DNA of 64,000 nucleotides. Origin: Clostridiales bacterium. GTDB taxonomy: Bacteria > Bacillota > Clostridia > Christensenellales > Christensenellaceae. Numbering within the stretch: the stretch's first letter is position 1; every line of letters begins with the position of its first letter. Below, in pieces: positions 1 through 64,000 of this stretch. A model generated the notes under the pieces. It saw only the letters and a program-made list of their open reading frames with translations, made no database searches and was not told where the DNA came from. The position numbers and the translations under genes were made by a program. Where the stretch lies: assembly GCA_015056045.1 (NCBI GenBank), contig SVGZ01000012.1, positions 1 to 64,000 on the forward strand. Reading direction: 5' to 3'.

Positions 1-103
1 TTGCTGTTGCAAGATTTGAGTTGACACCTTCTATGCCGACCTTCGCCAGTATAGAGGTAAGTGCTGCAAATATTGCAGACAGTAATGCGAGTACAAACCA
101 CAT
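1..103 (-). CDS. EamA/DMT-family transporter, N-terminal fragment cut by window edge
   Basis: Only the first 34 codons are inside the window and the frame stays open to base 1. The peptide starts MWFVLALLSAIFAALTSILA, one hydrophobic helix followed by a short KxGIEG segment, as in the first membrane segment and loop of small EamA (drug/metabolite) transporters. A GGAGG ribosome site lies 9 bases before the ATG at 103. The substrate cannot be judged from a fragment. The family call rests on one helix and its loop, so it is tentative. Confidence 0.6.
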   Translation of the reverse strand, partial: MWFVLALLSAIFAALTSILAKVGIEGVNSNLATA

Positions 104-181
104 ACAATATTACCTCCACTAAATTCAAATTTGTCTAATGCTTTAGTTGATTCTATCACATAGCCGTCATATATACAAGAA

Positions 182-211
182 CACTCCCGACAGGATCATC
201 TTCCGGGAGTG
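182..211. terminator. Inverted repeat downstream of the metal ATPase
   Basis: CACTCCCG (182-189) pairs with CGGGAGTG (204-211). Read leftward it follows the ATPase gene and is trailed by TTCTTG, a weak U-tract. A second short stem (CCCC/GGGG, about 229-241) sits between it and the gene. It is a plausible terminator in either direction. Confidence 0.5.
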
Positions 212-247
212 CAGCTGTTTTACGAAACCCCAACCTGGGGCAGTTTT

Positions 248-2083
248 TTATTTAATGAACATTGCACGCATTGCATTCATAATGGCGATCACGAGAACAC
301 CGACATCGCCGAAAACTGCGATCCACATATTTGCCACACCCATTGCACCAAGAATGAGGATGACCGCCTTTACCGCAAGGGCAAAAACAATATTCTCACG
401 GACGATGCGCATCGTCTTTTTTGCAATGCGGATAGCTGTGGCTGCATTGGCAGGTTTATCATCCATGAGGACAACATCCGCAGATTCGATCGCTGCATCA
501 CTTCCAAGCGCACCCATGGCAATGCCGATATCCGCTCTTGTGAGAACAGGCGCATCGTTGATGCCGTCGCCAACAAAGGCAACACAGCCTTTTTCCAGAA
601 GTTCTTCGACTTTGCCGACTTTATCCGCAGGCAAAAGCTCTGCCATCACTTCATCAACGCCGACTTCTTTTGCCACTTCTTCCGCTGTCTTTTGATTATC
701 GCCTGTCAGCATGACCGTCTTTTTGATGCCGATGGAAGCAAGCTGTTTGATCGTATTTGCCGCATCTTCCTTGATCTCATCGCGAATGACGATATAGCCG
801 AGGCAATTTTTCTCTTCCGCAACATAGACGATGCTGCCGCTTTCTTCTGCCATGTCAAAAGCAGCGCCGACTTTTTCCATGAGCTTCGCATTGCCGACGT
901 GGTAAAGCTTTCCATCGATCACAGCCGATAAGCCATGACCGGCGATCTCCTGTACTTCGCCGATTTTTTCGCGGATAATCTCGCCATCATAGGCTTTTCT
1001 GATCGATTCCGCGATCGGATGCGTCGAATAAGCCTCTGCATGAGCCGCAATTTCAAGAAGTTTATCTCTGTCGCCCGCAACATGGCTGACGGCAAAACTG
1101 CCTTTTGTGAGAGTTCCGGTCTTATCAAAAACGACCGTATCCACACGGGAAAGCATTTCGAGATAGTTGGCGCCTTTGATCAGGATGCCTTTTTTGGAAG
1201 CACCGCCTATGCCGCCGAAAAACGAAAGCGGAACCGAAACAACAAGCGCACAGGGACAGGAAACGACAAGGAAAACGAGCGCACGTTCAAGCCATTCCAT
1301 CCAACTGCCGAAAAAAAGCGGCGGTATGAGCGCAAGCACTGCTGCAGAAATAACAACGACGGGCGTATAATACCTTGCAAAACGGGTGATGAAACTTTCG
1401 ATCTTCGCTTTCTTTTCCTGCGAATTTTCGACCAGTTCGAGGATCCTTGCAACTGTGCTTTCCTCATAACGGCTTTCCGTTTTTATGCGGATAAGACCCG
1501 AAATATTGACGCTGCCGCTTAAAACTTTATCGCCAACGGCTTTATCTGCGGGCAGGCTTTCGCCCGTTAAAGCGGCGGTATTGACGGCAGTATGCCCTTC
1601 TATGATCTCGCCGTCAAGCGGAATTCGCTCACCGGGACGAATGATGATGATCTCACCGATCTCAACTTCTTCCGGGGAAACCGTTTCTTCGGTTTCGCTG
1701 CCGTTTTCGTCTTTGCGGATAACAACGGCATGATCCGGCCTGATATCCATCAATGCAGCGATCGATTTTCTGCTTTTGCCGACGGCAATGCTTTCAAAAA
1801 GTTCGCCCAGCTGGAAGAAAAACATAACCGCAGCCGCTTCGGGCCATTCCCGAATCGCAAGCGCACCGACCGTTGCGATCGCCATCAGGAATTTCTCATC
1901 AAAAACCTGACCGCGCAGGATGTTGCGGAATGCAGAGAATAAGACATCATAACCGATGACCAGATAGGCAGCAAGAAAAGCCGCGATCCCGATGAGTTTT
2001 TCCGCACCGAAGACCCAGCCGAGCGCCATAAAAACGCCCGAAATGATGAGTCTTGTGAGGTTCTTTTTCTGTTTTCTTGTCAT
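248..2083 (-). CDS. P1B-2-type Zn2+/Cd2+/Pb2+-exporting ATPase lacking its own metal-binding domain
   Basis: Membrane pump that would export Zn2+, Cd2+ or Pb2+ with ATP. Visible motifs are the TGES actuator motif, the SCPCAL metal-site helix (about residue 275), the phosphorylated DKTGT (about 319), a THPIAE HP motif, MLTGDN and GDGINDAP. The C-terminal helices carry a lone Lys (LAVKAV) and FGDVG, the Lys/Asp pair of the P1B-2 subgroup (ZntA/CadA). The protein starts directly at the membrane helices, without the N-terminal HMA domain usual in CadA. That domain is encoded by the gene just upstream. I place the start at the ATG at 2083, one base after the HMA stop, which suggests translational coupling. 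A start at 2113 inside the HMA gene is possible but adds a non-homologous tail. It is the last gene of the ArsR-HMA-ATPase operon. Confidence 0.93.
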   Translation of the reverse strand: MTRKQKKNLTRLIISGVFMALGWVFGAEKLIGIAAFLAAYLVIGYDVLFSAFRNILRGQVFDEKFLMAIATVGALAIREWPEAAAVMFFFQLGELFESIAVGKSRKSIAALMDIRPDHAVVIRKDENGSETEETVSPEEVEIGEIIIIRPGERIPLDGEIIEGHTAVNTAALTGESLPADKAVGDKVLSGSVNISGLIRIKTESRYEESTVARILELVENSQEKKAKIESFITRFARYYTPVVVISAAVLALIPPLFFGSWMEWLERALVFLVVSCPCALVVSVPLSFFGGIGGASKKGILIKGANYLEMLSRVDTVVFDKTGTLTKGSFAVSHVAGDRDKLLEIAAHAEAYSTHPIAESIRKAYDGEIIREKIGEVQEIAGHGLSAVIDGKLYHVGNAKLMEKVGAAFDMAEESGSIVYVAEEKNCLGYIVIRDEIKEDAANTIKQLASIGIKKTVMLTGDNQKTAEEVAKEVGVDEVMAELLPADKVGKVEELLEKGCVAFVGDGINDAPVLTRADIGIAMGALGSDAAIESADVVLMDDKPANAATAIRIAKKTMRIVRENIVFALAVKAVILILGAMGVANMWIAVFGDVGVLVIAIMNAMRAMFIK

Positions 2084-2084
2084 G

Positions 2085-2303
2085 TTACTTGATGATGCGG
2101 CAATCGGGTTCAACTTTGTTCATTGCCTTCTGTGCCAGCTTTAAAATTTCCTCGAAACGGGCATCATCCGCATCGAGCGTGAGCTTCTGTGTCATGTAAT
2201 TGACGGAAACTTCGTTGACACCATCGATCTTTGCGATAGCAGCCTGCATTTTTGCTGCGCAGTTTGCGCAATCAAGGTCTTCCAATTTATATACTTTTCT
2301 CAT
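2085..2303 (-). CDS. Stand-alone heavy-metal-associated (HMA) domain protein
   Basis: 72-residue ferredoxin-fold metal-binding domain. The DCANCAAKM motif near residue 14 supplies the Cys-x-x-Cys pair, and the preceding Asp (DCxxC) is typical of the HMA domains of Zn/Cd ATPases, in contrast to copper chaperones (GMTCxxC). It begins 13 bases after the ArsR stop and ends one base before the ATPase start. The parsimonious reading is that it is the detached N-terminal domain of that pump, acting in trans to bind or deliver Zn2+/Cd2+. A free metallochaperone role is the alternative. Confidence 0.88.
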   Translation of the reverse strand: MRKVYKLEDLDCANCAAKMQAAIAKIDGVNEVSVNYMTQKLTLDADDARFEEILKLAQKAMNKVEPDCRIIK

Positions 2304-2316
2304 GATAGTTCCTTTC

Positions 2317-2664
2317 TTACTCTTCCTCTGTCTTTTCTTCGATCAGGTGTTCAAAGCCCTGTGCCACGATCGTGCGGACATGATCGTCCATCAGGAAATA
2401 AAAAATCGTTTTGCCTTCACGGCGGTTGCCGACAAGGTTTGCATTTTTCAAGATCTTCAGCTGGTGTGAAATGGCGGATTGCGTCATGCCCAAAAGCTCT
2501 GCGATCGCACAGACGCACATTTCGGATTCAAAGAGTGCAAAGAGGATCTTCATTCGCGTTGTATCGCCAAAAAGCTTGAAGAGATCGGAAAGATCGGATA
2601 AAAATTCGTCTGTCGGGAGCTCTTCGCGGACTTTTTTAATGATCAGTTCGTGGTTATGTTCCAT
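2317..2664 (-). CDS. ArsR/SmtB-family metal-sensing repressor
   Basis: 115-residue winged-helix repressor that should release DNA on binding metal. The DNA-recognition part reads AELLGMTQSAISHQLKILK. The C-terminal helix carries Asp-x-His, ten residues, His, two residues, Glu (in DDHVRTIV...FEHLIEE). This is the alpha-5 Zn2+ site of SmtB/CzrA-type sensors. A CVC motif in the earlier helix resembles the CadC alpha-3 ligand region. Start chosen at 2664, where GGAGGAAAGCG precedes the ATG; an upstream in-frame ATG lacks such a site. It is the first gene of the efflux operon. A promoter at 2935-2963 and palindromes at 2899-2940 are the likely targets of autoregulation. Confidence 0.92.
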   Translation of the reverse strand: MEHNHELIIKKVREELPTDEFLSDLSDLFKLFGDTTRMKILFALFESEMCVCAIAELLGMTQSAISHQLKILKNANLVGNRREGKTIFYFLMDDHVRTIVAQGFEHLIEEKTEEE

Positions 2665-2709
2665 CGCTTTCCTCCGTTTAAATCGATAAAACTCTGTTTC
2701 TGTAAAGCT

Positions 2710-2826
2710 GCGCAAATTTCCATTTAGATTGCGCAAATATCAACTTAGATTTCGCAAATATCAATGTGAATTCTTCTTGGTTTGTGCAAATATCCATATC
2801 GGTTCTGCATAGATTTCGCAAATATC
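2710..2826. repeat. Degenerate direct repeats in the arsR leader
   Basis: The 17-base unit TAGATTTCGCAAATATC occurs exactly at 2746-2762 and 2810-2826, with one substitution at 2725-2741, and truncated at 2781-2794 and 2710-2722. The first two full copies are 21 bases apart, two helical turns. They fall in the transcribed leader between the promoter at 2935-2963 and the arsR start. Function unknown. Confidence 0.75.
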
Positions 2827-2857
2827 CATATCAGTTCTTCAGAACTGATTGGATATT
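2821..2857. repeat. Inverted repeat (hairpin) in the arsR leader
   Basis: AATATCC plus ATCAGTTCT pair with AGAACTGAT plus GGATATT around a 2-base loop, giving 16 pairs with one small internal loop. It overlaps the last direct repeat copy. It could act as DNA operator or as RNA structure. Confidence 0.7.
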
Positions 2858-2861
2858 TGTA

Positions 2862-2911
2862 GCAGTTCATGTGAGATGCAATTCACAAGAATTGCGGCTC
2901 ATATGAACTGC
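2862..2911. repeat. Large hairpin adjoining the arsR operator
   Basis: GCAGTTCATGTGAG (2862-2875) pairs with CTCATATGAACTGC (2898-2911) with one mismatch or G-U pair. Inside it GCAATTC (2878-2884) pairs with GAATTGC (2889-2895). Its right arm overlaps the 24-bp palindrome at 2899-2922, so the two structures are mutually exclusive. Confidence 0.75.
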
Positions 2912-2940
2912 AGTTCATATGAACTACAATTCATATGATA
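2899..2940. promoter_or_regulatory. Palindromic operator array, probable ArsR/SmtB binding sites
   Basis: A perfect 24-bp palindrome (half TCATATGAACTG) spans 2899-2922. An overlapping near-palindrome CATATGAACTACAATTCATATG-type site follows at 2917-2938. ATATGAAC/GTTCATAT half-sites are characteristic of ArsR/SmtB operators. The array abuts the -10 box at 2935-2940 and the predicted start of transcription, as expected for repression. Confidence 0.75.
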
Positions 2941-2963
2941 GATCATTCATATGTTCCTGTCAA
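2935..2963 (-). promoter_or_regulatory. Sigma-A promoter of the arsR-HMA-ATPase operon
   Basis: Read leftward: TTGACA (2963-2958), 17-base spacer, TATCAT (2940-2935). CATATG half-sites lie in the spacer. The transcript would start near 2928, leaving a leader of about 260 nt before arsR. Confidence 0.7.
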
Positions 2964-2985
2964 TACTTTTATCCGACTTTTTTCG

Positions 2986-3019
2986 ATAAAAAAAGACCAT
3001 CCTTTTCAGAATGGTCTTT
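2986..3019 (-). terminator. Intrinsic terminator of the NlpC/P60 gene
   Basis: Read leftward, AAAGACCAT (3019-3011) pairs with ATGGTCTTT (3000-2992) and runs into a T-tract. Confidence 0.88.
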
Positions 3020-3030
3020 GCAATATTATT

Positions 3031-4779
3031 TTAGAAAATTCTGTATGCGCAGTAGAATGTCTTGCGCCAATAATTTGTCTTGAAGCTTCTCTTGACAACT
3101 TTGCCGTTGCTGGAGGATGCATCGATCATCATCGAGCTGCTGATCGCAATGCCGACGTGACCTTTCGATTCGCTCATCTTATAGATGATGATGTCGCCTC
3201 TCCTGACGCTGTCAATGCTCTTGATGCGCGGATATTTTGTGCAGGTACGCCATGTTCTGGATGTCATGTAGCCCTGTTTGATGCCTGCCTGATTGATGCA
3301 CCAATAAGCAAGACCGGAACAGTCGAAAGAATTCGGGCCTTTTGCCCCTAAAACATAGGGCTTGCCGAGTTTGCTTTCCGCAGCAGCGATGAGCTTATCA
3401 ATGCCGCTCTTATTCTTGGAAGAACTTGTCGTACCGTCAGCTTTGACCGCATTCGAAGAATTGAGCTTGTTTAAGGTTGCCGCACCGACTTTACCATCCT
3501 GTGTGAGCTTGTTCTTTTTCTGGAAAGCCTTAACTGCCGCTTCCGTATCACTGCCGAAATAGCCGGTTGCCGAGGATTTGAGGTAACCGAGGGTTCTCAA
3601 GCGTTTCTGAATGCTCGTGACCTGATCGCCGCTGTCGCCAAGCTTCAGCGAGCTTGCCATTGCATCGTTAGACATGAGAAGGTCTCTTGTCTGCGGACCC
3701 AAATAACCATCGCTGATAAGGCCGTTTGCTTCCTGGAAGCGCTTAACGGCTGCAACGGTATCGCTGCCGTATGTACCGTCGGGTTTTGTTGTTAAATAAC
3801 CGAGCTTCTGCAGCTTTGTCTGGTATTTTTTGATCGTATCGCTCTTATCGCCAAGCGCATAGGAATCTGCCTTTGCCTCTTCGGAATAAAGCATTTCCTT
3901 TGTGTTGGTACCGAGCTTGCCATCCTGTACAAGACCGTTCTTCTTCTGGAATTCCTTGACAGCCGCTTCCGTGCCTTCGCCGAAAACGCCATCAGCTTCA
4001 GCCTTATTTTCAATGTAGCCAAGCTCATAGAGTCTTGTCTGCAGTTCGCGGATATCCGTTCCCGTATCGCCCAGAGCCGCAACATATTCCTTTGCCGTGC
4101 CGGAATAAAGCAGGTTCAGCGTAATATCGCCTGCAACGCCGTCTGCTTCGAGCTCATTCTTTTTCTGGAATAGCTTGACCGCATTTGTCGTCATCGGGCC
4201 GTAATATTCCGTCGGTTCATCCGGATCCATATAACCAAGGTCCATGAGAGCCTCCTGCAGCTCAATAACGCTGACATGGCTGACGCCCGGTTTTAAATCG
4301 ATCTCTTCGATCGTCGGTTCCGCTGTGTTCAAAATGACATTCAGGCTGACAGCTTCCTGTGTTGCAAGAGCAGATAAGGGCGAAACCGTTACATCTGCGC
4401 TCGGGAGGACATCACTTTCCGCAATGGAAGCAGAAGTTTCCGGAATTTCCGCACTTGTTTTTTCATCATTGCCGCCGAAAACCGCAAAAGCGATCGGCAC
4501 ACAGATGAGGATCGCCAATGCTGCTGCACCAGCGGTCAGAATTCGTTTGTCCAGCTGCATAATCTTTTTTACAAGTGCAGTTGTACCGACTTTTGTTTTG
4601 TCCCAAACATCTGCGCAAACATCCGCTGCCTTTCCGCCGAATTCTTTCATGTTATTGATAAAAATTTCTTTTTTGCTGAGCTTGCGCCTACGGCGTCTTC
4701 TGCCTTCGGGCTGCTCCGGCCTTGGCTTGCTTTCCACTTCCGTTTCGTCAAGGCTCAGTTTATCAAACAAGTTTTTCAT
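3031..4779 (-). CDS. Membrane-anchored cell-wall hydrolase: four PG-binding repeats plus NlpC/P60 peptidase
   Basis: 582-residue surface protein. A charged cytoplasmic N-terminus with an Arg run (about 27-33) is followed by one membrane helix (about 81-102) and no cleavage site, so the bulk lies outside. Four peptidoglycan_binding_1 repeats follow, each with an LQxxLxxLGY start and an FQxxNGLxxDGxxG core. The C-terminus is an NlpC/P60 domain with catalytic Cys in FDCSGL and His in KGHVGI. The domain should cut bonds within cell-wall stem peptides. It is monocistronic, with a promoter at 4834-4861 and a terminator at 2986-3019. A role in wall remodelling is inferred from the family; the specific bond cut is not known. 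Confidence 0.92.
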   Translation of the reverse strand: MKNLFDKLSLDETEVESKPRPEQPEGRRRRRRKLSKKEIFINNMKEFGGKAADVCADVWDKTKVGTTALVKKIMQLDKRILTAGAAALAILICVPIAFAVFGGNDEKTSAEIPETSASIAESDVLPSADVTVSPLSALATQEAVSLNVILNTAEPTIEEIDLKPGVSHVSVIELQEALMDLGYMDPDEPTEYYGPMTTNAVKLFQKKNELEADGVAGDITLNLLYSGTAKEYVAALGDTGTDIRELQTRLYELGYIENKAEADGVFGEGTEAAVKEFQKKNGLVQDGKLGTNTKEMLYSEEAKADSYALGDKSDTIKKYQTKLQKLGYLTTKPDGTYGSDTVAAVKRFQEANGLISDGYLGPQTRDLLMSNDAMASSLKLGDSGDQVTSIQKRLRTLGYLKSSATGYFGSDTEAAVKAFQKKNKLTQDGKVGAATLNKLNSSNAVKADGTTSSSKNKSGIDKLIAAAESKLGKPYVLGAKGPNSFDCSGLAYWCINQAGIKQGYMTSRTWRTCTKYPRIKSIDSVRRGDIIIYKMSESKGHVGIAISSSMMIDASSSNGKVVKRSFKTNYWRKTFYCAYRIF

Positions 4780-4833
4780 AGGGAAACCTTTCTTTCATGA
4801 AATTTCTTAACAAAAGACTTCTTTATGTCTACA

Positions 4834-4861
4834 TTATAACGCACAATCGCCCTTTGGCAAT
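4834..4861 (-). promoter_or_regulatory. Promoter of the NlpC/P60 gene
   Basis: Leftward TTGCCA (4861-4856), 16-base spacer, TATAAT (4839-4834), about 55 bases before the start codon. Confidence 0.6.
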
Positions 4862-4894
4862 AGTTTTACCGCAATTTTACAACTGCGTCACACT

Positions 4895-4947
4895 TAAAAA
4901 ATGCCGCAGAATAGGCAATATTTACGGTTTTCCCTATTCCTGCGGCA
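4895..4947 (-). terminator. Terminator of the CapA-like gene
   Basis: Leftward, TGCCGCAGGAATAGG pairs with CCTATTCTGCGGCA around a 17-base loop and is followed by TTTTTT. A strong terminator closing the 10.2-5.0 kb gene run. Confidence 0.85.
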
Positions 4948-4982
4948 ATGATTTATACTATATATTGTGGTATTTTACCCGT

Positions 4983-6884
4983 TTAATATTCCGTCATCTG
5001 CGGGATGGCATCGCCCATAACGCCTGCAATTCGATCCGCTGCGGATGCATTGTCTTTGCCATTTGCATATTCGGGAATCGTCGGCGTTACGGCATAATCA
5101 TCACGGCTGTTGACACGCCCTGCGATGTAACCTGCTTCGGTGAGGCCGATCTTTCCGTCTTCACCTCGTTCGAGCCTGATCGAAAGGATGACCGTATCAT
5201 TATTGGCGGTCGAGCCCATACTCGAAACGAAGTTGCCGAGCGAATAGATGCAAAGGACGTTTCTGCCGTCTTTTGCGCTAAGATAATCCGCTTCCTGCAG
5301 AACATGCGGATGCGAACCTGCGATCAGGTCTGCGCCGGCATCGGCAATTTCCTGTGCGTGCTTTTTCTGTGTACTGCTGACGCTGTGGGTGTTTTCCGTT
5401 CCCCAATGCGTATAGACGATGATAAATTCCGCACCTGCTTCTCTTGCGGCTTTGACATCACGCTCAACTTTTTCCTTGCTGTATTCGTTGATGTAAAGCT
5501 GCTGTTCTTCCGCAGAAAGGGCTCTGTGCTTGCCGTTGAAATATTCGGTATAGGAAAGGATGCCGACTTTGATGCCGTTGACTTCGGCGATCAGGAAACG
5601 GCTTTCCTCTTTATTCGAAAAAGTTCCCGTATGCGCAAAGCCATAACGATCGAGCATTTCGTTTGTCTGCAGAATACCCAAAAGGTTTGCATCGCAGCAA
5701 TGGTTATTTGCCGTAACAAGCGCATCAAAGCCTGCATAGCGGAGTGCATCGAGATAAGTTGCCGGTCCGTTGCAGTTCGGGTAACCATCGACATTCTTTT
5801 CGTCGATCGTCAGCGGCCAGGAATAGGCAATACAGGTCTCGAGATTGCCGACAACAAAATCTGCTTTCGCAAAAATATCTTTGACATATTTGAAGCTCTT
5901 GTTGAAGTTATAGGTATTGCCGCTTTCCGCTTTCATCTGCTGCACGCGCAGACACATGAGGTCGCCAACGAGCAGAATATCGGCAGTATTCATTTCGTCC
6001 GAAGCGGGATTGCCGATCACATTATTGCCAAGCTTAATAAAACGGGTTTTTGCGATTTCCGAAAGCGGTGCGTGCGGTTCATCCTCCGTAACGGAAACAA
6101 AAATATTTTCCTCAAAGCCTTCCGCGCTGAAATGCAACGTTGTCATGCCCTCTTTTAAGCCTGTGAGTTTGCCCGTTTCATCGACAGAAGCAATATCCTC
6201 ATCCGATACGGCAAAGGAAATGCCCGAAGGAGCATAACCAACAGGATCGACCGCAAGACTGATCTGTTTTTCTTCGCCCGGTTTCAGGGAAATAAAATAA
6301 GTTCCAAGAGAAATGCTTTCCGCATGGTCTGCATAGGTCTCGACTTCCATTTCAGCCGTAAAACCGCTGCATTCCGCCTTTAAAACAGCTTTGCCGATCA
6401 TGTTTGCCGTTGCCATGCCCGTTTCATCAACAGAAATAACATCGGGATCGCTGCTCGAATAGGTAATGCCGTCATGTTTTGCGTCTGTCGGTGTTGTCAG
6501 GGCAGATAAGGCAAAACTTTCGCCCAGAAGCAGTTTATCTTTTGTTTCCGCAAAAGCAAGTGCTTTGACCGCTTTGGAATAGACAGTAACACGGCAGACG
6601 GCTTTCGATTCGCCTGCTTCTGCAGTAATTTCGCATTCACCTTCGCCGATCGCCGAAAGATAGCCATCCGCTGAAACACGCGCGACATTTTCATCGGAAC
6701 TTGAGAATTTCACCGAAGCCATATCGTCGCTTCTGTAATCGAGCTTGACATCGCTGCCTGCCTCGATATTCATTTCTTCATAGATCAGCTCAACCGTCGG
6801 TGCAGGGGCTTCTTCTGTTTTTGTGCAGGCTGCTGCCAGGATCATGGCAAGCGCCAGAACGAGCAAATAAACTTTTTTCTTCAA
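4983..6884 (-). CDS. Lipoprotein with Ig-like (Big_2) repeats and a CapA-type metallophosphatase-like domain
   Basis: 633-residue exported lipoprotein. The signal peptide ends in an LAAAC lipobox with Cys at residue 20. Three bacterial Ig-like Big_2 domains follow (about 35-265), recognisable by SSDENVARVSADG, SSDPDVISVDETG and SDEDIASVDETG. The C-terminal domain (about 300 on) is of the CapA/PgsA type: VGDLMC, VGNLET, NNHCCDA, YTHWGTE, GSHPHV and LGNFV. CapA proteins take part in poly-gamma-glutamate capsule synthesis or export, but no capBC partners are seen, so the role here is open. The start is a TTG at 6884 with an AGGAAA ribosome site. It is the last gene of the leftward run. Confidence 0.88.
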   Translation of the reverse strand: MKKKVYLLVLALAMILAAACTKTEEAPAPTVELIYEEMNIEAGSDVKLDYRSDDMASVKFSSSDENVARVSADGYLSAIGEGECEITAEAGESKAVCRVTVYSKAVKALAFAETKDKLLLGESFALSALTTPTDAKHDGITYSSSDPDVISVDETGMATANMIGKAVLKAECSGFTAEMEVETYADHAESISLGTYFISLKPGEEKQISLAVDPVGYAPSGISFAVSDEDIASVDETGKLTGLKEGMTTLHFSAEGFEENIFVSVTEDEPHAPLSEIAKTRFIKLGNNVIGNPASDEMNTADILLVGDLMCLRVQQMKAESGNTYNFNKSFKYVKDIFAKADFVVGNLETCIAYSWPLTIDEKNVDGYPNCNGPATYLDALRYAGFDALVTANNHCCDANLLGILQTNEMLDRYGFAHTGTFSNKEESRFLIAEVNGIKVGILSYTEYFNGKHRALSAEEQQLYINEYSKEKVERDVKAAREAGAEFIIVYTHWGTENTHSVSSTQKKHAQEIADAGADLIAGSHPHVLQEADYLSAKDGRNVLCIYSLGNFVSSMGSTANNDTVILSIRLERGEDGKIGLTEAGYIAGRVNSRDDYAVTPTIPEYANGKDNASAADRIAGVMGDAIPQMTEY

Positions 6885-6902
6885 AATATCTTTCCTGTTT
6901 GT

Positions 6903-7588
6903 TTATGGATTATATAAAAAGGCAACTTCTTTATATCTGTATAAGAGACAAGGCAGATCACGCTCAGGCTTTTCGCCCAATACTTCGCCTTTGCGGATAG
7001 CCTCCGCTGCTTCGATCAGCTCATGGATAATGCTTCTTTCCTGCAGAAGTTCGCCGTGTGAAGTAAGAATCTTTGTGAAACCCTTGATGTCATCGAGCTT
7101 TTTCATGCTTTCGATATAGGCATCGATATTTCTGCCGGCATTGAACATATAAATGGGCATTCTTCCGATGCTGTCTCCGCTGATGAGCAAACCCGTATTT
7201 TCTTCGAGCAGAGCGATGCTTCCCGGCGTATGACCCGGGATCAGGATGACCCTGAAGCGGTAATTCCCGAGATCGATCATATCGCCTTCCCAGATGGCTT
7301 CAGCATTATTTCCGCCTTTTGCCCTGTAATAATCAAATTCCGCAGGGTGCATCATGGCTTTTTCAAATTCGCCGTTTTTGCCGATGTGGTCGCCGTCTGT
7401 ATGCGTCATGACAAGTCGGATCGTTTTTCCGTCAATGTGCGGATATAGGAAATGAGGTCTCCCGTTCCAAAGCCCGTATCGACAAGCAAGGCTTCCTTTT
7501 CACCGATGATGAGGAACATCCTCACGCCGCCTTCTTCGATCGTGTAGAAATCTTTTGCCACTTCAATGCTGCTGTAAACACTCTGCAT
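6903..7588 (-). pseudogene. MBL-fold hydrolase interrupted by a frameshift
   Basis: Two overlapping frames together make one metallo-beta-lactamase-fold protein of about 228 residues. The first (7588-7406) starts with AAAGGAG before ATG and ends shortly after YIRTLTEK. The second (7409-6903) carries MTHTDGDHIG (metal site), PGHTPGSIAL, SGDSIG and TSHGE. Adding one A to the A5 run at about 7427-7431 would join them as LTEKTIRLVMTHTDGDH, exactly the strand usually preceding the metal motif. The two pieces also overlap as ATGA, so reinitiation is conceivable, but the second alone lacks the first beta-sheet. Either a true pseudogene, a slippage site or a sequence error. The function of the intact form is unknown beyond hydrolase. 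Confidence 0.75.
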
Positions 7589-7600
7589 GAGAAAACTCCT

Positions 7601-8149
7601 TTATAAGCTGAAAGTTGTCTGATAAAAAGGGATCGGTTCTGTCGGGTCTTTTTCCGCTTTGCGCAGGACTTTTTTCATGATGATCATGTCATGCCACTCG
7701 CCGAATTTGCAGCCTGTATCTTTATGGATCGCTTCCGTTTCAAAACCAAAGCGGCTGTGCAGTGCAACGCTCGGTTCATTAGGAACGGAAATCAGCGCAT
7801 AGAGATTATAGAAACCCTGTTTTTCAAGGATATCGATCAGCTTTTCATATAAGGCATAGCCGATGCCTTTTCTGTTTTTCCCTTCTTTGACATAAACGGA
7901 AAGCTCTGCATCCCAGTTAAAGCCCGCACGCTCGTGAAAGCGGTGTGCATAGGCATAGCCCAATATCTCTCCGTCTTCTTCGCAGAGGATATAGGGGAAA
8001 AACGCCATGATACTGCGGATTCTCCCCGCAAATTCTTCCTTTGTCGGCGGAACGAATTCAAAAGAAACCGCTGTTTTTTCGACATAAGGTGCATATATGG
8101 CGAGGAGTTCCTCCGCATCGCCTGCACCTGCAAGCCTGAATTTTCTCAT
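7601..8149 (-). CDS. GNAT N-acetyltransferase, phosphinothricin-acetyltransferase-like
   Basis: 182 residues. The RLAGAGDAEELLAIYAPYV start, the ILGYAYAHRFHERAGFNWDAELSVYV centre and the NRKGIGYALYEKL acetyl-CoA loop match the PAT/YncA branch of GNAT enzymes, which acetylate amino groups of amino-acid-like small molecules or toxins. The acceptor is not predictable here. The start overlaps the nitroreductase stop as ATGA, so the two are translationally coupled. Confidence 0.88.
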   Translation of the reverse strand: MRKFRLAGAGDAEELLAIYAPYVEKTAVSFEFVPPTKEEFAGRIRSIMAFFPYILCEEDGEILGYAYAHRFHERAGFNWDAELSVYVKEGKNRKGIGYALYEKLIDILEKQGFYNLYALISVPNEPSVALHSRFGFETEAIHKDTGCKFGEWHDMIIMKKVLRKAEKDPTEPIPFYQTTFSL

Positions 8150-8733
8150 TTAATATAATCGACGGGATTGCCCGTTCTTTCGAGAGAAGGCTGTGCCGGA
8201 ATGGCCGGAATACCGAGCGACAATGCACCGCAGACCGTTTCATCTTCTTTAAGACCCAAAGTATAGAGCTTTTCGCGGACGATCGGGTTTTCATCGAGCC
8301 AATGGAGCTGATTGATCCAGCAGCTGCCCAAACCAACGCTTTCCGCTGCGAGCATCATATTCATGAGCGCACAGGAAGAATCTGCCATTGCATTGCCATA
8401 GCCGATCTTATTGGCAACAACGATGAGGACGGGCGCTTTATAAATGAAATCATAGGTGCCTTTTTTCGATAAGCGGATCGAATTCTGAATACTCTTATAG
8501 GTATTTTCGTCGTATTCCATGCCGGCAAAAGCGGTTTTGACGATCTCTTTCAGTTCTTCCAGAACTTCGCCGTTTGCGATGCAGATGAAATGGCAGCTCT
8601 GCGAATTACCGCCCGAGGGAGCATAACGTCCTGCTTTGATGACTTCTTCGATCTTTTCCCATGCGGGAACTTCGGGCAAATATTTTCTCGTGCTTCTTCT
8701 TGCAACGATGGTTTCCATGATCTTGTTTTCCAT
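8146..8733 (-). CDS. Nitroreductase-family flavoprotein
   Basis: 195 residues. The FMN-binding ARRSTRKYLPE start and YAPSGGNSQS motif are characteristic. The central AESVGLGSCWIN and the C-terminal LSLGIPA segments also fit. Such enzymes use NAD(P)H and FMN to reduce quinones, nitro compounds or flavins. A GGAG ribosome site precedes the ATG. A promoter (8768-8796) overlaps the end of the upstream methyltransferase gene. Physiological substrate unknown. Confidence 0.92.
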   Translation of the reverse strand: MENKIMETIVARRSTRKYLPEVPAWEKIEEVIKAGRYAPSGGNSQSCHFICIANGEVLEELKEIVKTAFAGMEYDENTYKSIQNSIRLSKKGTYDFIYKAPVLIVVANKIGYGNAMADSSCALMNMMLAAESVGLGSCWINQLHWLDENPIVREKLYTLGLKEDETVCGALSLGIPAIPAQPSLERTGNPVDYIK

Positions 8734-8767
8734 GTCAAATCTCCTTGGTGTTTTTGATCTTTTCTTT

Positions 8768-8796
8768 ATTATATGGCAAAGCTCATTTCAAGGCAA
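8768..8796 (-). promoter_or_regulatory. Possible promoter for nitroreductase-GNAT-MBL-CapA genes
   Basis: Leftward TTGCCT (8796-8791), 17-base spacer, TATAAT (8773-8768), 35 bases before the nitroreductase start and overlapping the 3' end of the preceding gene. Confidence 0.55.
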
Positions 8797-9547
8797 GCGT
8801 CGCAAAATAACACTCGATATTATGATCGTGGAAATTTCCCGCGGCATCGGTATCGCCGAAAATATCCTTTAAGATAAAACCTGCACGGAGCTGACCGCCG
8901 ATCTGTTCGGAAACATCGTGCGAAAACTGCACGCCAGAATTCGTTTCAAGAGATTCTCGCATATCGGCTTCATTGGCGAGCGGATCAAAGGGCAAACGGC
9001 GGACAATTTTTTCCTGCGCATCGTCAAAAGCATAGGAAAGCCCGTTATCAAGACCCGAAAGCAGCCTGCCGCCTTTTTTCAAAACTCTGTATGCCTCGCG
9101 GAAAACATGATCCACATCTTTGACATAGCAATTCGAAACGGGATGAAAAACGATATCAAAGCTTTCATCGGGAAACGGCAGTGTTTTCGTCATATCGGCA
9201 TGGACGATCTCGATTTCATAACCTTCGCGCTCTGCCACTTCTTTTTCTGATAAAAGCTGCCGCTCCGAATAATCAAGCACCGTGCATTTGGCACCTGCTG
9301 CGGCAAAAACAGGCATCTGCTGTGCACCGCCTGAAGCCAAACCCAATATCTTTTTGCCTTTTAAGTCGCCGAACCATTCTTTGGGAACGGCTTTTGTCGG
9401 CGTCAGGTAAACTTCCCAATTCCCTTTTTTCGCTTCAAGGAAGGCTTCGTGAGAGATCGGGATACCCCATTCCCAGCCTTCTTCTATCCATTTATCGATC
9501 GTTTTTGCGTTGATTTTTGTATATTCCATGTTCAAAAAACGGGCCAT
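8783..9547 (-). CDS. Class I SAM-dependent methyltransferase (Methyltransf_11 type)
   Basis: 254 residues. The SAM motif I is present in the modified form ILGLASGGAQQMPVFAAAGA, followed by the acidic strand end VLDYSERQL. IVHADMTKTLPFPDESFDIVFHPVSN is the usual motif II/III region. The acceptor is unknown. The first six codons from 9547 fall inside a terminator-like hairpin, and the in-frame ATG at 9529 may be the true start. It lies between a DUF1080 protein and a nitroreductase with no obvious shared pathway. Confidence 0.87.
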   Translation of the reverse strand: MARFLNMEYTKINAKTIDKWIEEGWEWGIPISHEAFLEAKKGNWEVYLTPTKAVPKEWFGDLKGKKILGLASGGAQQMPVFAAAGAKCTVLDYSERQLLSEKEVAEREGYEIEIVHADMTKTLPFPDESFDIVFHPVSNCYVKDVDHVFREAYRVLKKGGRLLSGLDNGLSYAFDDAQEKIVRRLPFDPLANEADMRESLETNSGVQFSHDVSEQIGGQLRAGFILKDIFGDTDAAGNFHDHNIECYFATLALK

Positions 9548-9559
9548 GATGACCCGTTT
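9533..9559 (-). terminator. Terminator-like hairpin between DUF1080 and methyltransferase genes
   Basis: Leftward AAACGGG (9559-9553), 9-base loop, CCCGTTT (9543-9537), then T's. It overlaps the annotated methyltransferase start, so transcription may be partly terminated there. Confidence 0.6.
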
Positions 9560-9566
9560 CTCCTTT

Positions 9567-10166
9567 TTATTCTTTTACTGTGAGCAGTCTATCTGCATCT
9601 TTCGGGTCTACCTCGATATAAATATCTTTATATTCGGGGATGCCATCCCAATGCTGCTGGAAAGCGATCGGACCTGCGACGAGATCTCTTAAATCATGCT
9701 GATAGAAATAGTCGATCGTTTCAAGACCGTCAACGGCAGTGCGGATATGGCCACGCTTGATGTCGGCCAGAATTTCGACTTCGTGCCATTCTTCCTGTGC
9801 GAGGTTATGTTCATAGCGCTTCTGTGCATAGATCCAGCAATCGCGTCTGTAATCCCACATCCATGTGTTCGGCGGAATGATCGAAACAAAGCCCTTCGAG
9901 CCATAGGTGCCTTCTGCGGGTCTCTTACCCCAGATCATAACCGCAAGGTGTGTGGAGTTCGGCGTGACGGTTTCCGTGATGCGCATCGTAACAAAAAGGC
10001 GGAAGCTGCCGAAATTTTCTTTTGTAAATGCAGATTCCTGACCACCCTGATAGCCGACCCAGCGGATATTGCCGTCTTCGATCACCCAACTATCCGTATA
10101 GTCAAAATCTTTTGCTTCGTTCAGAGCCCTCATACCGGGTCTATCGGTAAATTCTTTATAAGACAT
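9567..10166 (-). CDS. DUF1080 / concanavalin-like domain protein
   Basis: 199 residues, no signal peptide or membrane helix, so probably cytoplasmic. The segments EEWHEVEILADIKRGHIRT, VDGLETIDYF, GPIAFQQHWDG and EYKDIYIEV match the beta-sandwich pattern of DUF1080 (3-keto-disaccharide hydrolase-like) proteins, which are often sugar-related. No catalytic assignment can be made from sequence. Strong GGAGG before the ATG and a promoter at 10199-10227. Divergent from degV. Confidence 0.65.
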   Translation of the reverse strand: MSYKEFTDRPGMRALNEAKDFDYTDSWVIEDGNIRWVGYQGGQESAFTKENFGSFRLFVTMRITETVTPNSTHLAVMIWGKRPAEGTYGSKGFVSIIPPNTWMWDYRRDCWIYAQKRYEHNLAQEEWHEVEILADIKRGHIRTAVDGLETIDYFYQHDLRDLVAGPIAFQQHWDGIPEYKDIYIEVDPKDADRLLTVKE

Positions 10167-10198
10167 TCTTTTTCCTCCGTCTTTTTTGGTATATCCTT

Positions 10199-10227
10199 AT
10201 AGTAAAGCAAATAACGCTTTATTGCAA
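10199..10227 (-). promoter_or_regulatory. Promoter of the DUF1080 gene
   Basis: Leftward TTGCAA (10227-10222), 17-base spacer, TACTAT (10204-10199). Confidence 0.55.
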
Positions 10228-10262
10228 TCGTTATTTTCGACTCAAAATTCACATTTTGTTTA

Positions 10263-10291
10263 TTGATTCCGATGAAAATTTACGATACAAT
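10263..10291 (+). promoter_or_regulatory. Promoter of degV
   Basis: TTGATT (10263-10268), 17-base spacer, TACAAT (10286-10291). GAGGTGAAAAT precedes the degV ATG. Confidence 0.6.
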
Positions 10292-10339
10292 TTAATTAAC
10301 AGCTATGCTGTTTCCGTATAAATATGTTGAGGTGAAAAT

Positions 10340-11227
10340 ATGGCAAACTATGTATTAAGCTGCTGCTCTACGGCAGACCTGAGCAAAGAACATTTCGAAG
10401 CAAGAGATATTCATTATATCTGTTTCCATTACCTTTTGGATGGCGAATCCTATCCCGATGATTTGGGGCAGTCCATTCCCTTTGATGAGTTTTATCAGAA
10501 AATGGTAGACGGTGCAGATACAAAGACATCGCAGGTCAGCGTCGGCGAATATCTTCCTTATTTTGAATCTTTCCTTCAGGAAGGAAAAGACATCCTTCAC
10601 CTCAGCCTTTCTTCGGGGATTTCGGGTTCCTATAACTCCGCATGCGTTGCAAAAGAACAGCTTATGGAAAAATATCCCGACAGAAAGATCATCATCATCG
10701 ACTCCTTGGCGGCAAGCTCCGGCTATGGTCTTTTAATGGATACACTGGCAGACCTCCGCGATGGCGGCATGGAACTTGAAGAGCTCGCCGCATGGACAGA
10801 AGCACATAAAAGAGAACTGCATCATTGGTTCTTTTCGACAGACCTTACCTTCTTTATCAAAGGCGGTCGTGTTTCCAAGGTTTCCGGCTGGTTCGGTACG
10901 GTTCTGAAGATCTGTCCGCTCCTTAATGTTGACCTTAACGGCAAGCTCATTCCGCGTTTCAAGATCCGCGGCAAGGCAAAAGTCATCACCGAGATCGTAA
11001 ACAAAATGGAACAGTTCGCCAAAGACGGCCTCGATTACGACGGAAAATGTTTCATTTCCAACTCTGCTTGCCTGGAGGATGCACAGGCAGTTGCTTCGCT
11101 CATTGAACAGAAATTCCCGAAGCTCAACGGCAAAGTCCTCATCAACAGCATCGGCACGACGATCGGCAGCCATACAGGTCCCGGTACAGTCGCACTCTTC
11201 TTTTGGGGCAGCGAACGCATCGACTAA
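10340..11227 (+). CDS. DegV-family fatty-acid-binding protein (FakB-like)
   Basis: 295 residues. SCCSTADLS at the N-terminus, LSLSSGISGSYNSA (the fatty-acid carboxylate-binding loop), IIIDSLAASSGYGLL, and the C-terminal NSIGTTIGSHTGPGTVALFFWG motif are all hallmarks of DegV/FakB. FakB proteins present fatty acids to the kinase FakA for incorporation into phospholipid. No fakA is in the window. Monocistronic, with its own promoter and a bidirectional terminator shared with metI. Confidence 0.93.
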   Translation: MANYVLSCCSTADLSKEHFEARDIHYICFHYLLDGESYPDDLGQSIPFDEFYQKMVDGADTKTSQVSVGEYLPYFESFLQEGKDILHLSLSSGISGSYNSACVAKEQLMEKYPDRKIIIIDSLAASSGYGLLMDTLADLRDGGMELEELAAWTEAHKRELHHWFFSTDLTFFIKGGRVSKVSGWFGTVLKICPLLNVDLNGKLIPRFKIRGKAKVITEIVNKMEQFAKDGLDYDGKCFISNSACLEDAQAVASLIEQKFPKLNGKVLINSIGTTIGSHTGPGTVALFFWGSERID

Positions 11228-11237
11228 ATTAGACAAC

Positions 11238-11281
11238 AAAAAAGACTCTTTTAAGATTTTCCTTGAAAGAGTCTTTTTATT
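11238..11281. terminator. Bidirectional terminator between degV and metI
   Basis: AAAAGACTCTTT pairs with AAAGAGTCTTTT around a short loop, with A-tract before and T-tract after, so it can end both converging transcripts. Confidence 0.88.
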
Positions 11282-11285
11282 TTGC

Positions 11286-11999
11286 TTAGTCGACCTTGTT
11301 TTTGAGGCGCTTATCGAGCTTGACGGCAAGCTTTGTGCCGATGCTCTGGAAGCACTGCACCATAATAATGAGCAGGATAACGGCCAGATACATGACAAGG
11401 TATTTATAGCGGTAATAACCGTAGTTGATCGCAATTTTGCCAAGACCACCGCCGCCAATGATACCGCTCATTGCCGAGTAGCTGAGGATCGTCGTGATCG
11501 CGATCGTCGCATTGGAGATCAGCGAAGGTACGCTTTCGGGAATCATGACTTTCATGATGATCTGCATCGGGGTTGCGCCCATACTCTGTGCAGCTTCAAT
11601 GATATTCGGATTGATCTCACGAAGGCTGCTTTCCGCAAGTCTTGCGACAAAGGGGAATGCCGCCGTTACAAGCGGGATGATCGTTGCGGCTGTGCCGACG
11701 ACTGTACCGATGATGAGCCTTGTCAGCGGGAATACCATGACCATCAAAATCAGGAACGGAACAGACCTGAGCAGGTTGATGACGACGTTCAGCGTACGCA
11801 TGAACCATTTCGGCATGGGCATGACGCCGTTTTCTTCACCAACAACGAGAAGGATACCCAGCGGCAGACCGATCACGATCGCAAATAATGTCGCCAGAAC
11901 CGTTACATAGAGCGATTCCCAGATCGCCATCGGGAATTCCGTAACGACGATATCAATGGCTTCCGAAATTGCTTCGGGAGAAAAGATATTCTCAGACAT
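11286..11999 (-). CDS. metI: Methionine ABC transporter permease MetI
   Basis: About 237 residues with five to six membrane helices. The permease signature region reads LLRSVPFLILMVMVFPLTR, and the coupling-helix segment is AESSLREINPNIIEAAQSMGATP, where EAA-x3-G contacts MetN. Start at the ATG at 11999 with GGAGG nine bases upstream; this start overlaps the metN stop. Imports methionine (and D-Met) together with MetN and MetQ. The operon is governed by the leader at 14071-14258. Confidence 0.95.
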   Translation of the reverse strand: MSENIFSPEAISEAIDIVVTEFPMAIWESLYVTVLATLFAIVIGLPLGILLVVGEENGVMPMPKWFMRTLNVVINLLRSVPFLILMVMVFPLTRLIIGTVVGTAATIIPLVTAAFPFVARLAESSLREINPNIIEAAQSMGATPMQIIMKVMIPESVPSLISNATIAITTILSYSAMSGIIGGGGLGKIAINYGYYRYKYLVMYLAVILLIIMVQCFQSIGTKLAVKLDKRLKNKVD

Positions 12000-13005
12000 G
12001 TTCACTTACCTCCTCTGCCAATACATCGGGTGTTGCTGTTAAATAATCGATCGCACGCTGCGTTTCCGCAGGACCACCGGAAATACCGAGAAGCATCGTC
12101 CCGTAAACGCCTTTGCCGATGCACTTCGTCGAAGCATAGGCAATATTTGCCGCAATGCCGATATCGATCGCCATCTTTGTGATAAGAGGCGTATTCGTTG
12201 CCATTGCGCCGTTGAAAACAACACGGATGATCGCCGTATTCGGGTCTTTCATATCGACTGTGCCCTTTTCGCCTTCGGGGAAGACGAGTTTTCTTGCCGC
12301 ATCGGATTTCGGATGAGAGAAAACTTCGCTGACTTCGCCCTGTTCGACGACTTCGCCGTTATCGAGGATCGCAACATGCTGGCAGACGCTTTCCACAACA
12401 CTCATCTGATGTGTGATGATAATGACGGTGATGCCGAGCCTGTCATTGATATCGCGGATCAGGTCAAGAATAGACTGTGTCGTTGTCGGGTCAAGCGCAG
12501 AGGTCGCTTCATCACAGAGCAGGATCTTCGGGTTTGTCGCAAGCGCACGGGCAATCGCAACACGCTGCTGCTGTCCGCCGGAAAGCTGCGCAGGGTAAGC
12601 ATTTGCTTTTTCCGCAAGACCGACGATCTCCAGAAGTTCCATTGCGCGTTTTTTCGCATCCGCAGGCTTAACACCCGAAAGCTCGAGCGGGAAGCATACG
12701 TTTTTTAAGCAAGTGCGCTGCATGAGCAGGTTGATGCCCTGGAAGATCATGGTAATATCGCGGCGCATTGCGCGGAGTTCTGCCTCGGGCAAGCTGCCGA
12801 TATCGACGCCATCGATCACGACGCTGCCTTCGGTCGGTCGTTCGAGCATATTGATACAGCGGACGAGCGTACTTTTGCCTGCACCGCTCATTCCGATGAT
12901 GCCGAAAACATCTCCATCAGGAATGGTAAGGGAAACATTTTTTAATGCTTCGAAAGCGCCATCCGCACCGCGGAAGGTTTTGGTCAGATTTTTGATTTCG
13001 ATCAT
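11992..13005 (-). CDS. metN: Methionine ABC transporter ATP-binding protein MetN
   Basis: 337 residues. Walker A GMSGAGKST, Q-loop MIFQGINLL, signature LSGGQQQRVAIARAL, Walker B ILLCDEATSALDP and a switch His in IIITHQM. The C-terminal extension of about 95 residues is the NIL/ACT-like domain that binds methionine and inhibits transport (trans-inhibition). Start at the ATG at 13005 with GGTGG upstream; a TTG at 13017 is an alternative. A stem-loop lies in the gap to metQ. Confidence 0.96.
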   Translation of the reverse strand: MIEIKNLTKTFRGADGAFEALKNVSLTIPDGDVFGIIGMSGAGKSTLVRCINMLERPTEGSVVIDGVDIGSLPEAELRAMRRDITMIFQGINLLMQRTCLKNVCFPLELSGVKPADAKKRAMELLEIVGLAEKANAYPAQLSGGQQQRVAIARALATNPKILLCDEATSALDPTTTQSILDLIRDINDRLGITVIIITHQMSVVESVCQHVAILDNGEVVEQGEVSEVFSHPKSDAARKLVFPEGEKGTVDMKDPNTAIIRVVFNGAMATNTPLITKMAIDIGIAANIAYASTKCIGKGVYGTMLLGISGGPAETQRAIDYLTATPDVLAEEVSEHV

Positions 13006-13012
13006 GTAAGCC

Positions 13013-13049
13013 ACCAAAGAAACCCGCCGGAGTATATACCCCGGTGGGT
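13013..13049 (-). terminator. Intercistronic stem-loop between metQ and metN
   Basis: Leftward ACCCACCGGG (13049-13040) pairs with the strand ending at 13022, followed by TTTCTTT. It could be a leaky terminator or RNA-stability hairpin giving more MetQ than MetN/MetI, as is common for ABC operons. Confidence 0.55.
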
Positions 13050-13064
13050 CTTGTGTTTTTTATC

Positions 13065-13916
13065 TTATTTCTTGATTTCGTCTAAGGAATCTGTCTTGCC
13101 AGCGTAGATGCCCAAGGGTTCTACATGGACTGCGGAAACGGAAACGATGTGTGTGCCGTTTTCTGCATTGAAGTCATCGAGATACGGAACGTGCTGGAAG
13201 TAGTTTGCATCGATTTCGCCGCTTTCAACAACGTTGTTGGGCTGAACGTAATCTGTGAATTCTTCGATAACGAGTTCGATGCCTTTTTCAGCAAGGATTT
13301 CCTTTGCAACTGCGAGGATCTCTGCATGGGGTGTCGGGGATGCTGCTACGCTGACTTTTGTGCCGTCGAGAGCTGCATAGTCGATGGAAGCATCATAACC
13401 GTCTGTGAGGTTATCAACTGTGGAAACAACTGCACCGCCATAGGTAGCTGTGATGAAGTCTGCAACCTGTTTGCTTTCGAGAGCTGCAACAAGAGCCTTG
13501 ATAACCGGGTTTTCTTCGTTGCCTTCTTTTACAGCGAGGATGTTACTGTATGCGGAAGAGGAACCTTCGAGTGCGAGAGCATCTTCAGCCGGGTTAAGAC
13601 CTGCCGGGAGAGCATAGTTGGAGTTGATAACAGCAAAGTCAACGTCCTTTAATACATTGGGGAGCTGAGCAGCTTCAACTTCGTTGAATTCGATGTCATA
13701 GGGATTTTCAGCGATATCACGGATTGTTGCTGTGATGCCGGCGCCTTCTTTTAATGTGATGAGGCCAATATTCTCGAGGAGGAGAAGTGCACGAGCTTCG
13801 TTTGTTGTGTCATTGGGAACGGCGATCGTGACGTTCTTTTTGCCGCAAGCGGTAAGACCGAATACACAGCTGAGAAGAAGAACGATGCTGAGTGTGAGAG
13901 ATAACAGTTTTTTCAT
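13065..13916 (-). CDS. metQ: Methionine-binding lipoprotein MetQ (NlpA family)
   Basis: 283 residues. Signal peptide with lipobox LTAC and Cys near residue 24, so it is anchored on the outer face of the membrane. The mature part shows the NlpA-family pattern: IAVPNDTTNEARALLLLE, DFAVINSNYALPAG and the C-terminal ligand lobe. Its order is unusual: the N-terminal lobe begins with the NDTTNEARAL segment and the VVESGEIDANYFQHVPYL segment comes late, whereas in typical MetQ the latter two are in the order that I recall as VEFTDY..N.AL..GEID.N.FQH early. This suggests a circularly permuted arrangement. AAGGAG precedes the start. First structural gene of metQNI. Confidence 0.88.
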   Translation of the reverse strand: MKKLLSLTLSIVLLLSCVFGLTACGKKNVTIAVPNDTTNEARALLLLENIGLITLKEGAGITATIRDIAENPYDIEFNEVEAAQLPNVLKDVDFAVINSNYALPAGLNPAEDALALEGSSSAYSNILAVKEGNEENPVIKALVAALESKQVADFITATYGGAVVSTVDNLTDGYDASIDYAALDGTKVSVAASPTPHAEILAVAKEILAEKGIELVIEEFTDYVQPNNVVESGEIDANYFQHVPYLDDFNAENGTHIVSVSAVHVEPLGIYAGKTDSLDEIKK

Positions 13917-13992
13917 GGTTTACTCCTTATTTATTTTAAAAAATTGTTTTTTAGTTTAATTGGTTGTTTATTTGCTGCGATGATTAAAATTC

Positions 13993-14052
13993 CTACCGGC
14001 ACATTCGCATGTTTTTGATATTCGGACCGGTCAGGTGAAGCTTTACGTTCAT
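13993..14052 (-). CDS. Second small ORF between the met attenuator and metQ
   Basis: A 19-codon frame (MNVKLHLTGPNIKNMRMCR) with a strong GGAAGGAAACC-ATG start, beginning 19 bases after the attenuator T-tract. Three Met codons, two in NMRMC. No terminator follows it before metQ. It may be translated once the attenuator is read through, for instance to keep the mRNA occupied. No homology recognised; possibly a relic. Confidence 0.4.
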   Translation of the reverse strand: MNVKLHLTGPNIKNMRMCR

Positions 14053-14070
14053 GGTTTCCTTCCTTTCATG

Positions 14071-14100
14071 AAAAAAGCGTAAGACCCAAAAGCCTTACGC
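14071..14100 (-). terminator. Attenuator terminator of metQNI
   Basis: Leftward GCGTAAG (14100-14094), 10-base loop, CTTACGC (14083-14077), then TTTTTT (14076-14071). It lies between the Met-rich leader peptide and metQ, so the operon is expressed only when it is bypassed. Confidence 0.85.
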
Positions 14101-14148
14101 TGTAAACTCATTCCTCTTGACCGGTTCAAAGTTTATCGGTTGGTAAGC
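14092..14148 (-). promoter_or_regulatory. Antiterminator pairing in the metQNI leader
   Basis: GCTTAC (14148-14143) can pair with GTAAGGC (14098-14092, one bulged G), and TAAACT (14135-14130) with AGTTTA (14108-14103). The 3' arm is the 5' arm of the terminator, so the two folds exclude each other. The 5' arms are the last codons and stop of the leader peptide, so a ribosome at the stop would block the antiterminator. Confidence 0.65.
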
Positions 14149-14231
14149 ATTTCGGGAAAAGACACAGAAAGATTCGTGCGCATCGTCATCATGCACATGC
14201 CCATTTTCATTGTAGTGCCGAGTCTTTTCAT
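14133..14231 (-). CDS. Methionine-rich leader peptide of the metQNI attenuator
   Basis: A 32-codon frame with eight Met codons, six of them within the ten-residue stretch MKMGMCMMTM, and a further Met (codon 28) four codons before the last. A GAAGAAAGG ribosome site lies upstream. It starts about 27 bases after the predicted transcription start and ends 33 bases before the terminator stem. By analogy with trp/his leaders, shortage of Met-tRNA would stall the ribosome at codons 8-17, leave the antiterminator free, and switch on methionine uptake. Too short for routine gene finders. Function inferred from arrangement alone. Confidence 0.75.
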   Translation of the reverse strand: MKRLGTTMKMGMCMMTMRTNLSVSFPEMLTNR

Positions 14232-14264
14232 CGAAGCAAACCTTTCTTCCAATATTACAAAGTG

Positions 14265-14294
14265 ATTATACGGCGATATGCGCCCGCTTGTCAA
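14265..14294 (-). promoter_or_regulatory. Promoter of the metQNI operon
   Basis: Leftward TTGACA (14294-14289), 18-base spacer, TATAAT (14270-14265). Consensus hexamers; start expected near 14258. Confidence 0.8.
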
Positions 14295-14323
14295 TCATTT
14301 CTTTCGATAAAATACAGTATTTC

Positions 14324-14350
14324 CCTGCGAAAAATACACATTTTCGCAGG
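14324..14350. terminator. Hairpin after xth
   Basis: CCTGCGAAAA (14324-14333) pairs with TTTTCGCAGG (14341-14350). It lies between the end of the exonuclease III gene and the met promoter. The leftward U-tract is poor, so it is a moderate terminator. Confidence 0.5.
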
Positions 14351-14379
14351 CTTTTCGCGTTTTTTATGCAAAATAAAGC

Positions 14380-15156
14380 TCAGACGAGCGCCTGCAGTTT
14401 TTCATCATCCAGCTCAAGGAAAACCGGGCAATGATCGCTGCCCATGATATCGGGCAAGATACCCGCTTCTTTGATGCAATCCGCAAGCCTTCCCGAAACG
14501 ATGAAATAATCGATACGCCAACCGATGTTCCTTGCCCTTGCGTTTGCACGGTAGCTCCACCACGAATACGCATCCTTTACATCGGGATATAAATAGCGGA
14601 AGCTATCGACAAAACCTGCCGAAAGAAGTTCCGTCATCTTGCCGCGTTCTTCATCCGAAAAACCGGGGTTGCCTCTGTTTGGGCCTGGATTTTTCAGGTC
14701 GATCTCATTATGTGCGACGTTTAAGTCTCCGCAGAGGATAACAGGTTTTTTCTTATCGAGTTCCTGCATATAGGCGCGCAGATCATCTTCATATTTCATG
14801 CGGTAATCGATGCGTGCAAGCTCGGGCTGTGCGTTTGGCGTATAGGAATTGATCAGGTAAAAACCGGGCATTTCAACGGTGATCGTTCTGCCTTCGCCCG
14901 ATTGACCGGGAAAATCGTTTGTAACGGCGATCGGCTGCAAAGCCTCCGAAACAAAAGTGACCGTTCCCGAATAGCCTTTTTTGATTGCCGAATTCCAATG
15001 CTGTTCAAAGCCGGGTGTTTCGACGACTGCCTGCCCTTTGTGCATCTTGCTTTCCTGAATGCAGAAAAAGTCCGCATTCTGTTCGTTTAATCTATCGATG
15101 AAGCCCTTGCCCATGCAGGCACGGAGCCCATTCACATTCCATGAAACAAATTTCAT
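14380..15156 (-). CDS. xth: Exodeoxyribonuclease III (AP endonuclease)
   Basis: 258 residues of the EEP nuclease fold. FVSWNVNGLRA (Asn), FFCIQESKM (catalytic Glu), LINSYTPNA, CGDLNVAHNEID (Asp/Asn) and GSDHCPVFLEL (Asp-His) are the complete metal and catalytic set of the XthA/ExoA group. It incises DNA at abasic sites and has 3'-5' exonuclease activity in base excision repair. Start chosen at 15156, with AAAGGA upstream, giving the standard MKFVSWN beginning; the longer frame to 15225 overlaps its promoter. Single gene, divergent from the kinase gene. Confidence 0.95.
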   Translation of the reverse strand: MKFVSWNVNGLRACMGKGFIDRLNEQNADFFCIQESKMHKGQAVVETPGFEQHWNSAIKKGYSGTVTFVSEALQPIAVTNDFPGQSGEGRTITVEMPGFYLINSYTPNAQPELARIDYRMKYEDDLRAYMQELDKKKPVILCGDLNVAHNEIDLKNPGPNRGNPGFSDEERGKMTELLSAGFVDSFRYLYPDVKDAYSWWSYRANARARNIGWRIDYFIVSGRLADCIKEAGILPDIMGSDHCPVFLELDDEKLQALV

Positions 15157-15328
15157 ATTGTATCCTTTCCGAAAAGAAAATTCAGATTCCTTTGTTTTTT
15201 CTATTATATCATGTGCGATGCCCATTTTTAAGAGGAATCTTTAATTTACAATGAAATCGAAAGATGATAGAATAAAATCGTATAATTATGAAATCAATAC
15301 TTCCCACAGGAAGTTTTTGGAGGAAATG

Positions 15329-16162
15329 ATGGCGGAATATGATTTCGACGTGATCGTAAAAATCGGCTCGATGGCGCTCATCCGCAAAGAAGATAACGAC
15401 ATCGACTATAATATTATTGCAAGACTGGCAAAGGATTTAAGACCCGGATATATCCTCGTCAGCTCCGGTGCAACGGAGATCGGCAGGATCGACTACATGA
15501 AGCGCAACAACGGCTTTGAACTGCGCGGCGATATGGAAGAGATCAAGACAGATTATTCCTCTCAGGGGCAGACCATTTTAATGGAATTCTACCGCCGCTT
15601 TATCAACGAACATTATTCCGTTCGTCAGGTTCTTGTCGAACACAGCCACTTCAACGATAAGGAAAAAGAAGAACACCTGCGCCGTTTCTTCTTCCGCTGT
15701 GCCAATCAGAATGCTATCCCGATCGTCAACTACAACGATCCCGTTTCCAACGAAGAAAACCGCAAGATGGAAATTTCCGCACTGCGCGAAAAATCGGGCG
15801 ATGACGTTGTTGAATGCGTCGATAATGACGAGACTGCAGCCGTTATCGCGGGGCTTGTCCATGCCAAAAAGCTCGTTATCCTGACTTCTTCCGAAGGCAT
15901 TTATATGGATGCAAAAGATCCTTCCACGCTCATCGGCGATGTTTATGCCCAAAACATGGAAGAAATGAACAAAAAGATCGATGAACTCATCACCTATTGC
16001 CACGGTGCTTCGAGAAAAGGCGCAAACGGTGCTGCGGCAAAGCTGCAGTTTGCAAGGCGTTCCATCATGAACGGCTGTGAGGTCATCATCGCACACGCAA
16101 GGCATTCGCTTTCCGATATTTTAGCCGGCAAAGTCAAATGCACCAAGCTCGGCATCAGATGA
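15329..16162 (+). CDS. Amino-acid-kinase-fold protein, glutamate 5-kinase-like
   Basis: 277 residues from the ATG at 15329, which has GGAGG five bases upstream and gives the usual short lead-in to VIVKIGSMAL. A longer form from 15251 (303 residues) is possible. LVSSGATEIG, SQGQTILMEFY, IPIVNYND, NDETAAVIAGLV and KLVILTSSEGIYMD match glutamate 5-kinase. The phosphate-binding segment normally GTGGM-x-TK reads KGANGAAAKL, and there is no PUA domain. proA is not adjacent, so a role in proline synthesis is not certain. It heads a five-gene rightward run. Its stop overlaps the next start (ATGA). Confidence 0.75.
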   Translation: MAEYDFDVIVKIGSMALIRKEDNDIDYNIIARLAKDLRPGYILVSSGATEIGRIDYMKRNNGFELRGDMEEIKTDYSSQGQTILMEFYRRFINEHYSVRQVLVEHSHFNDKEKEEHLRRFFFRCANQNAIPIVNYNDPVSNEENRKMEISALREKSGDDVVECVDNDETAAVIAGLVHAKKLVILTSSEGIYMDAKDPSTLIGDVYAQNMEEMNKKIDELITYCHGASRKGANGAAAKLQFARRSIMNGCEVIIAHARHSLSDILAGKVKCTKLGIR

Positions 16163-16458
16163 AGATCGGCGACCTTTTGAACAAAAAGCCCGAACGGGAT
16201 ATTTTGGGAAAAACGATCTATATCTGCCTGACCACGCATACAGGCGAACAGTTTGAAGAAGAATTTTTCTTCGGGAAAGTAAAAAAATCCGCAAAAAACA
16301 GCATCATCGTGGAAACCGCCGAAGGTGAAATGCATTTTCCTCCGCAGCAGGATGTGATCGGTTCCGCAAACGGAGAAAGCTTTACCATGCCGGACGGCAA
16401 AATCGTAAAGCCGCAGCTGCACGCCGTTTTCAGTCTTTATCGAAAAAACAAAAAATAA
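16159..16458 (+). CDS. Conserved-looking small protein of unknown function
   Basis: 99 residues from the ATG at 16159, overlapping the kinase stop by four bases. No signal peptide or membrane helix; soluble, mixed charge, probably beta-rich (segments KTIYICLTTHTGEQFEEEF and NSIIVETAEGEMHF look like paired strands). I do not recognise a family. Tight coupling to the kinase gene suggests co-translation and possibly a shared function. Confidence 0.7.
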   Translation: MKIGDLLNKKPERDILGKTIYICLTTHTGEQFEEEFFFGKVKKSAKNSIIVETAEGEMHFPPQQDVIGSANGESFTMPDGKIVKPQLHAVFSLYRKNKK

Positions 16459-16468
16459 AGGAACAGAT

Positions 16469-16915
16469 ATGAAAGTAGTTTTACAGAGAGTCAGCCGTGC
16501 CAAAGTCGAGATCGAAGGCGAAGAGACACGCGAGATCGATATGGGACTTATGGTCCTCATCGGCGTGATGGATGGCGATACGGAAGATGACCTCAAATAT
16601 ATCACAGAAAAAACAGCGGGACTGCGCATTTTTGACGACGAAAACGGTGTCATGAACCGTTCGCTTATGGATGTCGGCGGTGAAATGCTGCTCATTTCGC
16701 AGTTCACGCTGCTTGCCGATACCAAAAAGGGCAAACGACCGAGCTATATTGCCGCAGGAGACCCAAAAATCGCCAACGCCATGTATGAAAAAGCGGCAGA
16801 AATTTTCCGCGGAAAAGGCATTCCCGTCAAAACAGGCACTTTCGGCGCAGATATGCAGGTTTCCCTCACAAACAACGGCCCTGTAACGATCATCATCGAT
16901 TCCCGCAACAGATAA
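16469..16915 (+). CDS. dtd: D-aminoacyl-tRNA deacylase
   Basis: 148 residues, the normal length. MKVVLQRVSRAKVEIEG at the start, the catalytic LISQFTLLADTKKGKRPSY (SQFTL motif) and the C-terminal TNNGPVTIIIDS (NxGP cross-subunit Gly-cisPro motif) are diagnostic. Removes D-amino acids and glycine mischarged on tRNAs. AAAGGA precedes the ATG. In the run kinase-unknown-dtd-MBL-hemZ. Confidence 0.97.
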   Translation: MKVVLQRVSRAKVEIEGEETREIDMGLMVLIGVMDGDTEDDLKYITEKTAGLRIFDDENGVMNRSLMDVGGEMLLISQFTLLADTKKGKRPSYIAAGDPKIANAMYEKAAEIFRGKGIPVKTGTFGADMQVSLTNNGPVTIIIDSRNR

Positions 16916-16927
16916 AAAGGAGTACCC

Positions 16928-17551
16928 ATGGAAGTTATCAAAATGACGGGCGGTCCCGCCATGACGAACAGCTATATTTTATTTAACGAAGGCGAACACG
17001 AAGCGATCATCATCGATCCTTCCTGTGAAGCCGAAAGGACGCTTGCCGTATTGCGCGAAGAAGGTCTGCGCCTGCGTGCGATTCTTTTGACGCATGGGCA
17101 TTTTGACCATATCGGTTCCGCCGAAGAGCTCCGCAAAAAAACAGGCGCAACGCTTTACGTCCACGAAAGCGACGATGAAAAACTGCCCGATCCCGAAAAG
17201 AATATGAGTACATCTTTCGGCATGAACATCACGACAGCACCGGCGGATATGGTCGTCGGCGAAGGCGATTTCATTTCGGAAGCCGGCATCACGCTTTACG
17301 TCATGCACACACCGGGCCATACAAAAGGCTGCGTCTGCTATCTTGCGGAAGATATGATCTTCTCCGGCGATACCCTTTTCAATATGAGCGTCGGCAGAAC
17401 GGATTTCCCCGGCGGAAGCTTTGAGATTCTTGAAAATTCGCTCAAAAAACTCCTCGAGATCGAAGGCGACCCGATCCTTTATCCCGGTCACGGCGAATCC
17501 ACTTCTCTGCTTTTTGAAAAAGCAAACAATCCTTTCCTGAGCCTTTTATAA
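16928..17551 (+). CDS. MBL-fold hydrolase, glyoxalase II-like (YcbL group)
   Basis: 207 residues. The metal site LTHGHFDHIGSAEEL (HxHxDH), MHTPGHTKGCVCYL, IFSGDTLFNMSVGRTDFPGGS and LYPGHGEST provide all ligands for a binuclear centre. The family hydrolyses thioesters such as hydroxyacyl-glutathione or related bacillithiol/other low-molecular thiol esters. AGGAG before the ATG. Lies 12 bases after dtd and one base before hemZ, an order common in Clostridia. Confidence 0.93.
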   Translation: MEVIKMTGGPAMTNSYILFNEGEHEAIIIDPSCEAERTLAVLREEGLRLRAILLTHGHFDHIGSAEELRKKTGATLYVHESDDEKLPDPEKNMSTSFGMNITTAPADMVVGEGDFISEAGITLYVMHTPGHTKGCVCYLAEDMIFSGDTLFNMSVGRTDFPGGSFEILENSLKKLLEIEGDPILYPGHGESTSLLFEKANNPFLSLL

Positions 17552-17552
17552 T

Positions 17553-18995
17553 ATGAACGTCAGCTTATACACAGCGCTTGCGGAATTCTGGGGCGATCTT
17601 TGCGAAGAGATCCGCCTGTTCATCCCCGTGCGAAAAATCGAAAACGGCATCAGCGAAGAAGGCATCTCCATTCATCATGAAGTTTCGGGCAATTTGCACC
17701 GTTCGGAGATTTTTCTTGACGGCGAAAAGAAAGGCGAGTTTTCCATAACAGGCGAAGAAAAGGAAAGCGACGCGCCGCTGATCTATAAAAAATTCCGCAA
17801 ACGTGCTGCCAAAAACTGTATTTTCGGGCTGCTTTCCGCTTATACGGGGCAGACTCCGCCATGGGGTTCGCTGACGGGTGTTCGCCCATCGAAGCTTATG
17901 CGCGATAATATCCGCGAAAAAGGCGAAGAAGCTGCGGAAGAACTCTTCAAAAGTGAATTTCACGTTTCGCAGCACAAGATCGATTTCTTAAAAAAGATCT
18001 GCGCCGTACAGAAGCCGATCATCGATTCGATCACAGAGGAAAGCCTCGATATTTATATCGGCATCCCGATCTGTGTTTCCAAATGTGCTTACTGCAGTTT
18101 CCCCTCGATCTTAACGACAAAAGACGGCGGTTTAGAGGAAAAATATGTGAGCAGCCTCGTCCGTCAGATCGAAGCTGCGGCAGAAATTGCCGAAAAACGC
18201 AAAGTCCGCAGCATTTATATCGGCGGAGGCACACCGACAGCGCTCAATGCAAAACAGCTTGCCCGTGTTTTAAAAGCGGCAAAATACCTGCATAACGGCT
18301 GTGAATATACGATCGAAGCCGGCAGACCCGACACGATCGACGAAGAAAAGCTTGCGCTCATTCGTGAAGCAGGCGCTGCACGCATCAGTGTCAACGCACA
18401 GACGACCTGTGACGCAACCCTGCAGCGCATCGGCAGAGCACATACGGCAGAAGATTTCTTCCGCAAATTTGAGCTGGCAAAGAGCTTTGGATTTTCGAGC
18501 ATCAACTGCGACCTGATCGTCGGTCTTCCGGGCGAAGATGAAGCCGTTTTTGAAAAGAGCTTATCCGAAGTCATGGCTCTGGGAGCAGATAACATCACCG
18601 TCCATACGCTTGCGATCAAGCGTGCATCCCGCTTTGCCGAAGAAAACGAAGGCGCTTTTATTTCCGCAGAAACGGCGGAAGGCATCATCGAAAGCGCAAG
18701 GGAAAAGCTTTTCTCAAAAGGATTCATTCCCTATTATATGTACCGGCAGAAATACATGGCAGGCAACCTCGAAAACGCAGGCTACTGCTTACCCGGCAGC
18801 GAATGTATCTATAACGTGGATATCATGGAAGAAGTTGCCGATATTCTGGCTTTAGGCGGCGGAGGCATCAGCAAGCGCATCTTCCGCGAAGAGGAAAAGC
18901 TCGTCCGTGCGGCTTCTGTCAAAGATGTTTACAGCTATATCGACCGCACAGACGAAATGATCGGTCGAAACAGAGAATTATTCTTAGGAAAATAA
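17553..18995 (+). CDS. hemZ: Coproporphyrinogen III oxidase-like radical SAM protein (HemZ)
   Basis: 480 residues. An N-terminal domain of about 165 residues precedes the radical SAM core, whose CVSKCAYC motif (Cys 174, 178, 181) binds the 4Fe-4S cluster. YIGGGTPTAL, ARISVNAQT, INCDLIVGLPGE and HTLAIKRASRF follow, as in HemN/HemZ. HemZ-group proteins in Clostridia are annotated as anaerobic coproporphyrinogen dehydrogenases, but many heme-less organisms carry them, and no other heme genes are seen here. So the reaction is uncertain. Starts immediately after the MBL gene; ends at a bidirectional terminator. Confidence 0.9.
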   Translation: MNVSLYTALAEFWGDLCEEIRLFIPVRKIENGISEEGISIHHEVSGNLHRSEIFLDGEKKGEFSITGEEKESDAPLIYKKFRKRAAKNCIFGLLSAYTGQTPPWGSLTGVRPSKLMRDNIREKGEEAAEELFKSEFHVSQHKIDFLKKICAVQKPIIDSITEESLDIYIGIPICVSKCAYCSFPSILTTKDGGLEEKYVSSLVRQIEAAAEIAEKRKVRSIYIGGGTPTALNAKQLARVLKAAKYLHNGCEYTIEAGRPDTIDEEKLALIREAGAARISVNAQTTCDATLQRIGRAHTAEDFFRKFELAKSFGFSSINCDLIVGLPGEDEAVFEKSLSEVMALGADNITVHTLAIKRASRFAEENEGAFISAETAEGIIESAREKLFSKGFIPYYMYRQKYMAGNLENAGYCLPGSECIYNVDIMEEVADILALGGGGISKRIFREEEKLVRAASVKDVYSYIDRTDEMIGRNRELFLGK

Positions 18996-19028
18996 AAAAG
19001 ATCCGGCCTGCATGAGGTCGGATTTTTT
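18993..19028. terminator. Bidirectional terminator after hemZ
   Basis: ATCCGGCCT (19001-19009) pairs with AGGTCGGAT (19015-19023) with A's before and T's after. Serves hemZ and the converging nucleotidyltransferase gene. Confidence 0.88.
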
Positions 19029-19033
19029 GTTGT

Positions 19034-20071
19034 TTATTTTTCTGTATAATGCGCAATAAATGCATCTGCATTTTCATATACCATCGGCTCCATGCCGATT
19101 TTTCGGTATTCCGAAAGGTATTTTTCAAGCGCTGCATCGAAAACTTCGCTGTTTTTCTGCAGATCTTCCGCATCAAATTCCCCCATGATCTCGGGAATAT
19201 CGATCGCAATATCCTCCGCCACTTCACGCAGCATGAACTGAAAAGCCACCATATTCATAAAGGAAGAATAGACATCGTGGTTTTCGGCAGCTTCGGGCAT
19301 TTTGTTCCGCCAGTTGGAAAACATTTCTTCATAAGTGCCCCAAAGGTTTTCTTTCGCGGGCTGCTTTTTTTCTTTTTCGGGGAAAAGATGCACGGCAGCG
19401 GCTTTGATCAGGATCTTCAGGTTGCTTCTGAGTTCGTCTTCCGTTTTTGCGCAGATGACCGCCATGATCATATCTTCCATCGGGAAAGAAAGGTGAAGTT
19501 CTCCAATTTCCTTAAAAGTCCGCTTGACGCCTTTTTTGAAATATTTCCCGTGGAAAAGCATCACCGCATCCAAAAGAAAACTGATCGCTGCGCCTGCGTT
19601 GGCACGCATTTCGCCAAAGGAATCGCAAAGGCAGGCATCTGCATACATCATTTTTGCTTTTTCAAAGGCAGCTGCAGATTTTTCAAAGCGCAGATCGGAA
19701 TGCAGATCGGCTCTTGCTTTTTCGCGCAATGCTTCAAGTCTTTCTTTTGCGCTTTCATCCCTGATATAGACAAGCGGTGCATCGAGCAGCTTTGACAGAT
19801 GCGCATGCGGAAGCGATGCATCCCATTCGAGCATTTCCCATGTCGTACAATAAATATCGTAGCCGATGCCGATATCCTTAAGAATAAACCCTTCGGCAAG
19901 CCGCTGCCCTTTTTCGTCACCGATCAGGATCAGCAGGTCGATATCCGATTTTCCGTGCAGGTCACCCGTTGCAGCCGAGCCGTAAAGACCGATCAGCTGT
20001 AGCGAATCGGGGCATAGTTTTTCCGCTCTCTTAATAACGGCATTGATAATTTTCTGATTAATTTCCTTCAT
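19034..20071 (-). CDS. Nucleotidyltransferase-domain protein with helical C-terminal region
   Basis: 345 residues. The N-terminus has the Pol-beta-like nucleotidyltransferase signature LIGLYGSAATGDLHGKSDIDLLIL (GS, then D-x-D), with a possible third carboxylate in YDIYCTTWEMLEW. From about residue 130 it is alpha-helical (FEKSAAAFEKAKMMYADACL...) and resembles the helical partner domains found with these transferases. The substrate (an antibiotic, a protein or a nucleotide) cannot be told. No antitoxin-like neighbour, so not called a toxin-antitoxin unit. Weak ribosome site. Confidence 0.75.
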   Translation of the reverse strand: MKEINQKIINAVIKRAEKLCPDSLQLIGLYGSAATGDLHGKSDIDLLILIGDEKGQRLAEGFILKDIGIGYDIYCTTWEMLEWDASLPHAHLSKLLDAPLVYIRDESAKERLEALREKARADLHSDLRFEKSAAAFEKAKMMYADACLCDSFGEMRANAGAAISFLLDAVMLFHGKYFKKGVKRTFKEIGELHLSFPMEDMIMAVICAKTEDELRSNLKILIKAAAVHLFPEKEKKQPAKENLWGTYEEMFSNWRNKMPEAAENHDVYSSFMNMVAFQFMLREVAEDIAIDIPEIMGEFDAEDLQKNSEVFDAALEKYLSEYRKIGMEPMVYENADAFIAHYTEK

Positions 20072-20099
20072 ATTTTCTCAAAGATTTCGTTCATAATTC

Positions 20100-21479
20100 T
20101 TAAAGCGGCAGCGGAACATCGCGCACAGGGCAGATATAGGCTTTTCCGCCGGTAACGCGGTCAAATTCTTCTTTGGCAAGCTTTGCGGTCTCCGGCTTAT
20201 CGCAGATTTTCAGGGCAAAAAGCGCCATCGCACGGGAAGCATAGAGCATACCTTTGATGCCTATTTCCGAACCGGAGCAGGCTGTTACCTGCCAGCTGTG
20301 ACCCGATGCGCCTAAAGCCTGAGTAGCTGTGGAGAAAAAGATACCCGGTGCGATATGCTGAACATCGCCAACATCCGTCGAACCGTAGCCGTTTTCCACG
20401 GTCAAAGGCGCAACACCTGTGTAGATTTCCGCATCTGCTGCAAGTCCCATTCTGCGGATAGCCGCTTCACGCAGTTCCGGGCGTGCTTCGTTGATCTTTT
20501 TCGCATAGGCAATGTCTTCTTCCGTCCAGACTGGCTGCGGTGCTTCTGTCAACGCTTCGTGCATGATGTCTGCCAATACGCGGTTATTCAGCGTCGGGTA
20601 ACATCCACCGATGTATTTGACTTCGAGTTCCGTTTCCGTCATAAGCGCAGCACCTTGTGCGATTTTTACGAGCCTGTCGTAAACTTCGCTGATGCCTTCG
20701 CGGGTAAACGCACGGACAAAATAGAAATTTTCCGCATAATCGGGAACGATATTGGGTGCTTTGCCGCCTTCGGTGATGATATAGTGCATACGGACATCCA
20801 TCGGAACGTGTTCACGCAGATAGTTTGCGCCGATATTCATGAGTTCGACCGCATCAAGCGCAGATCTTCCCTGTTCGGGTGCGCCTGCAGCGTGGGCGGT
20901 TCTGCCGTAGAAAGCGAATTTTACCTGATCAACGCCCGTCATCGTACCGATCGAAACGCTGTTGTTGTCGCCGGGATGATAGGATACGGAAAGATCGATC
21001 CCATCGAAAGCGCCGCCTTTTGCCATATAGCCTTTGCCGACGACGATCTCCTCCGCAGGGCAGCCATAGAAAACAAGCGTTCCTGCAAGCCCTCTTTCTT
21101 CCATTTCTTCCTTCGCGGCAATGCAGGCGCCTGCCGTTGCGATGCCTAAAAGGTTATGACCGCAGCCATGCCCTGCACCGCCTTCAATCGCAGCCTGTTT
21201 TTCCGGCGCATGAACCTGGGAAAGACCCGGCAATGCGTCAAATTCACCAAGAAAACCGATGACAGGATGTCCGCTGCCATAAGTCGCTTTGATCGCCGTC
21301 GGAATGCCGGCAATACCGACCTCCACCGCAAAACCGGCTTCGCGCATAAGATCCGCCGTCACTTTGCAGGCAATCTCTTCATGGAAACCGAGTTCGGGGT
21401 TTTCCCAGATCGCAAGCGCAGCTTCCCTTAACTTATCAGCCCATTTATCAACACTTTTAAATGCAGTATTCCCCAGCAT
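20100..21479 (-). CDS. M20-family amidohydrolase, AbgB-like
   Basis: About 459 residues from the ATG at 21479, preceded by AAGGAG; a longer frame to 21590 would run into the promoter. Motifs: GFLGEFDALPGLSQ (metal-binding Glu/Asp), AGHGCGHNLLG, FYGCPAEE (catalytic Glu-Glu) and VSYHPGDNNSVS; the dimerisation lid is inserted in the middle. Closest in pattern to AbgB, the p-aminobenzoyl-glutamate hydrolase subunit, and related aminoacyl hydrolases. Zn2+-dependent amide hydrolysis is expected; the substrate is not certain. Divergent from thrS. Confidence 0.9.
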   Translation of the reverse strand: MLGNTAFKSVDKWADKLREAALAIWENPELGFHEEIACKVTADLMREAGFAVEVGIAGIPTAIKATYGSGHPVIGFLGEFDALPGLSQVHAPEKQAAIEGGAGHGCGHNLLGIATAGACIAAKEEMEERGLAGTLVFYGCPAEEIVVGKGYMAKGGAFDGIDLSVSYHPGDNNSVSIGTMTGVDQVKFAFYGRTAHAAGAPEQGRSALDAVELMNIGANYLREHVPMDVRMHYIITEGGKAPNIVPDYAENFYFVRAFTREGISEVYDRLVKIAQGAALMTETELEVKYIGGCYPTLNNRVLADIMHEALTEAPQPVWTEEDIAYAKKINEARPELREAAIRRMGLAADAEIYTGVAPLTVENGYGSTDVGDVQHIAPGIFFSTATQALGASGHSWQVTACSGSEIGIKGMLYASRAMALFALKICDKPETAKLAKEEFDRVTGGKAYICPVRDVPLPL

Positions 21480-21583
21480 GGTAAAATTCTCCTTATATAA
21501 TGGATTTTTAACGGATTTCTTTATAAAACAACTATAATATAGGGAAAGTATGCTTGTCAATCTGCCTTTTTGCCGAAAAACAT

Positions 21584-21612
21584 TTGACAAATGGCGTTCT
21601 TGGTTGTATTCT
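21584..21612 (+). promoter_or_regulatory. Promoter of the thrS T-box transcript
   Basis: TTGACA (21584-21589), 17-base spacer, TATTCT (21607-21612). Confidence 0.75.
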
Positions 21613-21619
21613 TTAGGTA

Positions 21620-21847
21620 AGCTATGATGAGAAGAGTACGGAAAGAGTACTTAGAAAGAGAGTGCGCGGTTGGTGAAAAGCGCATATAAGAAACTTTCCC
21701 GAAGACCACCTCGGAGCGGCAACAGCCCGTTGATCACGTTATAATCACAAAAAAGCAGTCCCTTTATGGGGAAAGCCGGGTGGAACCGCGGTACTCTTGC
21801 TATCGTCCCTGCATGCGTCAAAAGAAGCGCAGCAAGGGATTTTTTTA
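21620..21847 (+). ncRNA. T-box riboswitch controlling thrS
   Basis: The conserved T-box sequence GGGTGGAACCGCGG is at 21778-21791. Upstream lies a Stem I region (about 21630-21716). ACC (Thr) codons at 21705-21707 or 21708-21710 are the candidate specifier. Downstream a terminator follows. Uncharged tRNA-Thr should stabilise the antiterminator and let transcription enter thrS. Location directly before thrS supports the specificity. Confidence 0.93.
21806..21847 (+). terminator. T-box terminator before thrS
   Basis: TCCCT-GC-TGCG pairs with CGCA-GC-AGGGA (single-base bulges), followed by TTTTTTT. Confidence 0.88.
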
Positions 21848-21884
21848 TTGTCAATCAAGAATTTATTACTGAAAGGATAGAACG

Positions 21885-23792
21885 ATGAACATTACACTGA
21901 AAGATGGTTCCAAGATCTCTTTTGAAGCACCGATTTCCGGTCTTGAGATCGCAAAAAGCATCAGCGAAGGTCTGGCAAGAAATGCCTGCGCCGTTCGCAT
22001 CAACGGAGAAGTTGAAGACCTCCGCACGATCGTCACAGAAGACTGTGATTTTGAAGTTCTGACATTTGCCGATACAGATGGTCAGGCTGCATTCCGCCAT
22101 ACAACATCCCACATCATGGCACAGGCGATCAAGAGGCTCTTCCCCGAAACAAAGCTCGCAATCGGTCCCTCTATTGCAGACGGTTTCTATTATGACTTCG
22201 ACAGAGAAGGCGGCTTCACACCCGAAGACCTCGAAGCGATCGAAAAAGAAATGAAGAAGATCGTCAAAGAAGACCTGAAGCTCGAACGCTTCACGCTTTC
22301 CCGTGCAGAAGCGATCGCACTCATGGAAGAAAAGGAAGAACCCTATAAGGTTCAGCTCATCCTCGATCTTCCCGAAGATGCAGAACTTTCCTTCTACCGT
22401 CAGGGCGAATTTACAGACCTTTGCGCCGGTCCGCATCTTATGTCCACAAAGCCCGTCAAGGCATTCAAGCTGACATCCATCGCAGGCGCATACTGGAGAG
22501 GTTCCGAAAAGAACAAGATGCTCACGAGAATCTACGGCACAGCTTTCTCCAAGGCTTCCGAACTCGAAGAACATCTGGCAAAGATCGAAGAAGCAAAGAA
22601 GCGCGACCACAGAAAACTCGGCCGTGAAATGCAGCTCTTCATGATGACAGAAGAAGGCCCCGGTTTCCCGTTCTTCCTGCCGAAGGGTATGGTCCTCAAA
22701 AACACACTGCTCAATTACTGGAGAGAGATCCACGACGAAGCAGGTTATGTCGAAATTTCCACACCGATCATCTTAAACCAGGAGCTCTGGCACCGTTCCG
22801 GTCATTGGGATCACTATAAAGACAATATGTACACAACCGTCATCGACGAAGAGGACTATGCCGTTAAGCCGATGAACTGCCCCGGTGGTATCCTCGTCTA
22901 TAAGAGCCAGCCGCATTCCTACCGCGAATTCCCGATCCGTATGGGCGAACTCGGCCTCGTTCACAGACACGAAAAATCCGGCGCTCTCCACGGTCTTATG
23001 AGAGTTCGCTGCTTCACGCAGGATGACGCTCACATCTTCATGACACAGGATCAGATCAAAGACGAGATCAAGAACGTTGCAAACCTCATCGACGGCGTTT
23101 ACAAACAGTTCGGCTTCAAATATCATGTAGAGCTTTCCACAAGACCCGAAGACAGCATGGGCAGCGATGAAGACTGGGCAATCGCAACAGATTCCCTCGA
23201 AAACGCTTTAAAAGAGCTCGGCCTTGACTATGTCGTCAACGAAGGCGACGGTGCATTCTATGGTCCGAAGATCGACTTCCATCTTGAAGACTCCATCGGC
23301 AGGACATGGCAGTGCGGTACGATCCAGCTTGACTTCCAGATGCCGCAGCGCTTTGAAATCGAATACACAGGCAGTGATGGCGAAAAGCATCGCCCGATCA
23401 TGATCCACCGCGTTGCATTCGGTTCCATCGAACGCTTCATCGGTATTCTCATCGAGCACTATGCCGGCAAATTCCCGGTATGGCTTGCACCGGTTCAGGT
23501 CAAGGTACTCCCGATCTCCGATAAATTCGCAGAATACGGCGAAAAGCTCATCCGCGAAATGAAGGCTGCAGGCATCCGCTGCGAAATGGATACCCGTTCC
23601 GAAAAGATCGGCTTCAAGATCCGCGAAGCACAGCTTGAAAAAGTTCCTTATATGCTCGTCGTCGGCGCAAAAGAAGCCGAAGAAGGCAAAGTCTCCGTCC
23701 GCAGCAGAGATGAAGGCGATAAGGGCAGCTTCGAGATCGCTGATTTCGTTGCTATGGTCGCAGAAAAGAACGCTTCCCGTTCCAACGACTAA
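21885..23792 (+). CDS. thrS: Threonyl-tRNA synthetase
   Basis: 635 residues, normal length. N-terminal TGS domain (about 1-60), then the editing/second additional domain with HTTSHIMAQAIKRLF, then the class II catalytic core. Zn2+ ligands are in MNCPGG, VHRHEKSG and MIHRVAFGS; the last is also class II motif 3. The anticodon-binding domain ends the protein. Charges tRNA-Thr. GAAAGGATAG precedes the ATG. Controlled by the T-box upstream and closed by a terminator at 23803. Confidence 0.98.
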   Translation: MNITLKDGSKISFEAPISGLEIAKSISEGLARNACAVRINGEVEDLRTIVTEDCDFEVLTFADTDGQAAFRHTTSHIMAQAIKRLFPETKLAIGPSIADGFYYDFDREGGFTPEDLEAIEKEMKKIVKEDLKLERFTLSRAEAIALMEEKEEPYKVQLILDLPEDAELSFYRQGEFTDLCAGPHLMSTKPVKAFKLTSIAGAYWRGSEKNKMLTRIYGTAFSKASELEEHLAKIEEAKKRDHRKLGREMQLFMMTEEGPGFPFFLPKGMVLKNTLLNYWREIHDEAGYVEISTPIILNQELWHRSGHWDHYKDNMYTTVIDEEDYAVKPMNCPGGILVYKSQPHSYREFPIRMGELGLVHRHEKSGALHGLMRVRCFTQDDAHIFMTQDQIKDEIKNVANLIDGVYKQFGFKYHVELSTRPEDSMGSDEDWAIATDSLENALKELGLDYVVNEGDGAFYGPKIDFHLEDSIGRTWQCGTIQLDFQMPQRFEIEYTGSDGEKHRPIMIHRVAFGSIERFIGILIEHYAGKFPVWLAPVQVKVLPISDKFAEYGEKLIREMKAAGIRCEMDTRSEKIGFKIREAQLEKVPYMLVVGAKEAEEGKVSVRSRDEGDKGSFEIADFVAMVAEKNASRSND

Positions 23793-23802
23793 TTGTAAAA
23801 AT

Positions 23803-23838
23803 GAAAAGACCGGACTGTTTTCAGTCCGGTTTTTTATT
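23803..23838. terminator. Bidirectional terminator after thrS
   Basis: ACCGGACTG (23809-23817) pairs with CAGTCCGGT (23822-23830), with A's before and T's after. The HD-domain gene's stop codon lies inside this hairpin. Confidence 0.9.
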
Positions 23839-24402
23839 ATGCTCAGATTTTTCAATTTTACCGATCGTATCTTTTCGGATCTCTTCACGAAGTTCTTTCA
23901 GATAATCCGAAAAAGCGATTTTATCATCTGCATAGACCATATTCAGCTCATATTCCAAAGGGATCCATGTCGAAAGATCTGCCAGATTATGCTGCACCAA
24001 AGCCTCAAGCCCATCCAAGGCTTTGAAGATCTTTGCTTCAGTGGTTTTTCGTTCCGCCATTTCCCGGTAAAGGTATTTCATTTCTTCAGCACAATCAGCA
24101 GGCAAGGTTTTAAGCCAATCCGCCAGTTTATCTTCTTCCGTTTGTTCGTTTGCCGATGTCTTATGAAAAGTAGGAATATCACCTGTGAAAGCTTCCCCAA
24201 GATCATGGATCAGGCACATTTTGATAACACGATCCATATCTGCATCCGGAAACTGATCCTTAATGAAAAAAGCCATCAATGCCGTCATCCAGCTGTGTTC
24301 AGCAACACTTTCATGCCGTCCGTTTTTCGTCCAGCTATGCCGTGTCGTATCCTTCAGTCTTTCCGCAACGGTTAAAACTTCCAACAATTCGCGTGCGTTC
24401 AT
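23821..24402 (-). CDS. HD-domain phosphohydrolase (YfbR-like)
   Basis: 193 residues. Metal site of the HD superfamily: RHESVAEHSWM (first His), CLIHDLGEAFTGDIP (HD pair), and a later Asp in FKALDGLEALVQH. Helical throughout. The pattern is that of the YfbR/HDDC2 group, which removes the 5'-phosphate from deoxynucleotides. The start at 24402 has AGAGGG upstream and fits the family. Lies just downstream, in its own direction, of a tandem-repeat region. Confidence 0.88.
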   Translation of the reverse strand: MNARELLEVLTVAERLKDTTRHSWTKNGRHESVAEHSWMTALMAFFIKDQFPDADMDRVIKMCLIHDLGEAFTGDIPTFHKTSANEQTEEDKLADWLKTLPADCAEEMKYLYREMAERKTTEAKIFKALDGLEALVQHNLADLSTWIPLEYELNMVYADDKIAFSDYLKELREEIRKDTIGKIEKSEHNKKPD

Positions 24403-24489
24403 GCTTAGCCCTCTGAAAATTATAATAAACAAGATTTTAACAGATTGCAGAGAACATGACAACGCAAATTTAATCATTCACAATCAATT

Positions 24490-24858
24490 TCTCTGCATTC
24501 CTGCAAAAATAAATTCCTGCAGGTTATACTCTTCCGATAACCATTTCCTCTTCAAACTTATCTCCCGCAATTACACTTCCTGCTGCAGGTCATACCTCCC
24601 CAACGACCAATCTCTAACATTGAGTCCAAACACATTAAACCTTTATCCTGCAATTATACTTCCTACTGCAGGCTTAACTCTTTCGATAACCAATCTCTCT
24701 CCAAACTTATCTCCCACAATTATACTTCCTACTGTAGGCTATATCCTCCCAACAACAAATCTCTATCATTGAGTCCAACCACATTAAACCTTTCTCCCAC
24801 AATTATACTCACTACTGCAGGTTATATCCTCCCAACCATCAATCTCTATAATTGAGTC
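24490..24858. repeat. Composite tandem repeat with alternating 66- and 83-bp units
   Basis: The anchor CTGCAGG (once CTGTAGG) recurs at 24517, 24583, 24666, 24732 and 24815: spacings 66, 83, 66, 83. Each unit contains CAATTATACTTCCTACTGCAGG-like and CCAATCTCT-like blocks. The 83-bp form has an extra 17-bp CATTGAGTCCAAACACA-like segment. So the higher-order period is 149 bp. 83 is not divisible by three, and the units carry frame breaks, so it is not coding. Function unknown. The remaining gap between 24403 and 25065 has only the features listed next. Confidence 0.85.
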
Positions 24859-24913
24859 TTAAAAATATATGTTTTTGGTATATTTGGGATATTTTTATAA
24901 TTGCTATATTATA

Positions 24914-24956
24914 TTTGAATAATGCTCCGGGGCATTTTCTAAAGTTTGAATAATGC
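24914..24956. repeat. Direct repeat upstream of the antiporter promoter
   Basis: TTTGAATAATGC occurs at 24914-24925 and 24945-24956 (31 bases apart). The first is followed by TCCGGGGCAT, making a small ATGC/GCAT stem. The repeats end 12 bases before the -35 box, where a regulator could bind. Confidence 0.55.
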
Positions 24957-24967
24957 AAAATTTGTGC

Positions 24968-24997
24968 TTTACATATCCTTTTTGTCGTTCATATAAT
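24968..24997 (+). promoter_or_regulatory. Promoter of the cation/proton antiporter gene
   Basis: TTTACA (24968-24973), 18-base spacer, TATAAT (24992-24997). Confidence 0.65.
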
Positions 24998-25065
24998 GAG
25001 TTGGCGGATGAATTCTTTGTAAAGAAGGATTTGTTTGATCAACTCTTTTATAAGAAGGTATGCTT

Positions 25066-26250
25066 ATGACAACCATCATCCTCATCGCCGCATTGGTCAT
25101 CCTCTTATGTGTTACATCGGCAAAATTATCCAACAAAGTCAACATTCCCTACCTCATTCTCTTCATGCTCGTCGGCGTGCTTTTTGGCAGCAGCGGTCTT
25201 TTCAAGATCGAATTCAACGACTATAAGCTGACAGAAAACATCTGCTCGATCGCTCTCGTGTTCATTATGTTCATGGGCGGCTTTAACACAAATTTTGCCG
25301 CAGCAAAAAAATACGTCCCGAAAGCACTCGTTTTATCCACGATCGGCGTCGTTTCGACAGCTTTCATCACAACAGGGCTCTGCATGTTCGTTCTTAAAAT
25401 GAAATTTGCAGATGCTTTCCTCATCGGTTCGGTTATTTCCTCGACAGACGCAGCAAGCGTTTTCAACGTGCTCCGCAAAAACAATATCACGCTGAAAATG
25501 GGGACAGGCCCTATCCTCGAAGTTGAAAGCGGCAGCAATGACCCGGCAGCATATCTTTTAACGCTTATTGCCGTCGGCATCAAAAACGGCACAGGCACAG
25601 GCAATATCCCGCTGATGGTCTTCCTTCAGGTCGCAGTCGGCTGTGCGGTCGGTTTCGGTTTATCGTGGTTAACGCTCTTTTTGCTCAAGAAAACGCACCT
25701 CATCCTCGAAAGTCAGGACCCGATGTATTTCACGGCAATGGTCATCGCCTGCTACGGTATTTCCGGTCTTCTTTCGGGCAATGCTTACCTCAGCGTCTAT
25801 ATCATGGGCATCGTCCTCGGCAATGCGCATTTCAACAGCTATACATCGCTTTCGCACTATTTTGAGGGCATCAACAGCCTCTGCGAGATCCTGATCTTCT
25901 TCCTGATCGGTCTTTTATCGACACCTTCGGAGATCGTGAGCATCCTTCCGCAGGCACTGATGGTCGCAGTATTCATCACATTTGTTTCGAGACCCGTTTC
26001 CGTATTCGGCCTGATGTCGGTCTTCCCCGGAAGAAATCTGCGCCAGATGACACTCGTTTCCTGGGCTGGGCTCAGAGGTGCATCTTCCTGTGTATTTGCA
26101 ATCATGGCGGTCTCTATGTGCACAGAAGCAACTTCCGATCTTTTCCATATCGTCTTTATCGTCTCGCTGCTTTCCGTATCGATCCAGGGCGCACTTTTGC
26201 CGCCGATCTCGAGAGCACTCAAAATGGACGAAAAACCGACAGAAGAATAA
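25066..26250 (+). CDS. Cation/proton antiporter, CPA1 NhaP/CvrA-like
   Basis: About 394 residues with some twelve membrane helices. FMLVGVLFGSSGLF and MFMGGFNTNF in the first helices, ISSTDAASVFNVLR, and EVESGSNDPAAYLL with the Asn-Asp ion-binding pair of CPA1 transporters. SWAGLRGASSCVFAI is the late conserved helix. Exchanges K+ or Na+ for H+ across the cell membrane. The cytosolic TrkA-C/RCK domain found on longer NhaP2/CvrA proteins is absent. Start at the second of two near ATGs, seven bases after AAGAAGG. Confidence 0.9.
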   Translation: MTTIILIAALVILLCVTSAKLSNKVNIPYLILFMLVGVLFGSSGLFKIEFNDYKLTENICSIALVFIMFMGGFNTNFAAAKKYVPKALVLSTIGVVSTAFITTGLCMFVLKMKFADAFLIGSVISSTDAASVFNVLRKNNITLKMGTGPILEVESGSNDPAAYLLTLIAVGIKNGTGTGNIPLMVFLQVAVGCAVGFGLSWLTLFLLKKTHLILESQDPMYFTAMVIACYGISGLLSGNAYLSVYIMGIVLGNAHFNSYTSLSHYFEGINSLCEILIFFLIGLLSTPSEIVSILPQALMVAVFITFVSRPVSVFGLMSVFPGRNLRQMTLVSWAGLRGASSCVFAIMAVSMCTEATSDLFHIVFIVSLLSVSIQGALLPPISRALKMDEKPTEE

Positions 26251-26261
26251 TAAAAATCCAT

Positions 26262-26311
26262 ACAAAAGCGGCGTCTTTGCAAGTAACAATTGCAATAAGG
26301 CGCCGTTTTGT
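26262..26311 (+). terminator. Hairpin after the antiporter gene
   Basis: ACAAAA, CGGCG, CTT and GCAA segments (26262-26282) pair with complementary segments ending at 26311, with small bulges. The T-run is in the stem, so terminator strength is uncertain. Confidence 0.6.
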
Positions 26312-26394
26312 GCTATTATGATATTTGTAAGAAAATAGGCGGGCAAAACCGCTTTCAGGCAAGATAATTTTAGATTTATATAAAGGATCAAAAC

Positions 26395-28092
26395 ATGGAT
26401 TTTAAAGATTTGATTTGCAGCAGCATCGCAAAAGCCGCAGAGCTCCCCATTGCGGATATCGAAGCTTTGATGGAAACACCGCCGGATAAAACACTCGGCG
26501 ATTTCGCATTCCCCTGCTTCAAGCTCGCGCGCACGCTCAGAAAAGCACCGCCGATGATCGCACAGGATATTGCATCAAAAATCGAAAAGCCCGATTTCGT
26601 CTCCGAGATCAAAACCGTTGGCGCTTATATCAATTTCTTTGTTGACAGAAGCATTTTCGGAAAGGATACCATCGAAAAAGCACAGCGTGAAGGCGAAGCT
26701 TACGGTTCTTCGACAATCGGCGGAGGCAAAACGATCGTCCTCGACTATTCTTCGATCAACATCGCCAAGCCTTTCCACATCGGTCACCTTTTAACGACCG
26801 TTATCGGCAATTCGCTTTACCGCATCTATGAATTCATGGGCTACAAGAGCTTTGGCGTCAATCACCTTGGCGACTGGGGAACACAGTTTGGCAAACTGAT
26901 CTCCGCTTATAAGCGCTGGGGCGATAAGGAAGAAATCGAACGCGACGGCATAAAGGGTCTGCTCCGCATCTATGTCAAGTTCCACAAAGAAGCGGAAGAA
27001 CACCCCGAACTCGAAGATGAAGCCCGTGCTTATTTCAAAGACATCGAAGACGGCGATGAAGATGCATTGGCACTCTTCCATTGGTTCAAGGATCTGACGC
27101 TGAAAGATGTCGGCAGAGTTTACGATATGTTAGGCGTTCACTTCGATTCCTATAACGGCGAAAGCTTCTATAACGATAAGATGCAGCCCGTCATCGATGA
27201 GCTTGCCGAAAAAGGTCTCCTTGAAGAATCCGAAGGCGCTATGGTCGTCAACCTCGATAAATATGAGCTTCCGCCTTGCCTTATCTTAAAGAGCAACGGC
27301 ACAACGCTCTATGCAACGCGTGACCTTGCAGCCGCTTTCTACCGCAAAAATACATACGATTTCGATAAATGCCTCTATGTTGTAGCCTACCAGCAGAACC
27401 TGCATTTCAAGCAGCTCTTCTCCGTAATCGAGCTCATGGGCTATGACTGGGCAAAGGATATGGTACATGTCAACTTCGGCATGGTCTCCATGCAGGATGG
27501 TTCCATGTCCACACGTGAAGGCAGAGTTGTCTTCCTCGAAGAAGTCTTAAACGCAGCGATCGAAAAGACGCGTGCGATCATTGAAGAAAAGAACCCCGGC
27601 ATCGAAGATAAAGAGACCGTTTCCCGCCAGATCGGCGTTGGCGCAGTCATCTTCTCGGCACTCTATTCCGGCAGGATCAAAGATATGGTCTTTGACTACG
27701 ACAGAGTCCTGAACTTTGACGGCGAAACCGCACCTTATGTGCAGTATTGCCACACACGCTGCCGCAGCGTTCTTGCAAAGGCTGGTGATAAATACGAACT
27801 CATCGAACCCGATTGGTCCGTACTCTCCACCGACGGCGCATTCGAGGTCGTTTCCCACATCGCAGATTTCGGCAGCACCGTTGCAAAAGCCTGCGAAAAG
27901 AACGAACCCTCTGTAATTTCGCACTACGTTGTCGAGCTTGCACAGCTCTTCAATAAATACTACTATGATTACCGCATCATCGACGAAAACGAAAACGCAA
28001 CCGCTGCAAGACTGCGCTTAACAAAAGTCACCGCCGATGTCATCAAAAAGGCTCTCTGGCTCCTTGGCATAGAGACACCCGCAGCAATGTAA
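26395..28092 (+). CDS. argS: Arginyl-tRNA synthetase
   Basis: 565 residues. Class I synthetase with N-terminal additional domain (about 1-110), HIGH motif in KPFHIGHLLTT and FGVNHLGDWGTQFG typical of ArgRS. The KMSKS position is replaced by MSTREGRVV, as in many ArgRS. The C-terminal DALR domain ends with ARLRLTKVTADVIKKAL. Charges tRNA-Arg. AAAGGATC precedes the ATG. Likely co-transcribed with serS 28 bases downstream. Confidence 0.98.
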   Translation: MDFKDLICSSIAKAAELPIADIEALMETPPDKTLGDFAFPCFKLARTLRKAPPMIAQDIASKIEKPDFVSEIKTVGAYINFFVDRSIFGKDTIEKAQREGEAYGSSTIGGGKTIVLDYSSINIAKPFHIGHLLTTVIGNSLYRIYEFMGYKSFGVNHLGDWGTQFGKLISAYKRWGDKEEIERDGIKGLLRIYVKFHKEAEEHPELEDEARAYFKDIEDGDEDALALFHWFKDLTLKDVGRVYDMLGVHFDSYNGESFYNDKMQPVIDELAEKGLLEESEGAMVVNLDKYELPPCLILKSNGTTLYATRDLAAAFYRKNTYDFDKCLYVVAYQQNLHFKQLFSVIELMGYDWAKDMVHVNFGMVSMQDGSMSTREGRVVFLEEVLNAAIEKTRAIIEEKNPGIEDKETVSRQIGVGAVIFSALYSGRIKDMVFDYDRVLNFDGETAPYVQYCHTRCRSVLAKAGDKYELIEPDWSVLSTDGAFEVVSHIADFGSTVAKACEKNEPSVISHYVVELAQLFNKYYYDYRIIDENENATAARLRLTKVTADVIKKALWLLGIETPAAM

Positions 28093-28120
28093 GAAAAACT
28101 TTAAAAAGAGGTATTAGATC

Positions 28121-29386
28121 ATGCTGGATATCAGAAGAATCAGACAGAACCCCGAAGAAGTGAAAGCCGGCCTTGCCCGCAGACACGCAAACGCAGATAT
28201 AGACGCACTCCTCGCAAAAGACGAAGAACGCAGACAGATCCTTCAGGAAGTTGAACAGAAAAAGGCAAAACGCAATGCGGATTCCAAAAAGATCCCGCAG
28301 ATGAAAAAAGCCGGTGAGGATACAACCGCTCTCATGGCTGAAATGCGCGAACTCGGCGACGAGATCAAAGCTCTTGATGAAAGAAGCGCTGCCCTCGATA
28401 ACGAGATCAACGAAATGATGCTCGCAATCCCGAACATCCCTGCAGATACAACACCCGATGGTGAATCCGATGCAGACAATGTAGAGATCCGCCGCTTCAT
28501 GGAACCCACAAAATTTGATTTCGAAGCAAAACCGCACTGGGAAATCGGCGATGCCTTAAATATTCTTGACCCCGAAACAGGCGCATCCGTTACAGGCGCA
28601 CGTTTCACCTTCTACCGTGGTCTTGGCGCAAGACTCGAGAGAAGCGTCATGAACTTCATGCTCGATACCCATACATCCCGCGGCTATACAGAAGTTTTCC
28701 CGCCTTTCATGGTGCATGAACACTCCATGTACGGCACAGGTCAGCTCCCGAAATTCCGTGAAGATATGTTCCATGTTGAAGGAACAAGCTACTACCTCAT
28801 CCCGACGGCAGAAGTTCCGGTAACCAATATGTACAGGGGCATGATCCTCGACGGTGAACAGCTCCCGATCTATCACACAGCATATTCCGCTTGCTTCCGT
28901 GGTGAAGCCGGCAGTGCAGGCAGAGATACAAGAGGTCTTATCCGCCAGCATCAGTTCAACAAAGTCGAGCTCGTCAAATTCGCAAGACCCGATAATTCCT
29001 TCGAAGAACTCGAAAAGCTGACCGCAGACGCAGAAGAGATCTTAAAAGCTCTCAAGATCCCGTATCGTGTTGTTGCTCTCTGCGCAGGCGATATCGGTTT
29101 CTCCTCCTGCAAGACCTATGACATCGAAGTATGGATGCCTTCCTACAACCGCTATGTAGAGATCTCCTCCTGCTCGAACTTCATGGATTTCCAGGCAAGA
29201 CGTGCAAACATCCGTTTCCGCGACGGTGCAAAGGGCAAGCCCGAATATGTGCACACCTTAAACGGCAGCGGCCTTGCGATCGGCAGAACAACAGCGGCTA
29301 TCCTCGAAAACTATCAGCGTGCTGACGGTTCGATCGAAGTTCCCGAAGTTCTCCGCAAATACATGGGCGTAGACGTCATCAAATAA
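28121..29386 (+). CDS. serS: Seryl-tRNA synthetase
   Basis: 421 residues. N-terminal antiparallel coiled-coil arm (about 30-105, rich in Glu/Lys/Arg) that holds the tRNA long variable arm. The class II core shows [54 protein letters not shown] (motif 2) and [20 protein letters not shown] (motif 3). Charges tRNA-Ser and tRNA-Sec. AGAGG precedes the ATG; a terminator follows. Confidence 0.98.
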
Positions 29387-29397
29387 AACCATAAAAA

Positions 29398-29430
29398 TAA
29401 AGCCTTGACCGAAAAAGTCAGGGCTTTTTA
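29398..29430 (+). terminator. Terminator of argS-serS
   Basis: AAGCCTTGAC pairs with GTCAGGGCTT, followed by TTTATTTT. Confidence 0.85.
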
Positions 29431-29439
29431 TTTTGCCGA

Positions 29440-29467
29440 AAACAAAAGGGCAGCCGTTTTGCTGCCC
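29440..29467 (-). terminator. Terminator of the DUF1508 gene
   Basis: Leftward GGGCAGC (29467-29461), 6-base loop, GCTGCCC (29454-29448), then TTTTGTTTT. Confidence 0.85.
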
Positions 29468-29477
29468 ATGATTTTAC

Positions 29478-29849
29478 TTATTCAGCTTCGATGATCTCTG
29501 CATCAGCAGCGTTCTTCTTGACGGATTCGATGCCGTTTAAGCAGCCTGCTTTTGTCTTGTAGCCTTCGCCTGTTGCGATGACCTGGCCGTTTGTTGCCTT
29601 TAAGCGGAAGCGGAATTCGCCAGCTTTATCTTCATAGAGTTCAAATTTGGGGTGTTTGAGTGTTTCGACTTCTGCAGCGGTCTGGTCTTCAACGCCTGCT
29701 GCGGGAGCATTCTTTGCAACGCTTGCAATGCCGCCTCTGCAAGCATCTTCTGTTGTGTAGACTTCGGATGTTGCGATAACTTCGCCGTTTCCTGCCTTCA
29801 GGTCAAACTTAATGCCTGTTGCCACTTTTTTAATAACAAATTTTCCCAT
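29478..29849 (-). CDS. YegP-like protein with two DUF1508 repeats
   Basis: 123 residues from the ATG at 29849, preceded by GGAGGG. Two tandem DUF1508 units of about 50 residues: FDLKAGNGEVIATSEVYTTEDACRGGI..-type and FRLKATNGQVIATGEGYKTKAGCLNGI..-type, each ending in SVxKNA. YegP-family proteins are small beta-alpha folds of unclear role, often stress-related. Monocistronic, with its own promoter overlapped by a palindrome (29868-29890). Confidence 0.9.
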   Translation of the reverse strand: MGKFVIKKVATGIKFDLKAGNGEVIATSEVYTTEDACRGGIASVAKNAPAAGVEDQTAAEVETLKHPKFELYEDKAGEFRFRLKATNGQVIATGEGYKTKAGCLNGIESVKKNAADAEIIEAE

Positions 29850-29867
29850 GATATTCCCTCCACTTAT

Positions 29868-29890
29868 GGTGTTAAGAATATTATAACACC
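29868..29890. promoter_or_regulatory. Palindrome overlapping the DUF1508 promoter, candidate operator
   Basis: GGTGTTA (29868-29874) and TAACACC (29884-29890) are a perfect inverted repeat with 9-base centre. It covers the -10 box, so a bound protein would block transcription. The regulator is unknown. Confidence 0.6.
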
Positions 29891-29908
29891 GAAAAATCAA
29901 TAGTTCAA
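29880..29908 (-). promoter_or_regulatory. Promoter of the DUF1508 gene
   Basis: Leftward TTGAAC (29908-29903), 17-base spacer, TATAAT (29885-29880). Confidence 0.7.
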
Positions 29909-29925
29909 TTCCATAAAAGCGTCTT

Positions 29926-32340
29926 TTAGATCGATTGCAGCATTTCCGCTTCTTTTACGGTATCGCCAAGCATTGCGTTTATCAGCTGTTCGCCGCTTTC
30001 GTTTCTTCCGCAAGTCGGAATATCTGCACTCTTTAATACCTGCGTATTGCCCGAAACCATCGTGACGAAGAAAGCACAAGGTCTGCGCATATAGCCGGCA
30101 TAGGCAAGGAAGCTTCCCATTTCGCCTTTTTTGCCGAAGTTAAAGGCTTTCTGCCCTTTGCCGGCACGTTTCTGCTGCGGGAATTCCGCAAGAGCCGTAT
30201 ATTTGGCGAAACCTTTATCGGAGATCAACGCAATACCACCGTCGCTTGCAGTCTGTGCGGCAAGAATGATCTCATCATCCGCATCGAGTGCGATCAAAGC
30301 GACACCTTTTGCGGTTCTGCCCTGCAGGCTCAGTTCCTCTTTGCCGATGTTGATGGACATGGCCTTTTTCGTCATCGCAAAGAGTCTTTCCTCTGCGGAA
30401 ACGGGTTCGCAAAGGATAAGGCTATCGCCATCCTTTAAGCCGCAAGCCGCAATTTTGCTCTTTTTGACGACAAATTCGCTGCCTTCGGTGATCTTTGCCA
30501 TACCTTTTTTGGTAACGAAGAGGATATTTCCGTTATCCTGATAGGGCATAATGCTGATGATCGCTTCGTTTTTCAAAACACCCGCGACGATCGAGCTCAG
30601 CATGAAGCCGTTGTCTTTGAATTTCGCTTCGCGGATCTGTTCAGCCGATAAGATATAGAGGTTGCCCATATTTGTGAAGACCATGAGCTTGCCTTCCGTA
30701 TCGGTATCGACCGTCATCTGCGGCTGATTGCGGACTTCTGCATCGGCAAGGTTCATCTTGGCAAGCGATTTTTTGTTGATGCGCTTTAAGAGCCCTGCTC
30801 TTGTGAGGATGACCGTACATTCTTCGGTCGTCTTGAATTCGTTCTGATCGATCGTGACTTCGCCGCTTTCACGGGAAAGCTGTGTACGGCGTTTATCTGC
30901 ATATTTCTTTTTGATCTGCAGCAGTTCGCCGATGATGACGCCATCGAGCTTTGCCTTGCTTGCGTAAATTTCTCTTAACTCAGCAAGCTTTGCCCTGACT
31001 TCTTCATATTCTTTACGGAGAACTTCGATCTCGAGCTTGGTCAGTCTTGCCAAGCGCAGGTCAAGGATCGTCTGTGCCTGAACGCCCGTTAAATCGAGCT
31101 GACGCATGAGCTCCTGTTTTGCCATGCGGGTATCATCCGAACCGCGGATGATCGCAATAACGAGGTCAAGGTTTAAGACGGCGATGACAAGACCTTCGAG
31201 TTTGTGTTCGCGTTCTTCAAGCTGCTCAATATCATAATTGACTCTGCGCTTGACGACTCGCCTCTGGTGTGCAATATAGCTGTCCAGAACTTCGAGGATG
31301 CCCATCTGCCTCGGTCTGCCTTCTGCAATGGCAACGATATTGATGCCATAGGAGATCTGCAGATCGGAATATTTGAACAGGCAATCGAGGATCTTCTGTG
31401 CATTGGCGCCTTTTTTCAGGTCGATAACCGCACGGATACCGCTTCTGTCCGTTTCGGAGCGGATCGCATCGATCCCGGCAAACATTTCCTTTTTCGTTTC
31501 ACGGAGAGAATCGATCTTGCGGAGCATTGCGCCTTCACGCACTTCAAAGGGAAGCTCTGTAATGGCGATGTGCTGTTTGCCGTTCTTTTCGGTTTCGATC
31601 TCTGTTTTTGCACGGAGAAGGATCTTGCCTCTGCCGGTTTCATAAGCCTGTTTTAAGCCTTCGGTATCAAAAAGGATGCCGCCTGTCGGGAAATCGGGCG
31701 CTTTGATAAATTTCATGACCGATTCAAGGCTGCAGTTCGGCTCTTTCATGCGGTGGACCGTTCCGTCGATGACTTCGCCGAGGTTATGCGGCGGAATATT
31801 TGTCGCAATACCGACGGCAATACCCGTTGCACCGTTGACGAGCATATTCGGGAATCTTGCCGGAAGAACAATCGGCTCTTTTGCCGTATCGTCGAAGTTC
31901 AGCGTAAAATCGACCGTATCTTTATCGATGTCGCGGAGCATTTCCATCGCCAGCGGCGCAAGCTTTGCCTCTGTATAACGCATTGCCGCGGGGCTGTCCC
32001 CATCGATCGTACCAAAGTTGCCGTGACCGTCGATGAGAACATTGCGCATGGAAAAATCCTGTGCCATGCGGGCCAGAGCTTCATAAATGGAGCTGTCTCC
32101 ATGCGGATGGTAATTGCCCATCGTATCGCCGACGATACGCGCACACTTGACGTCTTTCCCATCGGGGAAGATCTGTTTTTCGTTCATGGAATAGAGGATC
32201 CTGCGCTGAACGGGCTTTAAGCCGTCCTCAACGCGCGGGAGTGCTCGCTCTAAAATAACATATTCGGCATAGGGCATGAAAGACTCATGCATGACGTCTT
32301 CCAACGCCGTTGTAATGATCTCTGCCTGTTCTCTCTTCAT
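29926..32340 (-). CDS. parC: Type IIA topoisomerase subunit A, probably topoisomerase IV ParC
   Basis: 804 residues. N-terminal winged-helix and tower: RRILYSMNEKQI, GNYHPHGDSSIYEALARMAQDFSMRNVLIDGHGNFG and AAMRYTEAKL, where the Tyr is catalytic. The C-terminal beta-pinwheel carries QKRAGKG, a degenerate form of the gyrase box QRRGGKG. With ParE-like features in its partner and no dnaA/recF nearby, topoisomerase IV (chromosome decatenation) is favoured over gyrase. The call is not secure because some Clostridia have only divergent sets. Follows parE by 21 bases, AAGGAT upstream. Confidence 0.82.
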   Translation of the reverse strand: MKREQAEIITTALEDVMHESFMPYAEYVILERALPRVEDGLKPVQRRILYSMNEKQIFPDGKDVKCARIVGDTMGNYHPHGDSSIYEALARMAQDFSMRNVLIDGHGNFGTIDGDSPAAMRYTEAKLAPLAMEMLRDIDKDTVDFTLNFDDTAKEPIVLPARFPNMLVNGATGIAVGIATNIPPHNLGEVIDGTVHRMKEPNCSLESVMKFIKAPDFPTGGILFDTEGLKQAYETGRGKILLRAKTEIETEKNGKQHIAITELPFEVREGAMLRKIDSLRETKKEMFAGIDAIRSETDRSGIRAVIDLKKGANAQKILDCLFKYSDLQISYGINIVAIAEGRPRQMGILEVLDSYIAHQRRVVKRRVNYDIEQLEEREHKLEGLVIAVLNLDLVIAIIRGSDDTRMAKQELMRQLDLTGVQAQTILDLRLARLTKLEIEVLRKEYEEVRAKLAELREIYASKAKLDGVIIGELLQIKKKYADKRRTQLSRESGEVTIDQNEFKTTEECTVILTRAGLLKRINKKSLAKMNLADAEVRNQPQMTVDTDTEGKLMVFTNMGNLYILSAEQIREAKFKDNGFMLSSIVAGVLKNEAIISIMPYQDNGNILFVTKKGMAKITEGSEFVVKKSKIAACGLKDGDSLILCEPVSAEERLFAMTKKAMSINIGKEELSLQGRTAKGVALIALDADDEIILAAQTASDGGIALISDKGFAKYTALAEFPQQKRAGKGQKAFNFGKKGEMGSFLAYAGYMRRPCAFFVTMVSGNTQVLKSADIPTCGRNESGEQLINAMLGDTVKEAEMLQSI

Positions 32341-32361
32341 TCCTGTAAATCCTTAAAGCGT

Positions 32362-34290
32362 TTAAGCCTTGAAATTATCGATCTTGTTGAAGTTTGCGTA
32401 AAGGTTGATATATTCTTTGCGCGGGTTTGCATCGTCGCCCATGAGCTTTGAAACGATGCTGTCCGCAACGAGGCGATCCTGCACATCGACACGGAGAAGG
32501 ACTCTGTTTTCCGGGTCAAGCGTCGTTTCCCAAAGTTCCTCCGGGTTCATTTCGCCAAGGCCTTTGAAGCGCTTGACTTCGCATCCTCTGCCCATTTCCT
32601 TCTTCAGCTGTTCGAGCTGCTCTTCCGTATGCGCATACTGTGTTTTCTGCCTGCGCTTTGCAACGCTGTAAAGCGGCGGCTGCGCAATATAGACATGGCC
32701 TGTGTTGATCAGCTCCGGATAATAGCGGAAGAAGAAGGTCAGAAGGATCGCGCGGATATGTGCACCATCCTGATCGGCATCGGCCAGAATAATGATCTTG
32801 TCATATTTCAGGTTTTTGATATTGAAGGTCGATTCAAAACCGCATCCGAGCGCCGTGATGATCGAACGGAATTCTTCATTGGCCAAAACCTGTTCGATTT
32901 TTTTCTTTTCAACATTCAGCGGCTTGCCTCTGAGCGGCAAAATCGCCTGAAACTTTCTGTCTCTGCCGGATTTTGCACTGCCGCCGGCGCTGTCGCCCTC
33001 AACGATAAATAGCTCGTTTTTCTTGTAATCCCTGCCTGTACAGGAAGAAAGCTTACCGATCAGCGGTGCGGTATCTGCTTTTAATTTTTCGCGTGCGACC
33101 TGTTTTGCTTTTTTGGTATATTCGCGGACTTTTGCGGCGTTGATCGCCTTTTCCGCAATTTTCTGGCAAACGCCTGCGTTGTTGAGATCCTGGAAATATT
33201 CCGTCAAGCCTTCGAGGACGATCGCCTCGACAGCGACTCTTGCCGCAGCATTGCCGAGTCTTGTCTTTGTCTGCCCTTCAAACTGTGCGTTTTTGATCTT
33301 GATGGAAACCGCTGCAGCGAGACCTTCGCGGAAGTCATCGCCTTCAAAGCTGATCTTTTCCTTATTGTTCTGCATAAACTCCGTCATGGTTTTGGTAACG
33401 GCGCTGCGGAAACCAGTGACGTGCATACCGCCATCGGGCGTGGAAATATTATTGACGAAGGAAGTGACATTTTCTTCCGTTCCTTCGGTATACTGCATCG
33501 CTACGGAAACCTGAATACCGTCTCTTTCGCCGCTGATCTTGATCGGGATCTCGTTGATCGTCTTTTTGTTTTCGTTCATTGCGGAGACATAATCCGCAAG
33601 ACCGCCGACAAAGTTATATTGTACCGTCTTTTCGGGCTTCTGCCTCTGGTCACGGAGTGTGATCGTGATGCCTTCGACAAGGTAAGCGAGCGTTTTTAAG
33701 CGCTTTGCGACCTGATCAAAATGAATATTCGTTTCGTCAAAGATCTCACCATCGGGCATGAAGGTTGTTTTAGTGCCGTGCTTGCTGGCTTTGCCGATGA
33801 CTTTCAGTGCTTCATCCGGTACGCCTGCATAGATCTTGCCGTTTTTGACATAGGAGCTGTAACGCTGATAATAGTGCTTCCCATCGAGGAAAACTTCGAC
33901 CGTTGTCCATTTGGAAAGCGCATTGACGACAGCTGCACCAACACCGTGCAGACCGCCTGCATAGGCATAGTTCGAATCGGAAAATTTACCGCCGGCATGG
34001 AGCTTCGTCATGATGACCTCAACGCCGGAGATTTTCAGCTCCGGGTGAAGACCAACGGGGATCCCTCTGCCGTTATCCTCAACGGAAATACTGCCATCGG
34101 GCAGCAATATGACCTCTACCTTATCGGCGTGTCCGTTTGCCGCTTCGTCTATGGAATTATCAACGATCTCCCAAAGCAGGTGATGAAGACCTCGGGAGCC
34201 TGTCGTCCCGATATACATACCGGGTCTTCTGCGGACTGCCTCGAGCCCTTCCATTACTTCGATATCGGATACGGTGTAGCTTTTCTGCAT
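32362..34290 (-). CDS. parE: Type IIA topoisomerase subunit B, probably topoisomerase IV ParE
   Basis: 642 residues. GHKL ATPase: EIVDNSIDEA, VEDNGRGIPVG, YAGGLHGVGAAVVNALS and the transducer. The TOPRIM domain has LFIVEGDSAGGSAKSGRDRKFQAILPLRGK and DADQDGAHIR. SRGLHHL and GLHGVGA-type features lean to ParE. Pairs with the downstream subunit A. Promoter at 34346-34375, and a short GTGCG/CGCAC stem in its 5' leader. Confidence 0.84.
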   Translation of the reverse strand: MQKSYTVSDIEVMEGLEAVRRRPGMYIGTTGSRGLHHLLWEIVDNSIDEAANGHADKVEVILLPDGSISVEDNGRGIPVGLHPELKISGVEVIMTKLHAGGKFSDSNYAYAGGLHGVGAAVVNALSKWTTVEVFLDGKHYYQRYSSYVKNGKIYAGVPDEALKVIGKASKHGTKTTFMPDGEIFDETNIHFDQVAKRLKTLAYLVEGITITLRDQRQKPEKTVQYNFVGGLADYVSAMNENKKTINEIPIKISGERDGIQVSVAMQYTEGTEENVTSFVNNISTPDGGMHVTGFRSAVTKTMTEFMQNNKEKISFEGDDFREGLAAAVSIKIKNAQFEGQTKTRLGNAAARVAVEAIVLEGLTEYFQDLNNAGVCQKIAEKAINAAKVREYTKKAKQVAREKLKADTAPLIGKLSSCTGRDYKKNELFIVEGDSAGGSAKSGRDRKFQAILPLRGKPLNVEKKKIEQVLANEEFRSIITALGCGFESTFNIKNLKYDKIIILADADQDGAHIRAILLTFFFRYYPELINTGHVYIAQPPLYSVAKRRQKTQYAHTEEQLEQLKKEMGRGCEVKRFKGLGEMNPEELWETTLDPENRVLLRVDVQDRLVADSIVSKLMGDDANPRKEYINLYANFNKIDNFKA

Positions 34291-34345
34291 TCTTTTACCA
34301 TCCTGAAATTCTTACTGCATGTGCGCCTATACGCACGGTTTTTTT

Positions 34346-34375
34346 ATTATACACCAAAAGGAATCTCTTTTTCAA
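34346..34375 (-). promoter_or_regulatory. Promoter of parE-parC
   Basis: Leftward TTGAAA (34375-34370), 18-base spacer, TATAAT (34351-34346). Confidence 0.7.
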
Positions 34376-34406
34376 ATTTTACCGGAATTATGCGGATTTT
34401 TTACAC

Positions 34407-37400
34407 TTAATCCACAGAAAGTGCGATCCCGGGTCTGAGGAAGAAGAGATATTTTTCCTTGACAGGTCTCTGCCAGATCTCCGAAACGGCAAAGGTGTAC
34501 ATTTCCATCTGTTTGTGATAATGCTCCGCCAATGTAAAGATCGTATCGGGCGATGCGTGGTTGGATTTATAGTCGACGATGACGAGGCCGTCCTCTTCCT
34601 CAAAGATCATATCGATGATACCGCCGACCAAAATCTTTTCACCCGGTGCTTCATAACCCAGATATTCCGCATCAACAGCAACGCAGAAAGGCAATTCGCG
34701 GTAAATGCGCTTCGCTTTGCGGATGCGTTCCGCCAGTTCGCTTTCAAAGAAATTTGCAATAAAACCGGCATTGCGGATGAGCTGCGCAGCTTCATCTCTG
34801 GAAATGATCTCTTTTTCGCGCAGAACACCAACCTGTGAAATGACGTCTGCTTTTGTCCTGAGGGTTTCCGGGGCTCGTTCCATAAAAAGATGCACGAGCG
34901 TACCGAAAGCTGCACCCGTATCGCCTTTTCTTGCGGTAAAATCGCCCGCATAATCGCCTTCGATCGCCTCATATTCCGGAAGAAGCCAGCTGACGCCTAC
35001 CCATGAAGGCACAGATGGCTTGTCATAGCGGATAAATTCCGCCGCAGGTTTTGTATAGGCCGACCTTAAAAGTTCTTCAATCTCCTGTTTTGCCTGTTCT
35101 TCTCTTGTTTCAATATGTTTGGGCAGGCAGATATTGAGTCTGATATTCGCATCTGCTGCTGTACCACCGAAAGCACGCATGTCTGCCGCTGCGTTGACGA
35201 TCCACGTGAGGATATTCCCTGCACGCAGATAGGCATAGGCATCTGCAACGGGCATCATCATTTTTTCAAGGCTTTCCTCGCTCTTGATGCGGCCGCTGAT
35301 GATGAGCAGACTCTCTGCACGCGTCATGGCAACATATAAAATGCGGAGTTCTTCGCTTCGGGATTCGAATTTTTTGATATTCGCCACGATGCTCTTGCAG
35401 GCGGAAGATTCCGTCAGGTGTGCATTTTCGTCGATAATATCCATCGCAAGCCCTGTGCGCTTATGCCAGATGACTCTTTTTCGCAGATCATCGTCATTAA
35501 AGCCTTTTTCCGTCGAAGCCAGAATAACAACAGGGAACTGCAGACCTTTGCTCTTGTGAACGGTCATGATGGAAACGCTGTCCTGTTTTTCCTCTTCATG
35601 TTCAAAAAGCGGGAGTGCACCACTCGAAAGGTAAATTTCTTCGAGTTTTTCCGCAAGTTCGGCCAAAGAACGGACGCTTCCCGCTGTTTCAAGGCAGCCC
35701 GTAAAGAAAGCATCAAATCTTGCCGCAGCCATTTCGCCATTGGGCAAGGTTTCAAGAGAAGCTAAAAACTGCGTTTCTGTTTTGAGGTAAGACAAAAAGT
35801 CTGCAATACCCAAAGCCTTTGCATAGACACGCCATTTTTCGATGCGTGCATAGAAAAGGCGGCATTTTTCCGCAAGAACATCCGTTCCTTCCTTATATTT
35901 CATAAAAGCAGTCCTGAAACTGCCGGAAACATCGACCATGCGGATCTGTGCCAGTTCCGCTTCGTCAAAAACGCCGATATGGCTGCGCATAACGGAGATC
36001 AGCGCAATATCCGAATAGAAGCCGTCGATCAGCTTTAAGATATTGATAAAAATGAGCATAGGGCTCATTGCCTGTTTGCTTGGTGTTTTGCCGACGGGAA
36101 TCCCCGCATTTTCGAGATAGTCCGTCAAAGCCGGAATCGTTTTTTCCTTTCCGCCGCGGAAAAGCACACAGAAATCGCCCCAGCTGAGCGTTTTTCCGTT
36201 GAGCGTTTTCCCATACAGCGAAAGGATACGATCTGCAATATTGGAAAATTCCGCTTCGGCTTTTTCGCCTTCAAGGTCAAGCGTCAGCATGAGTTCCATG
36301 CCGCCGTTTTCGTCGTTTTCACGCATGGGGATGAGCTCTTCTCGTTCGTCATAATCGATCTCGCCGAAATCTCTGCTCATGAGCCTGCGCATGATATGGT
36401 TCAGCGGAGCCGTTACCGCAGGAAGTGAACGGAAATTTTCGTTCATGCGGATAAGCCTTGCCTCTGCCGTGCCTTTTTCAAAAGCATCGACTTTGCCCGA
36501 AAAGATCATCGGGTCTGCCAAGCGGAAGCGATAGATGCTCTGTTTGATGTCACCGACCATGAATTTACCGCCGGGTCTTGCGATCCTCGATAAGAGTTCT
36601 TCCTGGATCGGGTTCGTATCCTGATATTCGTCCACGAAAATATGGTCATATCTGCCGCGATATTCCTCCGCAACGAGTTCATTTTTCAGAAGTTCGTTGG
36701 CAAAATGCATCATATCGTCAAAGTCCATGGCATTGCGTGCCGCTTTTTTCGCCATATATTTTTCTTCAAAGCGCAAAAGGACCGTCAGGAAAGCAGCCGT
36801 TTCCCTGCGCATATAGTCGCTTTCGCTTGCAGGGAGCTGCGGCGAATAGTCTGCCAGTTCATTTATGGAATCCTTGATGCTCTCACGGTAGCTCTTGAGC
36901 AATTCCTTATCTTCTTCCGGGCTGAGCTTCGAAGTCAGGCGTGAAAGCTTGAATTCTTCGGCGTTTCTTTTTGTGATCTCCGCATCGTCGGTGTGTTTTT
37001 TGATCGCAGCCAGAAGTGTTCTGTCTGCAATATCCTTTTCGAGCTGCTTATCCCAGCCATTTTTCCTGTCAAGCTCAATAGAAGCATCCAAGAGTGCAAG
37101 CGCACGGGCTGCACAAACTTCCCTTTCCTTTTTTAAAACTTCCGCATAGTCAAAGCTCTTTTCGGAAGCTTCCCGCAGGAAATCCATGCGTTCGGGAAGG
37201 CTGTTCACATAATCATAAAGGCTGAACAGAATGGCAGATAAACTGTTGTCATTTCGCTCAGCATATTTCCCGCGAAGAGAAAGAAAATCTGCATTTTCCT
37301 CTGTATAAAGCTCTTCAAAAGCCTCTTCCATCGCATAATTGCGGACGAGCATCATTTCTTCGTTGCCAAGGCTTCGTGTCATGGTCCTGTTTTCGGAAAG

Positions 37401-37730
37401 CAGGGTATTTTCGCGGATGATCTTTTGGGCAAAGCTGTGGATCGTGCTGATGTCGGAAAAAGCCGCATATTCTGCCTGAGTCCGCAGGCGCATATCGTCC
37501 TTTTCTTCGGCAAGTTCTGAAAGACGGGCAACAATTCTCTGGCGCATTTCCGCAGCCGCCGCATTCGTAAAGGTACAGATGAGCATCCTGCGGATATCGC
37601 CGCCTTCCAAAACGAGCTGTGCTGCCCTTTCCGATAAGACAGATGTCTTTCCGCTGCCGGCTGCAGCCGATACCAATATATCCGTATTGCGCAGGAAGAT
37701 CGCTTCCTGTTGTTTTTCGGTAAATCTCAT
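34407..37730 (-). CDS. addA: ATP-dependent helicase/nuclease subunit A (AddA)
   Basis: 1107 residues. UvrD-type SF1 helicase: Walker A SAAAGSGKTSVLSERA, DEYQDTNPIQEELL (motif II), VGDIKQSIYRFR (motif III), VHKSKGLQFPVVIL (motif V) and LYVAMTRA (motif VI). The C-terminal RecB-type nuclease domain ends in LVIVDYKSNH, with the metal-binding Asp and catalytic Lys. With AddB it resects double-strand breaks to Chi and loads RecA. Its start overlaps the addB stop (ATGA), and GGAGG sits in the addB tail. Confidence 0.97.
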   Translation of the reverse strand: MRFTEKQQEAIFLRNTDILVSAAAGSGKTSVLSERAAQLVLEGGDIRRMLICTFTNAAAAEMRQRIVARLSELAEEKDDMRLRTQAEYAAFSDISTIHSFAQKIIRENTLLSENRTMTRSLGNEEMMLVRNYAMEEAFEELYTEENADFLSLRGKYAERNDNSLSAILFSLYDYVNSLPERMDFLREASEKSFDYAEVLKKEREVCAARALALLDASIELDRKNGWDKQLEKDIADRTLLAAIKKHTDDAEITKRNAEEFKLSRLTSKLSPEEDKELLKSYRESIKDSINELADYSPQLPASESDYMRRETAAFLTVLLRFEEKYMAKKAARNAMDFDDMMHFANELLKNELVAEEYRGRYDHIFVDEYQDTNPIQEELLSRIARPGGKFMVGDIKQSIYRFRLADPMIFSGKVDAFEKGTAEARLIRMNENFRSLPAVTAPLNHIMRRLMSRDFGEIDYDEREELIPMRENDENGGMELMLTLDLEGEKAEAEFSNIADRILSLYGKTLNGKTLSWGDFCVLFRGGKEKTIPALTDYLENAGIPVGKTPSKQAMSPMLIFINILKLIDGFYSDIALISVMRSHIGVFDEAELAQIRMVDVSGSFRTAFMKYKEGTDVLAEKCRLFYARIEKWRVYAKALGIADFLSYLKTETQFLASLETLPNGEMAAARFDAFFTGCLETAGSVRSLAELAEKLEEIYLSSGALPLFEHEEEKQDSVSIMTVHKSKGLQFPVVILASTEKGFNDDDLRKRVIWHKRTGLAMDIIDENAHLTESSACKSIVANIKKFESRSEELRILYVAMTRAESLLIISGRIKSEESLEKMMMPVADAYAYLRAGNILTWIVNAAADMRAFGGTAADANIRLNICLPKHIETREEQAKQEIEELLRSAYTKPAAEFIRYDKPSVPSWVGVSWLLPEYEAIEGDYAGDFTARKGDTGAAFGTLVHLFMERAPETLRTKADVISQVGVLREKEIISRDEAAQLIRNAGFIANFFESELAERIRKAKRIYRELPFCVAVDAEYLGYEAPGEKILVGGIIDMIFEEEDGLVIVDYKSNHASPDTIFTLAEHYHKQMEMYTFAVSEIWQRPVKEKYLFFLRPGIALSVD

Positions 37731-40700
37731 CTTTCGAGTGCCTCCAGAATCTCCTGTTTGCCGACTTTATAGCCTTCTTTTGCCATGCAGTTGCCGTCAT
37801 CCACTCGGCAGATCGAGAGATGCGGGCAATAGCGGCAAGGCAATTTATCCATAAGCAAGAGCGGTCTGATCTCTATATTGCCGCCATAAATGCGGACGGC
37901 AGCATCACCGATCAGCTTTTTGGTATAGTTCAGCATTGCGGCCATTTCTTCCCTTGTAAAGCCTGCTTCGCTGCGGATGGGCATATTTTCATCGGATGAC
38001 GTGCGCAGTGCCATCGAAAACAGCTCTTTTTCGCCGTTATCGAGTGCTTCCATGGCGGTTTTTTCCGCCAAAAGGAATCCGCTCATCCTGTATTTTTTCA
38101 TTCTTTCGCCATATTCATCTTCGGGCGTGACCATCGGCAGGTTGATTTTGAAATAGAAACCGCCTGCAGGCACAGCCGAACGGTATTTCGTCAGGTTAAG
38201 CACCGCCAGCAAATAGACCATGAGCTGAATATCGACACCATAGAAAAGCTCTGTCAATTCAAAGCCTTTGTTGCCGGTCTTATAGTCAACGACACGGATA
38301 TATTTTTCGCCGTCCGCTTCGGCAATATCGAGCCTGTCGATCTTACCGCGGATGGCAATTTCTCCGAGCGGTGTTTTGACCGTAAAATCATTCCAGAAAC
38401 CAAAACCGATCTCGCTGCCTGCGACTTCGATAGAGGTTCCCATCAGCTGATCACGGATCGCCTTTGCGGAATAGCGGACTTCTTCCTTTAAGCGTTTTGC
38501 CAGATACGCATAGCGGCCGCTTTCACGCATGACCTCTCTGTTGTGTTCAAAAAGTGCCTGTTCTGCGGCTTTATCCACATATTCATCGAGCGTTTCGTCG
38601 GAAAGCTCTGCCCATTTTTCTTTTGCGGATAAAATGTTGCGCGTGAGCGTTTCCATCGCGGCGTGTGCATAAGTACCCGTTGTGGCTGCAGTTTCTTCAA
38701 AAGATTCCGTTTCCTGCGGGCGCAGACCGTATTCGATATAATGCCTGTAGGGGCAGCTGTAATATGTTTCGATCGAAGAGACGCTGCCTTTCATTCCGCC
38801 GTAAAGCGCTTTTGCCGCTTCACGGGTCAGGCTTGCCGGTATGTTTTTCATCGTCAGCTGCGGGATCATCGAGGTCAGTCTTTCCCTTGCTTCTAAATTC
38901 TTGATATAGGCTGGCAGGATCTTTGTTTCCGCACCTAAAAGCCCTTGCCTGAGTTCCCTTGCCATCATGCGCAGACCGCCTTCGATCGTGACGGGCATGC
39001 TTTCGCCAAAGATTTCCATCTGCGGGAAAATCGAGAGAAGCTGTGCGATCATATACGATGGCTGCCCTGCCTCTTTGTTATAACAGATATCGAGTTTTTT
39101 GGTGTTTTTGATCAGGCGCTTGATGTAGCGTTTCTGTTCGTCGCTGTCCATCGTACCGGGGAAAAATTCTTCCTCACGGCAGAGCATCTCCGTTTCATGC
39201 GGCAAAAGGAGCTGCGCACCATCCGCATTGGCACTCGGCAAAACGCCGTCGTTTGCACCGACGATGATAACATAATGCACATCGGAATAAATACCGTGCG
39301 TAATACTGCCGACCTGTACCTGATCGCTCATCGGCGGCACTGTCGAAATATCCGCACCCGAAAAACCGGAAGACAGAATATCCCTGAATTCTTCCGCATG
39401 CAGAGGTCTGTGGAGGAGGAGTTCCATCTGCATAAAGACGCTCTCCATTTTTTCCATAACCTGCTTTTCAAAGCCTGCTTCTTCGGCAAGGCCGTAATCT
39501 TCAAACAATGCAGCGCGTTCTTCCGTTTTTGCGGCAAGCTGTGTTTCATGGGTAAAACGGCGCAGAGAAGCAATACGTTCGGCTGCTGTTTTCATGCCGC
39601 GCATATCTTCTTCGAGCAATAATAAGGGAAAAACCGCACGACTGCGCAGAGCTTCCACTTTTTCGGTATCGCCTCTGCGGAATTCGCGCTTCATATGGAA
39701 ACCACGGATCCCGTATTCTTTCATATAAATGACGAGCTGCTCCGTTTCTTCCTCTGTGATCGGTAAAAAACCGCTTTTGACAAGGCGCAGGACCGCATCA
39801 TCATCCCATTTTTCTGCCGCTTCGAGTGCGGTGATCACGAACTCTGCCGATTTGCTGTCGGAAAGGCTTCTCTTGCCGCCAAGGAAATAGGGAATACCGT
39901 TTTTCATAAAAACATCGCGGATGATATGGGCATAATCCGCAGGATTCTGCATGACGAGTGCAACCTCTCGCATACGGTGATTTTGTGTATATTTGAGAAT
40001 TTCCGCAGCAGCCGTTTCGATCTCGGTTTCTCTTGTTCCCGTGCAGAAAATGCGGATATTTTCGGGCTTAATATCGCCGGCTCTTGCGCCCATAAAAAGT
40101 CTTTCTTCCGCAAGCGCAATATCAAGAGGTCTTTCGACTTTACCTTCGAGATGCTGGATCTCAATATCATTTTGCAGCTGTGCAAGCCTTCTTACCGCAG
40201 AGAGATTTTCATCGCCCTGCAGGAGCAATCGCACATCCGTATATTGTGAAAGCGTATCGATATAGCCGATCCTTCTGCCGGGGAATACATCGAATCCGTA
40301 AATAATAATATCGGAAGAGGAAACATATTCGCTTTCCCTGATATTTTCGCAGGCAAGCGACTCCATATCGGCATAATCGGGCGTTTTCCCGAGCTGTTCC
40401 GCAATTTCCTGATAAATTTTTGCCGTATCCGCAAGCTTGATCCCTGCAGTTCCGCCGATCTTTTCCGATAGTTCCTGTGTGCGTTCGGGGCTGATGCCTT
40501 CCTGCATCAATGCACGGATAAAAGACGCTGTTTTTTTATGGATCTCCGGGTCTTTGCTCATGGAAAGCGCCTGCATCGGCAAGCGACCGATCGCATCCGC
40601 AGATAAAAGCGACAAGCCTTCGATGCTCATGCTTTTTTTCGCTCTGCCGCCGATTTCGGATAAAAGCTGTGCGGTGAGCTTTTCAAAAGTCATCGTACGG

Positions 40701-40879
40701 ACGTGCATATAGCCCGCAACATGGCAGGCTTCGATGATCTGCCTGTCCATGAGGAAAGTCGCCTGTGCCGGCACTAATATCAAAAGCTGTCTGTCCTTTT
40801 TTTCAAGCGCTGTTTTTGCCTCAGCCATCAGGTAAGACAAAAGCAATTCTTGTTCGTTTGAAAGCAGGATTCTGAGCAT
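37727..40879 (-). CDS. addB: Helicase-exonuclease subunit B (AddB)
   Basis: 1050 residues. N-terminal degenerate helicase part (ILVPAQATFLMDRQII), central VGANDGVLPS, and C-terminal RecB-like nuclease with IRVVDYKTG. Near the end Cys residues in LPCRYCPHLSICR plus an earlier SCPYRHY Cys make the 4Fe-4S cluster typical of AddB. Partner of AddA in double-strand-break repair. GGAGG precedes the ATG; a TATAAT at 40914-40909 (leftward) is its probable -10 box. Confidence 0.96.
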   Translation of the reverse strand: MLRILLSNEQELLLSYLMAEAKTALEKKDRQLLILVPAQATFLMDRQIIEACHVAGYMHVRTMTFEKLTAQLLSEIGGRAKKSMSIEGLSLLSADAIGRLPMQALSMSKDPEIHKKTASFIRALMQEGISPERTQELSEKIGGTAGIKLADTAKIYQEIAEQLGKTPDYADMESLACENIRESEYVSSSDIIIYGFDVFPGRRIGYIDTLSQYTDVRLLLQGDENLSAVRRLAQLQNDIEIQHLEGKVERPLDIALAEERLFMGARAGDIKPENIRIFCTGTRETEIETAAAEILKYTQNHRMREVALVMQNPADYAHIIRDVFMKNGIPYFLGGKRSLSDSKSAEFVITALEAAEKWDDDAVLRLVKSGFLPITEEETEQLVIYMKEYGIRGFHMKREFRRGDTEKVEALRSRAVFPLLLLEEDMRGMKTAAERIASLRRFTHETQLAAKTEERAALFEDYGLAEEAGFEKQVMEKMESVFMQMELLLHRPLHAEEFRDILSSGFSGADISTVPPMSDQVQVGSITHGIYSDVHYVIIVGANDGVLPSANADGAQLLLPHETEMLCREEEFFPGTMDSDEQKRYIKRLIKNTKKLDICYNKEAGQPSYMIAQLLSIFPQMEIFGESMPVTIEGGLRMMARELRQGLLGAETKILPAYIKNLEARERLTSMIPQLTMKNIPASLTREAAKALYGGMKGSVSSIETYYSCPYRHYIEYGLRPQETESFEETAATTGTYAHAAMETLTRNILSAKEKWAELSDETLDEYVDKAAEQALFEHNREVMRESGRYAYLAKRLKEEVRYSAKAIRDQLMGTSIEVAGSEIGFGFWNDFTVKTPLGEIAIRGKIDRLDIAEADGEKYIRVVDYKTGNKGFELTELFYGVDIQLMVYLLAVLNLTKYRSAVPAGGFYFKINLPMVTPEDEYGERMKKYRMSGFLLAEKTAMEALDNGEKELFSMALRTSSDENMPIRSEAGFTREEMAAMLNYTKKLIGDAAVRIYGGNIEIRPLLLMDKLPCRYCPHLSICRVDDGNCMAKEGYKVGKQEILEALER

Positions 40880-41007
40880 AAGTTTGCCTCCGGATCATTG
40901 ATATTTCTATTATACCATAAAATACAGCCCGTTTCGCAAAAAGCATGGGACATAAACGGCGCATCCGCTGCATATATCTGAAAATAATGAAGAAAAGGAG
41001 CTTTATA

Positions 41008-41397
41008 ATGCCCGAAAATAAAACATCACGTTTTTATATAAGAAAAGTTTTGTCCGTTTTGCTGATCGGCCTTGGTTTCGGGCTGATGCTCTATTTTCTT
41101 TCGGGAAAGCTTCCGCTTTTATATATCGTGAGTTTTCTTTGTGATGCCGCGATGGCTTTTTTAAAAAAAGACGGAAAAATCCTTTTCGCACTTTTGCCTG
41201 TTGCGCTTTCCGCTTTTTCGGAATATATCGCTTACGGAACCGCACTTTGCTTCATTGCGTTCTTTTTTGAATTGGTCATTCGCCTGCACATTGCCGCTAA
41301 AGAAGAAAAGCTTTTGTCCTTTTCGATCGGCAGTTTTTCCGCACTCATACCGGCATTCCGCATCTTTACTTTATACAGAGAGCTTTTATTGCGCTAA
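41008..41397 (+). CDS. Small membrane protein of unknown function
   Basis: 129 residues from the ATG at 41008, which has AAAAGGAG seven bases upstream. Four hydrophobic segments (about 13-33, 38-52, 58-72, 75-92) and a further amphipathic stretch near the end; basic termini. No family recognised. A single rightward gene between the leftward addBA and foldase genes, ending in a bidirectional terminator. Confidence 0.7.
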   Translation: MPENKTSRFYIRKVLSVLLIGLGFGLMLYFLSGKLPLLYIVSFLCDAAMAFLKKDGKILFALLPVALSAFSEYIAYGTALCFIAFFFELVIRLHIAAKEEKLLSFSIGSFSALIPAFRIFTLYRELLLR

Positions 41398-41434
41398 CAA
41401 AAAAACGGCATCCTTAACGGATGCCGATCTTATT
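41397..41434. terminator. Bidirectional terminator
   Basis: CGGCATCC (41406-41413) pairs with GGATGCCG (41419-41426). Read leftward it is followed by TTTTTTT, so it ends the foldase-mfd-pth run; rightward the tail is ATCTTATTTT. Confidence 0.88.
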
Positions 41435-42661
41435 TTAGTTCTTCAGTCTGTTTTCATAAACGACGAGGTGATATTCCTCTTTCCATTCTTCCAGGAGTTC
41501 GAGATATGCTTCATATCTTGCATCTTCATAGAGGAAGTTGTAAATATCATCATGGACTTCTTCGAGCGGAATATCGCCTTTATCATCAATACGGACAAGC
41601 TCCATGATATAGTAGCCATAGCCATCGTGATGGATAACTTCGCTCAGCTGACCGGGTGTTTCCAGCTTGATCGCTGCATTGACAACGACAGCAGGGTTCG
41701 AACGCTGGCCGCTGTACACTTCAAAGCCATGTTCGAGGAAGTATTCTTCCTTGGAATAATCATCATCGGAATGGACGATCAGGAGCGTTTCAAAATCCGC
41801 ACCGTTCTTCAGCTGTTCCATGATGTTGTTTGCTTCATCTTCTGCTTTTGCTCTTGCTTTTTCTTTTAAAGCATCGGCTTCTTCGCGTTTGCCGTCTTCA
41901 CGGAGCTCTTTTGCATCTTCACGGATGCCTTCGATATAGTCGACATAGATCACACGGACAAAATATCTGTCTCTCGGGCAATACAGCGGGATAGAGTCGG
42001 ACTGTGCGAGAGCATAGTTATAGATGCTTTCATCCATGTCTTTTCTCTGGATCTCGATATTTTCGTTATACCATGCTTCGATCTCTGCATCTGTCAAGGG
42101 TTCTTCGACGATGACGCGGTCCAAGAGCATTTCCTTTCTGCGCTCTGTGATGAGCTCCTGCAGATAGGAACCGTCGGAAATACCGTATTTCTGCATGACG
42201 TTATATTCAGCGGTATCGCGAAGCTTTTCTTCTGTATAATCCGGATATGCCGGGCGAAGCGTTTCCATTTCGGTCGTGATGATGTTTTCCATCGATTCAA
42301 CATATTCATCGACTTCTTTCTGGAGTTCCGCTTTTTCTTCGTCGGAAAGCTCGGCAATGCCATATTCTTCAAACTTGCGTTCGAGGATCTTTTCTTCAAC
42401 GATGTCGTTTAAAAACTGCATCTTGAGAGAATGGGCAACCGTTTTGCCGTATTCCGTATTCTCAGAGTCCTCGTCGATATAAGCATAGGACTTATAGGTT
42501 TCGTAGTCATCGAGGATGCTGTCTTTTAAGATCTCTTCACCATCGATAACGGCAACGACCTGCAATCTGTCGGACTGTTCATCATATTCGACCATATGAC
42601 AGCCTGCGAGCATGGTCATCATCATGACTACTGCGGCGAGGAACGCCAATCTCTTCTTCAT
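41435..42661 (-). CDS. Lipoprotein peptidyl-prolyl isomerase / foldase (PrsA/SurA-like)
   Basis: 408 residues from the ATG at 42661 (AAAGGAG upstream). The signal peptide ends in the lipobox LAGC at about residue 20. A SurA-N-like helical part (about 40-190) precedes a parvulin-type PPIC domain: FVRVIYVDYIEG, DFETLLIVHSDD, EVIHHDGYGYYIMELVRIDD. Many Asp and Glu. Expected to fold secreted proteins at the outer membrane face. PrsA-type genes next to mfd and pth are a recurrent Bacillota arrangement. Confidence 0.88.
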   Translation of the reverse strand: MKKRLAFLAAVVMMMTMLAGCHMVEYDEQSDRLQVVAVIDGEEILKDSILDDYETYKSYAYIDEDSENTEYGKTVAHSLKMQFLNDIVEEKILERKFEEYGIAELSDEEKAELQKEVDEYVESMENIITTEMETLRPAYPDYTEEKLRDTAEYNVMQKYGISDGSYLQELITERRKEMLLDRVIVEEPLTDAEIEAWYNENIEIQRKDMDESIYNYALAQSDSIPLYCPRDRYFVRVIYVDYIEGIREDAKELREDGKREEADALKEKARAKAEDEANNIMEQLKNGADFETLLIVHSDDDYSKEEYFLEHGFEVYSGQRSNPAVVVNAAIKLETPGQLSEVIHHDGYGYYIMELVRIDDKGDIPLEEVHDDIYNFLYEDARYEAYLELLEEWKEEYHLVVYENRLKN

Positions 42662-42756
42662 AAAATACTCCTTTGTTTCTATACGCGATCTGCTTTTCAA
42701 AAGCAAACTTGATCTCTTCTTGCTGCCGCATCGGCGGCTTTTTAAAAACATTCTTA

Positions 42757-45700
42757 TTATACTTTATGTGCCGCTTTAATGCAACGCCTAAGTTGTGACA
42801 TTAGCCGCAACATTTCGTTAATAAAATTCTTTTGCGGCTTTAAAATGATCGCCGGAGGCGTTGATGCGCGGTAATTGGCAAAAAGCGGATACTGAGAGAC
42901 GACTCTTCTTGCCATGGCTTCATCGACATAGACAAGGTCTTCCTCCGCAAATTTCAGCTCAACAAACTTCGGCTGGCGGATGACGCTCGCAATGCCTGCC
43001 TTTTCCGCATAGCTGCGGATGAGGCGATAAGCAAGGAGGTTTTCAACCTGTTTCGGCGGTGTTCCGTAGCGTTCCTGCAGAACATCCCTGAGATCCGTAA
43101 CATCCTGCGTTGTGCGGATATTGCCTGCCGCACGGTACATATCGAGCTTCTGCGCTTCATCGGGAATATATTTTTCGGGGATATAGGCATCCATACCGAG
43201 GTCAACTTCCGTATCGAGCGAAAGCGGTTCGGGTCTGCCCATAAGCTCATCAACTTCCTGCCGGATAAACTTGCAGTAAAGGTTATAGCCGATCTGTGCC
43301 ATATGGCCGCTTTGTTCTGCGCCTAAAATATTGCCTGCACCACGGATCTCAAGGTCTCTCATGGCAATCTTATAGCCGCTGCCGAACTGCGTAAATTCAC
43401 GGATCGCCGAAAGTCTTTTCTGTGCGACTTCGTTCATGCTGTCCGTCCGCAGATGCGTAAAGTAGGCATAGGCCCTAAGGTGACTTCTGCCGACTCTGCC
43501 CTTTAACTGGTAGAGCTGCGCCAGACCAAACATATCCGCTTCATAAATGATGATCGTATTGACATTCGGTATATCGATACCCGATTCGATGATCGTCGTC
43601 GATAACAGGACATCAAACTGTTTTTCATAGAAAGCGGAAATAACGCTTTCAAAAGTCTCTTCGCTCATTTGCCCATGTGCCATGGCGACTCTTGCTTCGG
43701 GAACATGAAGGTGCAAACTCCTGAGCAGTTCATCCATCTGCGAAATGCGCCTGCAGACAAAATATGCCTGACCGCCTCTTGCGAGCTCACGCATGATCGC
43801 TTCGCGGACGATCTGCCACGAAAATTCCGCAACATAAGCAACGACTTCTTTTCTGTCTTCGGGCGGTGTATCGATCGTGGAAATATCACGGATTCCCGTC
43901 ATCGCCATTTCGAGCGTTCGGGGGATCGGTGTTGCCGTCAATGTGAGGACGTCGACCGTTCGCTTCATATCCTTGATGCGCTCTTTATGCGAAACGCCGA
44001 AGCGCTGTTCTTCGTCGATGATGAGCAGACCTAAATTCTTATATTTAACCGTCTTGGAAAAGAGCTTATGCGTGCCGATGATGATATCGACAGCGCCGCT
44101 GTTTACCTCTGCGACGACTTTGCCCGGATTTTTGGTAAAGCGGGAAAGCATCGCGATCTTGATCGGGAAACCCGAAAAACGGTCGAGGAAGGTTTTATAA
44201 TGCTGGCGTGCGAGGAGCGTCGTCGGGACCAATACAGCGACCTGTTTGGAATCCATGACGGCCTTAAAAGCGGCACGCATGGCGACTTCCGTCTTGCCAT
44301 AGCCGACGTCTCCCAAAAGCAATCTGTCCATGACCTTTGTGCTCTGCATATCGCGCTTGATCTGTTCGATGCACTGCAGCTGCCCTTCGGTCTCTTCATA
44401 TTCAAAGTTATCTTCGAACTGGCTCTGCCAGGGTGTATCCTCCGCATAACGGAAACCTTTGATCTTCGCTCTCTCTTCATAGATCGAAACGAGGTCTTCC
44501 GTCAGCTTTTTAACGGAGCTTCTTGCTTTCTGCTTGGCGTTATCCCATTCTTTGCCGCCGAGCTTGGAAAGCCTCTTTGCATCATCATCGGAACCGACGA
44601 AACGGGAAATTTTATCGATCTGCGAAGTTTTGATAAAGAGCTTGTCACCGTCCTTATATTCGATCTCGAGGTAATCGCCCTTTGCACCGCCGACTTCCAT
44701 ATTTTTAATGCCCTTATAGCGGCCTTTTCCGTAAATTTCGTGGACGACGGTATCGCCTGCCTTGAGGTCCGCAACAAGGTCAAGAACGGGCTTTTTCTTT
44801 GCATTTTTCTTGGCGTTTTTGAGTTTTCTTCCGAAAATATCCTGTTCGGAAAGGAAAAGCGCCTTTGCATCATTGATGGCAAAACCTGCCTGCAGTCTTG
44901 CGTTCACGATGCTCAGACCCGGTGATGTTTTACCGTCTGTGACCGGTGCCGTCAGGTTCATCTCCTGCAAAATGCCCGAAAGCTGCCTTGCACGGGAAGA
45001 TGCAAAAAGATAAACAGCAAAACCGCCGTTCAATCTTTCGCGGATCGCATCGGCAAGCATTTCCATATTGCCCATGAAACCGACCGCAGAGAGAACATCC
45101 GCTTCGATCTCCGTTTTGATTTTCAGTGTTTTATCTTCAAGCAAACCGCCGATATCGGTGATTTTTCCGCTGTTTTCCGCAAGATACGCTTCAAGATCAA
45201 AAAGCGAGCTCATTTCGCAGCCGAAAGCACCGCCATTGTTCATGACTTCCGCAAAAAGCACCTGCGAAGTCTCAAGACGGTTCGTATGTTCGGAAATGAT
45301 CTTGAATAAATCGTTTGTGATGATGAGCGCATCGCCTGCCCAGTCCATGATGCTCGATTTTTCTGAAAAAACATCGGCATAGGCTTCGATATTCGGGAAA
45401 GTGCCCGTATCTTCGAGCTCATAGAGCATACGCGAAGAAAGCGCACGGAGGCGTTCATCGTCATAAGAAGAAAGATAGTTCCTCAGTTCTTCCTTTTCTT
45501 TTTCGCCGAGGTTGATCTCAAGTGCCGGCGAAATGCTGATCTCTTTTATGCTGTCGCCATAAGACCGCTGTGTATCCGGATCAAAAAGACGGATCGTTTC
45601 GATCTCGTCATCAAAAAAGGTGATGCGGTAAGGCGATACGGCATCGGGCGGATAGACTTCCGCAATTTCACCTCTGCCGGAAAACTGCCCTTTGCCTTCG

Positions 45701-46188
45701 ATGAGCGGACTGTATTCATAGCCTGCTGCGGCAAATTTTGCCTGCAGATCGCGCGGTTCGATGATCATTCCTTCTTTTAAGCTGAAGAAATGTTCGCTGA
45801 AGCTTTCCTTCGGGCGCATTTTATAGAGCATTGCCGCCATGGATGTAAACACAACGGCTGGTCCGCGCATCAGCCTGCATAAAGCGAGCGTTCTTTCTGC
45901 GGAGACTTCGATGCTGCGTGCGTCAATATGGGAAATTTCCGTCTGAACGGAAGGCAGGAAAACTTTTTCGGGATAAAGATAATTTTGGGAAAGCTGCTTT
46001 GCCTCAAAGTCATTCGGGCATACGAAAAAGACCGTTTTTTGCTGTTCCTCAAAAACGGCATGAATAAAATGCGGTAATAGGCCCTCATGGAGCCTTGTGA
46101 TGCGCGCAGGCAGCTTATTTTCTTTTACCGCAGCTTTATGCGCATGGTAAAATGCGCTCTTCTGCAGGGAATCCAGAATACATTTCAA
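42757..46188 (-). CDS. mfd: Transcription-repair coupling factor
   Basis: 1143 residues. N-terminal UvrB-like modules, the CarD-like RNA polymerase interaction domain (LKAGDTVVHEIYGKGRYKGI start), then RecG-type SF2 motor: LLGDVGYGKTEVAMRAAFKA (Walker A), LLIIDEEQRFGV (DEEQ), LTATPIPRTLEMA, LSTTIIESGIDIPN and QLKGRVGRSHLRAYAYF. A C-terminal TRCF domain follows. Removes stalled RNA polymerase and recruits UvrA. Lies 19 bases after pth. Confidence 0.98.
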   Translation of the reverse strand: MKCILDSLQKSAFYHAHKAAVKENKLPARITRLHEGLLPHFIHAVFEEQQKTVFFVCPNDFEAKQLSQNYLYPEKVFLPSVQTEISHIDARSIEVSAERTLALCRLMRGPAVVFTSMAAMLYKMRPKESFSEHFFSLKEGMIIEPRDLQAKFAAAGYEYSPLIEGKGQFSGRGEIAEVYPPDAVSPYRITFFDDEIETIRLFDPDTQRSYGDSIKEISISPALEINLGEKEKEELRNYLSSYDDERLRALSSRMLYELEDTGTFPNIEAYADVFSEKSSIMDWAGDALIITNDLFKIISEHTNRLETSQVLFAEVMNNGGAFGCEMSSLFDLEAYLAENSGKITDIGGLLEDKTLKIKTEIEADVLSAVGFMGNMEMLADAIRERLNGGFAVYLFASSRARQLSGILQEMNLTAPVTDGKTSPGLSIVNARLQAGFAINDAKALFLSEQDIFGRKLKNAKKNAKKKPVLDLVADLKAGDTVVHEIYGKGRYKGIKNMEVGGAKGDYLEIEYKDGDKLFIKTSQIDKISRFVGSDDDAKRLSKLGGKEWDNAKQKARSSVKKLTEDLVSIYEERAKIKGFRYAEDTPWQSQFEDNFEYEETEGQLQCIEQIKRDMQSTKVMDRLLLGDVGYGKTEVAMRAAFKAVMDSKQVAVLVPTTLLARQHYKTFLDRFSGFPIKIAMLSRFTKNPGKVVAEVNSGAVDIIIGTHKLFSKTVKYKNLGLLIIDEEQRFGVSHKERIKDMKRTVDVLTLTATPIPRTLEMAMTGIRDISTIDTPPEDRKEVVAYVAEFSWQIVREAIMRELARGGQAYFVCRRISQMDELLRSLHLHVPEARVAMAHGQMSEETFESVISAFYEKQFDVLLSTTIIESGIDIPNVNTIIIYEADMFGLAQLYQLKGRVGRSHLRAYAYFTHLRTDSMNEVAQKRLSAIREFTQFGSGYKIAMRDLEIRGAGNILGAEQSGHMAQIGYNLYCKFIRQEVDELMGRPEPLSLDTEVDLGMDAYIPEKYIPDEAQKLDMYRAAGNIRTTQDVTDLRDVLQERYGTPPKQVENLLAYRLIRSYAEKAGIASVIRQPKFVELKFAEEDLVYVDEAMARRVVSQYPLFANYRASTPPAIILKPQKNFINEMLRLMSQLRRCIKAAHKV

Positions 46189-46207
46189 AAGATATCACCG
46201 TTTGGTT

Positions 46208-46777
46208 TCAAATCGCATTGCCGTTATATTTTGCCTGTGCCGAAGCGACACCGTTTTTGACGATCTCCAGTGCGGCAAGACCGGCATTTTTGCAGGCTTC
46301 GGCAAAGCTTTTTTCCGTTTCGCTGTCAAATTTTGCCATAACATAATCCGCAAGGTCCATCTTCGGCGGCTGTTTGCCGATACCGATGCGAACACGGGGG
46401 AAATTCTCCGTTTTGATCTCACGAAGGATCGAGCGCATACCGTTATGCGTTCCCGAGCTGCCTTTTTCACGGATGCGGAGCTTACCCGGCTGCAGATCTA
46501 CATCGTCATATAAGACGATGATCTTTTCCGAGGGAATTTTATAATAGCTCATCGCCTGGCGGATCGCCTGACCGGAATTGTTCATATAGGTCTCCGGCTT
46601 CATTAAAATGACTTTTTCACCGCCTACGCTGGTTTCGGCCAATACAGCGTCAAAGCGCCTCTTCATAAAGCGGACGCCCATTTCCTTTGCAGCAATATCG
46701 CAGGCACGATAGCCGGCATTGTGTTTTGTTTTTTCATATTGACGACCCGGATTGCCGAGTCCGACGATCATATACAT
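46208..46777 (-). CDS. pth: Peptidyl-tRNA hydrolase
   Basis: 189 residues. IVGLGNPGRQYEKTKHNAGYRACD includes the catalytic His; MKPETYMNNSGQA, VLYDDVDLQPGKLRIREKGSSGTHNGMRSI and FPRVRIGIGKQP complete the family signature. Recycles peptidyl-tRNAs released from ribosomes. AAAGGAT upstream; promoter at 46864-46892. First of pth-mfd-foldase. Confidence 0.98.
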   Translation of the reverse strand: MYMIVGLGNPGRQYEKTKHNAGYRACDIAAKEMGVRFMKRRFDAVLAETSVGGEKVILMKPETYMNNSGQAIRQAMSYYKIPSEKIIVLYDDVDLQPGKLRIREKGSSGTHNGMRSILREIKTENFPRVRIGIGKQPPKMDLADYVMAKFDSETEKSFAEACKNAGLAALEIVKNGVASAQAKYNGNAI

Positions 46778-46863
46778 ATCTCAAAAATCCTTTTCCATAC
46801 CGTAAAAATGACTGAAAATTTCCGTCCTTTTCAGGAAAATATTCGGTTTGTGTCCAATATACA

Positions 46864-46892
46864 ATTATTGTTTTTTTCAGGCAGATTGTCAA
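46864..46892 (-). promoter_or_regulatory. Promoter of pth-mfd
   Basis: Leftward TTGACA (46892-46887), 17-base spacer, AATAAT (46869-46864). Confidence 0.6.
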
Positions 46893-47044
46893 GTTTTTTA
46901 TGCCAAGTGCAGTATTTCAAAGGCAAGTTTACAATAAAGATGCAGCTTCGACACAGTTTTTTGCCTTTGCGCATGGAAAAACATTCCGCTATGCTATATA
47001 ATATAATCTGAAAAAATGTTCTTATGATTAAAGGATCATCCGCT

Positions 47045-49099
47045 ATGAAAAAAGCTTTCTATATCATTCTTGCAATACTGCTGCTCTGCACGATCGGCTG
47101 CGGCAAAAAGGACACGACACATCCCGAAAACGTCGGCGAACTTTATGTTGAGGCGATCCGCAATATGGATTTTGACCTTGCGCATGAATATGTCTGCACA
47201 CGCTGCGGTGCGATCTCTCTCGAAAAATATACCGACGCATGGGATAACATCATCAGCGTTCTGGAGATCACCGATATTTCCGTCACAGACCCGTATATCA
47301 CAACGGAAGACGAAACGGAATACCTGAACTATACCATCACCTTAAAAAGCGACCTGACCGAAGACCTGATCACAGACGTCAAAGCGAAAATGACCTATTA
47401 TGAAGATATGGCACATATCGATTTTACCTATGATTCGATCCTCGAAGGATATGAAGAAGGTTCCTACGTCCGTGAACGCACACTAAAAGGCACACGAGGC
47501 GAAATCTTTGCGGCAGATGGTACGATTCTTGCCCAGAATTCCTATTCCGATACCGTCTATATCAGCGTTTCCGCAGACCTCAATATTGATGCGACTTTGG
47601 CGCAGCTTTCTTCGATCATTCCCGATTTAAAGCTTGAAAAACTCCGCAAAAGCTATGAAACGGCTTTGGAAAGAAGCCATGCCGTTGTTTCCGTCAAGGC
47701 ATACAGCAGAGGAACAATGGATGAAGCCTTAAAAGATCAACTCCTTCGCATCGAAGGCGTCGGCATTGACGATTCTTCGCTGACACCGCAGCGTTATTAC
47801 CCTTATGGGGAAATTTTTGCCCATGCCGTCGGCTATACAGGTGCACCTTCCGAAGCTGACCTTGAAAAATACGGCTATACGAACAAGACAACTCTCGTCG
47901 GCAAAACAGGGCTCGAAGCTTCCTATGAAAATATTCTGCACAGCGAAGACGGCTATTCCCTTGAATTTGTCAGCAGCAGCGGCGTTATCACAAAAGTCCT
48001 GCAGCGTGTCGAACCCGTCAGCGGAACGGATATCCGCACAACGCTCAGCATTGCCGATCAGACAAAGGCACATTATGCGCTCGAAAAATACCTTGCCGAT
48101 GACCAGACAGGTGCAGCCATCGTCATGGATACCAAAGAAGGATCGATCAGCGCACTTTCCTCCAACCCGAGTTTTGACAGCAACCTTTTCGCATTTCCGA
48201 TCCCCGATGATGTCTATCAGAGCACCTTTGGCGAAGGCACCAACCAGCCGCTTTTAAACAGAGCGACACAGGCAACGCTTGCACCGGGTTCAACGATCAA
48301 GCCCTTTACCGCAGCGGCTGCAATGGATAACAATATCCTCACAATGAATTCGGTCTTCCCCTATGAGATCGAAAACAATAAATGGACACCGCCGGGTGAT
48401 GACTGGATCTGGCCGCCGATTTCCCGAAGCGAACGAACACCGGGCGAGCTCAATATGTTTGCGGCAATGCGTTCTTCGGATAACATTTATTTCGGTTGGG
48501 CAGCCATGAAGATCGGTGAAGATCGCTTCCTGCAGTATTTCCGCGAAAAGCTGCATTTTGATGAAGATCTGCCCTTCAATTTACCCGTTAAACGCGGCAA
48601 CCTCGTCAACGAAGGCACCGAAATGAACCTAAAGCTGCTTTCGGATATGGGCTTCGGTGTTGGCGAAATGCTCGTTTCTCCGCTGCAGCTTGTTACGCTC
48701 TACACCTGTTTTGAAAACGACTGCGACGTCATACAGCCAAGAATCGTCAGCAGCATCACGCATTCCGACGGCATTACACAGACAACGATCGAATCCTATG
48801 GGCGTGAGGTCTTATATGAAGATGTCATGTCTGAATATACGAAATACAAGATCGTCGAATCCATGCATGAGGTTGTCCGCAGAGGCACGGCAAGACCGAT
48901 CTATAAAGAAGGACGCAGCGTAGCCTCCAAAACGGGTACGGCCGTTGTCAGCAAAACAAGAGAAATCTCCTGGGTCGTTGCGTTTTATACGGAAGATACG
49001 GATAAGATCGTCATCGTTATGGTAGACGGCCCTGCAGATGAAGGTAATATCAAGTTCGATATCTGCAATATTTTACTCGAAGAAGAGACAAAGGAATGA
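47045..49099 (+). CDS. Class B penicillin-binding protein with NTF2-like (MecA_N) domain
   Basis: 684 residues from the ATG at 47045 (AAAGGATC upstream). Signal region ends LCTIGCGKK, a plausible lipobox, so lipid anchoring is possible. A MecA_N/NTF2-like domain (about 30-125), then a PBP-dimer domain, then the transpeptidase: APGSTIKPFT (Ser-x-x-Lys), SSDNIYF (Ser-x-Asn) and ASKTGTA (Lys-Thr-Gly). All catalytic motifs present. Cross-links peptidoglycan, and the MecA/PBP2a-like layout is found in low-affinity PBPs; resistance is not implied. Probably co-transcribed with cysK. A TATAAT lies at 46996-47006 but the -35 is poor. Confidence 0.9.
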   Translation: MKKAFYIILAILLLCTIGCGKKDTTHPENVGELYVEAIRNMDFDLAHEYVCTRCGAISLEKYTDAWDNIISVLEITDISVTDPYITTEDETEYLNYTITLKSDLTEDLITDVKAKMTYYEDMAHIDFTYDSILEGYEEGSYVRERTLKGTRGEIFAADGTILAQNSYSDTVYISVSADLNIDATLAQLSSIIPDLKLEKLRKSYETALERSHAVVSVKAYSRGTMDEALKDQLLRIEGVGIDDSSLTPQRYYPYGEIFAHAVGYTGAPSEADLEKYGYTNKTTLVGKTGLEASYENILHSEDGYSLEFVSSSGVITKVLQRVEPVSGTDIRTTLSIADQTKAHYALEKYLADDQTGAAIVMDTKEGSISALSSNPSFDSNLFAFPIPDDVYQSTFGEGTNQPLLNRATQATLAPGSTIKPFTAAAAMDNNILTMNSVFPYEIENNKWTPPGDDWIWPPISRSERTPGELNMFAAMRSSDNIYFGWAAMKIGEDRFLQYFREKLHFDEDLPFNLPVKRGNLVNEGTEMNLKLLSDMGFGVGEMLVSPLQLVTLYTCFENDCDVIQPRIVSSITHSDGITQTTIESYGREVLYEDVMSEYTKYKIVESMHEVVRRGTARPIYKEGRSVASKTGTAVVSKTREISWVVAFYTEDTDKIVIVMVDGPADEGNIKFDICNILLEEETKE

Positions 49100-49104
49100 C
49101 CGCT

Positions 49105-50013
49105 ATGCTCTATCACGACCTCACAGAACTCATCGGGAATACACCGCTCGTATCCCTTTCCCATATCGCAGAGGGCTTTTCCATTGCGGCAAAGCTCGAA
49201 TATTTCAATCCTTTGGGCAGCGTCAAAGACCGCGCGGCAATGGGCATGATCTCTGACGCCGAAGAAAAAGGATTATTAAAAAAAGGCAGCCTCATCATCG
49301 AACCGACAAGCGGAAACACAGGCGTCGGTCTTGCTTTTATTGCAGCGATCCGCGGCTATCAGCTCATCCTCACTATGCCCGAAAATATGAGCCTCGAGCG
49401 AAGGCAGCTTCTCTCTGCTCTTGGTGCAAAGATCGTACTGACCGAAGCTTCCGGCGGAATGGCTGCTTCCATCAAAAAAGCCGAAGAGCTTCTTTCGGAA
49501 AATCCGGGCGCATTCATGCCCATGCAGTTTGAAAACCCGGCGAATGCGGAAGCACACAAAACGACTGCGGAAGAGATCTGGCGCGATACCGAAGGAAAAA
49601 TCGATGCCTTTGTTGCCGCTGTCGGCACCGGCGGAACGCTTTCCGGCACCGGGAAATACCTTCGCATAAAAAACGAAAAGATCGAGATCATCGCCGTTGA
49701 ACCGGATGAATCTGCCGTTTTATCCGGTGAAAAAGCCGGCAGCCACGGTATTCAGGGCATCGGTGCAGGTTTCATTCCGAAAATTCTCGATACTTCGCTT
49801 ATTTCCGAAGTCATCCGCATCAAAACGGAAGATGCCAAAAAGATGGCGGCAAGACTCGCCAAAGAAGAAGGCATCCTTTGCGGGATCAGCAGCGGTGCAG
49901 CGGTTTTGGCGGCGATCAGCTATGCAGAAAAGCCCGAAAACAAAGGCAAAAACATCGTTGTCCTGCTTCCCGATACGGGCGAACGCTATCTTTCCGCAGG
50001 CGTCTTTTCCTAA
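49105..50013 (+). CDS. cysK: Cysteine synthase (O-acetylserine sulfhydrylase)
   Basis: 302 residues from the ATG at 49105, 9 bases after AAGGA; an ATG at 49096 overlaps the PBP stop. LIGNTPLVSL start, FNPLGSVKDRAAMGMI with the PLP lysine, EPTSGNTGVGLAFIAA, GTGGTLSGTGKYL (phosphate loop) and GISSGAAVLAA. Makes cysteine from O-acetylserine and sulfide with PLP. No cysE is adjacent. Pairing with a PBP gene is unusual. Confidence 0.96.
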   Translation: MLYHDLTELIGNTPLVSLSHIAEGFSIAAKLEYFNPLGSVKDRAAMGMISDAEEKGLLKKGSLIIEPTSGNTGVGLAFIAAIRGYQLILTMPENMSLERRQLLSALGAKIVLTEASGGMAASIKKAEELLSENPGAFMPMQFENPANAEAHKTTAEEIWRDTEGKIDAFVAAVGTGGTLSGTGKYLRIKNEKIEIIAVEPDESAVLSGEKAGSHGIQGIGAGFIPKILDTSLISEVIRIKTEDAKKMAARLAKEEGILCGISSGAAVLAAISYAEKPENKGKNIVVLLPDTGERYLSAGVFS

Positions 50014-50091
50014 GGCGGCAAAGTTGTGCCTTTTTCGTCATTTTTTTGTGATGAAAGCGTAAACTTCCCGTGAATACCGTATGTTAATTGG

Positions 50092-50120
50092 TTGTATACG
50101 GAAAAAAATTTTGCTATAAT
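50092..50120 (+). promoter_or_regulatory. Promoter of ftsA
   Basis: TTGTAT (50092-50097), 17-base spacer, TATAAT (50115-50120). GAGG precedes the ftsA ATG at 50176. Confidence 0.65.
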
Positions 50121-50175
50121 CATATGTAGGAGTTTTATGCTCCGTGATATTTCTTTGCATTTTTGAGGCAGACTT

Positions 50176-51342
50176 ATGTGGGATATTCCAACGCTGGAAA
50201 TCGGTACATCGAAAATAATATGCATGATCGCAGCACCGGACCGCAGCAGGAATTTGCCCATCAGCGCGATCCTGCCCTATGAAGGCATCAAGGAAGGTTC
50301 TTTTATCGATCGTTCCCGTGCGGAAAATGCGATCGTTTCCGTCATTGAAGATGCCGAGGTCGCAAGCTCCAGACAGATCGGTGAGATCATCGTCGGTGTA
50401 CCGGGCTGTTTCTTAAAACTCGAAAAGCTCGAGGTTTCGACAGAAGTCATGGGCGAAAAAGTTTCCCGCGGCGATATTGATGCACTCCGCAGGCAGGCAA
50501 TGTCCACGAATTATGCCGATGCCAAGCACATCGAAACACGCTTTGCCTATTTTACCGATGACGATGGCGAGATCTATGCGGAAGAGCCGATCGGACAGAA
50601 AACATATACGCTTTCTGCCTGTGTCGTCAACGCCTATGCGAGCCGTGAATTTACGGATGTCGTTGAAAATGCTCTTGCAAAACTGAAGATCGATATTGCC
50701 TGCTATGTCGGCGAAGGTTTGGCACAGGCACTGCACTATATCCCCGCGGAAGAGCGCGATAAAAGTGCGATCTTGCTCGATATCGGGCAAACGGAAACGA
50801 CCGTTTCCGCCGTTTATGCCGATGCTGTTCTTGCGGAAGCGACGATCGATATGGGGTCTTTCGATATCACGGGCGACCTTGCCATTGCCATCGATGCCGA
50901 TATTCAGACCGCACAGAACCTTCGCAGAAATTACATCTTCGGGATCGACGCGGATCACGGCGACCTGATCTTCGGCAAAGACGAAACCGGCCGTATGCGC
51001 GGCTATGATGTCGTCAAAGTCCGCAGTACGATCGAAAAGCGTATGCGCATTATTTTAGGCGAAATCACAAAGGCGCTTGCGTCGATGAACGATGTTCTTT
51101 TCCCGAGAGCTGCCGTCTACCTCAGCGGTGCGGATAGCCAGACGCGCGGAATTACGCAGTTTATCGCGAGCGTTATGGAAAAAGAGGTCATAAGCGTCTA
51201 TAAAAGCGGAAATATGCTCTCTGCAGAGTACAATACTTCGCTTGCACTTCTTGACAACGAAGCCCATTCGCTTTATGATTTAAAAAAGGACCATTCACAA
51301 AAGAAGAGTCTAAACGAAAAATTTTTGGGGTTATTCCGGTAA
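50176..51342 (+). CDS. ftsA: Cell division protein FtsA
   Basis: 388 residues, actin-like ATPase fold. Phosphate 1 TLEIGTSKI, the SHS2 region with IGEIIVGVPG, phosphate 2 AILLDIGQTETTVSAVY, and adenosine motif VYLSGAD. The C-terminus ends in SLNEKFLGLFR, the short amphipathic helix by which FtsA tethers FtsZ to the membrane. Its position immediately before ftsZ confirms the call. The rest of the dcw cluster (mur, ftsQ/W) is absent from this window. Confidence 0.94.
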   Translation: MWDIPTLEIGTSKIICMIAAPDRSRNLPISAILPYEGIKEGSFIDRSRAENAIVSVIEDAEVASSRQIGEIIVGVPGCFLKLEKLEVSTEVMGEKVSRGDIDALRRQAMSTNYADAKHIETRFAYFTDDDGEIYAEEPIGQKTYTLSACVVNAYASREFTDVVENALAKLKIDIACYVGEGLAQALHYIPAEERDKSAILLDIGQTETTVSAVYADAVLAEATIDMGSFDITGDLAIAIDADIQTAQNLRRNYIFGIDADHGDLIFGKDETGRMRGYDVVKVRSTIEKRMRIILGEITKALASMNDVLFPRAAVYLSGADSQTRGITQFIASVMEKEVISVYKSGNMLSAEYNTSLALLDNEAHSLYDLKKDHSQKKSLNEKFLGLFR

Positions 51343-51376
51343 AATTTCCCCAGTTAAAGAACTACCAATTAAAATT

Positions 51377-51404
51377 TTGAAATCCGGCAATACTAAAGTA
51401 TAGT
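51377..51404 (+). promoter_or_regulatory. Promoter of ftsZ
   Basis: TTGAAA (51377-51382), 16-base spacer, TATAGT (51399-51404); gives ftsZ its own transcript as well as read-through from ftsA. Confidence 0.65.
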
Positions 51405-51426
51405 GCTGTTTAAGGGAGGATATTTC

Positions 51427-52659
51427 ATGCCGATCGAATTTGATACACAGAATCTGAATTTTGCCAAAATTAAAGTTATTGGCTGCGGCGGAGGCGGTGG
51501 TAATGCCGTCAACAGGATGGTCGAATACGGCCTTAAAGGTGCAGAGTTTTACGTCGTTAATACCGATAAACAGGCATTATACCTGAACAAGGCACCCAAC
51601 AAGGTGCAGATCGGCGAAAAGATCACAAAAGGTCTTGGCTCCGGCGGTGACTCCTCCGTTGGTAAAAAAGCAGCCGAAGAAAGCCGCGAAGAATTAGAAG
51701 AAATCGTAAAAGGCGCTGACCTGATCTTTATCGCTGCCGGTATGGGCGGTGGTACAGGCACAGGTTCCGCAGCCGTTATTGCCGATATCGCTCGTCAGTA
51801 TGGCATTTTAACCGTTGCCTTCGTAACAATGCCCTTCTGGTTCGAAGGTATTCCGCGCAAAAAAGTCGCAGAAGCCGGCTTCAATGAACTCTACAACACC
51901 GTTGACAGCATCGTTAAGATCCCGAACGACAAGCTCCTCGAAGTTATGGGCAAAAACACACCCCTTCTCGAATCCTTCAAGCTTGCAGACGATGCACTCC
52001 GCCAGGGTATTCAGGGTCTGACAGACCTTATCGCAAAACCTGCGCTCATCAACCTCGACTTTGCAGATGTCCGTTCCGTCATGATGGAAAGAGGCATCGC
52101 ACACATGGGCATCGGCGTTGGCACAGGCGAAAGCAAAGTTCTTGACGCTGCAAGACAGGCGATCATGTCTCCGCTTCTGGATACATCTATCCAGGGTGCA
52201 AAGGGCATCATCTTCAACATCACAGGCGACAAGACAATGGGCCTTTCCGAAATCGAAGAAGCCATCAAGCTCGTTCAGTCTGCAGCTGATCCGGCTGCAA
52301 ACATCTTCATCGGCGCAGACATCAACGAAAACCTCGACGACGAAGTACACATCACCGTTATCGCAACAGGTTTCGGCAGCGAATACCCGATCGACGGCGA
52401 AACCGTTGTCAAAGCTCCGCAGAACCGCACGACAGCAAGCGTTTCCGGCACAGCAAACCTCTATGGCGCAGTTGTTTCCGAAAACAAAGGCGAAGTTAAA
52501 CCGCCGAAAGCAGCCGATTGGTTTGGCGATAAGCTCAGTAGCATGAAGACACCCGAAGCTGCTGCACCGGTTCCGCAGGATCTCAGCTTCCTCGAAGAAG
52601 ATGAACCCGAAATTCCGGTATTCCTGAAAAAAGCACCGAAGCGTACGCCCAGAGGCTAA
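51427..52659 (+). CDS. ftsZ: Cell division GTPase FtsZ
   Basis: 410 residues from the ATG at 51427 (GGGAGG upstream). IKVIGCGGGGGNAVNRM, the tubulin signature AAGMGGGTGTGSAAVIADIA, PFWFEG and the synergy-loop NLDFADVRSVM. A variable linker (about 335-390) leads to the tail EIPVFLKKAPKR, the peptide that binds FtsA and other division proteins. Polymerises with GTP into the Z ring. Terminator at 52673. Confidence 0.98.
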   Translation: MPIEFDTQNLNFAKIKVIGCGGGGGNAVNRMVEYGLKGAEFYVVNTDKQALYLNKAPNKVQIGEKITKGLGSGGDSSVGKKAAEESREELEEIVKGADLIFIAAGMGGGTGTGSAAVIADIARQYGILTVAFVTMPFWFEGIPRKKVAEAGFNELYNTVDSIVKIPNDKLLEVMGKNTPLLESFKLADDALRQGIQGLTDLIAKPALINLDFADVRSVMMERGIAHMGIGVGTGESKVLDAARQAIMSPLLDTSIQGAKGIIFNITGDKTMGLSEIEEAIKLVQSAADPAANIFIGADINENLDDEVHITVIATGFGSEYPIDGETVVKAPQNRTTASVSGTANLYGAVVSENKGEVKPPKAADWFGDKLSSMKTPEAAAPVPQDLSFLEEDEPEIPVFLKKAPKRTPRG

Positions 52660-52672
52660 AATCTGAAATCAA

Positions 52673-52706
52673 AACAGCTCCTGATCAAAAAGGAGCTGTT
52701 TTTTTC
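52673..52706 (+). terminator. Terminator of ftsZ
   Basis: AACAGCTCCT pairs with AGGAGCTGTT around GATCAAAA, followed by TTTTTT. Confidence 0.92.
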
Positions 52707-52853
52707 GTATTCAACCATCCGTTGAGCGAATATTCCACCCTTGGTTGTGCAAATTTGCCCCGATTCAACGCCTGTTCCATTTACTTTTGCCATAAAAAAA
52801 GGCTATACTGAGAGCATAAACAAGGCGCTTTTGTAAAACCAAGGAGTTATCAT

Positions 52854-53354
52854 ATGGAAAACAGTATTGGAAAAAGGATCGCTGCTCTTCGCCGCGAAAA
52901 AGGATATAAACAGGACGATATTGCCAAAAAGCTGAACATCAGCCCGCAGGCAGTCAGCAAATGGGAAAATGACCAGAGCTACCCCGATATCAGCGTTCTG
53001 CCGGCATTGGCGGAATATCTCGGCGTCAGTGTTGACGAGCTGCTGACCGGCAAAAAAGAAGAAGTCTCTCCTGTCCGCATCGTTCCCGAAGAAGAACGGA
53101 AAAATATCGACGAAATGTTTTTCCGCATCATCGTCGACAGCGCAGAAGGCGATCGTATCCGCGTAAATTTGCCGATGGCTTTCCTCAAGGCAGCGATCGA
53201 AATGGGTGTTGAAATGCCGCAGGTTTCGGGCAACAAGGCGTTGCAGAATATCGATTTTGCACAGCTCCTCAGCATGGTACAGCAAGGTGCTGTCGGCAAT
53301 CTTGTCGAAGTCGATTCTGCAGACGGCGATACGATCCGCATTTTCGTGGAGTAA
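52854..53354 (+). CDS. XRE-family regulator fused to a SHOCT-like/YvlB-type domain
   Basis: 166 residues. N-terminal helix-turn-helix (about 6-62): RIAALRREKGYKQDDIAKKL, ISPQAVSKWEN, VDELLTGKK. The C-terminal half reads VDSAEGDRIRVNLPMAFLKAA..., LLSMVQQGAVGNLVEVDSADGDTIRIFVE. That is the pattern of a small domain found in LiaX/YvlB-like and many XRE-linked Bacillota proteins. It follows with 3 bases to a small gene sharing the tail. Likely senses something and regulates a nearby or own promoter; the signal is unknown. AAGGAG before the ATG. Confidence 0.85.
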   Translation: MENSIGKRIAALRREKGYKQDDIAKKLNISPQAVSKWENDQSYPDISVLPALAEYLGVSVDELLTGKKEEVSPVRIVPEEERKNIDEMFFRIIVDSAEGDRIRVNLPMAFLKAAIEMGVEMPQVSGNKALQNIDFAQLLSMVQQGAVGNLVEVDSADGDTIRIFVE

Positions 53355-53357
53355 GCC

Positions 53358-53591
53358 ATGCGCATTTACGTCAAAGATCACGAAAGCAGGCTGCCGATCA
53401 TCATTTGGATGCCGACGAGTCTCATTGCAAACCGTTTTGCCGCAAAAACTGCCGCAAAGCATATGCCGCCGGAGCTTGGCTATACGGAAGAAAAATTGTA
53501 TGCACTCCTCCGCATCATGAAACGCTATAAAGGGCTCGACATCGTCGAAGTGGATTCCGCAGACGGTGATCGTGTCCGCATCCGCCTATAA
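53358..53591 (+). CDS. Small SHOCT-like/YvlB-type domain protein paired with the XRE regulator
   Basis: 77 residues, GGAG six bases before the ATG. The start RIYVKDHESRLPIIIWMPTSL and the end GLDIVEVDSADGDRVRIRL parallel the C-terminal half of the XRE protein; VEVDSADGD-x-(I/V)RI is shared. It has no helix-turn-helix. Probably binds or modulates the regulator through the common domain. Exact function unknown. Confidence 0.8.
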   Translation: MRIYVKDHESRLPIIIWMPTSLIANRFAAKTAAKHMPPELGYTEEKLYALLRIMKRYKGLDIVEVDSADGDRVRIRL

Positions 53592-53637
53592 AAAAAGACC
53601 TGTAAAACTAAAAAAGAAAGTTTTACAGGTCTTTTTG
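53592..53637 (+). terminator. Terminator after the XRE pair
   Basis: AAAGACCTGTAAAACT pairs with AGTTTTACAGGTCTTT around a 9-base loop, followed by TTG; A's before and T's after. Confidence 0.92.
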
Positions 53638-53702
53638 CTTTTCCGAAACAAATAACGACTTCAGTTTATTCCCCATCTTTTTCATTGAATATTTGCGCAG
53701 CG

Positions 53703-54092
53703 TCAGGCTGCTTTCCCGTACATGACGTATTTGCTGAACAGAAATTCCAGAATGAAGTTGACAAGCATCGTCACGGTAAGCACGACATAATCATGTATGC
53801 CTGCAGACTCCGCAAGAGCACCAAGCCATGTCGAAAGCGGCGTGAAAACAGCATAAAAACCGAGCAGCTTCATCATCGCAACGGGAACATTCGCCGCAGA
53901 CTTGAAAGTATAGCGGCGGTTGACCGTAAAGCTCCAGATGATCGTCAACAGCAGCGAAACCAGATACGAAGGCCAATAGCCCCATACGAGAAGATCATTG
54001 AACAGCGCAAAGGAACCCGCCTGTATGCCTGCGGCCAATACAGAGAAAAATGTAAATTTCAAAAACTGCCAGAGCGATTCGTTTTTCATCAT
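53703..54092 (-). CDS. GtrA-family membrane protein
   Basis: 129 residues from the ATG at 54092, five bases after GGGGG. Four membrane helices: FLKFTFFSVLAAGIQAGSFALF, a YLVSLLLTIIWSFTVNRRYTF-type second helix, LLGFYAVFTPLSTWLGALA and TMLVNFILEFLFSKYVMYG. The NRRYTF and FxxxKYxMYG motifs are those of GtrA, which is thought to move lipid-linked sugars. No glycosyltransferase partner is adjacent. Confidence 0.88.
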   Translation of the reverse strand: MMKNESLWQFLKFTFFSVLAAGIQAGSFALFNDLLVWGYWPSYLVSLLLTIIWSFTVNRRYTFKSAANVPVAMMKLLGFYAVFTPLSTWLGALAESAGIHDYVVLTVTMLVNFILEFLFSKYVMYGKAA

Positions 54093-54145
54093 ATCCCCCA
54101 TAAAAAAGAAAAGCTGCAGCATAAAACCGCAGCTTATTTTCTCTC

Positions 54146-54349
54146 TTACATTTCGCCGAAATATTCGTTCAGTCTTGCAACGAGGATATCCGCATCGATA
54201 CCGTGAACAGCACAAGCTTCACCGATGTTTTCCATTGCAGAAGACGGACAGCCGATGCAGAACATGCCGTGTTCAAAGAAGATGGGTGCGCAGTTGATAT
54301 CTCTTTCGATTACTGCTGTGATCATTGTGTCTTTCGTGATTTTTGCCAT
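54146..54349 (-). CDS. DUF1858 small redox-disulfide protein
   Basis: 67 residues. The core FEHGMFCIGCPSSAMENIGEAC has the CIGC pair, and the end DADILVARLNEYF fits DUF1858, the hybrid-cluster-protein-associated redox disulfide domain. Likely a small thiol-redox or metal-binding protein of anaerobes. GAGAGGG before the ATG. Stand-alone here, without hcp. Confidence 0.9.
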   Translation of the reverse strand: MAKITKDTMITAVIERDINCAPIFFEHGMFCIGCPSSAMENIGEACAVHGIDADILVARLNEYFGEM

Positions 54350-54451
54350 GGTGAAAACCCTCTCTTATAGTAAAAAGTTTTATTGTCAAATGCATTTGCA
54401 TATCTTTGCCAACACTATATATTATAGCAGTTTACTGGCAATTTGCAACAC

Positions 54452-54480
54452 TTGACAAGAACAGATAAATACAGTATACT
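54452..54480 (+). promoter_or_regulatory. Consensus promoter of the CorC/HlyC leader
   Basis: TTGACA (54452-54457), 17-base spacer, TATACT (54475-54480). Start expected near 54487, about 190 bases before the coding start. Confidence 0.85.
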
Positions 54481-54495
54481 CATTTTTATATAGAG

Positions 54496-54608
54496 CTATG
54501 TACTCTGTATGCGGGCTTTTTGCCCGATCTATAGAAAGAGGAAAAAATGGACGATACAGAAGGCGCGGACGAATACTTAAGCGCTAAAAATATGTGAATA
54601 CAGCATAG
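54496..54608 (+). promoter_or_regulatory. Antiterminator and competing early hairpin in the CorC/HlyC leader
   Basis: CTATG (54496-54500) and CTGTAT (54505-54510) can pair with ATACAG (54598-54603) and CATAG (54604-54608), using the base of the terminator. Alternatively TCTGTAT (54504-54510) pairs with ATACAGA (54554-54560), inside codons 3-5 of the small ORF. A CGGGC/GCCCG stem (54512-54526 region) lies between. The three folds are mutually exclusive as in attenuators. Confidence 0.65.
54547..54597 (+). CDS. Acidic 16-residue leader peptide before a CorC/HlyC-type gene
   Basis: MDDTEGADEYLSAKNM, with AGAGG six bases before the ATG. Five of the first nine residues are Asp or Glu. The stop codon adjoins the 3' arm of the antiterminator. 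Acidic nascent chains are known to destabilise ribosomes when Mg2+ is low (the MgtL principle in enterobacteria), and the downstream gene belongs to a family that includes Mg2+ transporters. The peptide may thus sense Mg2+. This is inference; translation has not been shown. Confidence 0.6.
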   Translation: MDDTEGADEYLSAKNM

Positions 54609-54645
54609 TCTCTGCAGGAGAGTTCGGCAGGGGTTATGTTTTTTT
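54604..54645 (+). terminator. Attenuator terminator in the CorC/HlyC leader
   Basis: CATAGTCTCTGC (54604-54615) pairs along all 12 positions (three G-U) with GCAGGGGTTATG (54627-54638), then TTTTTTT. No complete gene precedes it, so it must regulate the gene after it. Confidence 0.88.
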
Positions 54646-54677
54646 GTCTTTACGCATCGTCCAAAAGGAGGTATATC

Positions 54678-56051
54678 TTGTCACCTGACCCTTTAGGGCC
54701 CCAATTATTACTGCAAGGTGCTCTCATCTTAGTTAATGCATTTTTTGCCGGTACAGAGCTCGCCGTGCTTTCCGTCAGCGAAGGTTCACTCCGCAAACAG
54801 GCAGAAGCAGGCGATAAAACAAGCGCAAAGCTTTTAAAGATCGCAGAAGACTCTTCGGATTTCTTATCGACGATCCAGGTTTGCATCACGCTTGCCGGTT
54901 TCCTCGGTTCCGCTTTTGCTGCGGATAACTTCGCCAGCCGAATCGTTGATTGGCTTGTCGAAACCTGCGGCGTAACGGCGATCCCCGAGGCAACGCTCAA
55001 TACCATTGCCGTCATCGTTGTAACGATCATTTTGTCGTTCTTCACGCTGATTTTGGGCGAACTTGTTCCCAAACGTGTGGCTATGCACGCTCCCGAAAAA
55101 TGGGCAAGGTTTGCCTGCGGCGTTGTCAACACCATGAACAAGCTCTTAAAGCCCATCATCTGGCTGCTTTCCAAGACGACAAACGGCGTACTCCGCCTTA
55201 TGGGCATCAACCCGGATGAAGATACGGAAAATGTTTCCGAATCACAGATCCGCATGATGGTAGACATCGGCGAAGAAAAAGGCGCGATCGAATCCACAGA
55301 ACGCGACCTCATTGAAAATATTTTTGAATTCAACAACGTCACCGCCTTTGATGCGATGATCCACCGTACGGATATGGTCGTCATCTATGAAGAAGACACG
55401 GACGAAGAAATTTTGAAAACCATCAAGGAAAGCGGTCTTTCCCGTTTCCCTGTCTGCGGCGAAGATGTAGACGATATTCTGGGTATCCTCCGCACAAGAG
55501 AATACCTTATCAACTCCCTCGCAGAAAACCCGAAACCGCTGAGAGATATTATCGCACCTGCCTATTTCGTTCCCGAAACGGTCAAGGCAGACGTTCTCTT
55601 CCGCGATATGCAGGCAAAGAAAGTCCAGTTTGCGATCGTCCTCGATGAATTCGGCGGAACATCCGGTCTTGTCACGATGGAAGACCTCGTTGAAGAAGTT
55701 TTCGGCAATATTTATGACGAATTCGACCTTCATGAAGATCTGCCTTTAGAAAAGATCGGCGATAACCTTTGGCGTGCAGCCGGTACACTCGAGCTTGAAA
55801 CCCTGTTTGAAGAGCTTGAAATGCCCTATGAGGAAAGCGAAGATTATTCGACACTCGGCGGCCTTGTTTTCAGCCAGTTCTCCGTAATTCCTGCGGACGG
55901 TACAAACCCCGAAACAGATGTTATGGGTCTGCACATCCGCGTTGAAGAACTCCGCGAACACCGCATCGAATGGACGACGATCTCCAAGCTTCCCGATCCG
56001 GATGAGGAAAAGGATGCACGAGAGCGTTTGGATGGGCTTTTAAACAAATAA
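54678..56051 (+). CDS. CNNM/CorC-HlyC family membrane protein (putative Mg2+ transport)
   Basis: 457 residues from the TTG at 54678, which has GGAGG six bases upstream; an ATG at 54636 lies inside the terminator stem and is unlikely. N-terminal DUF21 (CNNM) membrane domain of about four helices with LVNAFFAGTELAVLSVSEGSLR and LGELVPKRVAMHAPEKWA. A CBS pair follows (TVKADVLFRDMQAKKVQFAIVLDEFGG region), then a CorC_HlyC C-terminal domain. Relatives export or exchange Mg2+; old names call them hemolysins. Expression should depend on the leader upstream. Confidence 0.92.
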   Translation: MSPDPLGPQLLLQGALILVNAFFAGTELAVLSVSEGSLRKQAEAGDKTSAKLLKIAEDSSDFLSTIQVCITLAGFLGSAFAADNFASRIVDWLVETCGVTAIPEATLNTIAVIVVTIILSFFTLILGELVPKRVAMHAPEKWARFACGVVNTMNKLLKPIIWLLSKTTNGVLRLMGINPDEDTENVSESQIRMMVDIGEEKGAIESTERDLIENIFEFNNVTAFDAMIHRTDMVVIYEEDTDEEILKTIKESGLSRFPVCGEDVDDILGILRTREYLINSLAENPKPLRDIIAPAYFVPETVKADVLFRDMQAKKVQFAIVLDEFGGTSGLVTMEDLVEEVFGNIYDEFDLHEDLPLEKIGDNLWRAAGTLELETLFEELEMPYEESEDYSTLGGLVFSQFSVIPADGTNPETDVMGLHIRVEELREHRIEWTTISKLPDPDEEKDARERLDGLLNK

Positions 56052-56097
56052 AAAAATAACATCCGCTATGGGAAAACCACGGCGGATGTTTTATTTT
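56051..56097 (+). terminator. Terminator of the CorC/HlyC-type gene
   Basis: AACATCCGC (56058-56066) pairs with GCGGATGTT (56082-56090), followed by TTATTTT; leftward it ends in T's as well. Confidence 0.88.
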
Positions 56098-56108
56098 CCG
56101 GTTTTTTA

Positions 56109-56294
56109 TTATTTACCCTGTTTCTCTTTTCTGAAAACGACATACAGACCAAGGATGCCGATAAGGACACCAAGCACAGCGAACGGAAAATCACTGAAAC
56201 TGTGCAGAATCGTATGGTTTAATTCTCCGCCGCCGAGGCACAATAACATGCCGAATAAAATGAGCGCAATGCCCTTTAATTCCTTCTGATTCAT
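56109..56294 (-). CDS. Small two-helix membrane protein
   Basis: 61 residues from the ATG at 56294 (GGGAGG upstream). Two hydrophobic segments (about 7-21 and 36-52) joined by GGGELNHTILHSF, and a basic C-terminus RKEKQGK. No family recognised. Follows the last MFS gene by about 60 bases; a stem (AAGGCAC/GTGCCTT, 56321-56348) lies between. Confidence 0.7.
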   Translation of the reverse strand: MNQKELKGIALILFGMLLCLGGGELNHTILHSFSDFPFAVLGVLIGILGLYVVFRKEKQGK

Positions 56295-56354
56295 CGATAA
56301 TACCTCCCTTTTGATAAGATAAGGCACAGCATTTTTCAGCCGTGCCTTGTTTTT

Positions 56355-57533
56355 TTATTGCTGTTCCGATTTTTTCAGTTTGTTGCTGTACACGATGAAA
56401 AGCACCATCGCCATGAAGGCAAGCCCTGCTAAGAGGTAAAATGCCCAATCAACACCAAAACTGCCTGCGAGCTTGGAAGCAGGATCGGAGAAGATGAGTC
56501 CGCCTAAACTGCCGCCAAAGAACATCAGGCTCGTTGCCGTTCCTGAATTGCCCGGATATGCCAGTGCGGTCTGGCTGACCATGACGGAATACAGCGGCGC
56601 AAAGGAAAGGCTGTACAATGCACAGAATACAACTGCCCAGACGGGATCTTTGACGATCGTGACCATTATGAGCGAAAGGGCGCTGATGGAAAGCGTGATC
56701 ACACCAAGCGCTTTTGTGCTCTTTTTGACATAGCCAATGAGGAAACGGGCGATCGCATACATTGCACCATGCAGAGAAAGGGCAAGCGAACCAAGCTCGA
56801 TCGCACTGAATTTCTCTTCAAAAAGGATACTCAGGAAAGGCGCATAGATATTATCCGTTGCGCAATAGAACAGCAGCGAAAGAGAACCGACGACCAATGC
56901 CGGGTCACGCAGAAGCGCAAACATTTCTTTCATGTTCTTTGCTGTTTTGACGCCTTCGGGCTTCGGAATATCGGAAAGCGAAACCATTGCCAGCGGAACG
57001 ATCGTTAAAATCGCAATACCGCAAAGCGCGATTCGCCATGTGAGACCGAGGCTTCCGGCCATGGTCATGAGCAGGATCGGGCCGATCATCGTCGCAATAC
57101 TGATGACGACGTGCATCAGGCTGATGTAGCGCTGTGCTTTATCCGGGTATAGATCTGCCAAAGCCGGCGTTACTGCACCGTTGGAAGCCGTATTGCCAAT
57201 GCCCATGATGATCGTACCGATGACGTAAACTTCGACCGTCGGTGCCCATGCGATCAAAAGGGAACCGATAACCGCAATGATCATCGAAAGAATGATGACG
57301 AGCTTTTTACCCAAAAGATCCGAAACACGCCCGACGATCAGCGGAACAACAACGCCTGCCAGATGGTTTGCCGTCAGCATACCGCCGAGTTCGCCTGTGG
57401 AAAGGCCAAAACTTGCAGCGATATCAAGAATAAAGATATTTGTGATACTGCCCTTGAAGCCCATAACGAAGCTTCTCATCATCGCAGCCGGCACGACAAG
57501 CTTTTTAGAAAGCTTTCTTTCTTTTTTACTCAT
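56355..57533 (-). CDS. MFS transporter, tandem copy 1
   Basis: 392 residues, twelve membrane helices. The loop 2-3 motif reads GRVSDLLGKK, and the N-terminus has ASFGLSTGELGGMLTANHLAG, a segment repeated in the neighbouring copies. YPDKAQRYISLMHVVISIATMIGPIL is the conserved helix 5 region. Major facilitator superfamily uptake or efflux carrier; substrate unknown. Its start overlaps the end of copy 2 by eight bases. Last transporter of the array. Confidence 0.92.
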   Translation of the reverse strand: MSKKERKLSKKLVVPAAMMRSFVMGFKGSITNIFILDIAASFGLSTGELGGMLTANHLAGVVVPLIVGRVSDLLGKKLVIILSMIIAVIGSLLIAWAPTVEVYVIGTIIMGIGNTASNGAVTPALADLYPDKAQRYISLMHVVISIATMIGPILLMTMAGSLGLTWRIALCGIAILTIVPLAMVSLSDIPKPEGVKTAKNMKEMFALLRDPALVVGSLSLLFYCATDNIYAPFLSILFEEKFSAIELGSLALSLHGAMYAIARFLIGYVKKSTKALGVITLSISALSLIMVTIVKDPVWAVVFCALYSLSFAPLYSVMVSQTALAYPGNSGTATSLMFFGGSLGGLIFSDPASKLAGSFGVDWAFYLLAGLAFMAMVLFIVYSNKLKKSEQQ

Positions 57534-58722
57534 GAATCTCTTCCTTTAACTGTTTCTTTTTAAGAGCATTGCAATATGCCCAATAAAGTGCCATGGAAAT
57601 CACAGAAGTTACCGCAAGAACGATGAAAAGTGTATCTGCGCCGTAATTGCCGACGACTTTCGAAGCCGGAGTCGTAATAAGGAAGCAGCCTAAACCACCG
57701 CCAACAAACATCAGGCTCGTTGCCGTTGCGGAGTTGCCCGGATAGCTGACCGCTGCATTGCTGACAACGAGCGGATAAACCGGAGCAAAGGATAAGCTGT
57801 ATAAAGTACAGAAGATAAGTGCCAAAGTCGGGTTCGGTGCGATCGCCGCAAGGACAAGGAATACCGCTGCCGCTGCAAGCGAAACGATGCCAAGCGTCTT
57901 ATGTCCTTTTTTCATAAAGCCGACGAGAAATCTTGCAAGCGCATACATCGCGCTGTTGAGCGTCAAAGCCAACGCACCGGCTTCAACTGCACCGAAGTTT
58001 TCCGTATAGAAAATGCTGACGAAGTTTGCATAGGTATTATCCGTCGCGCAATAGACGATCATGAGCAGTGCGCCAAGAAGCAGCGTCGGATCAGAAAGCA
58101 GGTGCATAACTTCTTTGAAGCCTCTTGCCGTTTTGCCTTCCGATCTGTTTTCGATTTTGATAAAGAAAGTCGAAATATAGGGGATAAGCATGACAAGAAC
58201 GGAGATCAGCTTGATCGCACGCCAATCGAGGTTCAGGCGGACATTGAGTGCGCTGATGATCAGCGGGCTGACGATCCCCGAAACAGAACCGAATACCTGC
58301 ATCCAGCTGATATAGCGCGTTGCACGATCCGGATAGGTATCTGCGAGTGCCGGCGTCAATATGCTGTTTTCCGCATTGCCGCCAAAACCGCCGATGATCG
58401 TTCCCAAAACATACATCTCTACCGTTGGCGCCGTGATGATGATCGCCGAACCGATCAGGTTGACAAAGATCGAAGCGACGAGGACCCGTTTCTTTCCGAA
58501 AAGGTCTCCCAATCTGCCCGCAACAAAGGGCATGACGATCGATGCGACATAGTTCGCACTCAAAAGACCGCCCAGCTCACCCGTTGAAAGCCCAAAGCTT
58601 TCCGCAATGCTGAGGATCATGACGTGAGTCAGCGAACCAAAGAGACCACCGACGATCGAGCGGAAGAAAATGATCGGGAAAAGCCATTTCCTTGCCGCAG
58701 ATGTGTTCTGTCTTTTTTCCAT
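57526..58722 (-). CDS. MFS transporter, tandem copy 2
   Basis: 398 residues from the ATG at 58722 (AAGGATGG upstream). Twelve helices. AESFGLSTGELGGLLSANYVASIVMPFVAGRLGDLFGKKR, quoted in parts, contains the same TELGG-GRxxDxxGKK signature as its neighbours; YPDRATRYISWMQVFGSVSG is helix 5. Clearly paralogous to copy 1. Substrate unknown. Confidence 0.92.
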   Translation of the reverse strand: MEKRQNTSAARKWLFPIIFFRSIVGGLFGSLTHVMILSIAESFGLSTGELGGLLSANYVASIVMPFVAGRLGDLFGKKRVLVASIFVNLIGSAIIITAPTVEMYVLGTIIGGFGGNAENSILTPALADTYPDRATRYISWMQVFGSVSGIVSPLIISALNVRLNLDWRAIKLISVLVMLIPYISTFFIKIENRSEGKTARGFKEVMHLLSDPTLLLGALLMIVYCATDNTYANFVSIFYTENFGAVEAGALALTLNSAMYALARFLVGFMKKGHKTLGIVSLAAAAVFLVLAAIAPNPTLALIFCTLYSLSFAPVYPLVVSNAAVSYPGNSATATSLMFVGGGLGCFLITTPASKVVGNYGADTLFIVLAVTSVISMALYWAYCNALKKKQLKEEIHE

Positions 58723-58793
58723 ATTCGGACCATCCTTTTTTCGGCTTGCAAAAGCCTTTATTAAACACAGCCAAAAGCTGCATTTTACACGAT

Positions 58794-59939
58794 TTATGCT
58801 TTTTGTTTTTTCCCCATCGCTTCGGAAATGATGTAGCATAACAGTGAAAAGACACCCGATACGATAAGCATGATCATGGCTGCGGTCATTCCGGCGCTTT
58901 CACCGACAAAGCCGACAGCCCAGGCCATAATGGCACAGCCAATGCCGGTGCCTGCCATTAAGAGTGAAGAAGCCTCTGCAGAATTTTCCGGGTAATCGCG
59001 CGCTGCCTGTGCGAGGTAGAGCGGATAAACCGGCGCTGCAAAGAAGCTGAAAATGGCACAGAAAATCAGGTCAATATCCGGATTCTGTATAAGGAGGATC
59101 ATCCCCAAAGAAGCTGCGGATATGGCAAGGCAAATGCGGATGACCGTCTTTTCGCCTTTTTTAATGAGCCCCGTAAGGAAACGGGATACCGCATACAAAG
59201 CGCCGTGCAGGGTCAGGGCAATGCTGCCATGCGTGGCGATATTTCTCTGATCGACAAAGAAGGCATCGACAAAGGAAGCATAGGTCGCATCCATTCCGCA
59301 ATAGAAAAGCATCGCAAAAGCAAGAATAATGAGCGAAAGCGTGATCTTTGCACGGGAATTGCTGCCCGTATTTGCCGGATCTGCGGAAGAATATTTCGGG
59401 ATACGGACAAAACAGATGAGCAGCATCGGAATAACCGCAAGAACGCTGACCATGAGGTACATCGGACGCCATGTTACGCCGATCGCCACAGCAATAAGCG
59501 GAACAAGCGTTTGTGCAACGCAGCCCGATGCTTCGATCCAGCTGATGTATCTGCCTGCTTTATCGGGGAAATTATCCGCAATGGCCGGCCCGTTGCTGCC
59601 GTAACCCGTCGCAATGCCAACCGCATTGATAAGAAGTCCTGCTGTATAGAAGCCGACCGTTTTTGCCGCGACCATCATCAGACCGCCAACGATATAAAGA
59701 ACAAGTCCGCCGACGATCATCTGTTTTTTGCCGAATTTATCTGCCGCACGCCCAAGAAGCAGCGGAATGATCATGCTCGGAAGCGCTTGCAGCATGACAA
59801 GAGTGCCGATTTCCGCAAGACCTAAACCAAAATCTTCTGCGATATAAAGATTATAGACCTGCGGTATCGTATAGAATGCCGTAAAAAAGAACTGTACAAG
59901 GAATGCCGAAACTAAGTGCATTCTTTTGGAATTTTTCAT
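58794..59939 (-). CDS. MFS transporter, tandem copy 3
   Basis: 381 residues, twelve helices. AEDFGLGLAEIGTLVMLQALPS and GRAADKFGKKQMIVGG at the front, FPDKAGRYISWIEASGCVAQTL at helix 5. More divergent from copies 1 and 2. Its start overlaps the stop of the frameshifted copy 4 by four bases, so it was once translationally coupled to it. Substrate unknown. Confidence 0.92.
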   Translation of the reverse strand: MKNSKRMHLVSAFLVQFFFTAFYTIPQVYNLYIAEDFGLGLAEIGTLVMLQALPSMIIPLLLGRAADKFGKKQMIVGGLVLYIVGGLMMVAAKTVGFYTAGLLINAVGIATGYGSNGPAIADNFPDKAGRYISWIEASGCVAQTLVPLIAVAIGVTWRPMYLMVSVLAVIPMLLICFVRIPKYSSADPANTGSNSRAKITLSLIILAFAMLFYCGMDATYASFVDAFFVDQRNIATHGSIALTLHGALYAVSRFLTGLIKKGEKTVIRICLAISAASLGMILLIQNPDIDLIFCAIFSFFAAPVYPLYLAQAARDYPENSAEASSLLMAGTGIGCAIMAWAVGFVGESAGMTAAMIMLIVSGVFSLLCYIISEAMGKKQKA

Positions 59940-61110
59940 AATGATCTCGTCTTTCGTTTTTTATAAAGGATATGAAGTAAAATAAGCAGCGCACCCGAAA
60001 TGAGTCCGCATACGGAAAGCAGCAGATAACTGCCGCGAAGATTTGCCATGTCTGCCATAAAGCCGGCTGCAACCGCACCGAGCGAAGAACCTGCGCCATG
60101 TGCGATTAAGACAAGGCTCGTCATAAGGCCTGTATTTTCGAGGTCCTGCTTTGCCATCAGCGCCGTGAAAAGCGTAAAGATCGTCGCCTGCAATACGGAG
60201 AAGAACAGACCGAAGATAAAAGCCAAAACAGCACTCGGCATCAGCGATTCGAGAATGAGGAAAAAGGCACTCGCAAAAGCAAGGTATTTTATCTTGACTT
60301 CCTCGCTGATCTTCAGCATACCGAAAATGCTTGTCCCGATAACGGAACACAGGCTATGCACAAAAACCATCGAGCTGCCAAGCTTTTCTGCGCCGAAAAT
60401 CTCCGTAAAAAAGCTGTTGACATAAGAGCCGTAATTCATCGTCATGGCACTCGCAAAGCCCGTTGCAAAAAAGACGATAATGACATTCGGTTTCTTCAGC
60501 GCATCAAAAACGCCCTTAAAACCCTGTGCCGCTTTGAGCGACTGATCTGCCTTTTCGATTTTGGAAAGACAGGTGAAAACAAGCGGGATCAGGATGATAA
60601 AACCCGTCAGCGCAAAAGTCGTCCGCCAATCGGGAAATGCCGGACCCAAAAGGCTTGCCAATGCAGAAGTGATCATATTGAAGCTCGAAGCCGTAACGGA
60701 AGTCAGCGCAATATAGCGCGGTGCTTTTTCGGGGAAGACATCGACCAATGCCGCACAGCAGACACCGTTTGTACAGGTTCTTCCACCGCCCATAGGAAAA
60801 TACCGATCTTACAGACAGCTGCCGTTTTGGAAAGGCTGATGACAAAGCAGCCGATCGCAAACAGAGCAATACCGCCGATCAGGACTTTTTTCTTTCCGAT
60901 CACGTCGGATAAACGCCCTGTGATCAGCGGTGTGATCATACTGGCCAGAAACTGGCAGGATAACAGTGTGCCAAGCTCCGTCATGCTGAGGCCGAAGCTT
61001 TCCGCAAAACTGCCGGAATAAAGCTGCATGATAATAAAGGCAATCCCTATCGACATAAAGAGCGAATAGGTCGCCGCAAGCAAAAATACTTTGGACGTCG
61101 TCTTTTTCAT
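59936..61110 (-). pseudogene. MFS transporter, tandem copy 4, frameshifted
   Basis: Two frames make one 12-helix carrier of about 390 residues. The first (61110 on; AAAGGAG upstream) encodes helices 1 to 4 up to AAVCKIGIF. The second (60793-59936) resumes with MGGGRTCTNGVCCAALVDVFPEK, the normal helix 4-5 region, to the end. Adding one T to the T4 run (60800-60797 leftward) would join them. In the broken form, helices 1-4 are out of frame from the rest. A slippage error in sequencing cannot be excluded. Confidence 0.8.
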
Positions 61111-61128
61111 GGTGCAGCTCCTTTTTTC

Positions 61129-61448
61129 TTAATTTGCTTTTTGCCTCTTTTTATTCATGCGGTCAAGAGTGACGATCGTTAAGCCCGAAATCAGCCGACA
61201 GAATAGATCGCAATGCCCGCAATAAGGACTTTTTTCTTGCCGATGACATCCGAAAGTCGCCCGGAGATCAACGGCGCAATAATGCTCGCAATAAACTGGC
61301 AGGATAACAGCGTGCCAAGCTCCGTCATATTGAGGGAGAAGCTTTCCGCAAAACTACCGGAATAGATCTGCATTAGAACAAAGGTGATGCCGATCGACAT
61401 AAACAAAGTATACGTTGCAGGTAATAAAAGTTTCTTTGATGTTTTCAT
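61129..61448 (-). pseudogene. MFS transporter, tandem copy 5, internally deleted remnant
   Basis: An intact start (AAGGAAGG before ATG at 61448) leads into helices 1-3, with about 59 of 75 residues by eye identical to copy 4, including YSGSFAESF and GRLSDVIGKKKVLI. It stops at codon 86 after AIYSVG. Shifting frame at the same point gives LISGLTIVTLDRMNKKRQKAN and a stop at 61129, which aligns with the C-terminus of copy 4 (SVCGLISGALLIL). So the middle of about 290 codons has been lost, joining N- and C-terminal ends. Confidence 0.8.
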
Positions 61449-61484
61449 AAGATGCCTTCCTTTATATGCCTGTAAATAACATTT

Positions 61485-62678
61485 TTAAGCAGCCAGTTTT
61501 GCCGCTTTTCTCTTTTCGTCGATTTTTCTCGAAATGATATAGGTGATGACGCTGACAACGGAGAATACACCCAGCATGATGAATGCCCATTCAACATTCC
61601 AGATATCCGCTACGACACCTGCCAAAAAAGCACCGCCTGCACCGCCGATACCATTGCCGACGACCATGATCGATGTTGCCGTTGCAGAGTTTTCGGGGTC
61701 GCTCTTTGCCGCATAGCCCATGAGCAAGGTAAAAACAGGACCTGCGGAAAGGCTGATAACTGCACAGAATGCCAACGCAACCGGAATACTTGTCAGCGTT
61801 GTAATGAGGATGAACGCCGCTGCATTGATGATCAGGCAGATAACGGAAACTTTCTTTTCCCACTGCGGTTTGACGAAGCCCGTCAGGAAACGGGAGATCG
61901 CATAGCAGGCGCTGTGTACGGAAAGTGCGACTGCGCCGATGTCTTCTGCGGAAAGCGCATCACGGAAGAACATACTGACATAAGAAACATAGGTATTATC
62001 CATCGCACAATAGAAGGTGATGGAAATTGCCGCAAAAATAAGTGCACCGTTGTTTAAGACGCGGAGCATTTCCTTTAAGGAAGTGCGCTTGACGGAAGTA
62101 TCTTTGATCTGTACCGTTGCAAATTCAGCAAAGCAGGTGAAAATCAGCGGAACGATGATCAAAACGTCTGCGACGAGGAGTGCTTCTCTCCATGTGCCGC
62201 CGGTTGCCTTGGTAACGGCGTTGATGATAAGCGGAGAAATGATGCCGATCGTGCTGCCGAATGCCTGCTGCAGGGAAAGCAGCTTTGTCGCTTTATCGGG
62301 GTAAGCATCTGCCAAAGCAGGCGTCAGCGAAACGGATACACAGCCGTTGCCGCTGCCTTGTACCAAAACGCCGGCAATATACCAGCCGATCGTCGGCGAA
62401 ACCGCCATCATCAGCGTGCCTAAAATTTCCAGAATAAAGGCGAGCGCAAGGACTTTTTTCTTGCCGATCAGGTCGGCAACTCTGCCCATAACGAGCGGAA
62501 CAAATATCTGTGCAACGAATCTTGCGGAAAGCATACCGCCCAATTCGACCGTATTCAGACCAAAGGTCTGTGCGATCTGCAGGACGAATACATTGGTTAC
62601 ATGATTGCGGACGAAGGTCAGTCCGAGTGAATAAGATGTGAGTTTGAGGAAGAGAGGTGATGTTTTGAGTTTTCTCAT
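61485..62678 (-). CDS. MFS transporter, tandem copy 6
   Basis: 397 residues from the ATG at 62678; the ribosome site is weak (GGGA), so an upstream start is possible. Twelve helices. AQTFGLNTVELGGMLSARFVAQ and GRVADLIGKKKVLALA match the array signature; YPDKATKLLSLQQAFGSTIG is helix 5. First gene of the transporter array, with a promoter at 62738-62766. Substrate unknown. Confidence 0.92.
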   Translation of the reverse strand: MRKLKTSPLFLKLTSYSLGLTFVRNHVTNVFVLQIAQTFGLNTVELGGMLSARFVAQIFVPLVMGRVADLIGKKKVLALAFILEILGTLMMAVSPTIGWYIAGVLVQGSGNGCVSVSLTPALADAYPDKATKLLSLQQAFGSTIGIISPLIINAVTKATGGTWREALLVADVLIIVPLIFTCFAEFATVQIKDTSVKRTSLKEMLRVLNNGALIFAAISITFYCAMDNTYVSYVSMFFRDALSAEDIGAVALSVHSACYAISRFLTGFVKPQWEKKVSVICLIINAAAFILITTLTSIPVALAFCAVISLSAGPVFTLLMGYAAKSDPENSATATSIMVVGNGIGGAGGAFLAGVVADIWNVEWAFIMLGVFSVVSVITYIISRKIDEKRKAAKLAA

Positions 62679-62737
62679 TATCGTTCCCGTCTTGATGTTT
62701 CCTTTCTTTATGTAATGTACATTCGGGCACGACATTA

Positions 62738-62766
62738 ATTCTATCACCTATACCCTATGAGTTCAA
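62738..62766 (-). promoter_or_regulatory. Promoter of the MFS array
   Basis: Leftward TTGAAC (62766-62761), 17-base spacer, TAGAAT (62743-62738). Confidence 0.65.
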
Positions 62767-62862
62767 TACAATTTTTGAAATAAAAGGATGTTTTTTTACA
62801 AAATATGCAATTCTGCCTATTCTTAAATTTCAAACTATTGAATTTATACGGTATTTTCCCCT

Positions 62863-62894
62863 AAAAAAGAGCCTTTCCCTGAAAAGAAAGACTC
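62863..62894 (-). terminator. Terminator of the FAD-dependent oxidoreductase gene
   Basis: Leftward GAGTCTTTC (62894-62886) pairs with GAAAGGCTC (62877-62869), one G-U, followed by TTTTTT. Confidence 0.88.
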
Positions 62895-62903
62895 CCAAAA
62901 GAT

Positions 62904-64000
62904 TCATATTTCTGTTTTTCTCTCTATGATCGCCTCTGCGGTCAAAAGCCCATCCACAGCAGCGGAAACGATACCGCCTGCATAGCCTGCACCTTCACCT
63001 GCGGGGTAAATTCCCAAAATTTCCGTTTCCCTTGTTTCCCCACGAAGGATGCGCACAGGCGAAGAACTCCTTGTTTCGGGTGCTGTAAGTACTGCATCGG
63101 GGTCATCAAAACCCTTTAATTTCCTTGCAAAAAGCGGAATGGCTTCACGCAAGGTTTCGGTGATCTTTTCCGGCAAAACCTTTTCAAGCTCCGTAAAATA
63201 CACACCTGGTCTATAGCTCGGGCAAACACTTCTGTATCCGCTGCTCGGCTTTTTTTCAAGGAAATCGCCCAAAAGCTGTGCCGGTGCAAAGTATCCCTTT
63301 CCCAGCTGATAAGCTTTCTGTTCGATCTCACGCTGCCATATAACGCCGCCCATAACACCCGGATAGGGAAAATCTTCCGGCATCAATGTGACCAAAAGCG
63401 CAGAATTGGCATTTTCAAGATCTCGCGCGGAATAACTCATACCGTTTGTGACGACACCGCCTTCTTCCGAAGCTGCTGCAACAACGGCACCACCGGGGCA
63501 CATACAGAAAGTATAGGCGCTTGTCCCTTTTTCCGTTCTGCAGGAAAGCTTATAATCCGCTGCAGGCAGTTTTTTGTAAGCTTCGCCATATTGCGCAAAA
63601 CCGATTTTTTCCTGTTTATGCTCAATGCGGACACCCATCGAAAAAGCCTTCGGTTCCATTTTAAGGCCGCTTTCATGCAGCATGGAAAAAGTATCCCTTG
63701 CGCTGTGACCGATCGCCAAAACAAGCTCCGAACAGGATAAATGCTCGGTTTTGCCGTCTTTTTCATAAGTCACGCCAACGAGTTTGCCGTCTTTTGCCTC
63801 ATAGCCCGTGAATTTCGCACCGAAGCGCACTTCACCGCCGAGCTTTTCGATTTCCCTGCGCAAATTGCCGACAACTTTGATGAGGATATCCGTCCCGATA
63901 TGCGGTTTTGCATCGTAACAGATATTTTCAGGCGCACCGAATGCCGCAAACTGCTCCAAAACCCAGCCGATGCGTTTGTTGTGCGTTCCCGTATTCAGCT
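62904..64000 (-). CDS. FAD-dependent oxidoreductase (COG2509 type), C-terminal part, cut by window edge
   Basis: The frame is open to base 64000; the visible part is about 365 residues. It includes KLNTGTHNKRIGWVLEQF near the edge, LVLAIGHSARDTFSML (a nucleotide-binding strand), FCMCPGGAVVAAASEEGGVVTNGMS and, near the end, IYPAGEGAGYAGGIVSAAVDGL, the FAD-binding C-terminal motif. The pattern is that of the widespread FAD-dependent dehydrogenase family COG2509, whose substrate is not established. The N-terminal FAD-binding GxGxxG lies outside the window. Confidence 0.88.
   Translation of the reverse strand, partial: LNTGTHNKRIGWVLEQFAAFGAPENICYDAKPHIGTDILIKVVGNLRREIEKLGGEVRFGAKFTGYEAKDGKLVGVTYEKDGKTEHLSCSELVLAIGHSARDTFSMLHESGLKMEPKAFSMGVRIEHKQEKIGFAQYGEAYKKLPAADYKLSCRTEKGTSAYTFCMCPGGAVVAAASEEGGVVTNGMSYSARDLENANSALLVTLMPEDFPYPGVMGGVIWQREIEQKAYQLGKGYFAPAQLLGDFLEKKPSSGYRSVCPSYRPGVYFTELEKVLPEKITETLREAIPLFARKLKGFDDPDAVLTAPETRSSSPVRILRGETRETEILGIYPAGEGAGYAGGIVSAAVDGLLTAEAIIERKTEI

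Follow-up and report, generated by a model that had tools for sequence, protein, structure and literature searches.

The window, by which we mean the whole stretch of 64,000 nucleotides analyzed here, carries the methionine transporter genes metQ, metN, and metI on its minus strand. They are preceded by a promoter, a short methionine-rich open reading frame (uORF1), an intrinsic terminator, and a second short frame, uORF2 (Table 1). The original prediction had described a consensus promoter, a 32-codon frame with a good ribosome-binding site and eight Met codons, an intrinsic terminator, and an antiterminator ahead of metQNI. Its coordinates and letters for the leader region were right, and the promoter, frame, and terminator are all there; uORF2 was absent from that account. 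The eight Met codons of uORF1 include the start and six core ones (codons 8, 10, 12, 14, 15, and 17), and the peptide has one Cys. The terminator stem (14101-14076) comprises 11 pairs, followed by the T run. One promoter-like site was found, and shuffled sequences yield about the same number. The whole leader RNA is only mildly more stable than its shuffles (z -1.5). An Rfam search of the window gave no match, neither S-box nor T-box. The best match of metN was TIGR02314, with a score under the family cut-off. Upstream of the leader, on the same strand, lies a gene of the Exo_endo_phos family (exonuclease III-like; 14380-15225).

Table 1. Coordinates of the leader features and transporter genes in the window
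Feature	Position	Strand	Remark
Promoter of the leader, TTGACA-18-TATAAT	14294-14265	minus	12/12 consensus matches
Ribosome-binding site of uORF1, AAAGG	14245-14241	minus	
uORF1, Met-rich leader peptide MKRLGTTMKMGMCMMTMRTNLSVSFPEMLTNR	ATG 14231 to TAA 14133	minus	32 codons
Element 1, ribosome-binding/start region of uORF1	14232..14243	minus	predicted to pair with element 2; window fold and comparison
Element 2, final codons of uORF1 (CGAAATGCTTACC)	14142..14154	minus	predicted alternative partner of element 1 or the terminator 5' arm
Intrinsic terminator (elements 3 and 4) with T run	14071..14101	minus	
Upstream of uORF2, GAAAGGAAGGA	14067-14057	minus	
uORF2, MNVKLHLTGPNIKNMRMCR	13993..14052	minus	between terminator and metQ
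Codon motif of uORF2, CGA-ATG-TGC	13999..14007	minus	CGA-ATG invariant
metQ, Met-free circularly permuted methionine-binding lipoprotein	13065..13916	minus	PF03180
metN, ATPase with NIL domain	11992..13017	minus	start codon uncertain
metI, permease	11286..12005	minus	

The comparison covered 80 metQ relatives with upstream DNA, together with a search of 60 relatives of the window's genome. At least five Met within 13 leader residues occurred in 39 of 71 metQ upstream regions. The same criterion gave no hit in about 700 control upstreams of other ORFs and none in 3,550 Markov shuffles; three nominal control matches were the same leaders, reached from ORFs overlapping the metQ upstream region. 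A Met-rich ORF that happens to precede an ordinary terminator might be suspected from the window's own antiterminator, which is not above chance, but these counts and the retained Met codons of the relatives rule it out and make a chance origin hardly credible. After duplicate removal, a leader, here defined by four or more Met in 13 residues, was present in 38 of 69 metQ upstreams, all in Clostridia-type genomes, and an intrinsic terminator in 36 of these 38; 21 of the 69 had neither leader nor uORF2 motif. The leader peptides are diverse (e.g., MKKTMTRKMDMGMCMCMCPYFFMPFSE, MSKRAMMMDMMMRMMDVMCMRRYA, and MTTMMLTCTMTMMWMCGMMYRALVRYALEKR). Therefore, the Met codons persist as the remaining sequence changes. 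Such retention, which the original prediction had named as a check on its reading, is strong although both peptide and DNA diverge.

The arrangement extends beyond metQ. We scanned 391 genomes of the class with a DNA pattern for Met-Met-x-Met-Cys-Met and obtained ten matches. Three were a leader plus terminator before metY (L115, L119, L120), the gene of O-acetylhomoserine sulfhydrylase by its family assignment, and one was a leader before metN (L114); the remaining six lack this organization and resemble chance matches or parts of genes. With an additional metY leader in L182, the number of genomes with leader and terminator before metY is three (L115; L119 and L120; L182). The genes behind these leaders (metQ, metY, and metN) have methionine supply in common. 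At 20 leader-bearing metQ loci, Rfam recognized no S-box, T-box, or other family at the leader. Three features of an attenuator are present: a short ORF with a ribosome-binding site, a conserved run of codons for the amino acid that the operon supplies, and a terminator before the genes. The recurrence of the leader-terminator order before metQ, metY, and metN supports, at the level of the class, the leader-peptide attenuation that had been proposed for the window.

Methionine makes up 22.8% of the residues of these leaders and cysteine 8.2%. Since Cys codons are also enriched, the sensed signal may be Met plus Cys. In its fullest form, this idea holds that the leader senses a general shortage of sulfur amino acids, stalling at Cys or Met codons alike turning the operon on. 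The placement of Cys directly after Met (65 residues) and the frequent Arg-Met-Cys reading of uORF2 speak for it. However, Met outnumbers Cys nearly threefold, the leaders of L096 and L065 are nearly or wholly Cys-free, and the window leader has one Cys against eight Met. We regard a general sulfur signal as somewhat unlikely.

In many promoters of metY and metQ (L035, L038, L115, L119, L132, L137, and others), operator-like ACCTA...TAGGT repeats overlap both the -35 box and the start region. By eye, a gene whose end looks like that of an Rrf2 regulator lies just before metY in L173, L181, L184, L185, L190, L191, and L195. Both features would suit a scheme in which a DNA-binding regulator exerts the main control at transcription initiation, the leader being secondary. 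The window promoter, however, has no ACCTA/TAGGT site, and such a scheme leaves the Met codons and terminator unexplained; we consider it very unlikely.

The RNA structure of the leader provides further evidence. The predicted pairing of element 1 with element 2, linking the start region of the leader to its end, is conserved with compensatory changes. Its duplex exceeds shuffles with a combined p of 4e-12. On exchange of partners among 35 loci, own partners gave -23.5 kcal/mol against -17.8 for swapped ones (p <= 5e-5). These p values assume independence among sequences that are in fact related. Kinship inflates them, and therefore the compensatory changes themselves weigh most. A fixed-column structure for all leaders failed, as the helix slides between clades; covariation was for this reason counted in one clade. 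In 14 sequences of that clade, RNAalifold supported the helix, and pair counting gave a covariation score of 0.222 versus 0.148, with none of 500 shuffles as high and the signal destroyed by sliding. In this clade, 6 pairs of the whole structure changed on both sides: at one of them A-U is replaced by G-C and by U-A, and others show a single such change. The covariation sought as a check on the original prediction is thus found in this stem.

The antiterminator claimed for the window is present in the sequence. Its CTTAC:GTAAG helix belongs to the best fold of 14148-14092 without the terminator 3' arm (-9.5 kcal/mol versus -15.2 for the terminator). The terminator faces no competition from the second helix, TAAACT:AGTTTA. 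In this single sequence, the fold is no better than shuffles (p 0.70). Within one clade, 98.6% of cells are paired between element 2 and the terminator 5' arm, with no covariation. With a ribosome placed on the Met run, pairing of the terminator 5' arm was 0.61 versus 0.52 in shuffles (combined p 4e-4); by duplex energy (p 0.08) and by partner swap (p 0.07), the pairing of elements 2 and 3 was not above chance. Given clade conservation and mixed statistics, the putative antiterminator pairing appears conserved but weak, and we call it plausible only. In the leaders L054 and L085, sequence downstream of the Met run forms about 12 or more pairs with the 5' region of the terminator. At -20.9 and -25.9 kcal/mol, respectively, these antiterminator candidates are far stronger than those elsewhere.

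The second short frame, uORF2, proved to be a recurrent feature as well. Of the 69 metQ upstreams, 35 have a uORF2-type motif in frame with a start, located within the leader itself in L080; among metY upstreams, the motif occurs in 17 of 49. Where leader, terminator, and a later motif occur together, the motif follows the terminator in 25/25 loci, near-duplicates included. The commoner form, x-R-x-N-F-R-x-x-R-M, used as a pattern on 391 genomes, gave 25 matches, of which 22 precede metY, two precede metQ, and one is a chance hit; the reversed control gave one. In L141, uORF2 lies inside the operon, between metI and metQ. The metY copies mostly occur without a Met-rich leader, and therefore uORF2 is a separate module. 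Rfam matched no family at 20 uORF2 loci. A search of 24 genomes for uORF2-like ORFs before other genes, with a pattern that is insensitive, gave no excess over the reversed control.

The most constant property of uORF2 lies in its codons. As the pattern itself had required CGAATG, the codon test was redone without this requirement, on metQ and metY upstreams found by protein. CGA was used in 49 of 55 Arg-Met pairs. The exceptions all lay inside Met-rich uORF1 frames or in one likely chance ORF (L193), and one of the 49 CGA cases sits in a uORF1 (L080). Within uORF2, all 48 Arg-Met pairs used CGA (two pairs each come from three loci in this count), compared with 7.6% CGA among background Arg codons. 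A TGN codon followed the Met codon in 42 of the 48. CGAATG was among the commonest hexamers (55 of 118 upstreams, versus 2 to 7 for related hexamers). The only universal feature of uORF2 is an in-frame CGA-AUG. In Oscillibacter valericigenes, a cultured species (L063), two CGA-ATG motifs occur in one uORF2 (MQILLKERMCPSCSRLRRNGRM), at -110 and -71 of metQ.

Two other accounts of this conservation have to be weighed. uORF2 could be a ligand-sensing arrest peptide, of the TnaC or SpeFL kind, that responds to Met or SAM through the nascent chain LVRANFRFGRM. This peptide is indeed conserved, with synonymous DNA changes, in one broad group, and conservation of nascent-chain residues is confined to that group. 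Elsewhere the peptides are unrelated (NMRMCR, LNIDRM, YCRM, YIFRMC), yet CGA remains invariant. A model acting through the peptide would not predict a fixed codon alongside a variable peptide; a purely peptide-level arrest is for this reason disfavored, and we judge a nascent-chain sensor unlikely. Alternatively, CGAAUGUG of uORF2 could be an RNA-level site, the target of a protein or small RNA, lying in an ORF by chance. That nucleotide-level conservation reaches past the Met codon, to the TGN, would be expected of such a site; against this, of the 58 CGAATG copies, 55 share the frame of a start that has a ribosome-binding site (one, L189, within an upstream gene), and just 11 of these 55 are also open in another frame. 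The RNA-site explanation is quite unlikely.

In his-leader assays in Salmonella, CGA was translated less well than CGU and CGC and increased de-attenuation (PMC4046918). Therefore, a Met-sensitive pause at CGA-AUG would be reasonable. Tentatively, CGA-AUG-UGN may be a portable codon-level pause module, in which a slow CGA in the P site (inosine-adenosine pairing) would make the lone next AUG a sensitive gauge of Met-tRNA; we hold this to be quite possible, though short of probable. Such a module would be used alone before metY, within an operon (L141), before a terminator, or behind a Met-rich attenuator. The terminator cases are metY loci L140, L151, and L160, where a terminator-like hairpin follows the CGA-AUG ORF (by eye). 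The candidate pause site lies 53 to 144 nt upstream of the next gene, and one candidate link between a pause in uORF2 and higher expression would be that the mRNA is shielded from decay.

The proteins encoded behind these leaders are themselves sparing of methionine. MetQ of the window has no Met after the start. Among MetQ proteins behind a leader or uORF2, the mean is 0.69 Met after the start, and 26 of 49 have none; those without leader or uORF2 average 2.5 (n = 21). In other ORFs, 2.47% of residues are Met. MetY proteins behind uORF2 are mostly Met-free. Such low-Met MetQ and MetY would fit proteins made under methionine scarcity. Furthermore, MetQ of the window (and of L031-L100) is naturally circularly permuted relative to the MetQ/NlpA family. 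Its N-terminal half corresponds to PF03180 positions 95-234 and its C-terminal half to positions 1-97, and solved MetQ-type chains match it in two swapped stretches. The AlphaFold model has a pLDDT of 91.5, and Foldseek aligns only about half of it to MetQ crystals. One paper (PMC4990184) describes a glucose-binding lipoprotein with divergent, permuted topology; our literature search found no circular permutant of MetQ.

Sequence comparison establishes a conserved leader with its Met codons and terminator, covariation in the predicted 1:2 helix, and a uORF2 with invariant CGA-AUG. The best explanation of these features is probably a two-layer, translation-sensed control of methionine uptake, in which a Met-responsive leader-peptide attenuator is joined by a second translated module, uORF2. 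From them we infer the stalling, the antitermination, the response to methionine, and all action of uORF2. In the first layer, when Met-tRNA is ample, the ribosome would complete uORF1 and mask element 2, so that the terminator forms. When Met-tRNA, and possibly Cys-tRNA too, is scarce, the ribosome would stall in the Met run and leave element 2 free to pair with the terminator 5' arm, whereupon transcription would read into metQNI. Pairing of elements 1 and 2 would hide the ribosome-binding site of the leader and put element 2 back in the off state. In the second layer, uORF2 would be present only on read-through transcripts, where its CGA-AUG is our best guess for a second Met-sensitive pause that raises the output of Met-free MetQ. 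A same-genus relative (L002) has the leader and no uORF2, and therefore the second layer is dispensable.

Leader-peptide attenuation in response to methionine is largely missing from the known amino acid controls. It appears to be widespread in mostly uncultured gut Clostridia, where it spans uptake (metQ, metN) and synthesis (metY). uORF2 apparently requires CGA among the synonymous Arg codons, so that the influence of codon context and inosine wobble on gene control can be tested directly. The leader and uORF2 together would help sequence-based prediction of the sulfur amino acid regulon in these bacteria.

T-boxes and S-boxes are usual in Clostridia, and Met T-box and S-box riboswitches control the same genes in other lineages, in contrast to the window with its lack of an Rfam match. 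In an Erysipelotrichaceae MAG (L089, 2172-2395), metQ is preceded by a T-box (119 bits) instead of the leader, and S-box-like (SAM riboswitch) sequences were seen by eye before metY in L187 and L192, of other lineages. The only precedent that we found for a Met leader before metNIQ is metL of Streptomyces lividans, a prediction: a leader containing Met and Cys, MSTTSDRTPATEATTTPGARCMCRRMCAF (PMC8079986). It shares the downstream transporter with the window system, and its peptide also has Arg-Met-Cys. Unlike the window leader, which has a ribosome-binding site and a terminator, metL is leaderless, has no clear terminator and few Met codons, and is predicted in one species. Our literature search found no other Met leader and no description of uORF2 or of its layout between switch and gene; coverage was incomplete and such absence is weak evidence, and the module may be new. 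A 2005 survey of Actinobacteria reported no such element for methionine (PMC1262725). In Bacilli, a His leader before hisS/hisZ replaces a T-box (PMC2965389); it is a classical leader in Firmicutes like ours, but for histidine and different genes. uORF2 resembles the TnaC, SpeFL, and Erm arrest peptides in being a short translated ORF with a few key codons near its end, whereas its universal feature is a codon pair and not a peptide sequence. uORF1 also resembles the trp, his, and ilv attenuators of enteric bacteria, which likewise have a short ORF rich in the operon's amino acid, a terminator, and an alternative pairing, a predicted one in the window, over the end of the ORF. The window leader differs from them in using Met (with Cys), in its Clostridia host, in an element 1 that is the leader's own ribosome-binding site, and in the second uORF that follows.

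Follow-up and report, generated by a model that had tools for sequence, protein, structure and literature searches.

The window, the whole stretch of 64,000 nucleotides of Clostridial DNA analysed here, contains a gene for a protein of the CNNM-CBS-CorC_HlyC type (54678..56051, plus strand) that has a TTG start and encodes 457 aa (MSPDPLGP...). Its Shine-Dalgarno sequence, AAGGAGGT, lies at 54665..54672 (plus strand). A leader of approximately 190 nt separates the gene from a sigma-70/A type promoter, TTGACA-17-TATACT (54452..54480, plus strand; TATACT at 54475-54480), which matches the consensus at 11 of 12 positions. The leader has a folding z of -2.6 and contains a short upstream open reading frame (uORF), MDDTEGADEYLSAKNM, at 54547..54597 (plus strand), preceded by the Shine-Dalgarno sequence AGAGG (54537..54541, plus strand). 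The peptide is acidic at residues 2, 3, 5, 8 and 9 (D2 D3 E5 D8 E9). An intrinsic terminator (54604..54645, plus strand) begins 6 nt past the uORF stop. Its arms, CATAGTCTCTGC (54604-54615) and GCAGGGGTTATG (54627-54638), form a hairpin of 12 continuous pairs followed by T7. An earlier note, made from the sequence alone, had described the promoter, the leader of about 190 nt, the uORF with its AGAGG and the terminator with its T7, and all are confirmed in place. It also called the 12-pair terminator perfect; the pairs are unbroken, but the stem is perfect only if wobble is counted, as 3 of the 12 pairs are G-U. Divergent from the leader promoter is a gene for a small DUF1858 protein (window 54146-54349, minus strand). 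Three adjacent, mutually similar-looking ORFs at window 56355-59939 (minus strand) appear by eye to be major-facilitator transporter-like.

The CorC/HlyC-type gene that the same note placed downstream of the leader is indeed present. The protein contains the Pfam domains PF01595 (CNNM), PF00571 (CBS) and PF03471 (CorC_HlyC), and it has the architecture of the CNNM/CorB/MpfA exporters, a CNNM transmembrane domain with a CBS pair and CorC_HlyC. Among proteins of solved structure, the closest in sequence is archaeal CorB, a Mg2+ transporter (7m1t, E = 1e-42). From its family, the protein is predicted to be an MpfA/CorB-type exporter of Mg2+. CorC-family proteins give protection from high Mg2+, which induces them in Salmonella (PMC12421838). 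For an efflux-type gene family, induction at high Mg2+ would be the sensible sign of control.

The leader has no match among known RNA families. A search of Rfam 15 against the window leader, loose threshold included, gave no family match, and the leaders of 20 related loci gave none either; only tRNAs were found elsewhere. The M-box (RF00380) is absent from the window leader and is not detectable in the window's genome, and yybP-ykoY has no match in the window leader. The earlier observation that neither fold could be recognised is thus upheld, with all classes negative. A known riboswitch is rejected because there is no Rfam match in the window, the leader or the 20 related loci.

The acidic start of the peptide recurs at related genes. 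We compared 181 distinct CNNM/CorC loci, mostly from Clostridia, with CNNM homologues and their upstream DNA taken from named genomes and from the class and order to which the window genome belongs. A uORF was counted if it began with ATG behind a Shine-Dalgarno match and had two or more Asp or Glu among residues 2-6. Such uORFs are present at 45 of the 181 loci. Over 100 dinucleotide shuffles the mean is 6.2 and the maximum 12, and the reverse strand of the same loci has 3. Two unrelated transporter families of the same class (SSF, TrkH) have 2 in 59 loci, a difference with a Fisher p of 7e-5 when shared ancestry is ignored. Only about a quarter of CNNM loci carry such a leader. The leader set was curated by eye, with 4 leaders added and 6 candidates removed, and a few of its hairpins are weak. 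Among 43 leaders the peptide starts with MDD in 31, MED in 4 and MDE in 3. The starts include MDDTDG, MDDADGDAENN, MSDADSDAD, MEDADPSG and MDEADPD, as well as MDDEPGEAE, MDDSPLPER, MDDDPADVD, MDDYPADL and MDDSSDADN. The Asp codons are a mixture of GAC and GAT, and 32 different 9-mers occupy codons 2-4 of the 43 leaders, which argues for selection on the amino acids and not on the DNA. Between the window and a relative of the same genus (locus L002), D3 is GAT or GAC, and E5 (GAA) is replaced by D5 (GAC). Conservation of the uORF, on which the earlier note had made its proposal depend, therefore holds for the acidic start and not for the rest of the peptide, which diverges beyond approximately 10 residues. 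Named carriers of the leader include Lachnospiraceae and Acetobacterium bakii. On the CNNM tree the presence of the leader requires 10 changes, at least 5 of them on well-supported branches; the design therefore extends across deep lineages. A search of 118 genomes for a Shine-Dalgarno sequence followed by MDDxP gave 17 sites, mostly inside genes or at ordinary gene starts; among them are one CNNM uORF, one CNNM gene start and two sites just upstream of MgtE genes.

CNNM genes without a leader often start with acidic residues and proline themselves (MDDPLI, MEDPLI, MSPDPIW; examples are L024, with MDADPDPDGN..., L027, L006, L064, L123 and L212). At least two acidic residues in positions 2-7 are found in 47 of 138 leaderless CNNM proteins vs 4 of 43 with a leader (raw p = 0.0016). 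This either/or relationship between a leader and an acidic CNNM N-terminus is lost after phylogenetic pairing on the CNNM tree. The acidic/proline start of leaderless genes could render their own start Mg2+-sensitive; alternatively, the negative residues may belong to an outward-facing N-terminus.

The position of the uORF relative to the terminator is also constrained. Among the 39 distinct leaders with a clear hairpin, none has a uORF that ends 10 nt or more short of the hairpin, where shuffling the intervening DNA predicts 23.5 (p ~1e-20, uncorrected for relatedness). The stop codon is in the 5' arm or loop of the terminator in 22, the uORF reads through the whole hairpin in 10, and in the other 7, including the window (6 nt), it stops 0-9 nt before the hairpin. 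This reach to the terminator is seen across lineages with unrelated peptide ends, and the combination of uORF and terminator is far above chance across the relatives. The 10 uORFs that run through the terminator and the 22 that end inside its 5' arm or loop imply that completed translation should prevent termination, not promote it. A ribosome that finishes the uORF occupies or crosses the terminator, so early loss of the ribosome should permit termination. The window itself counts against this: its uORF ends 6 nt short of the hairpin, where a terminating ribosome would shield just the foot of the stem and for a short time.

Comparable uORFs are found at Mg2+ importer genes. Acidic-start uORFs occur at 7 of 51 corA loci (one-sided p = 0.05) and at 10 of 69 mgtE loci (one-sided p = 0.03), each against 2 of 59 control loci. 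Several importers have MgtL-like MDxDP starts (MDIDPYP, MDTDPYP, MDADPG, MDCDPGG, MDYDPLP), and Clostridial importer genes often have uORFs of this type, as corA does at L262, L265, L271 and L303 and mgtE at L225, L231, L238, L337, L249 and L351. The corA gene of the window's own genome (L281) has an MgtL-like MDxDP uORF, MDSDPLLCTISKQHIGTGALVVFSF, which begins MDSDPLLCTISK... (MDSDPLL...). The link to Mg2+ made in the earlier note is strengthened by these uORFs, that of corA in the same genome included. For most of the importer uORFs there is no convincing terminator that they overlap. Some (L225, L238, L271, L337) stop 13-23 nt ahead of the start of the importer gene, so control may act on translation initiation. 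The importer-gene uORFs thus support the Mg2+ theme; the Mg2+ dependence itself we infer.

On balance we favour the interpretation that the leader, in these gut-type Clostridia, is a translation-controlled transcription attenuator, with Mg2+ most likely sensed by way of how stable the translating ribosome is. Comparison of sequences across the loci shows three elements of it: a conserved acidic-start uORF, an obligatory reach to the terminator and an association with Mg2+ transporter genes. In E. coli, acidic residues in the first codons lead to destabilization and drop-off of the ribosome, and low Mg2+ aggravates the effect (PMC11282234, PMC8092293). This intrinsic ribosome destabilization (IRD) is used by the leader ORFs MgtL and MgtQ (PMC11282234, PMC8092293). 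IRD is demonstrated for E. coli and related bacteria, and we presume that acidic codons act likewise in Clostridia. A ribosome that starts the window uORF would have to begin with an acidic N-terminal stretch (MDD-T-E...), and low Mg2+ would make it prone to fall off by IRD, as in MgtL. After loss of the ribosome the downstream terminator would fold, and the CNNM gene would be off. Where Mg2+ is sufficient or high, the uORF would be translated to its end, and the ribosome would end on, or cross, the 5' arm of the terminator. The hairpin would then be blocked while RNA polymerase passes, and the putative Mg2+ exporter would be made.

The earlier note had proposed the opposite sign: early departure of the ribosome at low Mg2+ lets a 5' antiterminator form and turns the gene ON, whereas at high Mg2+ the uORF is finished and the terminator forms. 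The window does contain a possible antiterminator, whose 5' strand (54491..54501, plus strand) pairs with 54604-54613. The 11-pair duplex has an energy of about -12.8 kcal/mol. When the nascent RNA is folded as far as 54622, the duplex belongs to the minimum-energy structure; it is replaced once the 3' arm of the terminator is included. However, it has no counterpart in the same-genus relative L002, whose 5'UTR is only ~18 nt. Over 41 loci, pairing upstream of the uORF (mean 0.154) is not above that in shuffled sequences (0.138), and in 39 loci an antiterminator inside the uORF is no more frequent than chance. The antiterminator is thus real in the window and is rejected as a feature of the family. 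It could act there as an extra structure with the opposite sign. Most of the 41 leaders have a similar promoter immediately before them, and most of their 5'UTRs are short. Short 5'UTRs without a conserved antiterminator leave translation as the antiterminating event, and translation itself is probably the antiterminator. With 10 leaders whose uORFs run through the terminator and a gene family that points to efflux, we consider the sign proposed earlier very unlikely, and low Mg2+ as the ON state is not borne out.

The favoured attenuator might also respond to another signal. The acidic uORF would then gauge how stable ribosomes are in general, or how much capacity for translation there is (polyamines, antibiotics, ABC-F factors, the state of bL31), with Mg2+ as only one of several inputs. 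IRD does depend on bL31 and EttA besides Mg2+ (PMC11282234, PMC8092293), but comparable uORFs concentrate at genes for Mg2+ import and export, with no such clustering at SSF or TrkH transporter genes, and this makes a broader signal unlikely. The concentration of Asp codons at codons 2-3 would suit a classical amino-acid attenuator with charged tRNA-Asp (or tRNA-Glu) as its input. Asp and Glu are interchanged, however (MDD, MED, MDE; E5 in the window and D5 in L002), the controlled gene is not one of Asp or Glu metabolism, and there is no conserved alternative hairpin on which a stalled ribosome could act; such an attenuator is exceedingly improbable. It is also highly improbable that the uORF encodes a small functional protein or is a chance ORF and that the terminator does no more than hold expression at a low basal level. 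Sequence conservation limited to the acidic start would agree with this, but neither a functional peptide nor a chance ORF fits the enrichment, the codon changes and the way the uORF always extends to the terminator; a functional peptide would be expected to conserve its later residues.

Sensing of Mg2+ by ribosome destabilization induced by the nascent peptide is so far documented in enterobacteria, for importers. If the favoured attenuator is correct, such sensing would extend to Clostridia, with its sign reversed because the leader ORF lies over an intrinsic terminator. It would also explain the control of Mg2+ exporters that lack any known riboswitch, and it bears on why CorC-family proteins often start with acidic residues and proline. 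More tentatively, Mg2+ homeostasis in Clostridia may be two-sided and use drop-off of the ribosome as its sensor: MDD-type leaders over intrinsic terminators would turn CNNM exporters ON at high Mg2+, and MDxDP-type leaders with another downstream layout would do so for corA and mgtE importers at low Mg2+. Both kinds would work side by side in one cell, as in the genome of the window, and would take the place of metal riboswitches. No earlier description of these Clostridial leaders was found in the open literature, subscription papers being largely beyond the search.

Several known systems resemble the window leader in part. The M-box (RF00380) and yybP-ykoY likewise control metal transporter genes from the mRNA leader, but they are aptamer RNAs, and the window leader matches neither. 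For the conserved shift between antiterminator and terminator of a trp-type attenuator, antiterminator pairing does not exceed that of shuffled sequence upstream of the uORF (41 loci) or inside it (39 loci), and Asp and Glu interchange. The CorL leader of corA in enterobacteria also links a Mg2+ transporter to translation of a leader ORF (PMC11552253); it is Rho-dependent, serves an importer and has a weakly acidic peptide, and is relevant mainly to the corA uORF of the window genome (L281). In MgtQ, a uORF between mgtC and mgtB of Salmonella, Asp2 and Glu5 similarly tune a downstream Mg2+ transporter (PMC8092293), but MgtQ works through alternative hairpins at the mgtB ribosome-binding site, inversely to uORF translation and with no terminator. 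The N-terminal IRD sequence of E. coli CorC (YbeX) and the YoaL leader of MgpA agree with the window in that expression of CorC-family genes is suggested to rise at high Mg2+, by destabilization of the ribosome at early codons or by a leader peptide, and an IRD sequence within CorC itself is discussed as the reason for its induction by high Mg2+ (PMC12421838). Both are from Gammaproteobacteria; in YbeX the destabilizing codons are inside the gene itself, YoaL is an overlapping leader of unknown mechanism, and overlap with a terminator is not described for either (PMC12421838).

The closest parallel is MgtL, the leader of mgtA in Escherichia coli and Salmonella, which is likewise a short ORF with acidic first codons before a Mg2+ transporter gene, and in which drop-off of the ribosome is the proposed Mg2+ sensor, as proposed here (PMC11282234). 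The window uORF shares the short leader ORF before a Mg2+ transport gene, with a ribosome-binding site, a conserved coding start and predicted translation, and it shares destabilizing acidic/proline residues in the first codons. The alternative folds that expose a Rho-dependent terminator on completed translation have no equivalent, as there is no conserved alternative fold. MgtL serves an importer, has an EPDP motif and a Rho-dependent terminator, and completed translation turns the gene OFF. The leaders compared here have an MDD start, serve exporter-type CNNM genes and use an intrinsic terminator overlapped by the uORF, and completed translation is predicted to turn the gene ON. The design appears to be an undescribed counterpart of MgtL, the magnesium sensor of enterobacteria, and to work as its mirror image.
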